In this document: in pieces, positions 1 to 64,000 of the stretch
Numbering within the stretch: position 1 is the first letter of the stretch
Layout: each line of letters starts with the position of its first letter
Assembly (NCBI RefSeq): GCF_040958095.1
Contig: NC_091227.1
Location: forward strand, 19,411,210-19,475,209
Origin: Procambarus clarkii
Lineage: Eukaryota > Arthropoda > Malacostraca > Decapoda > Cambaridae
Length of the DNA stretch: 64,000 nt
Direction: 5' to 3'
Position numbers and translations under genes: made by a program
The notes under the pieces: generated by a model
Seen by the model: only the letters and a program-made list of their open reading frames with translations
Database searches by the model: none
Told to the model about the DNA's origin: nothing

Positions 1-129
1 TAGGGACTAGAAGTCTGATAATTAAAGTGTTGGCTACAGTTAGCAATGTGCACAGTGTATCGGGTGGCACTTTGCTTTGTCAGGTGCTCCCAGCAACTGG
101 CGAGCGTATGTCCATGGATCAATGGAGGA

Positions 130-505
130 GATATTTCCCAGAATTGTTCAGTAGTTTGCAATGGTGCATAATACTGTAGTTAAATATAACACATGAATAG
201 TGTGATAACAGCAAAAAATCAGTTTTATCTGTATTATTTTATGGAGTGATACAAGTTACACGAATGCACATAGGTATCTGTGCATTCCCATGATCTACAC
301 ATTGTGATGTAAGTAACTGACAGTCCAATAAATCATTGCACCTACAACTTTGTGCAAAATGAGTGGAGGCTAGGCTGACCCCTGGATCAAAAATTACAAG
401 ACTTATCTCGCTCACCAGAACTGCCTAGTGGGTTGCAATAGTGAATAAACATGTAGTTATATATAACATCTATACATTGTGATAACAGCAAAAACAGTGT
501 TTTTG
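130..505 (+). repeat. Two diverged copies of an AT-rich core repeat
   Basis: Two segments, about 150-215 and 395-500, share a core made of a 'gtgaataaacatgtag' type stretch, a 'tatatataac' stretch and a 'tgtgataacagcaaaaa' end. The same core recurs at about 185-bp spacing inside the element at 2162-3749. They look like outlying pieces of that family. No gene is visible in the first 1 kb. Confidence 0.4.
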
Positions 506-1094
506 CTGGTGACCGCCATGGGTCTTCTCATCCATCAGAATTCACGAATTGGTGATATCACTTTCTCACCACCACAACCAAAGCTAGTTACATGGAAATT
601 AAATTTTCCCATGATTAGGGAATGCATTTTAACATTAGGAAAAAAAAAAAAACCATGTGCGAGTCCCACGAGTTGTCATACAAAGCATGTGTGCAGCGCA
701 GACAAATTAAGAGAGGCCATGATTAGGTAATGAGAGGCCAGAGGTAATCAGGCCATGATTAGTGAATAAACTAAAGGTAAAAGGGTTAAGGAAAATGACT
801 AGAGCAATGAAAATTTTAGAATTAGCTACACAATTAGAAGAAAGTAAAGAGTAATGGCTTAAACCATTATATAGTACAGTATGTTAAATATTGGTATAGT
901 AAAAAAGGAGTGACAGCAACAAATGTACAATCAAACAAGGAATGATAAATCATAAGGAACTCCAAAGTTGTTATGAAATTACATCACCGAGGCTTTAATC
1001 CTCTTTCTGGACACGTGCCCACCCCACCCTACCACGAAAGCAACCAAATACATCAGCAATAAATTTAGTCAATAATATAGATGTCTTGTATTCT

Positions 1095-1260
1095 AGTGTG
1101 GCCAATGCAGTTGGTCCACACCTAAAACTCCCGGGTTTGAATCCAGTTCAGGATACATTCATTTTGGTGCATTTCTTACAACTGATAGCTCTGTTCACCT
1201 AGCACCACCACAAATAAGCCCAACTGGTTTCTTGTTTATGATGGCAAACTATTTCACTTA
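1095..1260 (+). repeat. tRNA-derived SINE-like fragment (family A)
   Basis: A B-box-like stretch (gggtttgaatcc) is followed about 60 bp later by 'ctgttcacctagca'. The same order occurs in the better copies at 49330-49560 and 57610-57860. The copy is old and lacks the usual 'taaataggtacc' end. From 1260 to 2157 I see only AT-rich sequence without coding signal. Confidence 0.4.
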
Positions 1261-2171
1261 ATGTTATATATTGTCTTTGAGGAGCATAGGATAATTAAAA
1301 GATTTAAACATCCAATAAACCTCAAAATTTTTCTATGAGCTTGCTTTATGACTGGATTATATTAAATCCAGTCACTTGGTATGCCACTCACTTTTACACC
1401 ACAATAAATCCCTTTTATCTAGCTGTATAACATTTAATAACATTACTGAAGTTGTACTATTACCAAATGAAAGTAATGTAAACACTTGATTAATTTAGGC
1501 ATCTTCAAATACTAGTTTCTTATAACTGTTGCATCTATCAATTAGAATTTTAAATTTAAAAGAAACAGATTTGCTGAATAGCCATCAAATACAAACAGTA
1601 CTGTTCACACATGAATACATTATTACCCCATTTCCCACTTCCTATCACATTGGGGGGATCCATCAGCTTGGAAAAAAAATATTGTAAATCAATTCATTCA
1701 CAATACACAACATCCATGATAAAGAAGCATAAACCCTTCTCCAATGATTGTAGACAAGTGCACCACACTATTCAGTCTAGAATGTTCTTCCGTCACTTAC
1801 AGCACAAATGCGTCTGCCACCATATTATAAAAAGCTTTCACCCGGCCTTATCCCTTACTAAATTCCATGTGTTCACATATACCAAGTATTTGAATAACTG
1901 GCCACATCAAGCATTTTACTATTCATTTCAATTACTTTCATCCACATTTACTGCAGTATTTTTATTTCACTATTAAAATAGTAATTTTTATCTAATCTCA
2001 TTCGGAGACAAAAAAGTAGTTATTTTTGTACTCTACATACATCTCACACTCTACTGTCCAGCTTGGGCTGGACAGTAGTGACTCCTTTCATACAGTTGAC
2101 ATACCTTTAATTTATCCCGCTATTTATATAACATATCTAAAGAATAAAGCCACTTCATTAACCCTTAAAGT

Positions 2172-2242
2172 GCGCATCACGTCATATGACGTGCTGGACG
2201 TTGTACCAGTAAACTGCGCATCACGTCATATGATGTGTTGGA
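2172..2242 (+). repeat. Subterminal direct repeat carrying CRE-like palindromes
   Basis: The stretch tgcgcatcacgtcatatga occurs twice, about 44 bp apart. The first copy contains the perfect 16-bp palindrome CACGTCATATGACGTG (2178-2193), made of two outward CRE-like halves (TGACGTG) around a CATATG E-box. The second copy differs by one base (2222-2237). It lies just inside the left tip of the TTAA element. Confidence 0.75.
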
Positions 2243-2678
2243 GTACTACGCAAGATTTAAACAGCCCGCGGATACACGGGGTTCACCACACCTTCATCAG
2301 GGCTCTTGTAAACAGACGCCATTTTAAAAAAAAATCGTGGGCCAAACTCCCGGGTGTTATTGGCCTCAGTATTGAGTGAGCAACCAAGCCTGACGCACGC
2401 AGCATGAGCTAACAGCACTGCTGTTCAGCTTGTGACCACAGCATCGCCTAAAAATGCCAAATTATACTTGTTCATGCTATTATGTAGCTTTGATATTATT
2501 ACAGAAGACCCCTGACTGTGATAAAACTGACCAGGGTTCTGATAATAGCAGGATTGTGGTGATATTTAGCGCTGTGCGCCATGGAAGGAGGTGTAATGCT
2601 GTGGGAGGGAGGGTGGTGGCGATGTCTTTTGACTGTGTGTGGCCACCTTTTATTGACTGCACTCACCATACCAGCTTT

Positions 2679-3310
2679 GTGGTTCGCTATGGTGAACACA
2701 AATGTAGATACTTATATATAACGTGCGTATAGAGGGTATAAACAGCAAGAGAAGGTTTGGAGCCGCCATTTTGGTGAGAGCGGTGGCGTCGTCTGCATGA
2801 CGCCACCGTGCAGACGACGGTGTTGTTTACTGGTTACCACGATGGTCTTTGGGCACCATACCAGTTTATTTGTACAAGTATGATGAATAAAACAGGTAGA
2901 TATTTATATATAATGTGTGTATATAGCGTAATAACACCACACAGTGTTGTTGGAGGAGAAATATTAGTGCGTCTGGCCTTGAGGGCGGCCGCCGATCAGC
3001 TGACTGTGTGAGTAGCCACATCTCTGTGCCTTTACTCACCATACAAGCTTAGATGTACAGTTATGGTGAACAAAACATGTAGATACTTATATATAACGTC
3101 TGTATATAGTGAATTATAGCAAAAACATTATTGTGGGAGGAGAATGAGGGTGAGTCAGATGACTGGAGGGAGGGCGGGAGTGGCTGGCTGGTACACGGCG
3201 GTCACTCCTCATTACTTTTTGACTCATAATAGCTACTTAGTGGTTCGTTATAGTGAACAAAACATGCAAATATTTATATATAACCTGTGCTTATAGTGTA
3301 ATAACCGACA
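2679..3310 (+). repeat. Diverged tandem array, period ~185 bp
   Basis: A core of about 70 bp (tggtgaacaaaacatgtaga, then atatataacgt, then tatagtgtaataacagcaa) recurs at about 2690, 2875, 3055 and 3245. Between cores lie GC-rich, CG-containing spacers that differ from unit to unit. The array sits within the TTAA element. Confidence 0.6.
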
Positions 3311-3965
3311 AAGTATTTGTTCACTGATTGATGAACATAATTGAATCAACAATATGCACACCATATTTTTGAGTACACCAAAGATTCACTCATTTTATTA
3401 TATAAATATATCAAACTACACAATATTGAATAATATTACAGCAAAAAAAAGTATGAAAAATCAATCAGAGACATTGAAATAATTCGGTAATTATCTCTTT
3501 GTGGCAACTCTGGCCTGACAGCTTGCGAGCAACAGACCACCTGGGACGCACGCTGAGTCAGCGCCTATAATTTGCCAGACTTCCCCACCCTATAGCGGGC
3601 AATATATGCCACTTACGATTTTTTTATTATTTTTCCCGTGATCAGTGAACACAAATTAACAGGTTAGAAAGAAAAAATAATTTTTTTTTTTTCAAAATGA
3701 CATGCGCCTGTGGGGATGGCAGGATATTAGACCCCGAGCATGTTAAGGGTTAAATGGTGACATTGAGGTAGTCATGCATAATATTCACACCCACCCAACA
3801 CTGCAACAAATAATGAATTGACTCGACCCAGGAGGAAATAAATTCAGTGGCTCATGAAGCAGCTGCTGAGCCACCTGGAGCAACACTTAGCTCAAGCGGC
3901 TGGATATACTGAAATAGAATCTTTGGGGGAGTAGGTAAAGACTACAGGTAAACCTGCAGCAAGTG

Positions 3966-4105
3966 CAGTGGACTGAACCACGAGTAAACTGCAGCAGGTA
4001 CAGTGGACTGAACCACGAGTAAACTGCAGCAGGTACAGTGGACTGAACCACGAGTAAACTGCAGCAGGTACAGTGGACTGAACCACGAGTAAACTGCAGC
4101 AGAGG
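3966..4105 (+). repeat. 35-bp minisatellite, 4 copies
   Basis: The unit starting cagtggactgaaccacgag is repeated at 3966, 4001, 4036 and 4071 with almost no differences. The short reverse-strand reading frame across it is a by-product of the repeat, not a protein. Confidence 0.92.
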
Positions 4106-4385
4106 GAAGTGTGTGTCATGCTACCGACTTCTTCCCATCTCCTGTATTTCCCCCACAATGCTGCTTGTACCATAATCGTTCAATGACTTATTCAGGGTTG
4201 GTGGCATAGCAGCATCTAAGAACTGCCAGGAGGGCAGTTCTACACGGTCGGGGCGTTACTGGGAATGTCTGGGGGATGGAGGAGTGGGTATGGGGGGAGG
4301 TGACAAACACCTTCCACCAATACCTCGACCCCTAACCACTGCAAGAGTGAGGCTCTCGCTGTATAATAAAATAATCCCTCTATTG

Positions 4386-4490
4386 TTTCAAGCGTAGGTT
4401 GGACATGTATATGAGTAGAATTGAGTGGTTATAAATAGCTGCTGCTTCGTATGGGCCAATAGGCCTTCTGCAGTTACCTTTGTTCTTAAC
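4386..4490 (+). mobile_element. CR1-like LINE 3' end fragment
   Basis: This segment matches, in the opposite orientation, the 3' end of the LINE at 22903-26815. Shared landmarks are 'ggttggacatgtatatgag', 'ggttataaata' and 'aataggccttctgcagttac'. It is a short 5'-truncated copy. Confidence 0.65.
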
Positions 4491-4682
4491 TTAACCCTGC
4501 CGAGCCAAAGTGTTCACAACCCTACCACAATTAACCTATTATACACTACAATGTTATAACTTAATATTCTTGCAATAAAATATATATCGCCGATAGCCAC
4601 AAACTACTTTGCTATACAAATCATATATATAAATTAGACCAAGTTGAACAATGCGACAGCCTTCAACACAAGGCCAACCTAC

Positions 4683-4998
4683 TTGTTCATATCAAGGAGC
4701 TGGTCGAGGTCCACCCCGCGGTAGGTGAACTTCCTGAAGGTACGCTTCTTGCGCAGCTCTTGTGCCTGAGCCTGAAAAGTTTGAAATAAATGAGTTTACC
4801 TACTTCACAAAATACCCTTGGTTTTAGAAATAAAAAAAAAATACTTTCTACATATCAAGCACACTTAACGGTATATATGTTGAAGCTGTAGATATCAGCG
4901 ATAACTATAAATATATCACAAAGGTCTAGTTATTTCCTATATAAGCCGATGATTATGGATCAGTAAAAGTTACCGCGAGCAACACGTACGTCAGCCAT
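4683..4998 (-). CDS. RpS15: Ribosomal protein uS19 (RpS15), first two coding exons only
   Basis: Small-subunit ribosomal protein uS19 (eukaryotic S15), near the decoding centre and head of the 40S subunit. Coding exon 1 (4998-4990) reads MAD and ends at GTACGT. Coding exon 2 (4771-4683) follows a CTTTTCAG acceptor and encodes [19 protein letters not shown] followed by [10 protein letters not shown], then leaves at donor GTAGGT in phase 2. The block [21 protein letters not shown] is the near-invariant start of animal S15. The remaining ~110 residues (family length about 145-150) are not found in positions 1-4682. The gene must therefore either continue left of the window through an intron over 4.6 kb or be a broken copy. 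Intact splice sites and the lack of any damage favour a live gene. It is head-to-head with RBM28. Confidence 0.87.
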
Positions 4999-5837
4999 GG
5001 TGGTTTGTTGTGAAGGAAGTTCCTTAGCTGATCCTCACTTGTTTCTATCTTGTATGAAAAGCTACAAAAGAAAATAATATATAGTGAATACAATTTATTT
5101 CATTACTCGTTCACATAAATTAAAATAATATTGAATTTTTCTAAATATAAAATATAAGCAAATAAGTATAGTAATAATTTATTTATTTATCTAGCCATCT
5201 TTTATGTTATAACAAAAGAATTGTTTGCCGTTTGCTCTCTCATCTTATTCAATATTTTGAAGCGGAAAATTTGAATTGCAGAAGTCGAATATAACCAAAT
5301 GAAGATTGGACCAGTAGAATAATTCTTTCTTTTTCTGATATGGCTTTACGTAGGATATAAAATTTTTAACTCTCTATACAGGCCAACATATCTTGCAAAA
5401 AAATCTCACTCGGTAAACTAGACACTCTTTTCCTCTTTTAAAAGATAGAACATAATTTTCTAGCATTTGGGAGGCTATTAATCTGAGTAAAACTTAGTTT
5501 ACAATTTGAAAGGTGATATATATTGGAAAAATAGAGTGTAGTTCACCACTACCAGAGTAGTGAACTTTTTGCCCGAAACGCATTGCGTAATAGTGGCTTT
5601 AGGCATTGTATGTACTAGCTCTATCTATATATCAATCCATTAATGTAACATCACTTCTATGTATGTACCTTACCTGAATAAACATATTTATTTATTTATA
5701 CTAAGCTGTGACCACTAAGCTGTGACAACTAAGGTAATCGTCCCTCGATAATGTAGGTTTATTACACGAACGGCGAGTCTGTCATCCGGCCTCACCACGA
5801 ACACCCACATAATATCCGGATAGGTAAACAAGTCAGC
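4999..5837. promoter_or_regulatory. Divergent RpS15 / RBM28 promoter interval
   Basis: The start codons of RpS15 (minus) and RBM28 (plus) are about 840 bp apart, so both promoters must lie here or in 5'-UTR introns. On the RpS15 side the minus strand reads CTTTTC at 5061-5056, the kind of pyrimidine tract (5'TOP) with which ribosomal-protein mRNAs start. However, the preceding 'tcttttgtag' could equally be a 3' splice site of a 5'-UTR intron. A dispersed repeat (about 5560-5700) occupies the RBM28-proximal half. No TATA box is obvious. Confidence 0.5.
5560..5700 (+). repeat. Dispersed repeat with AATAAACAT / TTTATTTA tail
   Basis: Reads gcccgaaacgcattgcgtaa, then tggctttaggcattgtatg, and ends 'accttacctgaataaacata' with a (TTTA)n tail. 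The 'cgaaacgc..tgcgta' motif also appears, reverse-complemented as 'acgc..agcgtttc', at 6465, 7320 and 51440. This marks a common interspersed family. Confidence 0.45.
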
Positions 5838-8800
5838 ATGGCGAAAATGCAGGAATGTTCATTAATTGTCACACATTTACCTGCTGATATAAGCAGACGG
5901 GAAATACAAGATTATTTCAGCGAAGTTGGACCCGTTAAAAAGTGCCATCTTGTCAGGGATAAAAGTAAGTTTTTAGTAACATATTTAGCATAGAAGTTGA
6001 AAAAATTTTGCATGGGCTGGATACTTCCACTGTGACACCATTTAGTGCAGCAGCTGTATTCTCAATTGGTTTAACCTCAATACTAATTGGACGTATTATA
6101 TTTGTTGCTATTTTTTCACCATTTGATTTAGATACTGTAATGCCATAAGCCTTAGGCATGTTGCCAGTCCACATTTATATGATGGCAGATGCACACATTG
6201 CCTGCATAACAGAAATTGAACACAAGAAGGTTCAACCAAGTTCATTTCCGATTTTCAAAACCATATCTGTCAAAATTGATTGTAAAAAACACTTTTACCT
6301 GAAATGTTATGAGTGTTAGTGGCTTTGTAAGAATGTAAGAATACCAAGTTCCTACATTCTTACAGATTGTATTCTCACAAACCCAATGTACCCTCTTGTA
6401 TATAAATAAAGTAATTTTATATTTTTTTATATATACAAGAGTTTACATTTTTGCACAGCCACTTGCACGCATAGAGTTTCAGGCAAGTCCTTAATGCAGA
6501 ATACGACCCGCCAAAGTATTTAGCAACAAGGTACCCATTCACTGCTTGGTGAACAGAGGATGCAGTTAGAAATTGGCACCCAGTCAATCCTCCTCGGCCA
6601 GGATACGAACCCAGGCTAAAGCACTGGTTCCTACAAACCCAAGCCACAGCTCTCGGGTTCCTACGAACCCAGGCCAAAGCGCTCTGGTTCCTACAAACCC
6701 AAGCCACAGCTCTTGGGTTCCTACGAACCCAGGCCAAAGCGCTCTGGTTCCTACAAACCCAAGCCACAGCTGTCGGGTTCCTACGAACCCAGGCCAAAGC
6801 GCTCTGGTTCCTACAAACCCAAGCCACATCTCTTGGGTTCCTACGAACCCAGGCCAAAGCGCTCTGGTTCCTACAAACCCAAGCCACAGCTCTTGGGTTC
6901 CTATGAACCCAGGCCAAAGCGCTCTGGTTCCTACAAACCCAGGCCACAGCTCTCGGGTTCCTACGAACCCAGGCCAAAGCGCTCGGGTTCCTACGAACCC
7001 TGGCCAAAGTGTTACTAATATTAGTTATTGCTAATTGCAACAGTGTTTTCTTGGCAAAGGTTAAATTAGCACCCAGCCAGTTTATATGGCAAATTATTAA
7101 ACCAATTGATCAAATTATATCTACGAATGGGTTGTGTGTTGACTATAGACCTATTATGGGTTGATGTGCAAAGGCTTTACTATAAACCCTGCGTAGCTAA
7201 CATTGATGATCATTAGTATGTATATTTTTTGTTAATGATTTATTTATATACAAGAAGGTACATTGGGTTTATGAGAGTACATAACATTGTTGTTCTTATA
7301 TTCTTGGAAAGCTACTAACACGCATAGCGTTTCAGGCAGAAATTGTATTGTGTATCTTGTGTTTGTTTATTGGTAGCAGCTGTACTGTAATTATATATGT
7401 ATTGGCAGAATTGTACATCTGCCATATGCTCAGTTTGCTGAACCATATATCATCCAGTTTAAAAAGCACTTACTCATTGGTCATCAAACTGTCAAGTTAT
7501 TTACATTTTACTAATTTAAATTGCACCACTTGTTCAACTTTCACATATGATACCTAAATGGTTATTTACAATTGAAATTTGTCTTAAATATTGCATTCCC
7601 ACTATTTCAGATGGCACCTTTAAAGGAATGGCCTACATTATCTATTCTTTTGTGGAAGATGCCAAGCAAGCGGTTAAAAAGTATGATAATTCTACATTTA
7701 ACGGAAAAATTCTGAGAGTGAAATATTCTCGTCAGAGAGAAACGGAATCAGATGAAGATGTTTCTGGTGCACAACGTAACAAGGAAGAGGATGGAGAAGA
7801 AAATGAAACAAATATTAAGAAGAAAAAAACAAAGAGGAAGGACAAGAGACAGCCAGCAAAACAGAGAAAAGGAAGAATTATTATTAGGAATTTGTCTTTC
7901 AAGGTACGTTTTTCTTATGAACTATACAATTCAGTTACTTCCCAAGGTTGGACGAAATGCTTGGCATTGGCACCACTGGGAACTATTCAAATAACCCCTG
8001 AGTTCTCACTAGAGGTACTAGAGAATTTTTGGATATAAAGCCAATCCAGCCTCGAATGTCTGACAGTGTTTCATTGGTAAAACTCAGTCCTTTCAAATCC
8101 TCCCTTAGCACCATAAGTGATTGCCAATAAAGGGTTCTCACTAACTACAGTACCAATTGTTTGCCTGGCAACCCACATAACTGTGACCAGGTTGGACCAC
8201 CTCAGAGTTTTCAAACTCGGAGCCTTTCCCATATTCTCTGATTGTGTCTCATGCCAGTCAGCAGGTGGGCGGCCATTTTTCGGTTGTATGAGTTGTTTTC
8301 ATTCTATGAAACTTAATTTCTAGTGGCCTATGCTCGAAAATATACTGCTTTGTTTGTATATTTTTAAAAGACTTTATGTTTCTGATTCTTTCCAGCCTGT
8401 TCTTTCAATTCAGTGCCAAGTAAGGCAGAGGTAAACACTTCTATATTGAATTTCGAAATTAAAGGATAAATTTCAACAATATATGTTTTGTGTGAATAGA
8501 TTTTTATAATTTGTTTTAATCCACAAGTTTAGCACATTCTTGGCAATTTGTTGGGATCTCACACATGCCACATTTTTGTATGAAGCTTTAAATTATATTC
8601 TTGCATCATTGCATATTCCAGCATTCTGAACATCATTATATGCTGTAAACAAATAATTTGAAATGACACAAGTTCATTTGATGTACAGTATCATGCTATT
8701 GTTTGTAATTTCTGTATGTATATGCTTTAACTGTGGCTGGAAAATGAAAATAACATTAAATATTAAAGTTCTTATATAATTTTGTTGAATAGATTTGAAA

Positions 8801-11800
8801 ATTTAGAAGTCTTAAGATCTCTATTTCTGCTTAATGTACAGTTTAGTTTAGTGACTTAAAGAGTGATGATGATGTATTAGCCAAGTTTTTTGTTGGAATT
8901 TTGGTACATACGTACCAAAATATTACATTTATTTGTAAATTGTTTATATTTTATAGTGTTAAATGCATTAGGGAAGTCCATTAGAGTTATTTATTATTTT
9001 TCTTCCATTTTCACATTTCAGGCTGATGAGAAAGTAGTGGAGGAGCATTTTTCAGTGTATGGAAAGATTAGAGAAGTGTCAATTCTACGCAAACATGACG
9101 GGAAGATGGTGGGCTGTGCATTTGTTCAGTTTGATACTAAGGCTGAAGCACTAAAAGCAATAAAGGAGTGCAATATGAAACCTTTGTTAGGTAAGCATTG
9201 TAATAAAGTGTTGTAATTGTTTGATTGAAAATTAGGTCTTAAAGAGCTGCATGTGGAGCATAATGAAAGAATAGTACAGTATAGTATAGGGAATGAGAAA
9301 ACTAGAGGTGAGTCAAGTGCATATATGACTAGTTAACTTCTCTGAGTACTTTTAGTTAGATTTAGTAATACAGGTATTCATTACTTAGAGAATGTGATTT
9401 GATACACTGTGCTAATTAAGTGTTATGATTTTTTCATCAATAATTTATGCATCTCCTTGCTTGAAATGGCTTCTCTGCCATAAAATGGTTTGTTTATTCT
9501 TTGCATAATTACTGTTGTACTGTACTTGCTTTTTTTTTGTTTGTTTTTTTGCAAAGATTTCATGTACTGCATAATGGTAACCAAAAGCAGTTGAAGGATT
9601 CTTCACCAAGTCTTCATCTTTGTGGGTTAGATTACAATGTACACTTTTTATCTGTGCAGTTTTTAATTCACCTTACTCTAGCATTTTCACTTAACACAAT
9701 TATATCACATTTTGAATCTATTTTCTCAAGATATAATAGTCTTTGATCTTATGCTTCACTCAACTTTTCTTGAATTCAAGATTTCATTTAATTTTTTTTC
9801 CACTCTGCCTTTTATTCTATATGATTTTGGATTGCTGTTTTGTTCTCTCATGCCAAATTATCTCTGTGCATTAACTTTTAAACTTGATATTCTTAAAAAT
9901 ACCTTTACAGAACTTAAACAAAAATTGTACAGAATTGTAAGTTCCGGTATTTATGATTACTTATTTACAATCAAGTTATCTTTTTCAGGAAGGCCAATTG
10001 CTGTGGATTTAGCTGTTGAGAAGGAAAGATTTAAGCCAGAAGGAAGCAATTCTGAAATATCTAGAGATGAAACTGGAGGTGCAGAAGTGAAGATAAAGGA
10101 AGAGGAATTGAGTAATGATGAAAAAGAAGAGATTGATGAGGAAAATGATATAAAGATGGAGATTAAAGAAGAAAGTGGTGAGGAAGATGATATAAAGACA
10201 GAGATTAAAGAAGAAAAAGCAAGCAGTGAGGATGAAGATGGTGACAGTGGATTAGATGATGGTGATGAAACTAGTAGTGATGATGATGATGAGGATGATA
10301 AAAAGCACACACCATCTAAGAATACACATGCTCCTACAAAAGGCCCCAGTAAAGACATCACGGAAGAAAGGACATTGTTTATAAAAAATCTCCCATTCAT
10401 TGCTACACAGGAAGAAATAGCAGAAGTTTTACAAAAGTTTGGAGAATTAAAGTATGTTTTGCTTTGTATAGACCAGCTTACTGAGCACCCACGGGGAACA
10501 GCATTTGTGCAGTTCAAGGTGAGGCTACTTTTAATATTCACAATTCTTGTTCAATATTGTTTATTGGAAAAAAAATTTATGCTTGAATTTTCAAATGTGA
10601 AAGTTATTGTAAAAATTTAAATTTTGAAAAATTAGGATGAGAATAAGAAAATGCCTTCTGCAGTAACAACCAGGAGTACTAAAGGAAAAGGAAGTCATGA
10701 ACAGTATACAGTACAGATATGAACTCAACAGTACAGGTACTGTCCATGCTCAACAATCTGAATTATATCAGGCTCACCCCTTTTCAAGTTAGCTGCATTT
10801 TTACCTGGAAAGTCCAAAAGTAAAAAAAAATGATTTTAACTGTATTCAGGTTTTCATATACCGTAGCAGAAATTTCAGTACCCCGAATTTTGATTTGTGT
10901 TCAGCAATCAAAAACTCAAAATTTATTTGGATTACCCAAAGATTCGAGTTATCGAAATTCAGATTACTGAGCTTTTACAGTAATTTACTCTGATTTACTC
11001 GGCCTTGCTGAATTTAAACAGTACTGTGGGAACCTATGCAATAGGAACAAATCAGAGCGAAATAAGAATAGCAGTGATATCTTAGCCTAATTTTGACAAT
11101 CAGTACAGTATTCAGTATCGCATTATCTTGTGCCGTCCATACATGTAGTTCTCGGTTACAAACAGATTTTAGCTCTTAATACTACTGCTTTCAGCTCCTT
11201 TGAGTGTTTGTGAATTTTCTGTCAGGTCTAATGTCTTACATAGTGTGGTCTTAACACCAGAGATTGTGATACCTAAGTCTAGTTGATTCCTCATTAACAG
11301 CTTTAGTTGCCCTGTAGTGTCATCACAATGGGTAACATTTATTCTTAATTAAATGTTAAAAAATTAAGTTTTAATTTTTTTTTTAATGTTTCCCATAATT
11401 TAAAGATTCTTATAGGATTCAAAGAAAATCTTAAATATTTTATAATAAATTGTAAAAACACATCCAAAATTATCACATACATAATTATTAATAAATATTC
11501 CTGTGAGGACTGATTCCACTTACTCAAAAAGTTGAGTAATTAATGACTTTTATATATAATAGAAAGATAATTATAAGTACTTATGATCAGAACCCAGTTC
11601 TCAAGTGTTTCTGTAGTAACAAATGCTAGTGAATACGAGCCGTATTGACCTCTGAACTCCCCTTATACATCAATTGATGTAGGCCATTGTTTGAGGGATA
11701 AGGTATATCCTATTGGCAAAGATTAATGAAGTATGAAAGACCAGTATTGTAGTATGCATTAGCAATTTGCAAATTTACCGAATATTCATTTATAGCTATT

Positions 11801-14800
11801 AACTTTCAGGAGCGAGAAGCAGCCGATGCCTGTTTAGCAGCAGAAGCAGACCCCAGTACAAAGAAAGACTTTATTCTCTGTGGTCGACCAATGCATATCA
11901 TGAGAGCCATAAGCAGGACGGAGCTGGAGAAGAGAAGAAATGAGAAAGGACAAGAGAAAGTGAAGAAAGATAAAAGAAATCTTTTCTTGGCTCGGGAAGG
12001 ATGTAAGAAATCTGTTCTTTTAGACTAATCTTCACCAATACAGTAGTGTCTTTTAAGTAACATCAGTGAAATAGTTGGGAAACTAATGGTTAATGCATTT
12101 AGATGATGTTCATTAAGTACTGATAAATCTAAATAAAATAGCATGTTGGAAAATGATCCATTGCAATGTTTAGATTATATATTGTACTGCACATAGAGAT
12201 ATTGTACCCCTGAATATGGAAATACTGCAGTTGGCTACCATAAAAATATTTCATTGGTTAGAAATGTGTACCATACTTTAAAATGTGTTAAAAATCCAGA
12301 CCGACTTTTGTGTTGGAACACTAGGTAGAAACGTTTTTTGTTTAATTCTGACTCCTTTAGTGACAAATCTTATTTTTAAAAATGCATTTTTTATATAGAC
12401 ATATATACGTAGTAATGTAATAATGCTGACAATATATATGTTTCTTTACTTACCTGGTTCTTTAAAGTACTTCAAGCAGATGAATAATAATCCACACATT
12501 AAACAAGAGAAAATGACAGTAAACTTCACTAAACCTTTGAGTTTATAATTTCAACTTTAGAGATAATCTTTTTCTAGTATGTGTGATTATTTTAGTAATG
12601 CATGAATAATGACTTTTATATATATAATAGTTCATTGTTGGCTCATAGGTGATAATTTTACATTTTCCAGTTGTTCGTCAGGGAACCAAAGCAGCAGAGG
12701 GTTTGTCAAAAGCTGACTTGGCTCTTCGCACAAGGAGAGAGCAGGTTAAACGCCGAATGTTGCAGAATTTTCAAATCTTTGTGTCTGAAACTCGTCTCTG
12801 TATCAATAATTTGCCTGAGAAAGTTGATGACAAGCGGTTGTATGCAATTTTCAACAAGCATTCACCAGAAGGAGCTAAAATTACAGAGGTTAGATATTAG
12901 ACACTAGCGATATTTATTATATATATTGCAGCTCTTTTTTTTTATTTCTTTTTGTATTCTACAAAAGCTTTCAAATTTTATAATGCCATGCATGACTTTG
13001 CATAGAAGTAGATGACAATATTTGAATATATTGTACAGTATATGATAATTGTGGCCAGTTCTCTGTTATTAATTTTATATTTTAATAAAAATACAGATTA
13101 TTTCAAGATTATCAGTGAATTTACATACTATATAGAGAGAAACCACAGCTAGTCTTGGGCAACTGATAGATCTAACAAAGCCCTTATAGGCAAAATGTCA
13201 TCTTTAATACAGAAATGTCTTCTTCCAACTTGGTTTTACTCTACATTATTATGAGTTATTTGTGCTCTCTTTAACTAACTTACATGAAATAAGAAATCAT
13301 TATGATTGCACGTATATCTTTTACAGGCACGAATAATGCGAGATTTCCAAAACATTGATGAGAATGGTAAACCCAAGAGCCGTGGATATGGCTTTGTCAC
13401 CTTCACTGAACATGAGCATGCTCTTGCTGCTCTTCGCAAAATCAACAATAACCCCGATATATTCACTAATGATCAAGTAAGTCAACTGTCTTTACTTCAT
13501 GCATGATTTTCTGGAATTTTCAAGTAATTAAGCACCATAAGTTTACACAAATTTCAGGGGAGGCCTCCTTAGTAGCTCCCCGATCTTATCTGTGGTACCA
13601 CCAAGCCTTAGCTGAATACATGAGGCTTTTGAGCCCCAGCTATTGCTTACCAGGAGCCAGGACCAGAAACTGCCTTACTCTGTGAGGCAGGGAATCAGAG
13701 ATCGAGCACAAACCTTAGGGAAATCTACCAGAAAGCATAGGTGCAAGAAAACAAGTGACTACTTTAGGAAAATGCAGCACCTAAAGGGAAAAAAATCAAA
13801 TGATAGATTGTTGGGTAAATACTCTTATCCTGATATGGCCAACAACCACCACCAAATGGCAGTCCAGGTTACCTTAAGTACCTACCTTAACCAACCTTGG
13901 GTTACCCAGGTCACCCGAGATTCCAGCCAGCCTGTCTGTACACTTCCAACTAGCGTAGCCTATCCAACAGTTATAACCTCTTCCAGGTCCTCATTGGTTT
14001 CTTGCTATCAGCTAAGCAGTAGTGTCTGTAGTGTTAAGAGTGGTTCTTAGCTTATTTCCTTTGAGCCATGAAAAGCCATTTAATATGGTCTGATTCACCT
14101 GAGGTTCAGATTAGGACAGCTGTGATACTACTTTTGAGATGTGCAATTATCTATGGAATACTATGGGGTATTCCACATTTACTGGTTATTAACAGCCATT
14201 CCATATTACCCTGCTCCTAAGCTCCTCTGTCTCATTTAATTGAACATGAGTTAAGCAAACCTAGAGCTCACAAGCTTAGAAAGTATTCTGCTTCAACTGC
14301 CTACGTTTTGGCACATGTCCACAGCAAATATTTGAGACCTGGGTTTTTAAGAGTTGTAATTGAACCCTCACTACACCAGGAGGTCTGGGGAGGCCCAGAC
14401 CTCCTGGGCCTCTTCTGCTGTCTTCACTCCAAGGCCCATCTCTTTTTATCTGTTGTTGCCTTGGATAAGTCATCTATTCATCTTTTTTAATATTATTGTA
14501 ATAGACTATGTTGAGAAGTGCGAAGAGTCCCTTCACACTTCTCCACATAGTCCTAAAGATACATTACATAGTCTCAAGATCCCTACAAAGGGATCTTGCT
14601 CATAAATAAAATATTAGTATAATGAGACACCCCTTTTTAATTGGCTTATTAATAATTTCTCATTCCCTTCCTTTAATTCCTGTTTTCCCAGTTTGCTATG
14701 GTGGGCTGAAATTAAAGGTGGGGATGGTCACCTCCCCATACCCAAATGTTATGTAGGACGGCCACCTGGTGGTGGCCAGTGTAGTGGTTAGTGAATGTTT

Positions 14801-16448
14801 AAGTTGTTCCAAATGATTCTTGGCAATTTTAGAGTTGCCATGGATCATTTAGAGGAAATTGGAGTGTTTTGAGGCATTTCTGAATGATAGTAAGTAGGTT
14901 CTCATAGTGGTGGCTTGCAATTATGTAGTTTGCTGAAGAGCACAGAATTGCCCAGAGCATAATGTATTAGTAATGTCCCAGGTGGGGGTTAGTTCCAAGG
15001 CTAAGGGAAACTAATTAGGAGCTGTTCAGAAGTGATCATTTTATTACACTCTGGGCTGATAATATCCCACCCCATGAAAGTGGGACAGGGAGTAATGATA
15101 AACTTTGTACAGTATGTATTTTAATATTTACCCTGATAACTTTAGCCATTAATTTATCATCTTGTAAAATTGTTCTTATACTTATAACAACAGAAATAAG
15201 TGCCACCATGTAAACATTTTAGTAATATATTCATAATCAATTTCCACTACCATTAATTTTTCTCTAAAATGTAGAGCTTTTCTAATTTAACAGAGGCCTA
15301 TTGTGGAATTTTCTTTGGAAAACCGATCAGTCCTTCAGGCTCGGCAAAAGCGTATGGAGAAGAGCAAAGAAAAAAATCCCTTATGGAAAAAAGATGGATA
15401 CAATGCAAGACAGAATGCCACTACGACAGGTACTCTATATGTCTTCTATCGTCATTTTTTGTAGTGTCATTATTGTTATTTTTTTACTAATTTAAATTGC
15501 TTACTTTGTCTTAGCTCTTCTAAGAGTTACAAGTCCGTTGTAACTGAGGTGGTAAAATTACTCAATGGTTAAGTGAAATACCTCAGGGAAGAAATTGAAA
15601 AATAAAAAACAGAACAGGAAAATAATTAGAATTAAAAATGAAGGGGCCCAGAGAAAAAATTTTGTTGTCCATGTTAAAAAGTTTATTCTCTCAAAGTGTT
15701 CCACTGTAATTTTCCTAGTTATCTTTTCCTAAATTTTTGATATATTATGGAATAGTAATGCTGTATTGTAAATAACATTTATTTCTGTGTTATGCATTTC
15801 AGATAGTACCAAAAAAGCATGTCAGATAAAGAAGAATCCTGAGAAAATTAGTGAAGACAACGAGATGGAAAGCCAATCAAGTTTTATGGGTTCCAAGTCT
15901 AATCCTTCCAACAAAAATCTCCCAGCTAATTATGGGCCCAAGGTAAAGCTGTAACGTTTTGCACAAATCTGGATTATACGTATGGTTTTTCACCGTTTTA
16001 TGTCACGTAAAGTACTGTATAGCTAATAAATACTGGGGAAATAATATGAACATACAAAGCATTATTAAATTTATTACTGAGTCATGTATTAAACCCATGT
16101 CACATTTAAAAAAAAAAACATGCTTCTTTTCAGATACGACATCATGAAAAGGGTAAAGGGAAAATTAGTAGAAATCAGTTTAGAAAAGAACGACGGGATC
16201 GAGTACTTGGTAAAAAAAGAAAGCGCCCAACGAGTGAAGACCAGGGAGATTCTTCATCTGTGAAACCATCTCAAGAAGAAACAGAGGGTCAAGGTAAAAA
16301 AAAGAGAAAAAGGAACAAAAAGAATACAAGTAAGAAAATGAAAATGGAAACGAAGGATGAAAGAGCTTTTAATTCAATGGTGCGTAAGTACAAAGATAAA
16401 ATGTCATCTGTGAATTCAACATCTGACAAAAGATGGTATGAAGACTGA
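5838..16448 (+). CDS. RBM28: RNA-binding protein 28 (RBM28 / Nop4), ten coding exons
   Basis: Nucleolar RNA-binding protein of the RBM28/Nop4 family, needed for pre-60S ribosome maturation and, in animals, linked to U6 snRNP. Coding exons: 5838-5964, 7611-7903, 9022-9190, 9989-10518, 11810-12002, 12671-12888, 13327-13476, 15294-15429, 15803-15942, 16134-16448. All have GT/AG borders and matching phases, giving 756 aa (human RBM28 is about 759). Four RRMs are visible: RRM1 about 8-85 (RNP2-like LIVTHL, RNP1-like GMAYIIYS); RRM2 about 130-205 (IIIRNL, GCAFVQF); RRM3 about 323-410 (LFIKNL, GTAFVQF); RRM4 about 480-575 (LCINNL, GYGFVTF). A long acidic stretch of Asp/Glu (about 215-310) separates RRM2 and RRM3, and a Lys/Arg-rich tail (about 655-756) fits nucleolar retention. 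The start is the first ATG of the open exon (MAKMQE). No exon looks damaged. Confidence 0.93.
6345..6495. repeat. Inverted copies of a dispersed repeat plus SINE junction (RBM28 intron 1)
   Basis: 'acaaacccaatgtaccctct' followed by 'tgtatataaataaa' is answered by 'ttatatatacaagag' and then 'cacgcatagagtttcaggca'. These are two opposite-facing ends of the family also seen at 7230-7345 and 51335-51475. Confidence 0.4.
6495..6620 (-). repeat. tRNA-derived SINE, family A, antisense (RBM28 intron 1)
   Basis: Minus-strand SINE: reading plus, 'agcaacaaggtacccattca' followed by 'ggtgaacag' is the reverse of the conserved 'tgttcacct..agcaacaaataggtacc' segment. 'ggatacgaacccaggct' is the reverse of the B box. 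It abuts the 60-bp minisatellite. Confidence 0.55.
6621..7011 (+). repeat. 60-bp minisatellite (two ~30-bp half units), ~6.5 copies
   Basis: The unit alternates 'ggttcctacgaacccaggcc' plus 'aaagcgctct' with 'ggttcctacaaacccaagcc' plus 'acagctctcg'. The period is exactly 60 bp. Because 60 is a multiple of three, long open frames appear on both strands (for example 6417-7040 minus, 6573-7034 plus). These are repeat artefacts inside RBM28 intron 1. The half unit resembles the B-box end of the adjoining SINE. Confidence 0.93.
7230..7345 (+). repeat. Dispersed repeat copy (RBM28 intron 1)
   Basis: 'tgatttatttatatacaaga', 'aggtacattgggttt' and later 'aacacgcatagcgtttcagg' match the copy at 51335-51475. 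Confidence 0.5.
13555..14900 (+). other. RBM28 intron 7: mixed old repeats, no gene
   Basis: The intron runs 13477-15293. A 135-codon frame at 13643-14050 has no recognisable domain, lies wholly inside the intron and shows no splice partners. A short palindrome surrounds 14379-14406 (ggaggtctgggg / aggcccagacctcc). The GC content and look of the text suggest decayed transposable elements, but I cannot name a family. Confidence 0.35.
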
Positions 16449-16859
16449 AATCTGAGACTGAATGGAATTAAGGTAAACCGTAAATATAGTGCTGACCTAT
16501 CATAGTGAGATTATTTGTATATCCTAATGGGTTTTTAAGAATTAGACTATACTGTACTGCATATGCATTCAGATATGCTAATACAGTAATTATATTAATG
16601 GAGTATAAATATTTATTGTAAAGGAAACTGAATGCAGTAATGTATTAAGAAAAGTTTTATGCTAATTATATTATTATCTTTACAAATACAGTACAAATGA
16701 AAATGGTAAAAGATACCATATATGAAAAAGCAGCATGTAAGTGCAATAAGGACTGGTGAAAAGCCAATTTAAATATTGAAGATAAGCAGAGGGGTAAATC
16801 TTGACTGTTGAAAGATAAATTAGTAGTACAGTATGTAGATAGAATACTCTTTGTTAAAA

Positions 16860-18250
16860 GAAGTTTGAGTGTGAATATGATCGTTTTGTTAGTGTGAAGA
16901 GTTCAAGAGAGAATATCAAGATGTACCCATGGAAGAGGTAAGTAAATTAGTGCAGGAGCAGTAAGGAGCATATGGGAAAGCAGTAAGCATTGACAAGGTA
17001 TATATTTGCAGGAATTATTAAATGCAGTGGAGAAAAAGGACCATATTAAGTGTGGAAAATTTGCCAGATTTGGGATGGATGACTGGAAAGAGTTACGATT
17101 ACACCATTGTATATACAGTAATTAAGATTAATCTAGTGAATGTAAGAATTATAGAAGCACTGGTTAACTAAATGTAGTGGGTAAAGTGTATGGCAGGATC
17201 AAAATTACAAGAGTACAGGAAATAACTGAAAATTGTCACTGTAAACAAGGTGGGTGCTGTGGTGGAGGCGGTGTGTATCAGATTTTGCATTTAAGCAGCT
17301 AGTAGAGAAAGCAGATGAGAGATTGTAGGGTGCACATGGCTTTTATGGGCTTGAAGAAAGCAAATAATAAAAGTTAATAAACAGTGACTGTAGAATGTTG
17401 AGAGTAGAATTTACTGTATAGTTTTGATCATCAGTGGGGATTAGATTTCATTTAAATGAAATAAGTTCTTTGGAAGTACAGCATGTATAGGAGCTAATGG
17501 TGTAAGAAGTGACTGAATTATTAATGTATGGTAGTATACTAGTGTTGGTAAATATACATGTACATACAGGACATTATTTTCATGTATACTGGGTAAGTAT
17601 AGTCAGTGTCATAAGGGACATCAATTTAAGAACATCAGAAAACATTACGAGACTCACAAACGAAATGACTGACAGGAATACAAGTACTGTACAGTACAGT
17701 ATAACAATTTTAATTTTGTGTATGACAGTTCTTGAAGCAGAAAATACTGGTGCTGCCTTTTGATAATGACCGTACTTACTTGAAGCAGAAAATTACACAT
17801 TTATGAAGATTAGTTGAAAGCTTTATTAATGTGTTTGAGTGAGAAGACTACGTCTACTTCAAATTTGTGCAACGGTATAGTGGTAATAGAGGGAAGAAAC
17901 TGTGCATGGTAAGTGAAACTAAAATGTATACAAGGATGTTAGACATGGCTGATCGCAAGCAAAGTTGAGAGGGAGTTACGAAGGTAAATGGCTGGAATAA
18001 CGAAAGCTTAGGAGAAACAAATAGGAAGAGGGTTGCAGGAAACGGTGATGGTGTCTCCCCTTATGTGAGATGCTGATGTGCAATGAGCATGAATAAAAAT
18101 AGAGGTACATGTGGTGGTAAAATAATAATATGGAGGGTCAAAGTCAGTCAGCTGCACAATTCAGGATAGAACGGTGAAGAGAGTGCATTTAAATGAATAA
18201 ATTTAGCAGTGGAAGGGTGGCCCAACAGATGAGCAGACATTGTGAGTGAG
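16860..18250 (+). mobile_element. Heavily decayed non-LTR reverse-transcriptase remnant
   Basis: Reading all plus frames by eye gives short islands in the order expected for an RT domain: a GKAVSIDKV-like block (about 16975), a 'gtgggtaaagtgtatggcag' block (about 17175), a block resembling the HMAFMGLKK region (about 17330), a DHHQWGLDF-like block (about 17428), and a terminal region resembling 'SSGRVAQQMSRHCE' (about 18205). Many stops and frame changes separate them. This is recognition by pattern only, and a protein-level search is needed. Confidence 0.35.
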
Positions 18251-18299
18251 GAAATGTCTAATACACACAGAGAAAAATACAATTTAAATATGTGTAAGC

Positions 18300-21200
18300 T
18301 ATAATTTCATTTAAGTCTGCAAAAGTAAGGGATAATTATATACATTTATATACTTACACATGCATACATATGTATGTATGTCATAGCTAATAGCCAGGAC
18401 TGCACTACTTGCCTTGTAAGGAAGGCCCATTTTGACTATTGGCCAATGTGGTTTGGCATATCATATATTTCTGTATATGATTAAATAAATTACAGTAGTT
18501 AACCCTTAATAATAATATATTGACAAGAATTTCTAATGTAGGTATAGTTTTGGCTGTTAGGCAATATTAAGAAATAATTGGCATACAGTATTTAGGTTAG
18601 GTCAGGCTTCTTGACTTTTGATTCAAATTGTTATAAAAGCCATATTATGTACAGTACATTATAATAATTAACTTCATAAGATAAAATTTTGGGAATATAA
18701 CATTTAAAAAACTCTGCTTGTTATGTACAACACACATACTGCATTATATATAAAGGGCATATATATTAATTTTTGTACAACTTGTTGTTTCAAAGTATTT
18801 AACTTTATGAAATGGTTAGTTTCATTAAATTAGTAAGTTTTACAGTGTTTATTGTAATTGTCACTTTAACAAGCAATTTTATCAACACCGTTGACTTCTA
18901 ATTCTGTACGTGTCTTTGTTACATATTTTCTTTCCCCAGTGTATTACTGTGGAAGATTGCTGGAGTGGTGTGATGGTTGTTTAGCCCCTAATGCTGTATA
19001 GTGCCAATGATACAAAGAATGAAGGTGTTACTTATTTATAATCTTTTACTATACACTATTATATTTTGTCTGGGCTGATATTGCCCCATCCCATATATGA
19101 AGTAATCATATTGGATGGATATGAAAAGTGAGAACATATGTTTATGCTATGCAGTAAAACTTTGGCCCTGGATGACCAAAGCGATGTTAGTAATTGTACC
19201 AGCCCTAGTGCGTGTTTCATTATAGTACTGTATTATTTTCTATAAATAATGCAAATGATTTTTTCTATAAATAATCCAAATAATGATTTTTTCTATAAAT
19301 AATGCAAATAATGATCATACACTGATATTAGTTTATGAGAGAAGCCACCAAGCTGAGAAAAAGGGAAGTTCAATATAAATAATGCTAAAGAGCAATGAGA
19401 AATCTGAGGAGATACTGTGTGAATTACTTTTTAGGCACACAATACTACGTTAGATATGAGAGCCTTTGGGCATCAGGAAGACAGCAGGTGTGGTACCAAT
19501 CCTTCGTAATATGACATGGTGACCAAGCACACACAAGAGGGTAAAAGAATGGGTCAACTGCACCTTCCAAAATTGCTGGAAATCTTTTGTATATTGTAAA
19601 ATTATACTACATATACTAAGAGGAGTGTTTAACCTGAAATATTTGAGGAGCTACCCAAGTAACATTTTACTTTAAGTGTGAGAAAAACAACAATACACAT
19701 TATATCTACAAATTCATTAGGCTTAAAAATTTCTTATTTTATATTCATCACAGATTTATTAATGTCACAATAACAATATAGCAACACACTTCTACTGTAT
19801 ATTATGTCAAACACAGTCCCCAGAGGGAACTTGGTTTTCAATTTGCATTACATCAGCAATGATGATCATTTTTTAATAAGTTTAAAGATATACATTACCA
19901 GTGGACTTTTCAATAAAAGTGATTGCTTGGCACTGTCATTTAATTTTTACCAAATAACTTTAAAATAATGGCACTTACAATGAGCACAACATATTTATAA
20001 AACTTATAAAAACGTTAACAAATTTCTCAATTTAATTAAGACATAACACTTGTTTCTATAAATTAATCTCATGAAGGATCAAAATATTAAATACAGTATG
20101 AGCGTAACACTTGTTTAACGTCGCTAGCAAAGTGACAAGATATAAAAAGTAGGTATTGTACAGTGCTGTAAAACCAAAACATGGGTTACTGTATAATTAT
20201 CTCCCTCAGTAAAGGTACTTATAGTAGCAGCAGCTTCTTAACATTGAAGGAAATGTTACTATGCTACATAAATCTGACAAGGCACAAAGTCATTAACATT
20301 GTATACATCGTGTGCTACTATCATAGCAGCGCTACAAGTGCTACAAGTCAAGCCTGGCCTCAGGCCGGGCTTGGGGAGTAGAACAACTCCCAAACCCCAT
20401 CAAGCAGGTATCTAGTACATGTGAAATTTATGTATAAACAAAATCATTAACAAAAATGTACAATGTTTAATCTGCAAAATTGTTGACAAACGTGATTCAT
20501 AAGCACAATTACAGTGTTGCTCAATCCAGGTCAACAACCGAATTTATGACTGAGAAAAATGGAAAAATACAACTAGCCACATTGAAATGAATGGGGAAAG
20601 AATTAGTTTTCATATATACAGTACTGTACAGAGCACTTATTTATTTCATTAATTACTATGATTCAAATAAGTGCACAAGAAGGTTATTATCAGGAGAAAG
20701 TACTAAGCCAGAAAATGCATAAAAAAAAAAAAAATAATTTTTTTTAACCAATGCATAATTAGGATAACTAAGGTTTGAATTGGTAATATTGCACCAACAA
20801 ATCATTATCTAATCTCGCCTATGAAAGTATTTTTCCAACAAATTAGAAGAGATTAGGTAAGGGTTTGTTTATAAAATTCCACCAAACATTGGTTAATCAA
20901 GTGTAAATTTCAAGGTTATACACAGTATATCTATCTCATTAATTTCATGCAAGCTTACATGGATCATAATGTGCTTTTTCAAGTAAAGATTTTAAGTGAA
21001 ATGCATGGTAGTAATTGAAGTTTATATACAAAACACATCAGTGACATCCTGATATGGACCATGGAATAATCAAGATCAATTCTGAAAATATAATAAAAAT
21101 TTTACAAAAAATAATTGGTCTAGTTTACCTTGAGAAATTGTGTTCAATATTGAAAACATTTATATAACGTACATGCATTACAAGGAGCATTGCCTAACAA

Positions 21201-21400
21201 TACACCACCTGCCGTTCACGGTAAAGCCTGGCCTCAGGCCGGACTTTACCATGGCCTCAATAATGATGATGCCTAAAGCTTGGCCTCAGGCATCAACAAT
21301 GATGAACTTCTCTCTATATTAGAGTTTCATATTCAAATTTCTACACATTAGATACTGGAGGAACACTATAACATTTTTGTTTCTCAAGTGTCCCATAAAA
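18300..21400. other. AT-rich intergenic DNA without recognised genes
   Basis: No frame here has domain signal or splice structure. Small landmarks are a 28-bp tandem repeat (19231-19312), a short repeat ending 'gcctggcctcaggccgggct' (20340-20365) and related 'gcctggcctcaggccgg' and 'ttggcctcagg' stretches at 21222-21290. The last pair suggests copies of one dispersed element. Confidence 0.5.
19231..19312 (+). repeat. ~28-bp tandem repeat, 3 copies
   Basis: 'ttttctataaataatgcaaa' plus 'taatga' recurs at about 19233, 19260 and 19288 with small changes. Confidence 0.7.
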
Positions 21401-21419
21401 AGTGTGCAGATTCCAGATG

Positions 21420-22010
21420 ATGCTTAAAACTGCAGGGAAATTTGGGCAAAATCTGATCCATCGCCATTTTCACTAATTGGTACATTTACTGTAAAAAAAA
21501 AAAAAAAAAAAGTGTCTTAATTTCAAACTCCAAGTATGTGCAATTAACCAAAATTTGGCTGAAAAATAATGCTCAAAAGTCAGACTTCCAATATTTCAAA
21601 AAGTCATAATTTCAAACTCCATATATGTGCAACGAGCCAGAATTTGGCTAAAAAATACATGCTAAAGAGTCAGATTCCCGATATTTTGAAAACTGCAGGT
21701 TAATTTGGGCAAAATCTGACAAATAGCCGTTTTTCACTAATTGGCATATTTTCGGTAGTTGTAAATTAAAACTCCAAATACATGCATGTGTAATCACCCT
21801 GAATTCAACTCAGAAGTCATACTTCTGATAGGCATTATATTTTGAAAACTGAAGGGGGATTTGGGCAACATCTGAGCAATCGTCGTTTTCACTAACTTAC
21901 ATATTTTCGGTATAAAAGTTGTAATTTAAACTCCAAATATGCGCAATCATCCTGAATTCTGCTAAAAAATAACGCTCAAGTCATATTTCCGATAGCCTTC
22001 ATTGTGGGGA
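21420..22010 (+). repeat. Satellite-like repeat array, unit ~150-180 bp
   Basis: About 3.5 diverged units are present. Landmarks recurring in order are 'gaaaactgcagg', 'atttgggcaaaatctga', 'ttttcactaattggcat', 'ttcaaactccaaatatgtgc', 'gaatttggctaaaaaat' and 'gctcaaaagtcag'. A further ~1.3 units sit at 27990-28220, beyond the LINE. Confidence 0.7.
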
Positions 22011-22902
22011 AAACTTACCAGCGGGATTTTAGTTATCATTATTTAGTTATTTATTAAATAAGTTTTATTTAATTTGATATTAAATTATTTCTTTAGAGAG
22101 TGGAGTGTATAGTTTCAATTTTATCCCACTAATTCTTTGTCACAAACTTGGGGGTTATTTCTATATGTTCTACGAAATCAAAACTAATTGATCGATCACA
22201 TTTGTTACTACTGGTTATTCTATGATTTGAAGAATGGTTAATAATACTGTATGAATATGGACAATCTTAGCTGTCTTTGTAGAACGCAGTCTGGTTAACA
22301 AGCAATAGAGACGTCTGGATCACATAAACTTGGTCTACTCGTGGACCATATGGTTATGGCATCGTCGTGTGCAGCGTGATAAGCCAGTTAAGTTGCTGCT
22401 AATGTCTCATGAAGTCATAATTTCACCTGCCGGAGTACTGTATTACATTATAACTTATGCAAAACAACTTCTATACGACAATAAGATGAGTTTAACCCTT
22501 ATCCTGCAAAAGGGTCCGGGAAGCTAAAAATATTTGAATTGTGTAAATATTACTTTAAAATGTTAAACAAATTTCTAACTTATTGGCTTCAGTGTCGGGA
22601 AAATTTCATCAAAATATTTTCAGTAATTGATTTTAGACGAATTTTTTAAAAAGAACATTTTGTTGATAAGGAGAAAAGCTCCAATGAACTGGAACTGATG
22701 GATAATGCAATAATAAAGAGATGCAGGCACCTGTCCGACGCACAAAGACGAAGAATAGTAGTAAGAAGTGGATAAAGGATATGCAGCTGGTGCCTTTATA
22801 GCATTGCTGAGTAATACATAATAACACAAATAATAATGAGTATGTTATTATGCTCTAATTTGTTGTAGATCATATAATACATTGCCCAATGTTTATATAA
22901 GA

Positions 22903-25900
22903 AGAAGAAGAAGAAGAATAAAGGTAACCGCAGAAGGCCTATTAGCCTATACGAGGCAGCTCCTATTTATAACCACCCCAATCCCACTCATATACATGTC
23001 CAACCCATGTTTGAAACAATCAAAGGACCCCACCTCCACCACGTTATACGGTAATTGCTTCCACAAATCTACAACCCTGTTACCGAACTAGTATTTACCC
23101 AGGTCTTTCCTAGATCTAAACTTATCCAATTTATACCCATAGGTTCGCGTTCTGTCTTGTGTTGATGCTTTTAATACATAATTAATATCTCCTTTGTTAT
23201 GTCCATTCATCCACTTGTAAGCCTCTTATCATGTCACCCCTAACTCTTCACCTTTCCAGTGAATACAATTTAAGCTTTGTTAATCTTTCTTCATACCACA
23301 TGTTTCTAATTTAGGGGATTAACTTTGTCATCCTACGTTGGATGCGTTCAAGTGAATTTATTTCCATTCTATAGTATGACGACCAAAACTGAACTGCATA
23401 ATCTAAATGGGGCATAACCAGAGCAAAATATTACTGAAGAACAACACCAGGTGTCTTGTTACTAATACTTCGATTAATAAATCCCTGTGTCCTATTTGCC
23501 TTATTACAAACATTTATGCATTGATTATTTGAACAAATCTACGAGGATTCGAACCTACGTCCGAGAGCATCCCAGACGCTGCCTTAATCGACCGAGCTAT
23601 GACATGGTAAAAGAATTGCAACCAGAAGTTCTACTGAACTTACTTGGATCCTGCAGCCTCTCCGAGGCACAAATCTGTCTCGGAGATTTACTTTCTTCAC
23701 GTGTAATGAAGTAAGGGCAAAGAGGTAGAACGGCCTATTAACATAGCTCGAGTGCATGGGGGAATTGTGAAAAATCTGGATTTGTGTCTCGGAGAGGCTG
23801 CAGGATCCAAGTAAGTTGAGTAGAACTTATGGTTGTAATTCTTTTACCATGTCGTAGATCAGTCAATTAAGGCAGCGTCTGGGATGCTCTCGGACGAAGG
23901 TTCGAATCCGTGTCACGGCCATTGTGGATTTGTTCATTTGATGCATCACGCTATTGTGATTTCTGTGTGCATTATTTGGTTTTAAATTCTTACTAATCAT
24001 AATTCTCTGATCCCTTTCACAATCTCAACACCATCTAGCTCGTATCTAGTAATTCTATCGTCATTACCTAGCCTCAAAACCTTACATTTGTCAACATTAA
24101 ACTGCATCTGCCAATCTTTTGACCATTCCAAAACCCTATTTAGATCGTCTTGAAGTAATAGCGAGTTTATTTCCCCTCCCGATTTATCATCGGCAAATTT
24201 GCAAATATTGCTGCTCAAACATGAATCTAAATCATTTATATATATATATATATATATTATAAATAACAGAGGTCCCAGGACAGAGCCTTGAGACACTACT
24301 TACAACATTTTCCCACTCTGACTTAACCCCATTTATACTAACTCTGTTTCCTTTCCCCTAATCCAATTAAATATAGCACCCCCAATGCCATGAGCCTCTT
24401 TTCTTTTTAATCAGTCTTTCATGTGGCACTGTATCAAAAGCTTTGCTAAAGTCAAGGTACACAACATCACAAACCTTACCACTATCAACTGCCTCAAATA
24501 TGCTGGAATAAAATGATAGCACATGAACGGCCATTTGTAAAATCATGTGAATCAATTATTAATTCATATTTTTCAAGATGAAGACGAATGGTATTTGCAA
24601 TTATCGATTCAAGTAACTTCTCACAATAGACGTTAGGCTAATGTGCAGATAGTTTGACGCAAGTGATCTTCTCCTTTCTTAAAAATTGGTACTACATTAG
24701 CAATCTTCCACGACTCTGGCACTCTGCCTGACTAATGATTTATTACATATGGTAAACTGTGGCTCGCAAAGTTCCATTTTGCATTCTTTAAGTACCCTGG
24801 CAAACACTTCGTCCGTCCCTGGGGATTTATTCTGTTTGAGTTTCACTATTTGCTTAATAACATCCTCCCTGGTAACTGCTAAACTAGTCAACGTATTCTC
24901 GTCCCCACCCACATAAACTTGTTTGGCTGAAGGCATAGTGTTTAGTTCCTCTTTAGTAAATAGAGATAAAATATTTATTAAAAATACTACTCATCTCTTT
25001 ATCGTTATCCGTTATCTGACCTGTTTCAGTTTTTTATGGACCTATCCTTTCTCTAATTTTTGTTCGATATAACTGAAAAAACCTTTAGGATTTGTCTTTG
25101 CTTGCCCCACAAGTAAACTTCATAGTCTTTTTTTGCCCTCCTTATATCGTTTTTAACATTTCTAACCAGTTGTATAAATTCTTGTTCTAAACTGACTTCC
25201 CCATTCTTAAAGAGTAATACAGAGTTTGCTTTTCACTCCATGGAAAGAAGGAAAAGTCAGGAAAGAAGTGGAGCTCAAAATGTGGCCTTTCTTTTTTCTT
25301 CCTTCTGTACCAAGCTCTCTTTCTACCTATAAGGTTCTTCAAATCCTTTGTTATCCATTTTGGGTCATTAGTATTAAATATTCAATTTGTATGGTATACT
25401 ATGTTCCTGTGCTTTGCTTAGAATATTTTTAAACAAGTTATATTTTGAATCTACATTGAAATCCCTTATTGCATCACCCATCGCTGGGTTCATGTCTCGC
25501 TGCAAGACCGGCCCACCCCACCATGCCCAAGACTTTCCAATCTATTTCACCCCAAAAATTTCTTTGGCTATTAAAGTCAGCTTCTCGAAAATCTGGAACT
25601 TTAGCAGAATTTTCCCCTACAAATCTATTCCATTCTATGCTAAATCTGATTTCTTTGTGATCACTGTTCCCTATTTTGATGTCATTAATTTGTGTTTCCC
25701 TGTTAGTTACCACTAAATCTTAAATATTATTTTCCCGCTTTGGTTCCTTAACGTGGTGCATGAGAAAGCAATCGTCAATTATATCTAGAAAATCTTCTGC
25801 TTCATTATTCCGTTCTGTTAAACCAGTTTATTCCACTAAAATTAAAGTCACCCATGACACAAATACTGTTAGACCTAGATGCTCTACATATTTCATCCCA

Positions 25901-26815
25901 TAGGTGCTTTGCTTCCTTTCTAAGTATGGTGGCATGTATATAACTCCTATTATAAGAGTACAGTATTTGCTTTTTAATTTAATTCTAGCCAAATAGATTC
26001 TGTGTGTCGCTCAGTTTTGATTCCCTCTTTGAGACTACATTTCAAATTTTCCCTAACATACATGGCTACTTCCCCCTCCTCGTCTAATATCCATGTGAAA
26101 TAGTTTAATCCATTTATTTGATATTCAGTTAATAGTTCTCTATTTTCTACATTCATCCATGTTTCAGTAAGTGCAATAAAATCTTTTTTTTTTTCCTGTC
26201 CAGACAAGAGCATTTAAATCGTTTATTTTGTTTCTTAGACTCCTACTGTTAGTGTAAAATACCCTAAGTGTATTGTTATTTTGAGGCCCGTCTCGTTCCC
26301 TGATCATTTTGCCAATTTGCTTGCCCCACAAACACATACTGTACTTTTATTACCTCCTTTCTCCGTGTCAATTCCCATACCACTATCTACTAACAGTTTA
26401 AACCCAAACAAACCCCCTCCTACCACAGGTTCCAATGAGTTCACAACAGCAACAACCCCAGCCTTAGATAGATCCACCCCATCCTGAGCATACATGTCAT
26501 CTCTTCCATAGAAGTGTTTCCAGTTATCCATGAATGATATTGCATTTGATTTGCAATATTTGTCCAGTCAGCAATTGACATCAAGTGCCCTCGACAACCA
26601 TTCATTTCCAATTCCCTTTCTTTGGAAAATGCCACACATGATCGGGATTCCTCCCTTGCTCCTAACTAATTCTATGTTTGAACTATATCTGTTACTTTCA
26701 CCAATGTGCAAAATTTTTGGGGGGAGAATTCTTTTTTCTCTTCTTTGTTTATTATCTGATTTTATCGTAACCTCTACATCCTGGAGAGTGCATACCCGTC
26801 CCTAACTAGGTGAAG
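22903..26815 (-). mobile_element. CR1-like LINE, near full length but broken, with nested insertion
   Basis: The coding strand is minus. From the 5' side: an apurinic-like endonuclease region (about 26250-25650) with TNSRSLRNK, ALTETW (catalytic Glu) and GNSDHKE (the SDH motif); and a reverse transcriptase (about 24936-23997) with KSPGTDE, YLDFSKAFDTVPHE, SQGSVLGPLLFI, FADD and the QFNVDKCKVLRLG block. The C-terminal thumb region (about 23500-22930) carries INRSISNKTPGV, LDYAVQFW, an RRMTKLI block and an FDCFKHGLDMYMSGIG-type end. The 3' tip is a (GAA)n-type tail (22903-22919). Several stops and frame changes interrupt the frame, so it is inactive. A (TA)n expansion sits in the RT at 24237-24258 and an inverted SINE pair is inserted at 23523-23967. 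The endonuclease/RT order and microsatellite tail fit the CR1/Jockey side of LINEs. Confidence 0.85.
23523..23967. mobile_element. Inverted pair of tRNA-derived SINEs nested in the LINE
   Basis: Two SINE copies face each other. Left (about 23531-23690) is antisense and right (about 23767-23930) is sense, sharing 'ccgagagcatcccagacgct', 'acatggtaaaagaatt' and 'cttggatcctgcagcctctc' as inverted sequences. The B-box-like 'ggttcgaatccgtg' is at about 23900. The right copy ends with the tail 'atcacgctattgtgatttct'. Both outer ends abut TGCATT (23517-23522 and 23968-23973), a likely target-site duplication. This implies the pair was inserted as one unit, between LINE sequence that reads on continuously on both sides. 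Confidence 0.72.
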
Positions 26816-27989
26816 ACAGAATTAAATTGGTCAACAAATAAATCAGTCACAACTTGCAGAACTTGGGACGTTAAAAGTTTTCGGCTTTTCTGGATTTTTG
26901 TGGATTTTTTCACAGATTTCAAACTATTTTCTTTGTCTCTTTAGGTTGTTTTGATGATTAGGGACCAGATTCTGGTTTATACCCTAAATATATCCCCATA
27001 AATCATTATAATTATCCCTATATTTTTTTTTTTTTTTGGGGGGGGGGTATTTTTTCTTGACTTCATTTCAACACATACTGACCTTCAACTTTCATATATT
27101 CGAGTATGAATGCCAAACAATGTGTATTAAAACATACAAGTAAATTAATGAATTAGAACTACCTTATTCATTGTCGATAACTTCATATTCAACTATCTAT
27201 AGAACTAGAGTTTCAAGTTTGAAACAACTTAAAAAATTCCAGTTTCTGACTTATCCTCACCATTTTTACATATATTGTGCACAGCTGTCTGTTCTTAGAA
27301 TCCTATAGCATACATGTTTCCTAAACCCAAAACGTTTGAAGTCATAATTTTTTTTTCTAAATTTACCGCATATTTCAAATGCCATATTGATGATTATTTT
27401 TAGTTATATGCCCCACTGCCTATATACGTTTTGCGCAACCTAAGAGTTAATGTTGGACACATACCCGTCCTGGGTGCTTTGTCCTACCTCATAACCATCT
27501 CAACATTACATAATATTAAATGGCCAGATAATAATTATAAAGCAACAGACCCAGAAACAAAGCACTTCTCAATAATTTGGTGAAATCGCTGTGGAGAATA
27601 GCTCAAAGATATCTTGGAAATCTTGTGAATATTTAGCACTACGCAGCGTGTATCTCATGGGAAGTCAACATTGATGGCATCCTCTTTCCTGGTACAATGA
27701 CTCCCCCTCCTCCCTCCCATTCTGGAAGCGTCCAGAAACGGTTCCTTTTTTATTTCGGGAGTACTTTTATTTAGTATTTTTGATTACTAATAATTCTGTT
27801 TGTTACAGGGGAAGCATTTTTTATTAAATATAGCCTTCTGACTAGATTTTAATATTAATTGATTAATATAATTTTGGAACAAGATGTAATCGACGCGCAA
27901 TTTAATATTCTTGTTTTCTAGAGAAAAATCACGTGTTCTCTCTCTGTATAACTAAATAATTCAAGGAAATTTATATTAAAGGTTAATAA

Positions 27990-28220
27990 GTAGTGTCGGA
28001 AATATCCAACAATCGTATTTTAAAAACTGCTGGCGGATTTGGGCAAAATCTGAGCAATTGCAGTTTACACTAATTTGCACATTTTCAATATAAGATGTAG
28101 CAATTTAAAATTCCAAATGCATGTACAGTATGTGCAATCGCCCTGAATTCTACTAAAAAATAATGCTCACAAGTCATTTTTCCAATTGGCATCGTATTTT
28201 GAAAACTGGAGGGCAATTTC
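27990..28220 (+). repeat. Second block of the satellite-like repeat
   Basis: It shares 'ggcggatttgggcaaaatct', 'tgcacattttcaatataag', 'gccctgaattctactaaaaa' and 'attttgaaaactgg' with 21420-22010. Together the two blocks flank the 6 kb that carries the LINE. Confidence 0.7.
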
Positions 28221-28291
28221 GATGAGAATAGCTTGAGCTACCTCATCCCTTTGTATGTATTTATACTTCAATAAACTTATTTCAGTTCCAA

Positions 28292-28339
28292 TTTGGGTAA
28301 AATATGACTTCTCATCAGAGAAGTCATATTTTACCCAAA
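28292..28339. other. Perfect 22-bp hairpin with 4-nt loop
   Basis: Left arm 28292-28313 (begins tttgggtaaaatatgac), loop ATCA, right arm 28318-28339, its exact reverse complement. It lies downstream of the PRAS40/Lobe stop and just beyond the best poly(A) signal, at the edge of the satellite block. It may be the tip-to-tip remnant of a palindromic element. Confidence 0.95.
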
Positions 28340-28570
28340 GAGAAAGTTCAACACTTGCTGTAAGGTCCCAGTTAATCACACAATAACCTTTAAGGCTGCT
28401 AAAATGCATTGCCTTTCACTCTACACTTGTGGGGGACTATACTTAAGTATAGCCTATACTTACTGAATATTTTTTAATTTGTGCACATATTAATAAGGGC
28501 TTGCAGTAAAGAAACATCTATTATAAAAATAACTTTGGAAAAGGTACTAGTTCAGATAAGGAAACTAAAA

Positions 28571-28576
28571 TTTATT
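28571..28576 (-). terminator. Candidate poly(A) signal of the PRAS40/Lobe gene
   Basis: AATAAA on the minus strand about 890 nt downstream of the stop codon at 29464. Other A/T-rich hexamers occur nearby, so the exact end is uncertain. Positions 28577-29463 would then be 3' UTR. Confidence 0.3.
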
Positions 28577-29463
28577 AAATAATTAGCAACATCCGCAAGT
28601 ACAGTATACAGAAATTACAGTACATGACAATCTGAATTTATAAAATTACCATTAAATTGATTTAATATATCCTTGAAAGGAGCAATAAAATGTGGCTCAC
28701 TGCTACTCTTCCTTGTTTAAGACAGATTTGTTATATACTAGTAATTAAACATCTACTACAAGCCCAGCATAACCCACCCCCCTAAAATCAGCTATTTCAT
28801 TAAAACCGATAAAATTATCTTAATACTGCCAGATTATACCTGACATTAGCTATTAAATTAAATAATGATGAATAACTACAATAGTGCTGTTAATGTGCTC
28901 AACACATCTATATCTTTCATTAACGATTTCCTAAACAAATATGTTAAGACTACTATAGAATTCATTACAACTTTCCACTTAAATTTACACATAATATATT
29001 ATGCAGTCTTATTGTACAATGATACAATAGAAGACAGTTTACTTGCACTCATGCCAAATATGCCTTTTAAATATTAATTAGCCTTACATAATCCTTTTAC
29101 TAAAAACTGAGAGTAACAATTATTTATGTCATTCCAACTCATCACGGGGTATTGTAGATATGTAACAATCTTCTTGAACTTGTTAACTAGACACCAAAAA
29201 CTTCAAAAACAATTTCAGCACTTTAATGTACTGCTGATACTTACACTATATCCCTTTGCTAAGAAGAAAATAGAACTTCCATAAAACACTGCAGAATCCA
29301 CTATGACAGCCATTATTCCTCTGTCAAGTGCTGGATGGGACATAAAATAGCCTTAATTACTCACATTTCAGATAGAGTATTTTTCAGCCAACATGTCATT
29401 GGTCACTTACAGTCAATCTCATTACATGTCAGAGAGCCTGAGGTTTCCGAGATCATTTAATTT

Positions 29464-32400
29464 TCAAAATGGTTGACGTGGTCGGGGAAGGTCACCAAAC
29501 AGGTCTACAGAGGTGCTGTGAACACTCCGTGCCAGAGCCCTGATTGATGCAGCCATCTGATCTGTGTCACTTGGTCTCTGAAAGATAAAATTTGTGACCC
29601 CAATATAGTTATATACAGTTTCTCATAAACATGTGTGTTTATTAAAGATACATACACATTCACATAGCTAAACGAAGAAAGCTCAAATAAGAGGATACGA
29701 AGCAGGAGAGAAAGGTATGGAAATTATTAAGGGTCTTCAGAGGTAGGTAGGGAAGTTCAAAGAATGCATTCAGGGTATGCAGAGGAAGGAAATAGAAAAT
29801 ACAGGGCAGCTGTTCTAAACATTACAGAAACTCCGGGAAATAGATAAAGGAGAGGAAGTGAAAGCAGTAAGTGCCAAGAAAAGACAGGAAAACAAAGCAA
29901 AGGAGCAGGGAAAAAGATGTGGTAGATAAAGACGAAAAAGTAAGGGGAAATAGAAGAAATATAGACCAGTGAATGTAATGAAATTCCTCTTTCTGAAAAA
30001 GAGCCCTGGTGGTTCCTTGAAGCTATCTTGCTGAGAGTGCTCCATACTAAAAGGTCACATTAGTTGTCAAAGTCTGTTTGGCCTACTGGGGACCAGAGTC
30101 AAAACCTGGCCTTCCCATCCTAACAGAGCAGAAAGTGAGTGATATTCATCATTCCACCTGGAAAGTATCCAGAAAATCTGCATACCTTTACAGACAACTG
30201 GAGGGTTCACAGCAAATGAAGCCTCTATCAAACAAATCCCCAAATGTTTCTCACAAAACAAGATATTCATACTAGCTCAAAACTCATTACTACCGATTAC
30301 CACCATCAGGCAGCCTGGCCTCAGCCCGCAGAAAGGCTCTCTCTGACTAGCCAGTTCAGAATTATTATTATTAACATCTTTATTGACAAAATTAATTACA
30401 ATTTTGCCAGTTGTGAAGCTAATGAACAGCCATTGAGGAACCTAGAGGGATGGGCAAGAATACGGGAGCCACTGGGGGTCTACCAAATAAAGGCCTTCCA
30501 TTACTTTTCACACTGGATTTCCGGCAGAGCCCCTCAGCCTAAAGGCTCCCTAAAGCTAACCACAAAAAATAAAAAGGGACTTACTAATGAGAAGCGGCAA
30601 GCACTAGGATGAAGAAGAGATCACAGGCCAAGAGACATGTACCAAAGCAACACATGACCAACTAGGACCAGGGGTATTGACTAAATACTGGGCCACCAGA
30701 AGAACACCAAAACCCCTAGCCTGCAAATTGCTACAGGAAGTTCTAGTTTTGTTAAGGCCTGGAGATCCATGTACACCACCCCAGGTTTACCAGTCCCATG
30801 CTCTGGAGGCCTCTATCAATGACTTTCCTTCAGTTGAACCAATTGGCCAACGGATGCAGGCGATGAGTCACAATAATGTGGCTACAGTATGTTGACCAGA
30901 CCACACTAGAAGATGAAGGGACGACGACGTTTCGGTCCGTCCTGGACCATTCTCAAGTCGACAATCGACTTGAGAATGGTCCAAGATGGACCGAAACGTC
31001 GTCGTCCCTTCACCTTCTAGTGTGTGGTCTGGTCAACATACTATGGCCAAAGGGTATCCTCAGCTAAAGATAACGAACCAGTAATGGCAAAATCTGTAAC
31101 AGCAACCTGTGCCACTGAGATGGATTTAGCAACAGAAACTAGCCCTTAGAGAACTTTCCACGAGCCAGTGGTTGGATCGGAAAGGAAATCCTGGGTCATT
31201 AGCTAGTTGGTTCAAGAAACAAAAAAATTGTCATTATTCAAGAGAAGTACAGTACAGTATTCAAATACAGTACCTGTATATACACCTAGTATACAGAATC
31301 AGTACACAGATTCAGCCCAATGCACATCAAACCAAGTTATTCCAAGGGGTTCTGAATCATATTCAATCTTAAGGATTACATTTAAAACTTCCAAAATTTA
31401 TGAATCTTTATTTACAAAATTTAACCTATAAGAAGAACTGTCAGCCTAAGTTTCAGTATTGTAACCCAAAGAAAATGAAAAAAATACAAAAAAAAGGCAA
31501 CATTAAAAAATTCCAAGATTATAAAATCTATTGTATTTAAATTATAAAAATATTGTATTAACTAGTAGAATAGAATCTGAAGTAACATTCTGAAAGAAGA
31601 TATAATGTAAAAATGTTTAGTTGCTTAAAAATATATTGTTAAATGAGATCAATCATTTTGCTCGAAAATGCACTTTTGAAAATCTTTAACTAAATAGAAG
31701 TTGAACTTTAAAATTTACTCTTTTCAAATTGTACAGCTATATACAATATAAAGAACATATAGAAATATATGTAGGTTATGTAGAAATGTTATTTAGCCTT
31801 GGCCCCCTATAAAATAAAACTTAAAATAATTACAATGCCTTTCTTAAGAAAGAGAAATGCAAGACGATGCAAATTCATCAGCTATAATTTACCTTAACCC
31901 CTGCCTTAATGGGAGCCCCTTGAGATAATAGGTAAGTATAAATTATAGATCAAGGAGAAAATCTTAAGTAAAAAGACTTGCAAGTTAATAAAGCTCGTAA
32001 GGCAATAAATACTTTAAGACATATGGCAAAGCAATGAAATAGATATACTCACCTCTATACACTGAGGCTCTTGTGGTATTTTGGGCCTAGAATTAGGCCA
32101 CATTGGTACACTGACTGGGACAGACTGTGCCAAGTCTCGGCCTGCCACTTGGCCACCAGGAATATGAATCCCTTCATCATGATTTGAATCTATAAAAAGG
32201 AAAACTTGTACACTATGTAACAAAATCACATTATTGTTACCATGTGTTTATATATAAATACTGTACTGTACAGTATTTATACATATCTTTCAATCTTCCA
32301 TAATTTATTTGAACTCTGTATGTGCTCTATCACAAGCATTGTTAGGGCAAGTACTTTACAGTGGGTCCACCCATTATCTGGGTCCCTATTTTTGGGGTTT

Positions 32401-35400
32401 CTTGATTTATTCAAAAAGTGATTTATTGCTTGACCAATAAATGGTTCCCCCACTATTATCCAGAAAGGAATAAAATTATCACACAATGTTTTCCTCAATT
32501 ATGTGAAATTTGTTTTCCAAACACCCAGAGGTTGCAATTAATCTAGATAATCTGGGTCATTCTAGGATTTCATTTAAGTCATTCTTCCTATCTTGCAAGT
32601 TTATTCCAGACAAACCAAACTTGCCAACAAAATACTCCAGCCACTAACCATCAGTGTCGTCATCATCCGAGGGGAAGTTGTCTTGTGGTGCCATTATGTG
32701 TGCCTCCATCATTCCTTCCATTTCAAACAACCCTGGAATTAAGAATGGCTTATGAATGAGTAAACAGATCAGTATTAGCCCTTACACGGCTTCTATAGGT
32801 ACAGGGGTAGCTGCTATCAACTCCTGTGCTTCATCTACCATATGCGATTTTTTACATTTGATTTCCTAACTTTTTGTTTTTTTGTATGCAGACCGCAATG
32901 TAGGACTTAAATAGTTGAGCCTTTTAAAGGTTGATACCACATTCAGTTTATTTGTGGCCAGTTTTGACAGATCATCACTACCACAACCTAGCCAGGCAGT
33001 AATGGTGACAACTTCGTTGGTAATCGTTTCCTGATAGCAGCCCATGGACCCACATAAACACTGCAAACCAGATGGCAAGTTTCTGCAAGAAGTACCAGAT
33101 CTAATCAACCCTTGAAATCTCCAACATTTGATTTAATAATATTTCTATATATAACTATTGTGATTGAGAGTGATTTAGAAAGATATGCCTGGGTCAGCAC
33201 AATATGAACCGAGATGTAATAACAATAAAAGGCGAGAGCAACAATTGTTTGAAAACATGTACTCTCACCCCTTCCCAGTCACAAATATATTATTCCTCAG
33301 TGATTTATAATAGAATATTTTGTTCCTAAGCCTTAAGTAATAAATAAAATACAACACTAAACTAGTTTTGCTGTACAGTGCTACCTCTTAAATCTGGACC
33401 TCTCAATAGCAAAACTTTCAAATATATTTACGTAAACAATCACAGTGAAAACCCAATAAACCCCATTTAGTAATTTCCAGACAGCATTTCGTTATTTCTA
33501 GAGCTCATTTATTTATTTCCAGACCCCATTTAGTAATTTGAAGCTGATCATATTTTTTTCTCTTTTACTATTCTTGTGTAATTATTAGTATATATTAGTA
33601 AGGAGAGCATTATGTTTAATTATATTTTATTAAATTTGCACTATAGTTCGATAATAAATGGTAGAATACAGCTAATATAAGCAACTTTTTCTGTGGATAG
33701 CTTGTTACTTAAAAAGTGTTACACATTTTCCATTTGATATTATGTGCAAATTTGTGAGTAGCAAAAATGTCTGCCAGCAACAATAGCCAGGTTAGACCAT
33801 GTAGGAGGAACAAGATATAACATAATAAAATGTTGATCATTTACTTTATGATGAAAAACCCCGGGTAGGTTATTTGGTGTGAATATTATGCAGCCATTAG
33901 TGTAGTCGGAGGAAGGCCAGCCACGGACACTCACTCCCTCATTTCTTACACACACCATACCTTTCCTATATTATTTATATCTATTGGCATTACAAAAGCT
34001 TTACATTAATTTTGTTTACTTTATGATATTTTTCTGTACTGTATTCTTCCTCTTTCTCTCCAAGAGAAATCTTACCGCTTCACGAAAATGGTAAATGCAG
34101 TAATAATAATTAATGAATGAATAAATGCATGGCAAAACATTCAATAATATCATTAACATGTAAATGCAGTTCTGATTACAGGTATTACTCACCTTCCACA
34201 TCCAAAGACTGGGCTACACGGACATTACCCTGTGGCTTTACTTTTGGTACGGCTACCGACGATGAAAGCCGCATGTTACGCATCCCTCCCTGTAAAGGAA
34301 AATTATAACTGATTACATTGAAATAAATACATTTTAACTATATAAGGGCAATCAAGAAAGGTACACTTGGACCGATATTTCCAAGGATATGAAGAGGAGT
34401 GGAAGAGGTAGGGGATGACGACGAGGACATTGTGGGTGGAGGCGGTAAAAAGTTACATTATAATTACATGATTATGGTTTTCGCAACTCTATATGGTTGT
34501 AATGAAATATACTAGGTCAACCAATCATCATTATTTGAACATAATAAAGGCACTGCAGAAGGCCTACTGACCCATATAAGGCAGCTTCTAGTCATGTCAT
34601 GTACATAAGGACGTGCCTTGTAGCCCCATACTAGCAATCGAATGGATAGTCCTAGTGATGGAAGAAATAGTGCTAGTGATGGAAGAAGTGGTAGTAGTGC
34701 TGGTAATGGTGAAAAGAAGAAGAGGGGGAAGAATGACCTAATAACAGAAGTGTACTTATAGTGAGGGAGTATCTGTTCAGCCTTGACACGTGTCTATACA
34801 AGATATTTTTATACCAGTAGCACTGGTATGGCACTGGCAAGATTTTAACAAATCTAGTCAATGCCAAAAACAAACAGGGATGGCTACACAGACCCATACA
34901 GTGTCTACTGCATGAAGGCAATTGAGAAAGGTGTCTATTGCTATTGCCATACAGTCCAGCAACAATTTGGCCTTTCTTTAAAATTTTAAGCTACAGTAAT
35001 AACCAAGGGCACTTTCCAGATATTGTATAAAGTGCTAGTGAAGAAACAGTAACTATTTTGTTCACAAAATCACAAGCTATTCCTAATTTGTATACCTAAT
35101 GAGAATTAAATGTCCATAATATATCCTGCATAATTTTTTCCAATTAATAATATAAATAAGACACATAACATCAATACAATATGGACAATTTGGACCTTTT
35201 TACAACTTTGAAAACACAATGCACACAAAAATAATCTAACCATGTTATAACTTATCAATCATTTTAATTCTGCATCTTTCAAACAATTTAAATAAATTTT
35301 ATAAAAATACAACACAGGATTTTCAGTTACATTTAAACAAATAAAATATATATGGAATAGGATAATGTACTTAAGATGACTAACTTTTCTGTGGCATTAT

Positions 35401-38400
35401 AATAAAGTTGGCAATAACAAACCAACTAAACAATCAGCATGCCAATTTGACAACAAAATAAGTAGAAGACCACGACATGAATCATAATGCAACGACTATA
35501 AGTAACGTAAGGAAGAAGAATAGTCAGTAATGATAAACTTCTGGTGATATGAGGAGTGGTAAAGGACTTGCTTGAAAACTTACCGTTATTCCTTGTACTG
35601 GGTTTACACTCACAGGTTGTGAGGTCCTGCTCTGGACACTGACCAATGGTGGCAGCATATGGTCAGGCTCGTCAGCAGCTAATGTTATGTCGTCTTCAAC
35701 TTCGTCGTCAAGCTCTTTCTCAATCGTCTCTCTTTCCATAGGATTGAAGGAGTCCATTCTTCTCATACATCCACTTGCTTCATCCATCTCAAAAGTGGCT
35801 AAAGGATCATCTTCCATTTGTGATTCTATAGTCCTCTATAAAAATTAAATATAAAATGACTTTATAAAGGAAGGGAATTATCAGGGGAAAGAGCCAACCA
35901 TTATGACTATATAGCAATTGAAAGGGATCAGGATAAGGATTTGGGATGGGGCGAGGGAAAGGAATGATGCCCAACCACTTGGATGGTCGGGGATTGAACG
36001 CCGACCAGCATGAAGCGAGACCGGCGCTCTACCGTCCCATATATATTCCTTTATATTTAGACCCCAAATATATTCCTTTATATTTAGAGCCCATTTATAT
36101 TCCTTTATATTTAGAGCCCATTTATATTTCTTTATATTTAGAGCAAATTTATATTCCTTTATAAAGGAATTATATAAAGTAGAATTTAACGAAAATACTG
36201 TATATATATATATACAGTACAGTACTTGTGGTTAAACAAATTTACTTTAAAACTTTAAGATCTGATTTCTACGTGTATTAAAATACCAATTAGTGGAGCA
36301 AATCAGGTATACTCCAGGTATGAGTAGCTGTGCAAATTTCTATTATTTCATGATATAATTATCTTAAATTCTTTGAATTTCATTCATTTTCTGGTATAAA
36401 TTAAGAGATTTGTCATGTCTTCTATATTTTCTAATGTATTGCTTAATGTTAGTAATTGTTAGCAGTTATTTTCATATTATTCCACTTGATATTATGGTAA
36501 ACAAGGCCTTGACATTTTTTGTAGTTATTGTAGTTTTTTATATAGTGTTATAATCAGTGTTAGGCTATTAATATTACCCTTTACTTTAATACAGTAAATA
36601 ATAAATGTGTTTGAGATTTTGTGCAAACTAAGTTAATTATAAATGCACAACTATTTTACAGATTCAGTTTTCTTGAACTTGTATACTGTATATATATATA
36701 AAAGTTTATTCATTAGTGAATATACTTACAGTAGTTTTAAAAAGTCAATCTTGTTTGCTGTTGTAAGGGTTTAGCCATGTTGCTGGATACTCCTTGTCAA
36801 TTGTAGTTTTTAGGCTCTTTTTGTTTGATATTTGGACTTAAATGACTCCCAGAAAATGTCAATTGTAATTCAAATGTTTTGATTACTAAAGGGTTCAATC
36901 AAAGGGTTGTCGATTAGTACTTTCTGTACCTTTGGTTATGGTAATGTTATTATGCAGTCTTTTAATTAAAGTTACAGATTTGGGTGTTTAGATTCTTAAT
37001 TGTCATTTGTTGGGCACATTAATCAGATTTTAAAGACTGTAATTTTTACATTTGTAATCTCTCTATGATGTTAAAAAATTTCTTTAAGGCAAGAATTAAT
37101 TTTAAACTAGGTTTATTGATAATGAAGGTTATCGAGTTTAATGAACCCAAATATTCAAGCAATATGCTTATTATTTTCACATCTAGCTCTTGAATGACTC
37201 AATGGATTGTTATGCACCATTACAGATTGGTTGAGTCTCGTGCTGTTGAATAGAGATCATTTGTAAAAACTGTGCAAGAGTACGCTGAAAAACTTTATTT
37301 CTATATTCCTCCTCGATTGTTTAACTGATTGTCCACATCTGTTAGATTTATACTGATTTTCTCATTTTAAGAACTTCTTAGTCCCAAATCAACCCTTAGT
37401 TCCACTAATCTTATTAGTGTCTCTTACCTAGAGAGGGGAGCATACCTGGAGAGGGTCTCTGGAGTTCTACTCCCCGAGTCCAGCTTGAGGCCAGGCTCAT
37501 TGAACCTTTAATCAACATTCACTGATATCCTAAATCCATTATAAATTCCATGATGAACAACATGAGGATATCAATATCAAACTTTATGCACAAGCTGCAC
37601 AACCTCATCCAACCAAGTCATTACATACAGTATAAATATAATGCATAAAATACACACCTGAATATTAGCAAGAAGTCTCATGACAGTCTGTCTATCCCTG
37701 CGTGCTCGTGTTTGGAGAGCATGAAGTGCTGTCTGCTGCTGATCCGTATATGCACGAATATTGGTTTCAACTTGTGATTCTGCTTTTTTGAGAAACCTCG
37801 TCACCTGGTTGCAAAGAAACTACATTTAATCAAATATATGACAATGCACTGTATGTACACTAGATACATACTAGATGCACTGTACTGTACACTTATCACA
37901 TGAAGTCGTTGGGTATACTGTGGCTAATTACTGGTGCAAGTTAATGTTTTATTTATCTGTGGTGCTATATACTGTGATGTTATATCAAAAATGAAAAGAT
38001 GAGTGATATTTTTGTCATATTTGCATAAATCATTCACAATATTATTCACCATTTATCACCAAAATGAATTCTCTCCACTCCAAGTGAAAAAATAGAATGA
38101 TAATAATAATGTATGCATGTGCTATATTTTAATATAAAATACTATAATGCAAATACAGTGCAACCTCGATTCATAAACCTTATTTCTGCAAATCTCCAAT
38201 TGTGATGCACGCTTTCCAGGCCGGATTTACTCACCCACTTCGTCAAACAAGTTATTTGCAATTTGGTGAAGTGGGGGATGTGTGGATTTGCTTAGGAAGC
38301 AGGACCAGAGTTCACAGTCCTGTGGGAAAGTTAATCATGTGTAAAATCAATTTCTACGGTTCGCTTTCATTTTGAGTTGACCTAGTTTTTCTTCACTTAA

Positions 38401-41400
38401 ATATGAGCCCCCCTCAACTTTTGAAAATGTGGTTTCAAGGCTGGTGCCTAGGAAATAGGCTAAATGTAATTAAATTTACAGGTTCTGGTAGTTGCCCAAC
38501 ATATATTACATTGGGCAACATTAAGAGAAAGAAACAGGCATATCTATGTAATATTTTGTCTTAAAAAAACGGCTTCATACAAATGCCTCATGAAGGCATA
38601 TCTGGTTGCAACAAATTCTTCTTTCAAACGAATAAGGAGTTGGTACAGTTTGCTGAATTGAGGTTGCACTGTGTTACATTGAGATCTATCATGTAAGCTT
38701 CTCCTTCCACAATTAGGGGAACAGCAAATAGCACTAATTTTAATTGGTTGAGGTCTCCCAACTTGAAACTGCAAGAGACTGGAAACAAAATACAAAACAG
38801 CCAAAAAAATTCCTGTCACAATCAATTCTTACTCACATATAATAACATTAGAGTAACTGGTTAAATGTGGTCTGCTGAAGTTACCTCATCAACATTAATC
38901 TCCACTTCAGTCAACCCAAAACCATCAACACCTTTTCCGTCTAAATAAAATGTTCCATCAACTATAATATTCAAGTTAAGAAGCAGATCAGAACTTCTCA
39001 TACTGGTGAGTACAAACAAAATACTGTTGAATTTCTGCAATAAAATTGTAAAAAAATTTCCCCTAACTTTTCAGGATAAGCCACTTAACTGGACACAATA
39101 GGTCATGAGTTCAGTCTCAGTTCCAAGGCGCCTGGAAAGCATGTGACCTTCTGTAATTCATAAAATACTGCCTAAGCTCGCTTGACCAGACTATCCCGGC
39201 CACTTGGGCTGGACGGAAGAGCGATAGTCTCGCTGCATGCAGGTCGGCATTCAATCCCCGACCGTCCAAGTGGTTGGCCACTATCCCCCCCCCCCCGTCC
39301 CATCCCAAATCCTTATCCTGACCCCCTTTCAAGAGCTATATAGTCATAATTGCTTGGTACTTTCCCCCTGACAATTCCCTTTCCTTAACAGAATATCTGG
39401 GAATGACCCCTCACCAGACATCTGGATAAGCAGAATTCTTACCGGAGAAGTCCAAAAATTACCATACAGTATTTGCAATCTTTTGTACCACAACCCACAT
39501 AATTTAAATTTCCACACACTATGAATCAAAAATATAATTTAAAACAGAAACTTCACTCGTTTCCCCAGAGAAGTATCTGGATATCTAGACACGCTTTTGG
39601 CCAGATAACCCAAGTATTTGGTTCAGTAGGCTTCGGATAACTGAGCTCATAAAGCACATCCCTTCATCTTCGATGTAAAGGTAGACACTAAAGATCTAGA
39701 GTACTTTATGACCAAAGTACCCAGGGTCTAAATCTTCAAAGTGCTAATCTAATGCAGACTGACTTTCTTGAAAGAACAAGCACCCCCCTTCCCCAATAAG
39801 CTCTAACACTCGCCCTTAACAACTCTCCATAAGTTTAGATTTTTTCCAATTCATTATGACCTATGTATACTGTTGCAAAATTCTGACATGATGTTATGTT
39901 AGACAACAAAAACTTGAATCACAGGATCAAAAATGAATGTTTAGGTAGTTTGTTTTGAATGCAGGATTGCTCAAGGTGATCTTTGGTTTGTCCCTTCATA
40001 CCCAATATGGTGGCCTTTAGGTGTGCACACTAATTTCAGAAAAAGGTGCATCATGTAACTGCAAACAGAAAAATAAATAAAGAGAAATTCAGAAATTTAG
40101 AGAATCGGATACAAGACTAATTACTGCCAAACCATGAATGATACTAAAGTGCATCATTGGATTTCAATTCTGTTAAAATCCACAGCTGAACATTACTTGT
40201 TATTTTCCTAGCTTTCATCTTATTAGCTAGCACTCCACAGTCACAGTTATCAAATGTTTTTCCAAAATCTGCATACTGAATGCAGATTCTGTATTTTGAT
40301 TTTCTTCTAATGCTGTTATTAGTAGTTATTAGTTATTAGTATATAGAAGCAACATATGTATTACCTGTTGCTGAATGGTACCGAGAGCTTCTTCAGTTTG
40401 TGGTGATCGTTCATTGGAAAAGTCAGTAGGTGATAGTGGTGGTAGAGGGCGATTATCTATGGATGTAGGAAGGACCATACAAAAGACTGGAGAGTAACCT
40501 TCGCATCTCTGTAGCATCAGGATCTTACTGGCATCATTCTGTAGAAAAGAGAAGCAACAGCTACTATTACATAGTACCCAGTACCTTGAACTCATCCACT
40601 CTTCACCAACCTACATACAGTATTAACAAGACTATACAGTATTGTAATCAACATTGGATTTTCTCTGATGCAGTATCATTAATTAGAACTTCAATGTAAA
40701 ATTCTGTAATAGTTTAAAAAAATAAAGAAAACCTTAAGCGAACTACATATAATACTGTATAAGAATAGCTGTCTGCTCACCACCATTAAAACATTTTTAA
40801 TATTCACATAATCTTAAAATATATTAGATACTGTATACTGCACAGTATTTAGAATCGGTTATAAAAAAATTATGTTATTACAGGCCACCATATGTTAAGA
40901 TACAAACATGGCAGCATAGGGTAAGGTTGCAAGTTGCTGGACACTTTATGATGAACTAAAAATATTATATTAGGCTAGTAAAGGCATAAAACGAAAACGG
41001 AAAATGGGGGTGTCCGGAATTATGGGATGTGTCAAGTGTCATGTCATGCTGGTGCAGTTCAAGTCTGGAGCTCATTTTCAATATTTTGCATTCATAATAC
41101 TAACACCTTTAACTAGAGATTTCTTCAAGGGGTGGGGGTAAAAAACAACAGATTCACAATTACCACTATTGCAAAATGTTCAAGGAAATTGATGGCAGCT
41201 AAAACTATGAAAACTGTGTTTTCCTAGCATTAGAGTATGTGAGAAGAAATTTTGGTGCTGCTATACTATTTGTTTCAAAGATATCACTCGGTATATTACC
41301 CCAGTCTCCTTGATGATGTGTTAAAACTATTCTAAAACCTGCCACATGGCCTATAAAAACAGGGACCCTCTTTTTTTTTCACCACCACCATAAATGAGTG

Positions 41401-43826
41401 TTTCAAGCCAATACATGAAGATATTCTCTATATATCAAATAGACATTACAAATATTGGAGGGAAAATCAAAAACATAAGATATCACTAACTTCCTGAGGA
41501 TTCCCAAATTCAATGATATATGATGTAATGAATTCATTTTTCATGCATAACTGTATAATCTGTCAAACTTACTATCATTGAAGTGCTGGCCACAACTGCT
41601 CCACTAGTACCTTGAGTGGCATATGTCATTTGGTGGCAGTTCAGACACTCTCGTACGGTCCACCCACCAACACGAGAGCTACGGACCAAAAACTTCTGTC
41701 CCTCTGCTATGCCACCTAAGCTCAATGTGACCAACCATGCACCCTGACAGAGTAAATATGGTAGTAAATATAAATAACAGTATGGTCATGTAAATAATAT
41801 AAATGGCCAACATGTGTTAAAAGAAAGAGCATCTGTAATAATGTGAATTTCAAAGGGTTGGTTTCAACATTATTATATGAAATATTGAATAGTTTGTACT
41901 ATAATCTAACATCCTAACTAAACTATAAGGGAGTACTTTTTTGCATCATTATGGCATTACTGTAATGTGCTACTGTATTTTATGTGCTACTATATTTTCA
42001 TTACACGTTACAGTACTGTATTTTTACACGTCACTGCAATTTACACACAATATTACTGCATTTTGCATACAATACTACTTTACATATCTCTATGTTACCA
42101 CCTATCGTGGAATTTTAAATTCGTTACTATATTTGCATTACGTGTGATTTAATGTACGTGTATCATATCTGTATGAGTACCATGTGTTACTGATACTGTA
42201 TTTGAAATGGGCTACTGCATTTATATTACATTAATATATATTTACCAAGTATCTCAATAAAACCAATAATATATTTTGTTCATGTTCCTGTATATTATGT
42301 TACATTCATCTTGGGCAGATGCAGTTTTTTCTATGATTGTACCTGCTCATGAGGTGACCCAATTATTACCAGTTCACTGTAGTTGGTATTATTTATTTGA
42401 ACAGCTGGTTATTTGTGACCTGGATAATAAAAAAAGTTACAGATTCTACCAGCATAAGGTGGCACTTTTTTCTTTCATAACTGTGTTAACCAACTGTTGA
42501 GAAGCCTTGGCCACCTAGACTTGTATTTTCACTTCATAGGGAGTTCAAACTAGTCTATTTGTATGAGTTACAGTGGCTTCATGAAGGCAACCTATCTTGC
42601 AGCTATCTTGCACTGGTTCCAAGGATCAACATTACTGCAGCCCGGTCTCTGACCAGGCCTCCTGGTTGGTGGTCTGGTCAACCTGGTTGTTAGATGCAGC
42701 TGCTCACAGCCTGACATGAATCACAGCCCAGTTGATCAGGTATCCTTTGGAGGTGTTTATCAAGTTTTCTTTTGAACACCATGAGAGGTCAGGGTTAAGT
42801 TCTTTATGTTTAGAGAGAGCATTGAAAAGTCTTGGTCCCTGATGTTGATAGAATTATCTGTTAGCATACCTATTGCACTTCTGTTTGTCAATGAAACTAT
42901 TTTACACTTCTGCCATGCCTGGTTCCATGTGGTGTTTCTCCATATGCAGATTTGGAACTACTGTACTCCCTCTAACATTTTCACATTTTCCACAAGTAAA
43001 TTATTATATACTGTCTCCCTCCTACCTAAACTCTAGGGAATACAGATTAAAACCTTTTAAGCCCAATAATTTGATATTTTATTGAGTGGATTCAAGTAGT
43101 AAAAATCTTTGTATGTTCTCCAGGTCAGCAATTTCTCCAGTTTGGAATGGGGACTATTGTGCAGGATCAAGTTCCACTAAGTTTAACGAACCCAAATATT
43201 CGGCTGTTACACTGTACTTGTTAATTTTATAGGCTTTGGAATGGTTGCAGAGTACCATGAATCTCTAAGGATTGGTTGAGTCTTATATTGGTGGCAATAG
43301 TGCTTGTTGAAAGTCTATTTTTATATAGTGTTCTGAGGTTTTTCAATTATTTAACCAATTGCCCTGTCTGTTAAGGCTCAAGAGTCTGTTCAGATTTTGT
43401 CATAGACATATCTCTCTTCTAGAGCTTATGATCATCATGTTCATATTGTTACTTTAGACCAATTTGCATTTACAGTATTGTGTAACCTTTCATTTACCTT
43501 ACCAATATTTAGGCCCGTAAATTTTTTTAAGAACCAAAGCTCCAAAAAAATCCCACCTTAGTGCATTGCTGTGGCAAAGAAACAAAGAATATATAGCACA
43601 GAGAATGCATTTTACCATGTTTAATGAATAATTTGTTTCAACATTTTCTCTTCATAGTTAATAAGCAATAGAGTACTTTGAGAATGTGAAAAACCCTTCT
43701 AACCTTGAAGAAAAATGGGTGTTGGCTCTCTTCTAGAGTAAGGTTGGGTATCCCTGTCACCAGAGTGTCAGCCGTTTCTTGCACATGTAGGCGAATATTG
43801 AGGCAACCACAGGCCAGCTGCACCAT
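29464..43826 (-). CDS. Lobe: PRAS40/Lobe-type mTORC1 regulator, nine coding exons
   Basis: The C-terminal half matches the proline-rich Akt substrate PRAS40 (AKT1S1), Lobe in Drosophila, an mTORC1-binding inhibitor. Coding exons (minus): 43826-43704, 41743-41573, 40538-40365, 37804-37658, 35835-35584, 34289-34193, 32732-32649, 32189-32053, 29577-29464. All borders are GT/AG and phases fit, giving 432 aa. Visible parts: CxC at residues 6-8 and CxxC at 74-77 in a conserved-looking N-terminal module I cannot name; a probable coiled coil at 145-205; TOS-like FEMDE (220-224) and FEMEG (324-328); QSVPVSVPMW (371-380, human AKSLPVSVPVW with mTOR site S183); and DQMAASIRAL...DLFGDLPRPR near the end (human DRIAASMRAL...FGDLPRPR). 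The protein stops four residues after PRPR, before any equivalent of the human Akt site T246. The ATG is the first after a 5'-UTR acceptor (43835-43837), in good context. Confidence 0.87.
30060..30878. other. Repeat-rich part of the last PRAS40/Lobe intron
   Basis: GC-richer text with short open frames (30244-30612, 30677-30895) lies next to the palindromic element at 30879-31050. No domain or splice partner is visible, and it is probably decayed transposon sequence. Confidence 0.35.
30879..31050. mobile_element. Palindromic (foldback) MITE, copy 1
   Basis: Two arms of about 82 bp are near-perfect reverse complements around a 5-bp centre (acaat, about 30960). The diagnostic core is 'cgacgtttcggtccgtcctg' followed by 'gaccattctcaagtcg'. 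The same core recurs at 56636-56812 and 56885-57062, so this is a repeated family. There is no coding capacity. Confidence 0.85.
34548..34605 (-). mobile_element. CR1-like LINE 3' end fragment
   Basis: Reading plus, 'ggcactgcagaaggcctact' followed by 'cccatataaggcagct' matches the reverse of the LINE 3' tip at 22920-22960. It is a very short truncated copy in a PRAS40/Lobe intron. Confidence 0.55.
35875..36045 (-). repeat. tRNA-derived SINE, family B, antisense
   Basis: Reading plus: 'attatcaggggaaag', 'tgactatatagcaattgaaa', 'ggatttgggatgggg', 'ccaaccacttggatggtcgg', 'ggattgaacgccgacc', 'gcgctctaccgtcc'. The reverse complement carries a tRNA-like head (ggacggtagagcgc ... ggttcaatcc-like box). 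The sense copy at 39175-39395 shares all of these blocks. Confidence 0.6.
36042..36168 (+). repeat. 27-bp minisatellite, ~5 copies
   Basis: The unit 'tatattcctttatatttaga' plus 'gcccatt' is repeated with minor changes. It begins at the outer end of the family-B SINE. A 72-codon frame across it is an artefact. Confidence 0.88.
37080..37510 (-). repeat. Diverged dispersed repeat shared with 43170-43460
   Basis: 'gagtttaatgaacccaaata' plus 'ttc', 'gattggttgagtctcgtgct', 'tgtttaactgattgtccaca' and 'ctgttagatttatactg' are matched in order by the sequence at 43180-43400. At 37440-37500 it carries 'gagttctactccccgagtcc' plus 'gaggccaggct', the reverse of the short repeat at 20340. It is probably part of an old LINE 3' region. 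Confidence 0.45.
38156..38671. mobile_element. Pogo/Tigger-like MITE
   Basis: The left tip CAGTGCAACCTCGATTC (38156) and the right tip, read in reverse, CAGTGCAACCTCAATTC (38671) are inverted repeats of at least 17 bp with one mismatch. They resemble the CAGTRNAACCTCG tips of Tigger/pogo elements. The ~516-bp interior has no transposase. The left tip is preceded by TA but the right is followed by TG, so the TA duplication is imperfect. Confidence 0.6.
39175..39395 (+). repeat. tRNA-derived SINE, family B, sense
   Basis: Head 'cttgggctggacggaagagc' then 'gataGtctcgc', 'gcattcaatccccgaccgtc', 'caagtggttggcc', a C-run, 'cccaaatccttatcctgacc', 'agctatatagtcataattgc' and 'ccctgacaattccctt'. It is the counterpart of 35875-36045. 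A piece of the 3' half also occurs at 48060-48135. Confidence 0.6.
42560..43460 (-). mobile_element. Decayed LINE 3' region
   Basis: The minus strand gives an FKRKLDKHLQRIPDQ-like stretch (about 42780-42735), typical of the extreme C-terminus of arthropod non-LTR RTs. It is followed by the widespread 'caggaggcctggtcagagac' 3'-UTR text. Upstream pieces (LTWRTYK, NIRDQDF) fit the preceding RT C-terminal region. Stops interrupt all frames. It sits in the PRAS40/Lobe intron between coding exons 1 and 2. Confidence 0.5.
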
Positions 43827-44885
43827 TCTTGCCCCTGAATTTGAAGAGGGGGGAAAATTATCAATTATAACCATGGTTTAGGAGAAAAATAGGAAGAGAT
43901 GCAGCTAGAGCGCTACATGAAGAGTGGTTATGGGATACATGTACTCTACTAATAACAGTACAGTACTGTACCTTCAAAATAAACAACTAATCTTGCAGGA
44001 GCAAAGAGAGTAGGTGGTATCTTGTGCTGGTTGTAAGATAGCTGATATTGGCTCCCTGAAATGAAATCCTCAGTGCTTGTTAATGAGTTGGTAGAAATGT
44101 GTATAATATTTAACACTGTTGGATTTAGTGAACACTTAGTCTCATAACATGCCTGTGGTTGTGTAATTGTCCCACTTTATTACAACAAGAACTTCTTACA
44201 ATGATTATTATATGCTCAACAATTCAAATTCTCTGTACACTGAATATTCATTTCTGTATTCTGACAACCATAACTTTGGGCAAATATGAATTATGCTGAA
44301 GCTCAACTCTTTGACAACATAAGGCAGTAAAACTGGCTTGATGAAAAATAAATGTTTACTACTAAAACAAAGGTTTATCAAATACCTACACAACAAAATT
44401 GTCTAGGTCATGTCATGTTTGTCAAGATTTGTTTGTACTGGTGGGAACAGCAGCAGCCAACTTCTGACTGTTCTTAGCTAGCTTAGTGCTTTCCCATCCC
44501 TCAGGGAGGATGACCAACATTAATTAAATCAAATGATGAAGTAAGAGAATGATATCAGAACTGACTAACTAGCCAGGCTACTAAAAGTCAGAAAGGGGTT
44601 GCCAATTAATACAGAGTACACATTAGCTCATTAGCATGTGTTTATTATTTAAGCAATATGACATCCTACTCTAGATACTAACAAGGCATTGATTATACAT
44701 GTCAATGAATCAAAACTGGGAACAGACTGTATTTAACAGTATTTAAGAGCTGTAGTACAATCCAAGACCAGACATGAGGGTGTCCCTCTCTCAAATCCAA
44801 TCCTCCCACATACAACCCGCTCCATCCCAAGTTGACTCCGAGCACACACCGTCTCGCTGAAGAACCAAGTGTTGTTGGAAGTCTG

Positions 44886-44902
44886 TCTCTCTCTCTCTCT
44901 TA
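44886..44902 (+). repeat. (TC)n microsatellite
   Basis: A run of about eight TC units within the 5' intron of the PRAS40/Lobe gene. Confidence 0.9.
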
Positions 44903-45129
44903 TCCCCTTTTTCTCTCTCCATATATTACCCACAGAGCCCTAGTTTGCCATGAATGACTCACACCAAGGCCAAATGCACTATACACTATTAGTACAGTGC
45001 CACTTTCCAAAATGACATACTGTAAACACTGAAATTCATATAATTCATTGTGTCGGTGGACAGGCAATCATGTGTATATACACATTAGGCTTATATCGAA
45101 GTCCCCTCCCCGCACCCACACACATAAAG

Positions 45130-45325
45130 GTGGAACTACTCCCTCCCCAGGATGCAACCCCACAACAAGTTGTTTCTTGGGTACCAGTTTACTGGTAGAT
45201 GAACAGAGGCATTAGACGATTGGAAACGTGCCAACCATTTTTGTACCACTCTGGATTTGAACCAGGAATTTTCAAGGGAGAGAAGTGTGAACTGGATTGT
45301 ACTACCACTTGCTCCTGCATTTCTC
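45130..45325 (-). repeat. tRNA-derived SINE, family A, antisense
   Basis: Reading plus: 'ccaggatgcaaccccacaac', 'gggtaccagtttactggtag', 'atgaacagaggcatta', 'ggatttgaaccaggaa', 'actaccacttgctcctgca'. The order is the reverse of the copies at 49330 and 57610. Confidence 0.6.
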
Positions 45326-45414
45326 AAAGCATGTGTGCAGATACATCAACTGTATACATAAGACTACTTACCATATAAATCACATTCACACAGCCATTAA
45401 ATGCAACAAATGAT

Positions 45415-45660
45415 AAAATTGACTGGAGCTCTGAGGTGACTCGAACCCGAGACTGAGAAATTCTCAGCTGCTACTACTAAACACTGAAACACCACAACCT
45501 GACAAGTTATACAACCGGATTTCTAATGAGATTACAGGAATTCTGGAGGCCTTTTAAGTTGATTTGTAAGTTGAGTTCTGAACTTCAGTTGATTTTCTCA
45601 CTGATATATATCACGTTAATGTAATTTCTTTGTGCAATACGACAACTGTTTGAATGACAT
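45415..45660. repeat. tRNA-derived SINE pieces, family C
   Basis: 'gaggtgactcgaacccgaga' (45431-45450) is a reversed B box. 'gattttctcactgatatata' and 'tcacgttaatgtaatttctttgtg' (45591-45636) is the family-C tail in the sense direction. Confidence 0.45.
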
Positions 45661-46036
45661 TCCTCGGCATTAATAAATTGCAGTGCCTTTGGAAATTAAC
45701 ACTGTCACTGTGGCCTAATATAACAACACTACAATATTACGCCCAAATAGCAATGACATTTTCTATATATCATTACCACAAAAGGAAGTGTATTGTCACT
45801 CTAAATATCCTCTCCTACCAGATTTAAACACTCACATTGTCACTAATAATCACTCACACTGGATGAGTAACATAATTATGCTTCCTTGACAAATAAAATA
45901 CCCTCCAGGGTACTCTGGAATCCGTGGCATCAAGCTGTACATGTCCAGGTGTTAAGGGCAGAAACGCCCGTGTATCACTAACACTGGTGAAGGGCGACAA
46001 GTGCCTCACAAGGGACACACTTCACAGTACGCTTAC

Positions 46037-46110
46037 CATGAACGTGGACACACTTGCAGAGAGTGACCGCCTCAGCTGCTGCTCACAAGTGATGCTCCTC
46101 ACGCCACCAA
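46037..46110 (-). other. Possible 5'-UTR exon of the PRAS40/Lobe gene
   Basis: The coding ATG at 43826 is preceded by a splice acceptor, so a non-coding exon must lie upstream. On the minus strand 'cacgttcatg|gtaagcg' offers a strong donor at 46036-46035 within a moderately GC-rich stretch. This is a guess from the donor alone; its 5' end and use are unknown. Confidence 0.25.
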
Positions 46111-46954
46111 ACTCAACCTCTTCCTTCTTTTACTATATTATAATCATCACATTAACTAATTACACAGAAATATAAAACGTTTTGTAATTTATAAGTATTT
46201 ATTATAATTATTAAAATATAATATAAATAAATATTTGCAATAATTATGGGAGAAAACAAGGATAAACTGGGGAATACTTTAACTAAAAGTCAAAGCGTTG
46301 AGTCAGTCATACAAGAACGGACAATGTTTACGACATGAAAATATTTTGCATCACTTAAATAACACATTTCAAGGAAAATATATACAGGTAGACAATAAAA
46401 CTTTGTGATTAATTTAATTACCTATTAATTAGAGAGAATATGTGGAATATGACTCAGTGTGGAGTGTGACGTAGGAGTGACCAACACTGGGTCAGTGGGT
46501 TCGCCTCAAGTAAACAAATATTACTACAATAAAAACAATCTTGTCTTGGAGGCGATGTCCTTGAAGTATCAATCATTAGTTTTCCGTCTTTGATAATGGT
46601 TTGTTTATGGTAACAAAAAACAAATAACAATATACGAAAGTTGAGAAGCATGCGTATAGGAGGGATGCTTCTTTATAAGGGCCGACGTGATGGGTTCCTC
46701 TATACATACTTGGCGTAGCTTAGGATTAATTAGCATTGTCTGCCGGTTCTAACTAGAATAGGTTCTTAGTTTCCACCTGTCCCCTTGTGTCCCCTTTTCA
46801 GTGTAATTTTCACGGTGGTACATTTTATGTAGGTAGTAACTGAGTGAGTGTAACCTATCACCACGCTGGTTAGGAATTTCTAAGTTTACTGCACTAGTAC
46901 TTTAGTACTGCAAGACGGAAAATATAGTTTTGGGTATTTACCCGCCGAAGCTAG

Positions 46955-47090
46955 AAATGCCAAAACACTGCTGAATTTCAAAATCCAATTCGACAAAATC
47001 AAGACAAATAGGGAGGGGGACTTTTGACAGGCCGCCGACTTCCTGTCCTCGTCGAGGCCACTAGAGACTGTGGCGGCCCTCAGGTAAGCA
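46955..47090 (+). repeat. Dispersed repeat fragment shared with 57285-57425
   Basis: 'cccgccgaagc', 'ggaggggg..ttttgacaggc', 'cgccgacttcctgtcc', 'cgaggccactag' and 'ggccctcaggtaa' are paralleled at 57288-57425 (cccgccgaagcc, gacaagccaccggcttcctg, tccctgccgaggccgttag, gggccctcaggt). Confidence 0.5.
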
Positions 47091-47109
47091 TTTCACGCTC
47101 GTACGGCTA

Positions 47110-47235
47110 TTGTACTGCATACCCCAGCTACGGTACTGCATACTCCACTCTGGTACTGAATATACTCTATGCCTGAACTGATACTTCACACTTTTACTGC
47201 ATATTGCACTCTGGTACTGCATACTCCATGCAGAA
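47110..47235 (+). repeat. Short irregular tandem repeat
   Basis: 'tactgcatactccactctgg' recurs in degenerate form about five times (47115, 47130, 47150, 47195, 47215). Confidence 0.6.
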
Positions 47236-47634
47236 GAATTTTTAGAAATGAAAGTTGTGGCACCAGCTGGGCCCTCGACCTGACCTTAATGGATTTAGTA
47301 GAGTCCTAGGTTGAATGGCTTTTGTTCTGTCGTGACCTGGGTAAAGGCTTGTGTCTGGTATTCACCAGAACGCTGATTAAAATGCCCACACACTCCTCCA
47401 ACTGATGCTTTAATTGATATTTCACGACAATGTGACTTCTTTGTGTGATGATTGCTTTCTTAATGCATTATGAAACCAACATGATAAAACTATATTATGT
47501 GGATGGGTTGGCTAACATCATAACATAAGAATTTCATGTCTCTTACCTTCAAATTCACCCCCTACTATACGAAATGTATCATATGTATATACTCTTGCAT
47601 AAACAAAAAATTGGTATTATTATTATTGAGAAAA

Positions 47635-48135
47635 TGCTTTAGAGCAATGCTGGGATATGAACCAGCATTCTAGTGACTCTCAGACGCTTGCCTTAACCTA
47701 CTCAGTTATGATAGGATAAAACCTATCGAACCTGGAACTGCGTCCACTAGGAAAGTCTGGAGGTCTCAACTGATGCCACAACCAGGTTTTAGGCATAGCC
47801 TGCCTTCACTCTGCCCTGTGGGTAATAGTGTTCTCCACCATATGTCCCTCCTTCAGAACACAAGGATATCACAGACTTCCTCAGGGGACATATTAGGGTT
47901 CTGGATTGATTAACGTTTGTCTTATCATGGTACGAGTGGGATAAGGCAAGCGTTTGGAGTCATTAGTTGCTGGTTCAAATCCCTACATTGCTCCAAGTGA
48001 TTTTCTCATTGATATATCACGTAATTGTGGTTGGACACACTCCTTTTCTCCTTCCTATCTTAAATCTTATCCTTTCTAAGTGCTATATATATAGTCATAA
48101 TGACTTAACGCTTTCTCCTGATAATTAGATTACCT
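47635..48135. repeat. Facing tRNA-derived SINE copies (family C) plus family-B tail
   Basis: 47640-47760 reads as a reversed SINE head (gggatatgaaccagcattct). 47930-48025 is a sense copy ('gggataaggcaagcgtttgg', 'gctggttcaaatccctacat', then 'ctcattgatatatcacgtaa'). Positions 48060-48135 add the family-B 3' half. Confidence 0.5.
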
Positions 48136-48210
48136 CTTCACCGGGTCTATTCTGCATTTTCTACTACATCGTTATCTCCATTAGGTTTTTATTTTGCTCT
48201 GTAAATAGGC

Positions 48211-48886
48211 AACCCGTCCTCGGACCAAGTCCATTCGATCCAGCGGTCGACCCCACAGACGCATTCAGAAATTTTTACATGCTGTTCATTCAAAATCGGA
48301 ATTTTCTCAAATGTAAATTAATATTATAATATATTAGCATATTATGCATATATAGGCATAGGTTAGGTTAGGTTAGGTGTTTAGGTTCTGTTGGCGATTA
48401 TTTGTATTTGTAGTACGTGGCTGAAGCATTTACAGCGTTGTGGTTCGAACAAAATTCGTCAGTGAAGTACTTAATCCGGAAGTGTTCGAACGAAAACAGT
48501 TGTGAGTCGTGTGTAAACCATTTTATATTCATAAACAGGGGGGTTGGCGGGTGCATGGAATCACTTTTGGGTCTTTGGAGGGTGGTCTGCGACTCAACTG
48601 ATTTCGTTCAAACACTTCCGGAACAAGTGCTTCACTGACGAATTTTACTCGAACCACAACGCTGTAAATGCTTCACCCACGTACTACAAATACAAATAAT
48701 CGCCAACAGAACTTAAACACCTAACCTAACCTAACCTATGCCTATATATGCACAATATGCTAATAAATTATAATATTAATTTACATTTGAGAAAATTCCG
48801 ATTTTGAATGAACAGCATGTACAAATATACGAATGCGTCTGTGGGGTCGACCGCTGGATGTAATGGATTTGAGTCGAGGACGGGTT
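48211..48886. repeat. 676-bp inverted repeat with TTAGG tracts in both arms
   Basis: Left arm 48211-48509 and right arm 48590-48886 are reverse complements over nearly 300 bp with few differences, around an 80-bp loop. Both begin, from outside, 'aacccgtcctcg' and contain 'cagcggtcgaccccacagac', four TTAGG-type units (aggttaggttaggttagg at 48359-48376, reversed at 48720-48737) and 'gtatttgtagtacgtgg'. The loop sequence ('gtaaaccattttatattcat', then 'ggtgcatggaatcacttttg') is repeated directly after the right arm at 48887-48964. It does not look coding. Confidence 0.93.
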
Positions 48887-49225
48887 GTGTGTAAACCGTT
48901 TTTCATTCATAAACAGGGGGTTCGGCTGGTGCATGGAATCACTTTTGGGTCTTTTTTTTGGAGGACAGGCTAGAGTAACTGAATGGGATGACATCATGGG
49001 CCCAGTCTTAAACTTGAATAGCCGGACCCCCAGCAACCATTGCACCGTTCTGCTGTTTCAGGCAGGGTATATACCCAGACCCACAGCCAGATTTGTTGTG
49101 GTAATCGACTTACGTATATTTTCAAGGTCACCACTGCCAGCAACTCTGAACATGTGTTCCGGTTTATTGCTCCGGGCGGGTGGATGATGCGCCATAGTTG
49201 GTTCGTCAGTCTGAGATCAGCAGCC

Positions 49226-52200
49226 ATGGACGCAGGACCTGTAAATAACGTCATCCTCCTGGCAGACAGTTACAAGGTAACGTATCTTAAATTGTTATAT
49301 AACCCGGTAGTACAGTCGGGTTCGTTCTCTTGTTGTTGTTGAGGATTCAGCTACTTGGAACAGAAGTTTCAAGAAGCACGGGCTATGGTGAGCCCGTAGT
49401 GGACTTAGGTTCCTACTCGACCCACAATCGGGAATTCCGAGTTCACATCTCGAGCGGGACAAAAATGGTAGGGCGCGTTTCGTACCACCTAATGCGCCTG
49501 TTCGCCTAGCAGTAAATAGGTACCCAAGAGTTAGTCAGTTTGTCCCCCGACACAATGAATTATTATTGCACTGATTTAGCACTATAAAAGAGTTATCTGC
49601 AACAAAATATAGATTTTTTGATCAAATGATTCATGATAGACTAACACAGTACCCCATCCTCCTCCACCCAGGGGGCACACTATTCACTGAAGGCCCTCAC
49701 AGACTAATCCAGTGCCTCCTCCTCCAGGTGGGGCACTACCAGCAGTACCCACCGGGTACCACTCTCCTCTACTGTTACTTCGAGTCCCGCGGAGGAAAGT
49801 AAGTCATCTTCGCATCTCTAAAAACTAATTAGAATCAGAGTATTTGACATTTTCAGTCGCAGCCTTGAGATAATTACCAACATGTGATTAGAAAAACAAG
49901 GACAAAAACAGTTGAGTAGGCCCATATTTGTTAGTGTTTTAAGAATCGTGAATTCAGGAAGTTTTCATTGTGGTTGGGAAGTGTTTTTGCTTGCTACAGG
50001 TTAGTGGTAAGCTTTTCAATGGTTTGTTTTGATCTAATACCACATTGAACATGTTGTGGCTAATGTCAAAATATTGCAAATGCAAGGTTTAAGGTATATA
50101 ATGTGTGTGTAGACACTTATGCATGGTTACTATCTTCCGCATCTGATGATGGAATTACTGAATATTATAAATGCTACTTTAAACTTTAATAAGCTTCTTC
50201 GTTACCTGTTAATTTACAACCATTTTCATTTAAAGCTTCTTAAGCTGACCTTCACCAGTGAATAAAATTGACAAACAATAATTAATGTTATTTACATAAA
50301 GAGGATAAATGCACAATACTTGAAAATGAGGCTGCGTCGCTCTGCTTTGTATGTTACAAATAATATCAATAACAGTAATAATAATGTTAAAATAATTAAG
50401 ATACTCAGAGTCAGCAAAAACAGCAGACAGCCTTCAGGTGTCATTATATAGATTCAGTACACATTTATTGTTTAAATTATGGATTATACCTCTGGGTCAT
50501 CATGGAGGGAATTGTCAGATTCAGTTTTAAGCCGTTCGTATTGCCGATTTTGCTTTTGGAAGTTACATGTTTCTCCTGTGATGGCATGTAATGGTAAACG
50601 TCTCTGGCAAGGTTTCCATACACCTGTTTCTTCGGGCTGCAATACATCCTTAAGCGATGGCTGGTGGGACCTGTCGTCACCCGTCAGGCTATCCAGGAGG
50701 CTAAAGAAATCTACTCCAACGTCTATATGAATGACGAGGACTTCAATGAGGATGGCTGGAACTATATTCTGGAGGTAAAGTATTTTATGGATGGTTTGGA
50801 ACTATATTGTTCAGGTTAGGTTCCTTCTATATTGTCAGGAACTAAATCTTAAGGAATATTATTTATGAAAAGTCTGGAGCTATTTTGATAGAAATTAACA
50901 CAATCAGTCAAATCAATCAAGAATTATATTAAATTCTTTATGGAAGTTCTGGAACTACATTCTGAAGCTGATGTTCATTATAAAAAGTTTATAAAACTGC
51001 ATCTTTGAGGTGAGACTCTAGAAATAGTTTGATAACATCTGGATTCAAGTTTCTCCTTAAAGAATCAGAAATATGCATTCATGTTAGGCTCTTCAGTGTT
51101 TGGATCTACAGTATGGAAATTAAGATATTTTGGAGTGCCTGACATTACATCCTGGACGCTATGTTATTTATGGAGGGCCTGGAACTACATATTGACCGTT
51201 AATTTTATCATTGAGGGTCGGAACTATATCCTGATATCGAGGTCATTTCCAGATTTCGTATACCCTGCAAATTAATTACAAATGGAACCCTAGAGTCATT
51301 ATGAAAGTAAATAGCTTGTTATATTTATGGATTTTTGTATGTTTATTTATTTATTTATTTATTTATATACAAGAAGATACATTGGGATTGTGAGGATACA
51401 TAGCATAGTAATTACATTCTTGTAAAGCCACTAGTACGCGCAGCGTTTCGGACAGGTCCTTAATCTAAGAAACTTATGTATGCACCTTATGTATGCACTT
51501 AATGGCCACCATACTTAGTTACTATGCAGGAAGACTTTACTGTTGTTGAAGCTTGCACTGTAATAATGACGTTAACATGTTGCAGCATCACGGAGGTCGG
51601 TTGCCGCTGCGGATCAAGGCTATACCGGAGGGGACTATCATGCCTACCAGAAACGTTTTATTTACAGTCGAGAACACCGACCCCGAAGTGCCCTGGATCA
51701 CCACCTTCTTCGAGGTAGGTGCCCTGGATCACCACCTTCTTCGAGGTAGGTGCCCTGGATCACCGCCTTCTTCGAGGTAGGTGCCCTGGATCACCACCTT
51801 CTTCGAGGTAGGTGCCCTGGATCACCACCTTCTTCGAGGTAGGTGCCCTGGATCACCACCTTCTTCGAGGTAGGTGCCCTGGATCACCACCTTCTTCGAG
51901 GTAGGTGCCCTGGATCACCACCTTCTTCGAGGTAGGTGCTCTGGATCACCACCTTCTTCGAGGTAGGTGCCCTGGATCACCACCTTCTTCGAGGTAGGTG
52001 CTCTTTATTAATAGCCTAGTACTGTCTTTTGAAGTCTTCCCCCCCCCCCCAAGTCTCTTACTTCCTGACGTAGGACTAGTACTGTCCTGCGAAGTTCTCC
52101 CAAGTATCAAAGAATGATACTAGGCCAACACCTGGTGTAGGCCTAGTATCATTCTTTGAGACGTCAAGTGAAGTGTATCCTAGGTTACTAATTATATGCA

Positions 52201-53133
52201 ATAATTATTAATAATTTTTCATCTGTACGTGCAGGAGAATTACGCTGACATTACAAAGGACACCATTGCATGAAATACATTGTAACTGGGGCAGCGGAAC
52301 AACGGTAAAAGGCAGGATACAAGAGGATTAACGGGAGCCGTGACGTTCCTGTGTTGATCAATAGCCACGATCACCCTCACGCCCTTCCGCTTTGCTTTAT
52401 TTTTGCCATGTCCAAGGCCAGTGTGGGCGGTGACGGCGGGCGGGGGGCTAGTGTGGGTGGTGACGGCGGGGGGCTAGTGTGAGTAGTGACGGCAGGGGAC
52501 TAGTGTGGGTGGTGACAGTGGGGGACTAGTGTGGGTGGTGACGGCAGGGGGCTAGTATAGGTGGTGACGGCGGGCGGGGGCTAGTGTGGGTGGTGTAACA
52601 CTATACACACTGCCCAACACTATATTTGTGAGTGTGCTGTTATCAGTAACTTGGGACCAAATGGTGTGAGATATTTTGAGCTCTGGAACTACTTCATACA
52701 CTCACAAATACTGGAAGATATCATTGTGCTTTACCCAGAGCTTGGTAGTGAAGGCTAGCAGACGAGACGCATCTCACGTTTGATCCGGATTCCGACTAAC
52801 CACCATGTGAGATGGGGATGTTAGATGAACTGATAGTTAGCTTTTATCTATACTCTGCAATCCTCAGTATAGAACATGGTAAGCAGCACCTTTTTGTGCG
52901 CACCCAAGCTTCTTAATGACGCACACACACAGTACCCGCACCATAATGTGGGCGGGTGACGTGAAGAGGGCGGCTCCCAGCAATTCAGGGATGTCAGTTT
53001 TTTGGTGCGGAGGGAAGTTCCTCCCGGGGGAACATGTACGTGTGTTGGGGCAGGTCTCCTTCCTCCCAGGCAACGCCGCGCCACCCTTACTCTCAACACA
53101 CCGAATCACCATCACCATCACCATCACCATCAC

Positions 53134-53171
<38 letters not shown>

Positions 53172-55918
53172 TAATAATAGTAATAATTATGTAATATGGT
53201 GTAATGCGCAATGAAACTTTGTTAGATGTTAATTTTAACAGAGGCTATAGTGTTAACTGCCGATGATGATTGGAAAGGTATTAATATTTACACTAAAGTA
53301 CCAATGTTTGCTGCAGACAGTGCTGGTGCAAGTATTAATGTTTACACTGAAGTACCCATATTTACTGCAGACAGTGCTGGTACAGGCGTGGTATCCGACG
53401 ACAGTAGCCACCAACTCCAGGATCTACAAGCAGGTTATCCACCACTACCTCGCCCTCACTCATGATAACCTCCTCCTCCTCGACTACTCTGTACGTTACC
53501 CCTCGATATACTTCAGATATATCTAGTTATATTGCCCAATTTTGTTGCTTTAACGTCGGTCTAACGTAGTCCAATGATGACGGTTGACGTTATAGCAACC
53601 TGAAAGGCCCACAGCTGATCCCCTTTACAATTTCATATGTGTTATATAGTTTAAATATAACTGCAAACTATTGTAAAAAGCAATACTCGTTTTCTCCATT
53701 TTATTTTACTGTAGCCTATAGCACGTTCGGATATCATGTAACTGATAATAAAACAATCAAGAAATCCTGTTCCTATCTTATCTCAACTGTGATCTTAACT
53801 ATATCCACGCACCAAATAAACAAACTTAGTGATAAAGATAAAGATTAAGCCACCCAAGAGGTGGCACGGGCATGAATAGCCCGTAAAAACTTAGTGACAT
53901 GCATAAAATTAATATATTACTGTGTGGTGCCAGATGCATGACTGCGGGTATCGGGGTGTCTCGTCTGTTGAAACTGCAGCCATAGGCGGTGCTGCCAACA
54001 TGATCAACTTCAAGGTCAGTCTGCTTTTGTCTTGCGAAATACAGTAGTGTATTCTGCCGCATATCTTTTTATAAATATTTTGCAATATAAACAAAACAGT
54101 TTATACGATAAACACTGCCGTGTAATCTTGTTCTGAGGGAATGCGTTGAGGGTAGTTTTAGTTTAATTGGTCTATCATTGACTCCATATACATAAGCTGT
54201 TGTGAGTGGAGGGAGTGCCGTATCGTAATAGTTTATGATAAAGGCTTCAGACACGGTGGCTGGGTCGTGTCTGCTGAGGAAGTACTACCACGTGGAGACG
54301 GTCGGGGGCATCTCTGGCTCCGGCTCCGAGCACTCCACCATCACCACTTGGGGAAGACATCGGGAGGCCGACGCTTTCAAACACATGCTTAACATCTACA
54401 AAGGAAGTATGGCAACTCCTACTTTTATGTCTAATAATAATAATAAGTTAGTAATAAATAACCTTAACGGCACTTTTATTTATTGATACTAAAGCTAATA
54501 TGTTGCTCTCTTGAGGTTATCTTGAGATGATTATCTTGATCTCAAATCTACTTCTCGTTTAGTTTTGTGTTACACCATTAACCATACAGGCCAATTACCT
54601 AGTGATGTTCAGGCTATGCTGGAATGCTCTACACAGATAGTAGTAGTAGTTGGCATCCAACAGTCTCGGGAGACTATGGAGTTGCGCTTAGGTTGTCGAG
54701 GCTGGAGTGTCCTCTAGCCTCGACAACCTCAAAGCCTCTGTAGGTTGATATGGAGAAGCTGTTATCTATGCAGCAGATCCCCACCCTTTCTACGTTGCTG
54801 AAATTGTTCTATGGAAATGCAAACGTCAATACGCTTGGTTTCAGTGCCGTCGCAGCAGGAGCTGCCAGAACGAGGCTGAAGTCAACAACGAACTGTCTTA
54901 GGGGTTCCAGCTGTTGTTGTTCTAGATTCAGCTACCCAGAACAAAATGTTGCAAGTATCACGGGCTATGGTGAGCCCGTAAGTGGAGGCTATTTGGAACC
55001 ATTATCTGTATCAATAGCTGATACTAAAGATCTGGCGATAGATGGGGGTCTTCTTGGTGGGTTTCAGCCTTGGAGGGCTGACTGTACCAGTTAGGGAGCT
55101 GGTGAGGTTAGTGTAGACCTCTAGGTCTTCCGTTTTTCCTTGCGTGAGACTTCGGCTGCGCCGTGCTGTCGTTGGAGTTTGGTGAGTGGCCTCCATTAGG
55201 AGGTCATGTACCGAGTAGGTGTCGTATTTGTGATGCGGCGGTGGAGCACCTAAGATTTTCTCGTCTGAGGAGTCCGTAACCTCCGTAGTGGGCGTTTTCG
55301 TCTTTCGCCTCGTGGCCTGAGGTGCGCTCAGGTATCATTGATTGATGGTAGAAGCTATTTCAGGAGCGCTGGTGGTGCTGTTAGCATTTGTAGACATTAC
55401 ATCTGCTAGCGTGGCTGCTGAGATGGTGATGGTAGGAGTGTTGGGAGCTGGAGAGGGAAGTACCTCTATTTATGCCGCCGGGGTCTTGGGTGGTTCTAGA
55501 GTCTGTGTTGAAATCGACCTCGTGGTCGTCCTGGGGGGTTTCAGCTCTGGAGCTTGCTTATATATTGTACATTGTTTACCTGTGACTTCTCTGTACTCAC
55601 CTATTTGTGTCTACAGGATCTGTGTTGTATATAAAATGTATGTATTTTATATATATAAATTATTGTCATAAAATATTACCCAATTATGGTGCTTTTGCTG
55701 TTATTGTAAATATTAAATCTGTACTGCTGTTAAAACTAGAGATTCAGTGATAGATTAGTCAGATGCCTTGCATTATTATCACTTATATATTGTATATTAT
55801 TTATTATATATCACACAGAAACTGTATTGGAGGGGACCTAAACATTCCCTCTAATAAGTTATGTGTGTTTTCCTCAGAGGCTAAGGGTCCCCTTCTTCCA
55901 GCCAGAGGTGGTACTCCA

Positions 55919-56013
<95 letters not shown>

Positions 56014-59000
56014 GTGATTTCTCTTCACGGAGTGTAATAGTAATGAATTTTGCATATGTTGCATTTTAGGTACCCTCATTTTCACGAAGTGATATTTTAC
56101 AGCCCAAGAGCATCAGACCTTCATCTTCTGCCACTTTCTCTGAATGTCTGTCGTCAACATATCAATAAATATGAAATCTAGGCCCATACAATATGCATCA
56201 AATTTCATTATGTAGGCCTATGCAGCCAACAGTGGCTCTTGACCACTCCTCATTTGGTTTATTGCTTCAATGACACTCCTGTAGGGGCCATCGGGTGTGT
56301 GATTGACTCGTATGACATGTGGAAGTGCTGTGAGGAAATCCTCGGCGGTCAGCTGAAGGAACTCGTGAAGGATCACGCCAAAAGTGGCGGATACATAGTT
56401 GTGTGCCCCGACAGTGGCGACCCTAATGTTGTCGTCTTGAAGGTGGGTGTGCTTACTGTACCTGAGGCTATGTCATGTTCTAGGGGTTCATATTGTGTCT
56501 TAAATGGTCTCTGACGAATTTGAAGTATTATACTTAGACCCGAATGCACTATCGTGAAGGGGAAGGGTGTGTCACATTAATTGCCCTCGAAATGTGACTC
56601 CATGTGATAGGCTACATATTGTACTACACCATATGCAGACGATGAGTCATAATAACGTGGCTGAAGATATAATGACCAACCTACACATCAGAAGGTGAAG
56701 GAAGAAATGAGAACGTTTCGGTCCGTCCTGGACCATTATTAAGTCTTGTGTGAGTAAATTCGTCGTTGATTTGTCATCTTCTGAGGTGTGGTTTGGTCAT
56801 CACTGTACTACACCATGTCACAATGGGCTGTGTACTCTTATTTAGTGTTGCGGTTGTGTCATTTTGTTAATTTTGCACAAGCGCCTTCAAGTCACCACTC
56901 ATGAGAAGATGGGTAAACGATGACGTTTTGGTCCCTCCTGGACCATTATCAAGTCGTGTAATCACACGATAATGGTCCAGGACGGACCGGAACGTCGTCA
57001 TTATTCACCATCTTCTGATGTGTGGTTTGGACATTATATCTTCGGCCATCATCTTCGACTCATCGTCCCCTGACTACATTATTAAAGTCAGAGTACAGTA
57101 CAGGTGTATGGTTTGGACGAGAGTTACATCTCAACGATTAATACGGGTGCTATCCTAGATCCAGTCCTATTATTGTACGTGACCTCGCTGAAGAGGTTAT
57201 GGCACTGTGTACGCCAGAGGGTTAACCCTGGTAATGCAGGTTCGAACCCTGGTTGGGTTATAGTGCCTTCTTGTCTACAACACCTACCCGCCGAAGCCGT
57301 ACATATCAAAGTCCAACATTTCAGTTTAAAATTAAGGTGGAAAAAAATCTAAAAAATAATGGGACATCTTAGACAAGCCACCGGCTTCCTGTCCCTGCCG
57401 AGGCCGTTAGTGGGCCCTCAGGTCATAAACAGAGGGAGAGTGCGAGTGAGTAAATGTTTCACAACGACCCTGTGGTCCTCCTACAGTGCCTGGAGATCTT
57501 GGGTCAACAGTTTGGGACGGAGACCAACAGCAAAGGCTACAAGATGCTGCCCGCGTTTCTCAGGGTCTTCCAAGGCGACGGTGTTAGCTACAAGTCAATT
57601 GGTGAGTCTCTTACAGGGATTAGCGCTCGGGGGTAGTAGTCCTAAAGGCCCGGGCTCGATTCCCGCCCGAGACGGTTTCTTTCACCAGATGGTTCTGTTC
57701 ATCTAGCAGCAAATAGGTACCTGAGACTTAGACAGCTACTACAGGCTGCATCTTGGGGATGTGTGTACGAGTGAAATATATACTTAGTAGACATGATAAG
57801 AGGAAAAACAGGTTGGGGGTCAACCTTATTAACCGACGGTCAGAAAGGCAGAGTTCAAGAACTAACAGCTAGATCCTGCAGGCAGAAATAGTAAATACAC
57901 ACATCTAATATTCAATCAAACAATACAAATTATAAATACCTGCTAGGTATTATTATTAATAAAAAAAATGCTTAAGGATATGCCATCAGGTAATAATAAT
58001 AATAATAGTGTCAACAGGTGTTGAAGGGTGATGACTGAAGAACAGGCTATATAAAATGTTTGCATAATGTTAATGTGTATATATATAGCCTTCCCCTCCC
58101 TCAGGCACGATACTGGAGACATTGAAGAATAACGGCTGGTCAGCGGCCAACGTTGGGTTCGGGTCTGGCGCCTCTCTCCTCCAACGGGTAACATCTTTTA
58201 TCATTATAATTATGTTTTCCTAGCATCTATACTCAAAATGTAATTATGAATAGTAATGCGGTATACCACGTCAACCAAACACCCAAACTGAAAGCAGCCT
58301 ATAGTTTTGCATTGGAGTTTTAGTACAGTTTGTATGCTTTAATTAATCATGTCTTAAAGATTTATAAGCAATGTTTTTTTACTGTTACAGCTTCCCAAGT
58401 TATTCAAATTTCTTTGTTTGAAAGTTGTGTTCCATATCAGCTTTCCATGAGACTACTAAATTGCCACAAATTATTTTATTTGCTACAAAAAAATGGTAAA
58501 ATATTAAATTGAATTGGAATAGATTAAATATTTATATAAGATGAAAATACTGTATGTTAGTTTTTGTAACCACTTTAGTTGGTCCATACAATACAATTAT
58601 TTTATATTAATAGAGCAGGGAGTTATAATTTCATGTACAGTATTTGAACTGAAGCAATAATTAAGTGCATGCTGACAAAATGCTTCAGGCAAGTCTCAAA
58701 ACTTAAAAACTTAGCAATATGGTTGCGTTGTACATGTATATTTTCAACCAATAAGAAGTTTTAAATTTATCATGCATTTTGGACTAGAAGGCCTACTAAA
58801 AATGACCTATTACGTTAAAAAAAATGTTAATTAGCAAAATGCAGATTCTGTGGTACCTTGTTATCATCTAGGTTAGCATAACTAAATTTAAAATAGCTTA
58901 ATAGGTTAATCTGAATATGTGACTTTACATATTAGCCAAGTATAGAGTAATTACAGCAGTACATTTAGCATCCTGAATATGCAAATGTTAGTTAAAGTAA

Positions 59001-59920
59001 ATAACAATTAATGTCTAATTACTAATAGTAATTAATGATAATATTCAAGTATTTACATACAATAATGTTATAAATAAATAAATGTTTATTCAAGTAAGGT
59101 ACATACATACAAGAGATGTATGTTTACATACATAAGACATTGTAATTGCTTATACAAAAAGATACTAAATAATGTTGGACTTATTAAACGTGATTTAATA
59201 CTACAGATAATGTACAACAAAGAGAAATATAGTTAGGACATTCTTACATTCATCAATATCGCTTGTATTCACAGCTTGACCGAGACACCCAGAAGTTTGC
59301 ATACAAGTGCAGCCAGGCTGTGGTGGGCGGGGAGGAGGTGGAGGTGTACAAGGAACCCATCACAGATACTGGCAAGACCAGTAAGAAGGGCAGACTCACC
59401 CTCCAGCGAGACAACGGAACCTTCACCACCATTCAACATGGCAAGGGAGACCCAGAAAAGGTATACAAATTGTAATTCATCATATATAAGACTTTGAAGG
59501 TATTGTGATACAGTATTACGAAATTTACTAAGTATATGTATCGTTTTAGATAACTCGTCAGGGAAGCAACTTTTTTGGGGGGGAAAGAGGGGAAATAAAT
59601 GGGTATAGTTGAAGATAACACAAATTCTAATACTGTATATTATTCTAGGCCTGGCGACACTCATTTACATATCTACCATTTTAATAATCCAACTTCAGTA
59701 ACTACAAGGCATCATACAGTAATAAAACTTGTTATAAAGTAATAATAAACTTTTCTATATTCGAATTTAATAAGAGCTAGCTTGTTTGCAGGACTTGCTT
59801 GTGGCAGTGTTTGAAAACGGGGAGCTTCTTCTGGACTACACATTTGATGAAATTCGCCAGCGGGCCCAATTAACACCCGATGACATCAGTATTCTCAAGT
59901 TCCTGGCTGACGAAAAGTAA
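49226..59920 (+). CDS. NAMPT: Nicotinamide phosphoribosyltransferase (NAMPT), twelve coding exons
   Basis: NAMPT converts nicotinamide and PRPP to NMN and PPi, the rate-limiting NAD salvage step, as a cytosolic/nuclear homodimer. Coding exons: 49226-49276, 49728-49798, 50612-50774, 51586-51714, 53371-53490, 53934-54014, 54244-54406, 56285-56442, 57487-57601, 58105-58187, 59275-59460, 59792-59920. Phases fit throughout, giving 482 aa (human 491). Landmarks: LLADSYK (dimer-stacking Tyr, human Y18), FFGLQYIL, MPTRNVLFTVENTDPE, SWYP-like AWYP with TVATNSR, GYRGVSS (R196), SDTVAG (D219), EHSTITTWG (H247), PDSGDP (D313), FQGDGV (G353-D354), LDRD (R392), KCS (K400), KKGRL. Human F193 and R311 are both Cys here (residues 182 and 300). 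The exon 7/8 junction (donor GTATGG) is the least certain. Exon 4's donor region is tandemly repeated and exon 5's acceptor is duplicated. Confidence 0.93.
49330..49560 (+). repeat. tRNA-derived SINE, family A (NAMPT intron 1)
   Basis: 'gttgttgttgaggattcagc' then 'acgggctatggtgagcccgt' lead into 'cgagttcacatctcgagcgg', 'cctgttcgcctagcagtaaa' and 'taggtaccc'. The first block recurs at 54910-54985 without the rest. Confidence 0.7.
51335..51475 (+). repeat. Dispersed repeat copy (NAMPT intron 3)
   Basis: A (TTTA)n run then 'tatacaagaagatacattgg', 'gattgtgaggatacata', 'gtaaagccactagtacgcgc' and 'agcgtttcggacaggtcctt'. This is the best copy of the family at 7230-7345. Confidence 0.6.
51689..51993 (+). 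repeat. 31-bp tandem array of NAMPT exon-4 end plus splice donor, 10 copies
   Basis: The last 26 bases of coding exon 4 (tgccctggatcaccaccttc then ttcgag) plus the donor start GTAGG form a 31-bp unit. It is repeated so that 'TTCGAG|GTAGGT' occurs at exon-end positions 51714, 51745, 51776, 51807, 51838, 51869, 51900, 51931, 51962 and 51993. Copies differ by at most one base. Each copy brings an equally good donor, but only the first keeps frame with exon 5. Confidence 0.97.
52421..52600 (+). repeat. GC-rich ~28-bp minisatellite, ~6 copies (NAMPT intron 4)
   Basis: The unit is approximately 'agtgtgggtggtgacggcgg' plus 'ggggct', with indels in the G-run. It lies in the same intron as the 31-bp array. 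Confidence 0.88.
53106..53168 (+). repeat. (CATCAC)n/(CAT)n microsatellite
   Basis: About 63 bp of CAT and CAC triplets. Open frames through it encode His, Ile or Met runs and are artefacts. Confidence 0.95.
53279..53386 (+). repeat. 54-bp tandem duplication of NAMPT exon-5 acceptor
   Basis: Copy 1 (53279-53332) and copy 2 (53333-53386) share 'tattaat.tttacact.aag' and 'ctgcagacagtgctggt'. Each therefore contains a CTGCAG|ACAGTGCTGGT acceptor, at 53316/53317 and 53370/53371. Use of the upstream one adds 54 nt (18 codons) with no stop and no frame change. Confidence 0.93.
54620..55560 (-). mobile_element. Decayed transposable-element segment (NAMPT intron 7)
   Basis: 'tctcgggagactatggagtt' plus 'gcgcttaggttgtcgagg' (about 54664) and 'acgggctatggtgagcccgt' (about 54960) are dispersed-repeat text. 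On the minus strand, 55560-55011 gives a Pro/Thr/Ser-rich frame with stops, ending in a 61-codon stretch (TTARRSRSLTQGKTEDLEVY). It resembles the low-complexity N-terminal part of an element-encoded first ORF. It is broken, and I cannot assign the family. Confidence 0.4.
55922..56008. repeat. (TA)n microsatellite, ~87 bp
   Basis: A pure TA run in NAMPT intron 7. It creates spurious Ile-Tyr repeat frames on both strands. Confidence 0.98.
56636..56812. mobile_element. Palindromic MITE, copy 2 (NAMPT intron 8)
   Basis: 'gatgagtcataataacgtgg', 'gaacgtttcggtccgtcctg', 'gaccattattaagtc', then the returning arm 'catcttctgaggtgtggttt'. It has a partially degraded right arm. Same family as 30879-31050. 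Confidence 0.75.
56885..57062. mobile_element. Palindromic MITE, copy 3 (NAMPT intron 8)
   Basis: Left arm 'gatgacgttttggtccctcc' plus 'tggaccattatcaagtcgtg', right arm 'cacgataatggtccaggacg' plus 'gaccggaacgtcgtca', ending 'catcatcttcgactcatcgt'. It lies about 70 bp from copy 2. Confidence 0.78.
57195..57275 (+). repeat. tRNA-like SINE head (NAMPT intron 8)
   Basis: 'tatggcactgtgtacgccag' followed by 'ggttcgaaccctggttgggt' gives A- and B-box-like blocks at tRNA spacing. The text does not fold into a full cloverleaf, so it is a SINE piece and not a tRNA gene. Confidence 0.45.
57610..57860 (+). repeat. tRNA-derived SINE, family A (NAMPT intron 9)
   Basis: It begins within about 10 bp of the exon-9 donor: 'gggattagcgctcgggggta', 'gggctcgattcccgcccgag', 'ggttctgttcatctagcagc' and 'aaataggtacc', then 'aggttgggggtcaacc'. 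Confidence 0.7.
59080..59165 (-). repeat. Dispersed repeat fragment (NAMPT intron 10)
   Basis: 'ataaataaataaatgtttat' followed by 'tcaagtaaggtacatacat' is the reverse of the tail of the repeat at 5640-5700. Confidence 0.5.
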
Positions 59921-60089
59921 CTATATTGATGGACAAAATAGACCTCAATTAAAATTTGGACTCGCCTTGGCGGAAAAAACTTTGAAAAAGGAGCATTGGT
60001 AGGCTTTAATGTGAGTCACATTTAGAAAACTGAAAATGCTCTCCGTGGATTTCACAGCCCATTGATTTGGTTTCCCCAGTTCCCATTGG

Positions 60090-60310
60090 CACAGGAAGCT
60101 TATCGAGGCACCCTTACTCAACTGCTGACTTTTTCCAGGATGCAACCCACAACAGTTGCCTAGCTCCCAGGTACAGTACCTATTTACTGCCAGGTGAACC
60201 GAGACATCAGGTGAAAGGAAACATACTCAAACATCTCCGTGCTGCTGCGAGAGTTGAACCTGGGACCTTTCTGTTGTGAGTCGACGGCGCTGACTACTGC
60301 ATAACACATG
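60090..60310 (-). repeat. tRNA-derived SINE, family A, antisense in NAMPT 3' UTR
   Basis: Reading plus: 'ccaggatgcaacccacaaca', 'cctatttactgccaggtgaa', 'gagagttgaacctgggacct', 'gcgctgactactgca'. It begins about 170 bp after the stop codon and ends before the best poly(A) signal, so it should be part of the mature transcript. Confidence 0.65.
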
Positions 60311-60375
60311 AGCCATTTTCTGGTTTGTCATACAATATTACAGAATTCTTAGCAATGATGCTGTCTTTAATATAA

Positions 60376-60381
60376 AATAAA
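60376..60381 (+). terminator. Candidate poly(A) signal of NAMPT
   Basis: AATAAA about 460 nt after the stop at 59920. A second one (about 60618) is an alternative. Confidence 0.4.
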
Positions 60382-60399
60382 GAAGTAGTAAACACCCTC

Positions 60400-63300
60400 C
60401 TACACTATTCTATAATAGCGGCAACATTATATTCAAGAAAGTTTTTCTTAGCATACTATAGTTGCTAGTATGTTTAGGTTAATGAAATAGAACAGGCTAG
60501 TCATAGTCAGTACTTGTGACCTAAATTGTCTTTCATTTTTTCCTTAATGGAGGTACAGTATGCTATTGTGTATCAAGATATATTTCTAGACCCTATATTT
60601 GTAGAATATAATTTAAATAAAAATACAGTTCTTGTAAACAACAAGGATCATATAAATAATACAAACATGACAAAAATACTTTTTATATTCACCTTTTCTG
60701 GATAAAATATATTTATGTATATAATCTGCATACAATTAGAAGACAATTGTTCAATGTAATAAATAACAAATGCACTAATGAGACAAGAAATATTGATCAA
60801 ACAATACTGTATATACATTATCAGCACACAAATGTAATTATAATTGTGCTATGCTGTAGGCATTGAAGACAAAATTATACCCCTAACACACACACACACT
60901 GTACTGTATAGTACAACTATCATGCACAAACGTTTCACATTACAATATCAAATGTATGAATAGGTAAAATTGCATTAGATTTGTCATTTGATAATTGAAG
61001 ACATCTTTATTTCAGTGCATTCACAGCCAGTGTATATTTTTACTTTTCCCATGATAGATGTGTATAACCTATCTAGATTGATTTTGAACATTAAAAGTCA
61101 ATGTTCTCCGCTAAAGATATCTACAGTACTGCACTAAAATTTACCAATATTCAATAAATGCTTCCCAAAACAGCATGAGCATGTATTTGAATTGGCAAAT
61201 GTTGTACAATACACAAATATGGAAATAAATAATCTATATGAATAAACTCAAAATAAGAAACGAGTGCTTGCAGCCTGCTCAACCTAGCAATAAAAACAAG
61301 AGTACAGTACACTATAGGAAGTATGCAGCTCACACACAGGGGTCTTGTTTGGCTTACCAACAACCAGACAACTCGACATCCTCGCTGCCTGGTCGAGGAC
61401 CGGGCCGTGGGGATGTTGAGCCCCAAAATCAGCGCAAGGTTACCACACCATTCCCCCTCTAGGTATGGCCAGATGGTGATGTGTAGAAAAAGACTCCAAC
61501 AATGTTAGAGATAAGAAGGTTAGACTGACCCAGCTGCAGTTAACAAGTTCCTGGGTAGAGTGGTTGAAAGCCAAAAAATAAGAATTGTCATGAGTCAATA
61601 CTATATACTCTTCTGGAGATGTATGTAAAAAAGCAATTCTGTTGTGTTTTCATACACAAAAACACTAGTGACATTGCCACAAATATTTCCCCCACCTTTG
61701 TTTATACTGTAAAGAAGTGACATGCTGGCAGACAAAACTTTTTTTCCAATTAAATTGCACGATTGCTACACATCTGACGAGTTTCACTAAGGTCTGTTGT
61801 AATATTCTAGGCACACAATAATTTCCTACATGCAGTAGTCAGTAGTAGACCTACAAATCTTGAAAGATGAAGCAAGTTACCCCATAAAGTAATCAATGTA
61901 CAGTATCTAGAGATCAAAAGATTGAGAAACCATAAATGACTTTTATGAGTTACACCTGACAAAATAATATATAAGTAAACCATATTATAGAAGCATAATA
62001 TAGAAGTATATATAATAAATATAGTATAGAAGTATAATATATTTAATATAATATATAATATAGAGCATTATAGAAGTAGAGTAAATAAAATCTCCATAAA
62101 ACTGAAGAACTACTAGATCATTCGTGACACGAAAGTGGAGAGGCATGTATTGACAACTCTTGAACCAAAGGACAATAATAATTAAGAACAGATAGTGAGA
62201 CAAAATGTGATATGCTTTGCTCCTTATTACTTGTTCTAATATCTACATCTTATCTCATAGTTTGGCACAATACTTAGTAGGAAGTGAACACCTCTTTTGA
62301 GAGGGAAAAGAAAAAAAGAAAATGGGACATACACTCCATTAGTTTGCAAGATATAAACTTGGGTTGTTACTAGACACAAGCTTGAGTATTACCTATTAGG
62401 TATACTTTTGTTTATATATATACAACGTATATATCACAACATTGCCAACTTATGGCAACTGCTTTTCTATTTTATTTCCACTCCAATGTAGGAAAATCTT
62501 CACTGAATATTTTGGTCCAAATATGCATCTTTTGGCGTCGCATATTTTACTACACACATTCAAAATAAATCTAGTGTTACCATGCTTCTGTATGTGTTAG
62601 AAAGTACAAAAATATATTAAATAATGGTTTCTTTGGATGATGACAAGTCATTATGAAAACCAATATACTGATGACTTTTCAACTACTGTATAAGATCTGA
62701 AATAAACTGGCCACTCTACTTATAGTTTGTCAGAATGAAATAAAGAAAATACTAAGTACAATATCTTACTAAAATGAATGCACAGTTAAAACATTACATG
62801 TATATTGTATCAAGAGTGGTAAAGAAGCATGATACATTTACCTGCAAGATTGAAGCTCTCTTTCATACTTTTGTAGTATCTTTCATAAGTATTTAAATTG
62901 CCTTCAATTGCTGGTATGGAACACCCAATGATGCACAGTACAACCACAAGAAAAGTTATTAATAAATTATGAGGCTTTTCTTCCTAATATTTATGGTATA
63001 GTTCACTCAATCCGAGATATATTTTTTGAGATTCTGTCTTATCAAGTAAAATTTATTATTACTTTTAATATTTTTTCTTATTTTCTCTTTATACATTCTT
63101 TACTCATTTTTCAATTTAGTTTTCTTAAATGGTTGGCCAATCCATTATTTTGAATCTCAGATATGCTTAGTCATTAATATCTCATGATAGTTTTAAGGAA
63201 AATCATCCCAGTAGTCTAATCTCTAATTAGGCCGTACTGTTGACAGCTAGTCTTCATAAGTCAGACTATTGCTGCTTGCAGGTTGCAGTTCAACATGATA

Positions 63301-63685
63301 CCATGACCCAGCTGACTATAGATGATTTGAAGAAACATGTTGAATTACCTTTTAAAAGAGGTGTCTGTTGGTACAGTAATTACATTTCATACAGCATTAA
63401 GTTCTCCTGCCAGAATACTGCCTTAAAGACCATGTGGCATAAATAATGACAAGTCCTTTGCCAACATACAAACATACCAGGATAGCTATATGATACCTAG
63501 TAATGTCAATAATGTAGTAAGCTTAGCAATTTCAATTAATACTGTATTTTGATTACACTTAAGGTGACAACTCCATGTAGATTATCTCTACTGAGAATAA
63601 TTAGCAAAATCTGTAGCCTTTACAAATGTCTGGTTGTCTCAAGTATTCCATCTTCTTTGGAAATCCATCCCTTACAGTGTGCTTA
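60400..63685. other. AT-rich 3' flanks between convergent genes
   Basis: This holds the tail of NAMPT and probably the 3' UTR of the minus-strand gene ending at 63686 (AATAAA on the minus strand at 63057-63052 is one candidate signal). A SINE family-A 3' end lies at 61375-61465 ('ctggtcgaggaccgggccgt'). A degenerate 'tatagaagtataatat' cluster occurs at 61985-62090. No coding exon can be supported. Confidence 0.4.
61375..61465 (+). repeat. SINE family-A 3' end fragment
   Basis: 'gcctggtcgaggaccgggcc' plus 'gtggggatgttgagccccaa' plus 'aatc' is the common 3' part of the decapod-type tRNA SINE. The head is missing. Confidence 0.5.
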
Positions 63686-63907
63686 CTAATACTGCAAGGT
63701 GCCACTGACCATATCAAAGCCTTGAGTGAAAATATAGCCTTGTGTGGTATGTACTGCTTGAGGAGGGAGAGTCTGGACAGAGTATTCAGTAGCAGTCACT
63801 CCTGGAATGGTCTGGACTGCCTGCACTGTCTGTACTGTTTGCATTGATGTTCCACCAGTGCCAATGGCTGTCCCAACACCAGCCAGAGGAACAGTTGAGC
63901 CAGATAC
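63686..63907 (-). CDS. Last coding exon of an unidentified Q/T/V-rich protein
   Basis: On the minus strand a good acceptor (gtttactttcgtag) opens a frame at 63907. It runs 73 codons to TAG at 63688-63686, starting VSGSTVPLAGVGTAIGTGG, continuing with a TVQTVQAVQTI repeat-like stretch and ending FDMVSGTLQY. The composition (Gln, Thr, Val, Gly, no charged clusters) is typical of transactivation tails of animal transcription factors, but I do not recognise the protein. The rest lies beyond the right edge. The gene is convergent with NAMPT. The codon pattern and acceptor make chance unlikely; an alternative final exon is possible. Confidence 0.6.
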   Translation of the reverse strand, partial: VSGSTVPLAGVGTAIGTGGTSMQTVQTVQAVQTIPGVTATEYSVQTLPPQAVHTTQGYIFTQGFDMVSGTLQY

Positions 63908-64000
63908 CTACGAAAGTAAACAGTAACTTGGTAAAAGAGTTTTCTTTAACACATTACATACGTCATATGACAGAGATTATAGGGAAAATGGGACACCATA

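Follow-up and report, generated by a model that had tools for sequence, protein, structure and literature searches.

In the potato RdRp gene, an intron was gained through a tandem duplication that crossed an intron–exon boundary of a protein-coding gene and copied the splice signals, as described in PMC4974935. The same source describes the AGGT model of Rogers and the ATP2A1 case, in which the duplicated unit contains AG|GT. A short repeat in multiple copies, each with a proto-splice-site motif, has been reported for the fission yeast genes SPOG_01682 and SOCG_00815 (PMC3629103); the motif is AGGC in that report and AGGT according to PMC4974935, and the introns have some EST support, which PMC3629103 itself calls incomplete. 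In crayfish, minisatellites with short units in tandem are abundant, as surveyed at the level of genome-wide satellite families in PMC13130569, in the main text of which the word "intron" does not appear. A search of titles and abstract openings, covering few subscription papers, did not find a multi-copy donor array in the literature.

Here, we describe such an array in a 64-kb stretch of the Procambarus clarkii genome (hereafter the window). It shares with the potato gene the duplication of splice signals across a junction; however, the potato intron arose from one acceptor-side duplication, whereas this locus holds ten donor-side copies together with a two-copy acceptor duplication, both read from the DNA sequence. 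The fission yeast repeats are exonic, 24 nt long and frame-neutral, in contrast to a unit that straddles the junction and, at 31 nt, shifts the frame. As in the Rogers model and ATP2A1, the unit includes AG|GT, although no new intron is evident in the present case. The gene, the exon and the array are as follows.

49226..59920, + strand: NAMPT-like gene (C78) with 12 coding exons and 482 aa, 11/11 introns GT-AG (tblastn with human NAMPT, exon model, Pfam, phmmer)
51586..51714, + strand: coding exon 4, ending at donor 1 in phase 0 (tblastn, exon model)
51688..52001, + strand: 31-bp minisatellite with ten donors GAG|GTAGGT (TRF, copy list, donor scores)

TRF described the array as period 31 with 10.1 copies, 98% matches and a score of 614. 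Copy by copy, eight of the ten units are identical, and copies 3 (starting at 51751) and 9 (starting at 51937) carry one private substitution each (A>G and C>T, respectively). The unit joins the 27 terminal bases of exon 4 to the GTAG that opens intron 4, and all ten donors read GAG|GTAGGT at a spacing of 31 bases, so that the donor array of exact 31-bp period claimed in the initial annotation was confirmed by both approaches. Head-to-tail units of 31 bp in 10.1 copies fall within the range of minisatellites (about 10-100 bp), and AG|GT lies inside the duplicated segment, as in the Rogers model, with GAG|GTAGG present in every unit. Eleven copies of GAGGTAGGT lie on the + strand of the window, ten of which belong to the array, and none on the − strand; Rfam returned no matches in the window at gathering score. 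The array is best read as a young minisatellite that is tolerated because splicing chooses the first donor. We assign a probability of about 0.7 to this reading, namely that a slippage-born minisatellite covers a splice junction in a divergent NAMPT paralogue, that donor 1 is used and that the array is mostly silent. Its exact 31-bp period, its homogeneity and the preservation of the full 482-codon frame argue for a silent minisatellite.

Tandem repeats are error-prone in assemblies, and the copy number could therefore be an artefact. However, two units carry private variants, the array spans only about 310 bp, which is short compared with a long read, and in the 4.03-Gb assembly (one assembly) the array with its flank was found at one place only among the matches listed, which makes an artefact very unlikely. 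The 11 matches listed for an exon 4 query against the same assembly comprised nine that fall on the exon and the array units of the window locus, one on C49 and one on C88. A query with the intron flank recovered the window locus and an overlapping inverted match to the same stretch, and one with the acceptor region of intron 4 gave a single match; a second haplotype or second array copy was not found among the matches listed for these three queries. The exon 4 DNA-search matches listed also contained no processed copy that would reveal the donor used, and the copies on C54 were absent there too.

The boundaries of the array point to how it may have started.

51688..51691, + strand: GTGC, left copy of a 4-bp microhomology bounding the repeated unit (right copy at 51998-52001)

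GTGC at both ends of the unit is the expected trace of slippage across a 4-bp direct repeat with a 31-bp spacing, and it lends support to the earlier proposal that a minisatellite was born here from a splice junction. We propose that replication slippage from one GTGC tetramer to the other, 31 bp away, would have generated the first duplicate, perhaps helped by a hairpin-forming unit, and that more slippage or unequal exchange would have expanded it to ten near-identical copies. The upstream edge of the array would thereby retain an intact exon 4 and its donor. In the predicted fold of one unit, the donor pairs with the upstream CACCACCU (RNA z −1.19, DNA z −1.67; two units of DNA, z −2.49), a fold that may favour slippage. 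The support for this is modest: z-scores were −0.75 to −2.25 for five RNA stretches and −0.80 to −2.49 for four DNA stretches, the complementary DNA strand gave −0.80, the hairpin was not the minimum-energy fold of an 85-nt RNA that included a longer part of exon 4, and in an RNA fold over 475 nt the array units pair with one another. The idea of a strong switch based on RNA structure was considered and rejected (z −0.75 to −2.29). With its clean boundaries, the array illustrates how a splice junction can give rise to a minisatellite.

The exon model of the host gene is based on homology and splice consensus, the exons having been placed by tblastn with human NAMPT. Pfam assigned NAMPT_N and NAPRTase domains (122.4 and 156.4 bits; cut-offs 25 and 20.8), and the closest solved relatives by phmmer are NAMPT structures (best E 2.1e-156). 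The gene family and the position of the junction at coding exon 4, both given in the initial annotation, agree with this 12-exon model. At the equivalents of Phe193, Arg311 and Gly384, which are among the catalytic or ligand-binding NAMPT residues listed in PMC3665594, C78 has Cys, Cys and Ala; Phe193 and Arg311 are likewise given as active-site residues in PMC4158320. Asp16 and Tyr18 are both kept in exon 1, which was modelled for C78 only. C78 is a divergent member of the NAMPT family, and its identity as an enzyme is putative.

Several further NAMPT-like genes are present in the 4.03-Gb genome, on C49, C88 and, as multiple copies, C54; a 2013 study had reported no recognisable NAMPT homologue in the representative arthropods it considered (PMC3665594). 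Hemocyanin gave 31 matches in this genome, and the one protein compared (L041) is closest to PDB 1hc1 and 6l8s, which are hemocyanins of decapod arthropods; a search with a crustacean neurohormone family yielded no match here, nor in any control genome. Exons 2 to 11 have the same lengths in C49 as in C78, and C88 differs only in exon 7 (160 versus 163 nt); no position was found for exon 1 of C49 or C88 or for exon 12 of C88. Over aligned positions, C78 is 63.9% identical to C49 and 64.2% identical to C88. C49 carries Cys, Arg and Ala at Phe193, Arg311 and Gly384, and thus two of the three changes of C78, as well as Ala at Gly353; its frame is open from exon 2 to the stop. C88 matches human NAMPT at 14/14 catalytic or ligand-binding positions compared, including these three, and would be a better candidate than C78 for the ordinary enzyme. 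At least six exon 4 places were found on C54, two of which (L030 and L031) are identical across the 90 bases compared and might be assembly copies of one another. C54 is a chromosome-size contig with many NAMPT-like exon matches over megabases, some of them apparently identical (L004-L008, L030-L034). The paralogues read at the exon 4 junction (C49, C88 and five loci on C54) each have a single GTAAGT donor, and none of them has a donor array at the equivalent position.

The three residue changes in C78 and the existence of other NAMPT-like copies would also fit a damaging expansion, in which splicing is destroyed by the array and the paralogue is being lost. We consider this quite improbable, because the 482-codon frame and all 11 GT-AG introns are intact, and C49 has two of the three changes in common with C78 and is nonetheless open from exon 2 to its stop. 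Furthermore, the C78-C49 comparison gave an NG86 omega of 0.187 at a dS of 1.48, which is near saturation; it is the one pair out of three that could be used, the other two being saturated. With the same limit on dS, this value suggests that C78 is constrained on average.

The possible outcomes of splicing depend on the sites at both ends of intron 4, which are listed below together with a further repeat inside the intron.

51778..51780, + strand: in-frame TAG met by any exon 4 extension past donor 3 (copy list, exon model)
52439..52595, + strand: second minisatellite within intron 4, 26 bp, 5.9 copies (TRF)
53278..53381, + strand: 54-bp tandem duplication (1.9 copies by TRF) of the intron 4 acceptor and the start of exon 5 (TRF; copies in register)
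53317..53370, + strand: in-frame 18-codon extension of exon 5 via the upstream acceptor (exon model, site scores)
53371..53490, + strand: coding exon 5 from the downstream acceptor (exon model)

The initial annotation had overlooked the duplicated acceptor of intron 4 and the in-frame microexon route described below. Only two of the 20 donor–acceptor combinations keep the frame, namely donor 1 with either acceptor, resulting in 482 or 500 aa. Donors 2 to 10 lead to early stops with both acceptors, and in all 18 of these combinations the stop lies at least 811 nt before the last junction. Transcripts with a stop well upstream of the last junction are usually targets of nonsense-mediated decay (NMD), and the 18 stop-bearing combinations would be predicted NMD targets by this rule. 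The frame consequences that had been claimed for the later donors therefore hold, and so does the existence of an in-frame TAG, although its position had been given as 51777-51779, one base off.

Among 31 donors, the array donor ranks 16th by a local matrix and 6th by predicted pairing with U1 (−9.9 kcal/mol), calculated with the U1 end sequence. The ten sites are equal in sequence, and therefore position and context decide between them. According to PMC9225289, long introns go with a preference for the upstream member of near-equal human donor pairs, and over all such pairs 60% of events favour that site; in each of five minigenes built with 365-nt introns and two identical strong donors, splicing took place only at the upstream site. 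The same study reports that minigenes with larger exons mostly skipped the exon when both donors were very weak, and that most events favour the downstream donor when no strength filter is applied. This donor-proximity rule was derived from human genes and two-donor minigenes, whereas the present array has ten donors; passages from PMC8724738 did not settle donor choice. Both introns flanking exon 4 are long (811 and 1656 nt), so that under exon definition the donor closest to the exon 4 acceptor is expected to be its partner. We thus predict that donor 1 is used almost exclusively and that copies 2 to 10 would be removed with the intron. A small leak to donors 2 to 10 would run into stop codons and probably NMD, leaving the array nearly neutral.

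The initial annotation had proposed that the array acts as a splicing-error sink or as a copy-number-dependent tuner of NAD salvage. In such a mechanism, U1 would be spread over the ten donors, and a share that depends on copy number would be spliced via donors 2 to 10 into NMD, thereby setting the level of the NAMPT-like product. This would be consistent with the stops in the 18 combinations, with the sixth-strongest U1 pairing and with the finding that, in 51586-53371, no GT site other than the ten array donors comes within 0.5 bit of the donor 1 score or exceeds it. However, the published preference among identical donors in long introns predicts the use of donor 1 (PMC9225289) and leaves the sink and the tuner unsupported, and the junction array is absent from the paralogues read. 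Moreover, it would be odd to tune NAD through a gene that is one of several NAMPT-like copies and a divergent paralogue, with changes at three catalytic or ligand-binding positions; because C88 keeps the residues that C78 has lost, a tuner of NAD salvage is doubtful. We regard regulation of this kind as possible but unlikely, the points in its favour being read from the DNA itself. The array is a natural counterpart of hand-built splicing experiments: a native gene whose long introns flank an exon with ten identical donors, one every 31 nt. Each donor can be read by its own junction, so that the proximity rule of exon definition becomes testable with ten sites instead of two, and the array would be well suited as a natural experiment on the choice among identical splice sites.

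The unit might also serve as a nursery of introns and microexons, as it combines an acceptor-like cgaggtag|GTG, a 27-nt phase-0 microexon (VPWITTFFE) and a donor that together would allow in-frame inclusion. Joining donor 1 to the TAG|GTG of an internal copy keeps the frame; when just one of copies 3 to 10 is included, the full frame encodes 491 aa and the first intron measures 35 to 252 nt. Tandem duplication of AG|GT is also what the Rogers model describes (PMC4974935). We nevertheless consider this very improbable: the TAG and GAG acceptors of the unit score 2.15 and 3.68 bits, compared with 9.22 bits for the exon 5 acceptor, and among 32 inferred real acceptors (0.28 to 12.55 bits) one lies below 2.15 and three lie below 3.68. 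In addition, the splicing of very short exons and introns is inefficient.

At the other end of intron 4, the two 54-bp acceptor copies differ at seven of 54 positions when placed in register. The acceptors at 53317 and 53371 have near-equal scores (8.81 and 9.22 bits), and the 54 nt between them are in frame and open. The preference for the upstream site was significantly reduced for acceptors in the long-intron class (PMC9225289), and therefore both intron 4 acceptors may be used. The acceptor duplication looks older than the array, or less homogenised, because its copies diverge more than the array units. An acceptor at 53070 was considered as an alternative on account of its score (9.58) and was rejected, since the extension is out of frame and contains stops. 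When the 11 donors and 11 acceptors of C78 were searched for repeats of a 16-base core with up to two mismatches within 1 kb, two of the 22 junctions were repeated, donor 4 with nine extra copies and acceptor 5 with one, both belonging to intron 4. This could mean that intron 4 is a hot spot of junction duplication that offers ten donors and two or three functional acceptors, where copy number sets the unproductive share or feeds 27-nt microexons and the 18-codon insert. We consider such a combined role quite unlikely; if true, a single intron would generate NAMPT-like length variants as the minisatellite mutates.

Arrays with units of at least 15 bp in at least five copies are frequent in the sequence analysed: 16 were found in 200 kb, about 80 per Mb, in a non-random sample consisting of 15 stretches around NAMPT-like genes and the window. 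Repeat units are shared between L023 and L024 and between L018 and L038. If arrays fell at random with this density, a 31-bp seed would cover 372-620 of 150,000-250,000 donors (assumed numbers), and therefore one such case needs no special cause. Intron 8 of C49 (L018 4628-5129) contains a 56-bp sense-strand array with nine perfect CAG|GTAAGT sites, and donor-bearing arrays thus occur in introns of open-frame genes. The unit of this array recurs in a 5-copy array at L038 316-589, which lies about 14.6 kb away from the last exon that was found for C88. The sequence GGGCTATGGTGAGCCCGTA is found twice in the window, at 49380 and 54962, and the 56-bp minisatellite unit contains its reverse complement; the sequence is probably a dispersed repeat. 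The window also holds a 30/60-bp minisatellite at 6604-7009 (6.7 copies of the 60-bp unit), which is overlapped by open frames of at least 90 aa, three on the + strand and two on the − strand.
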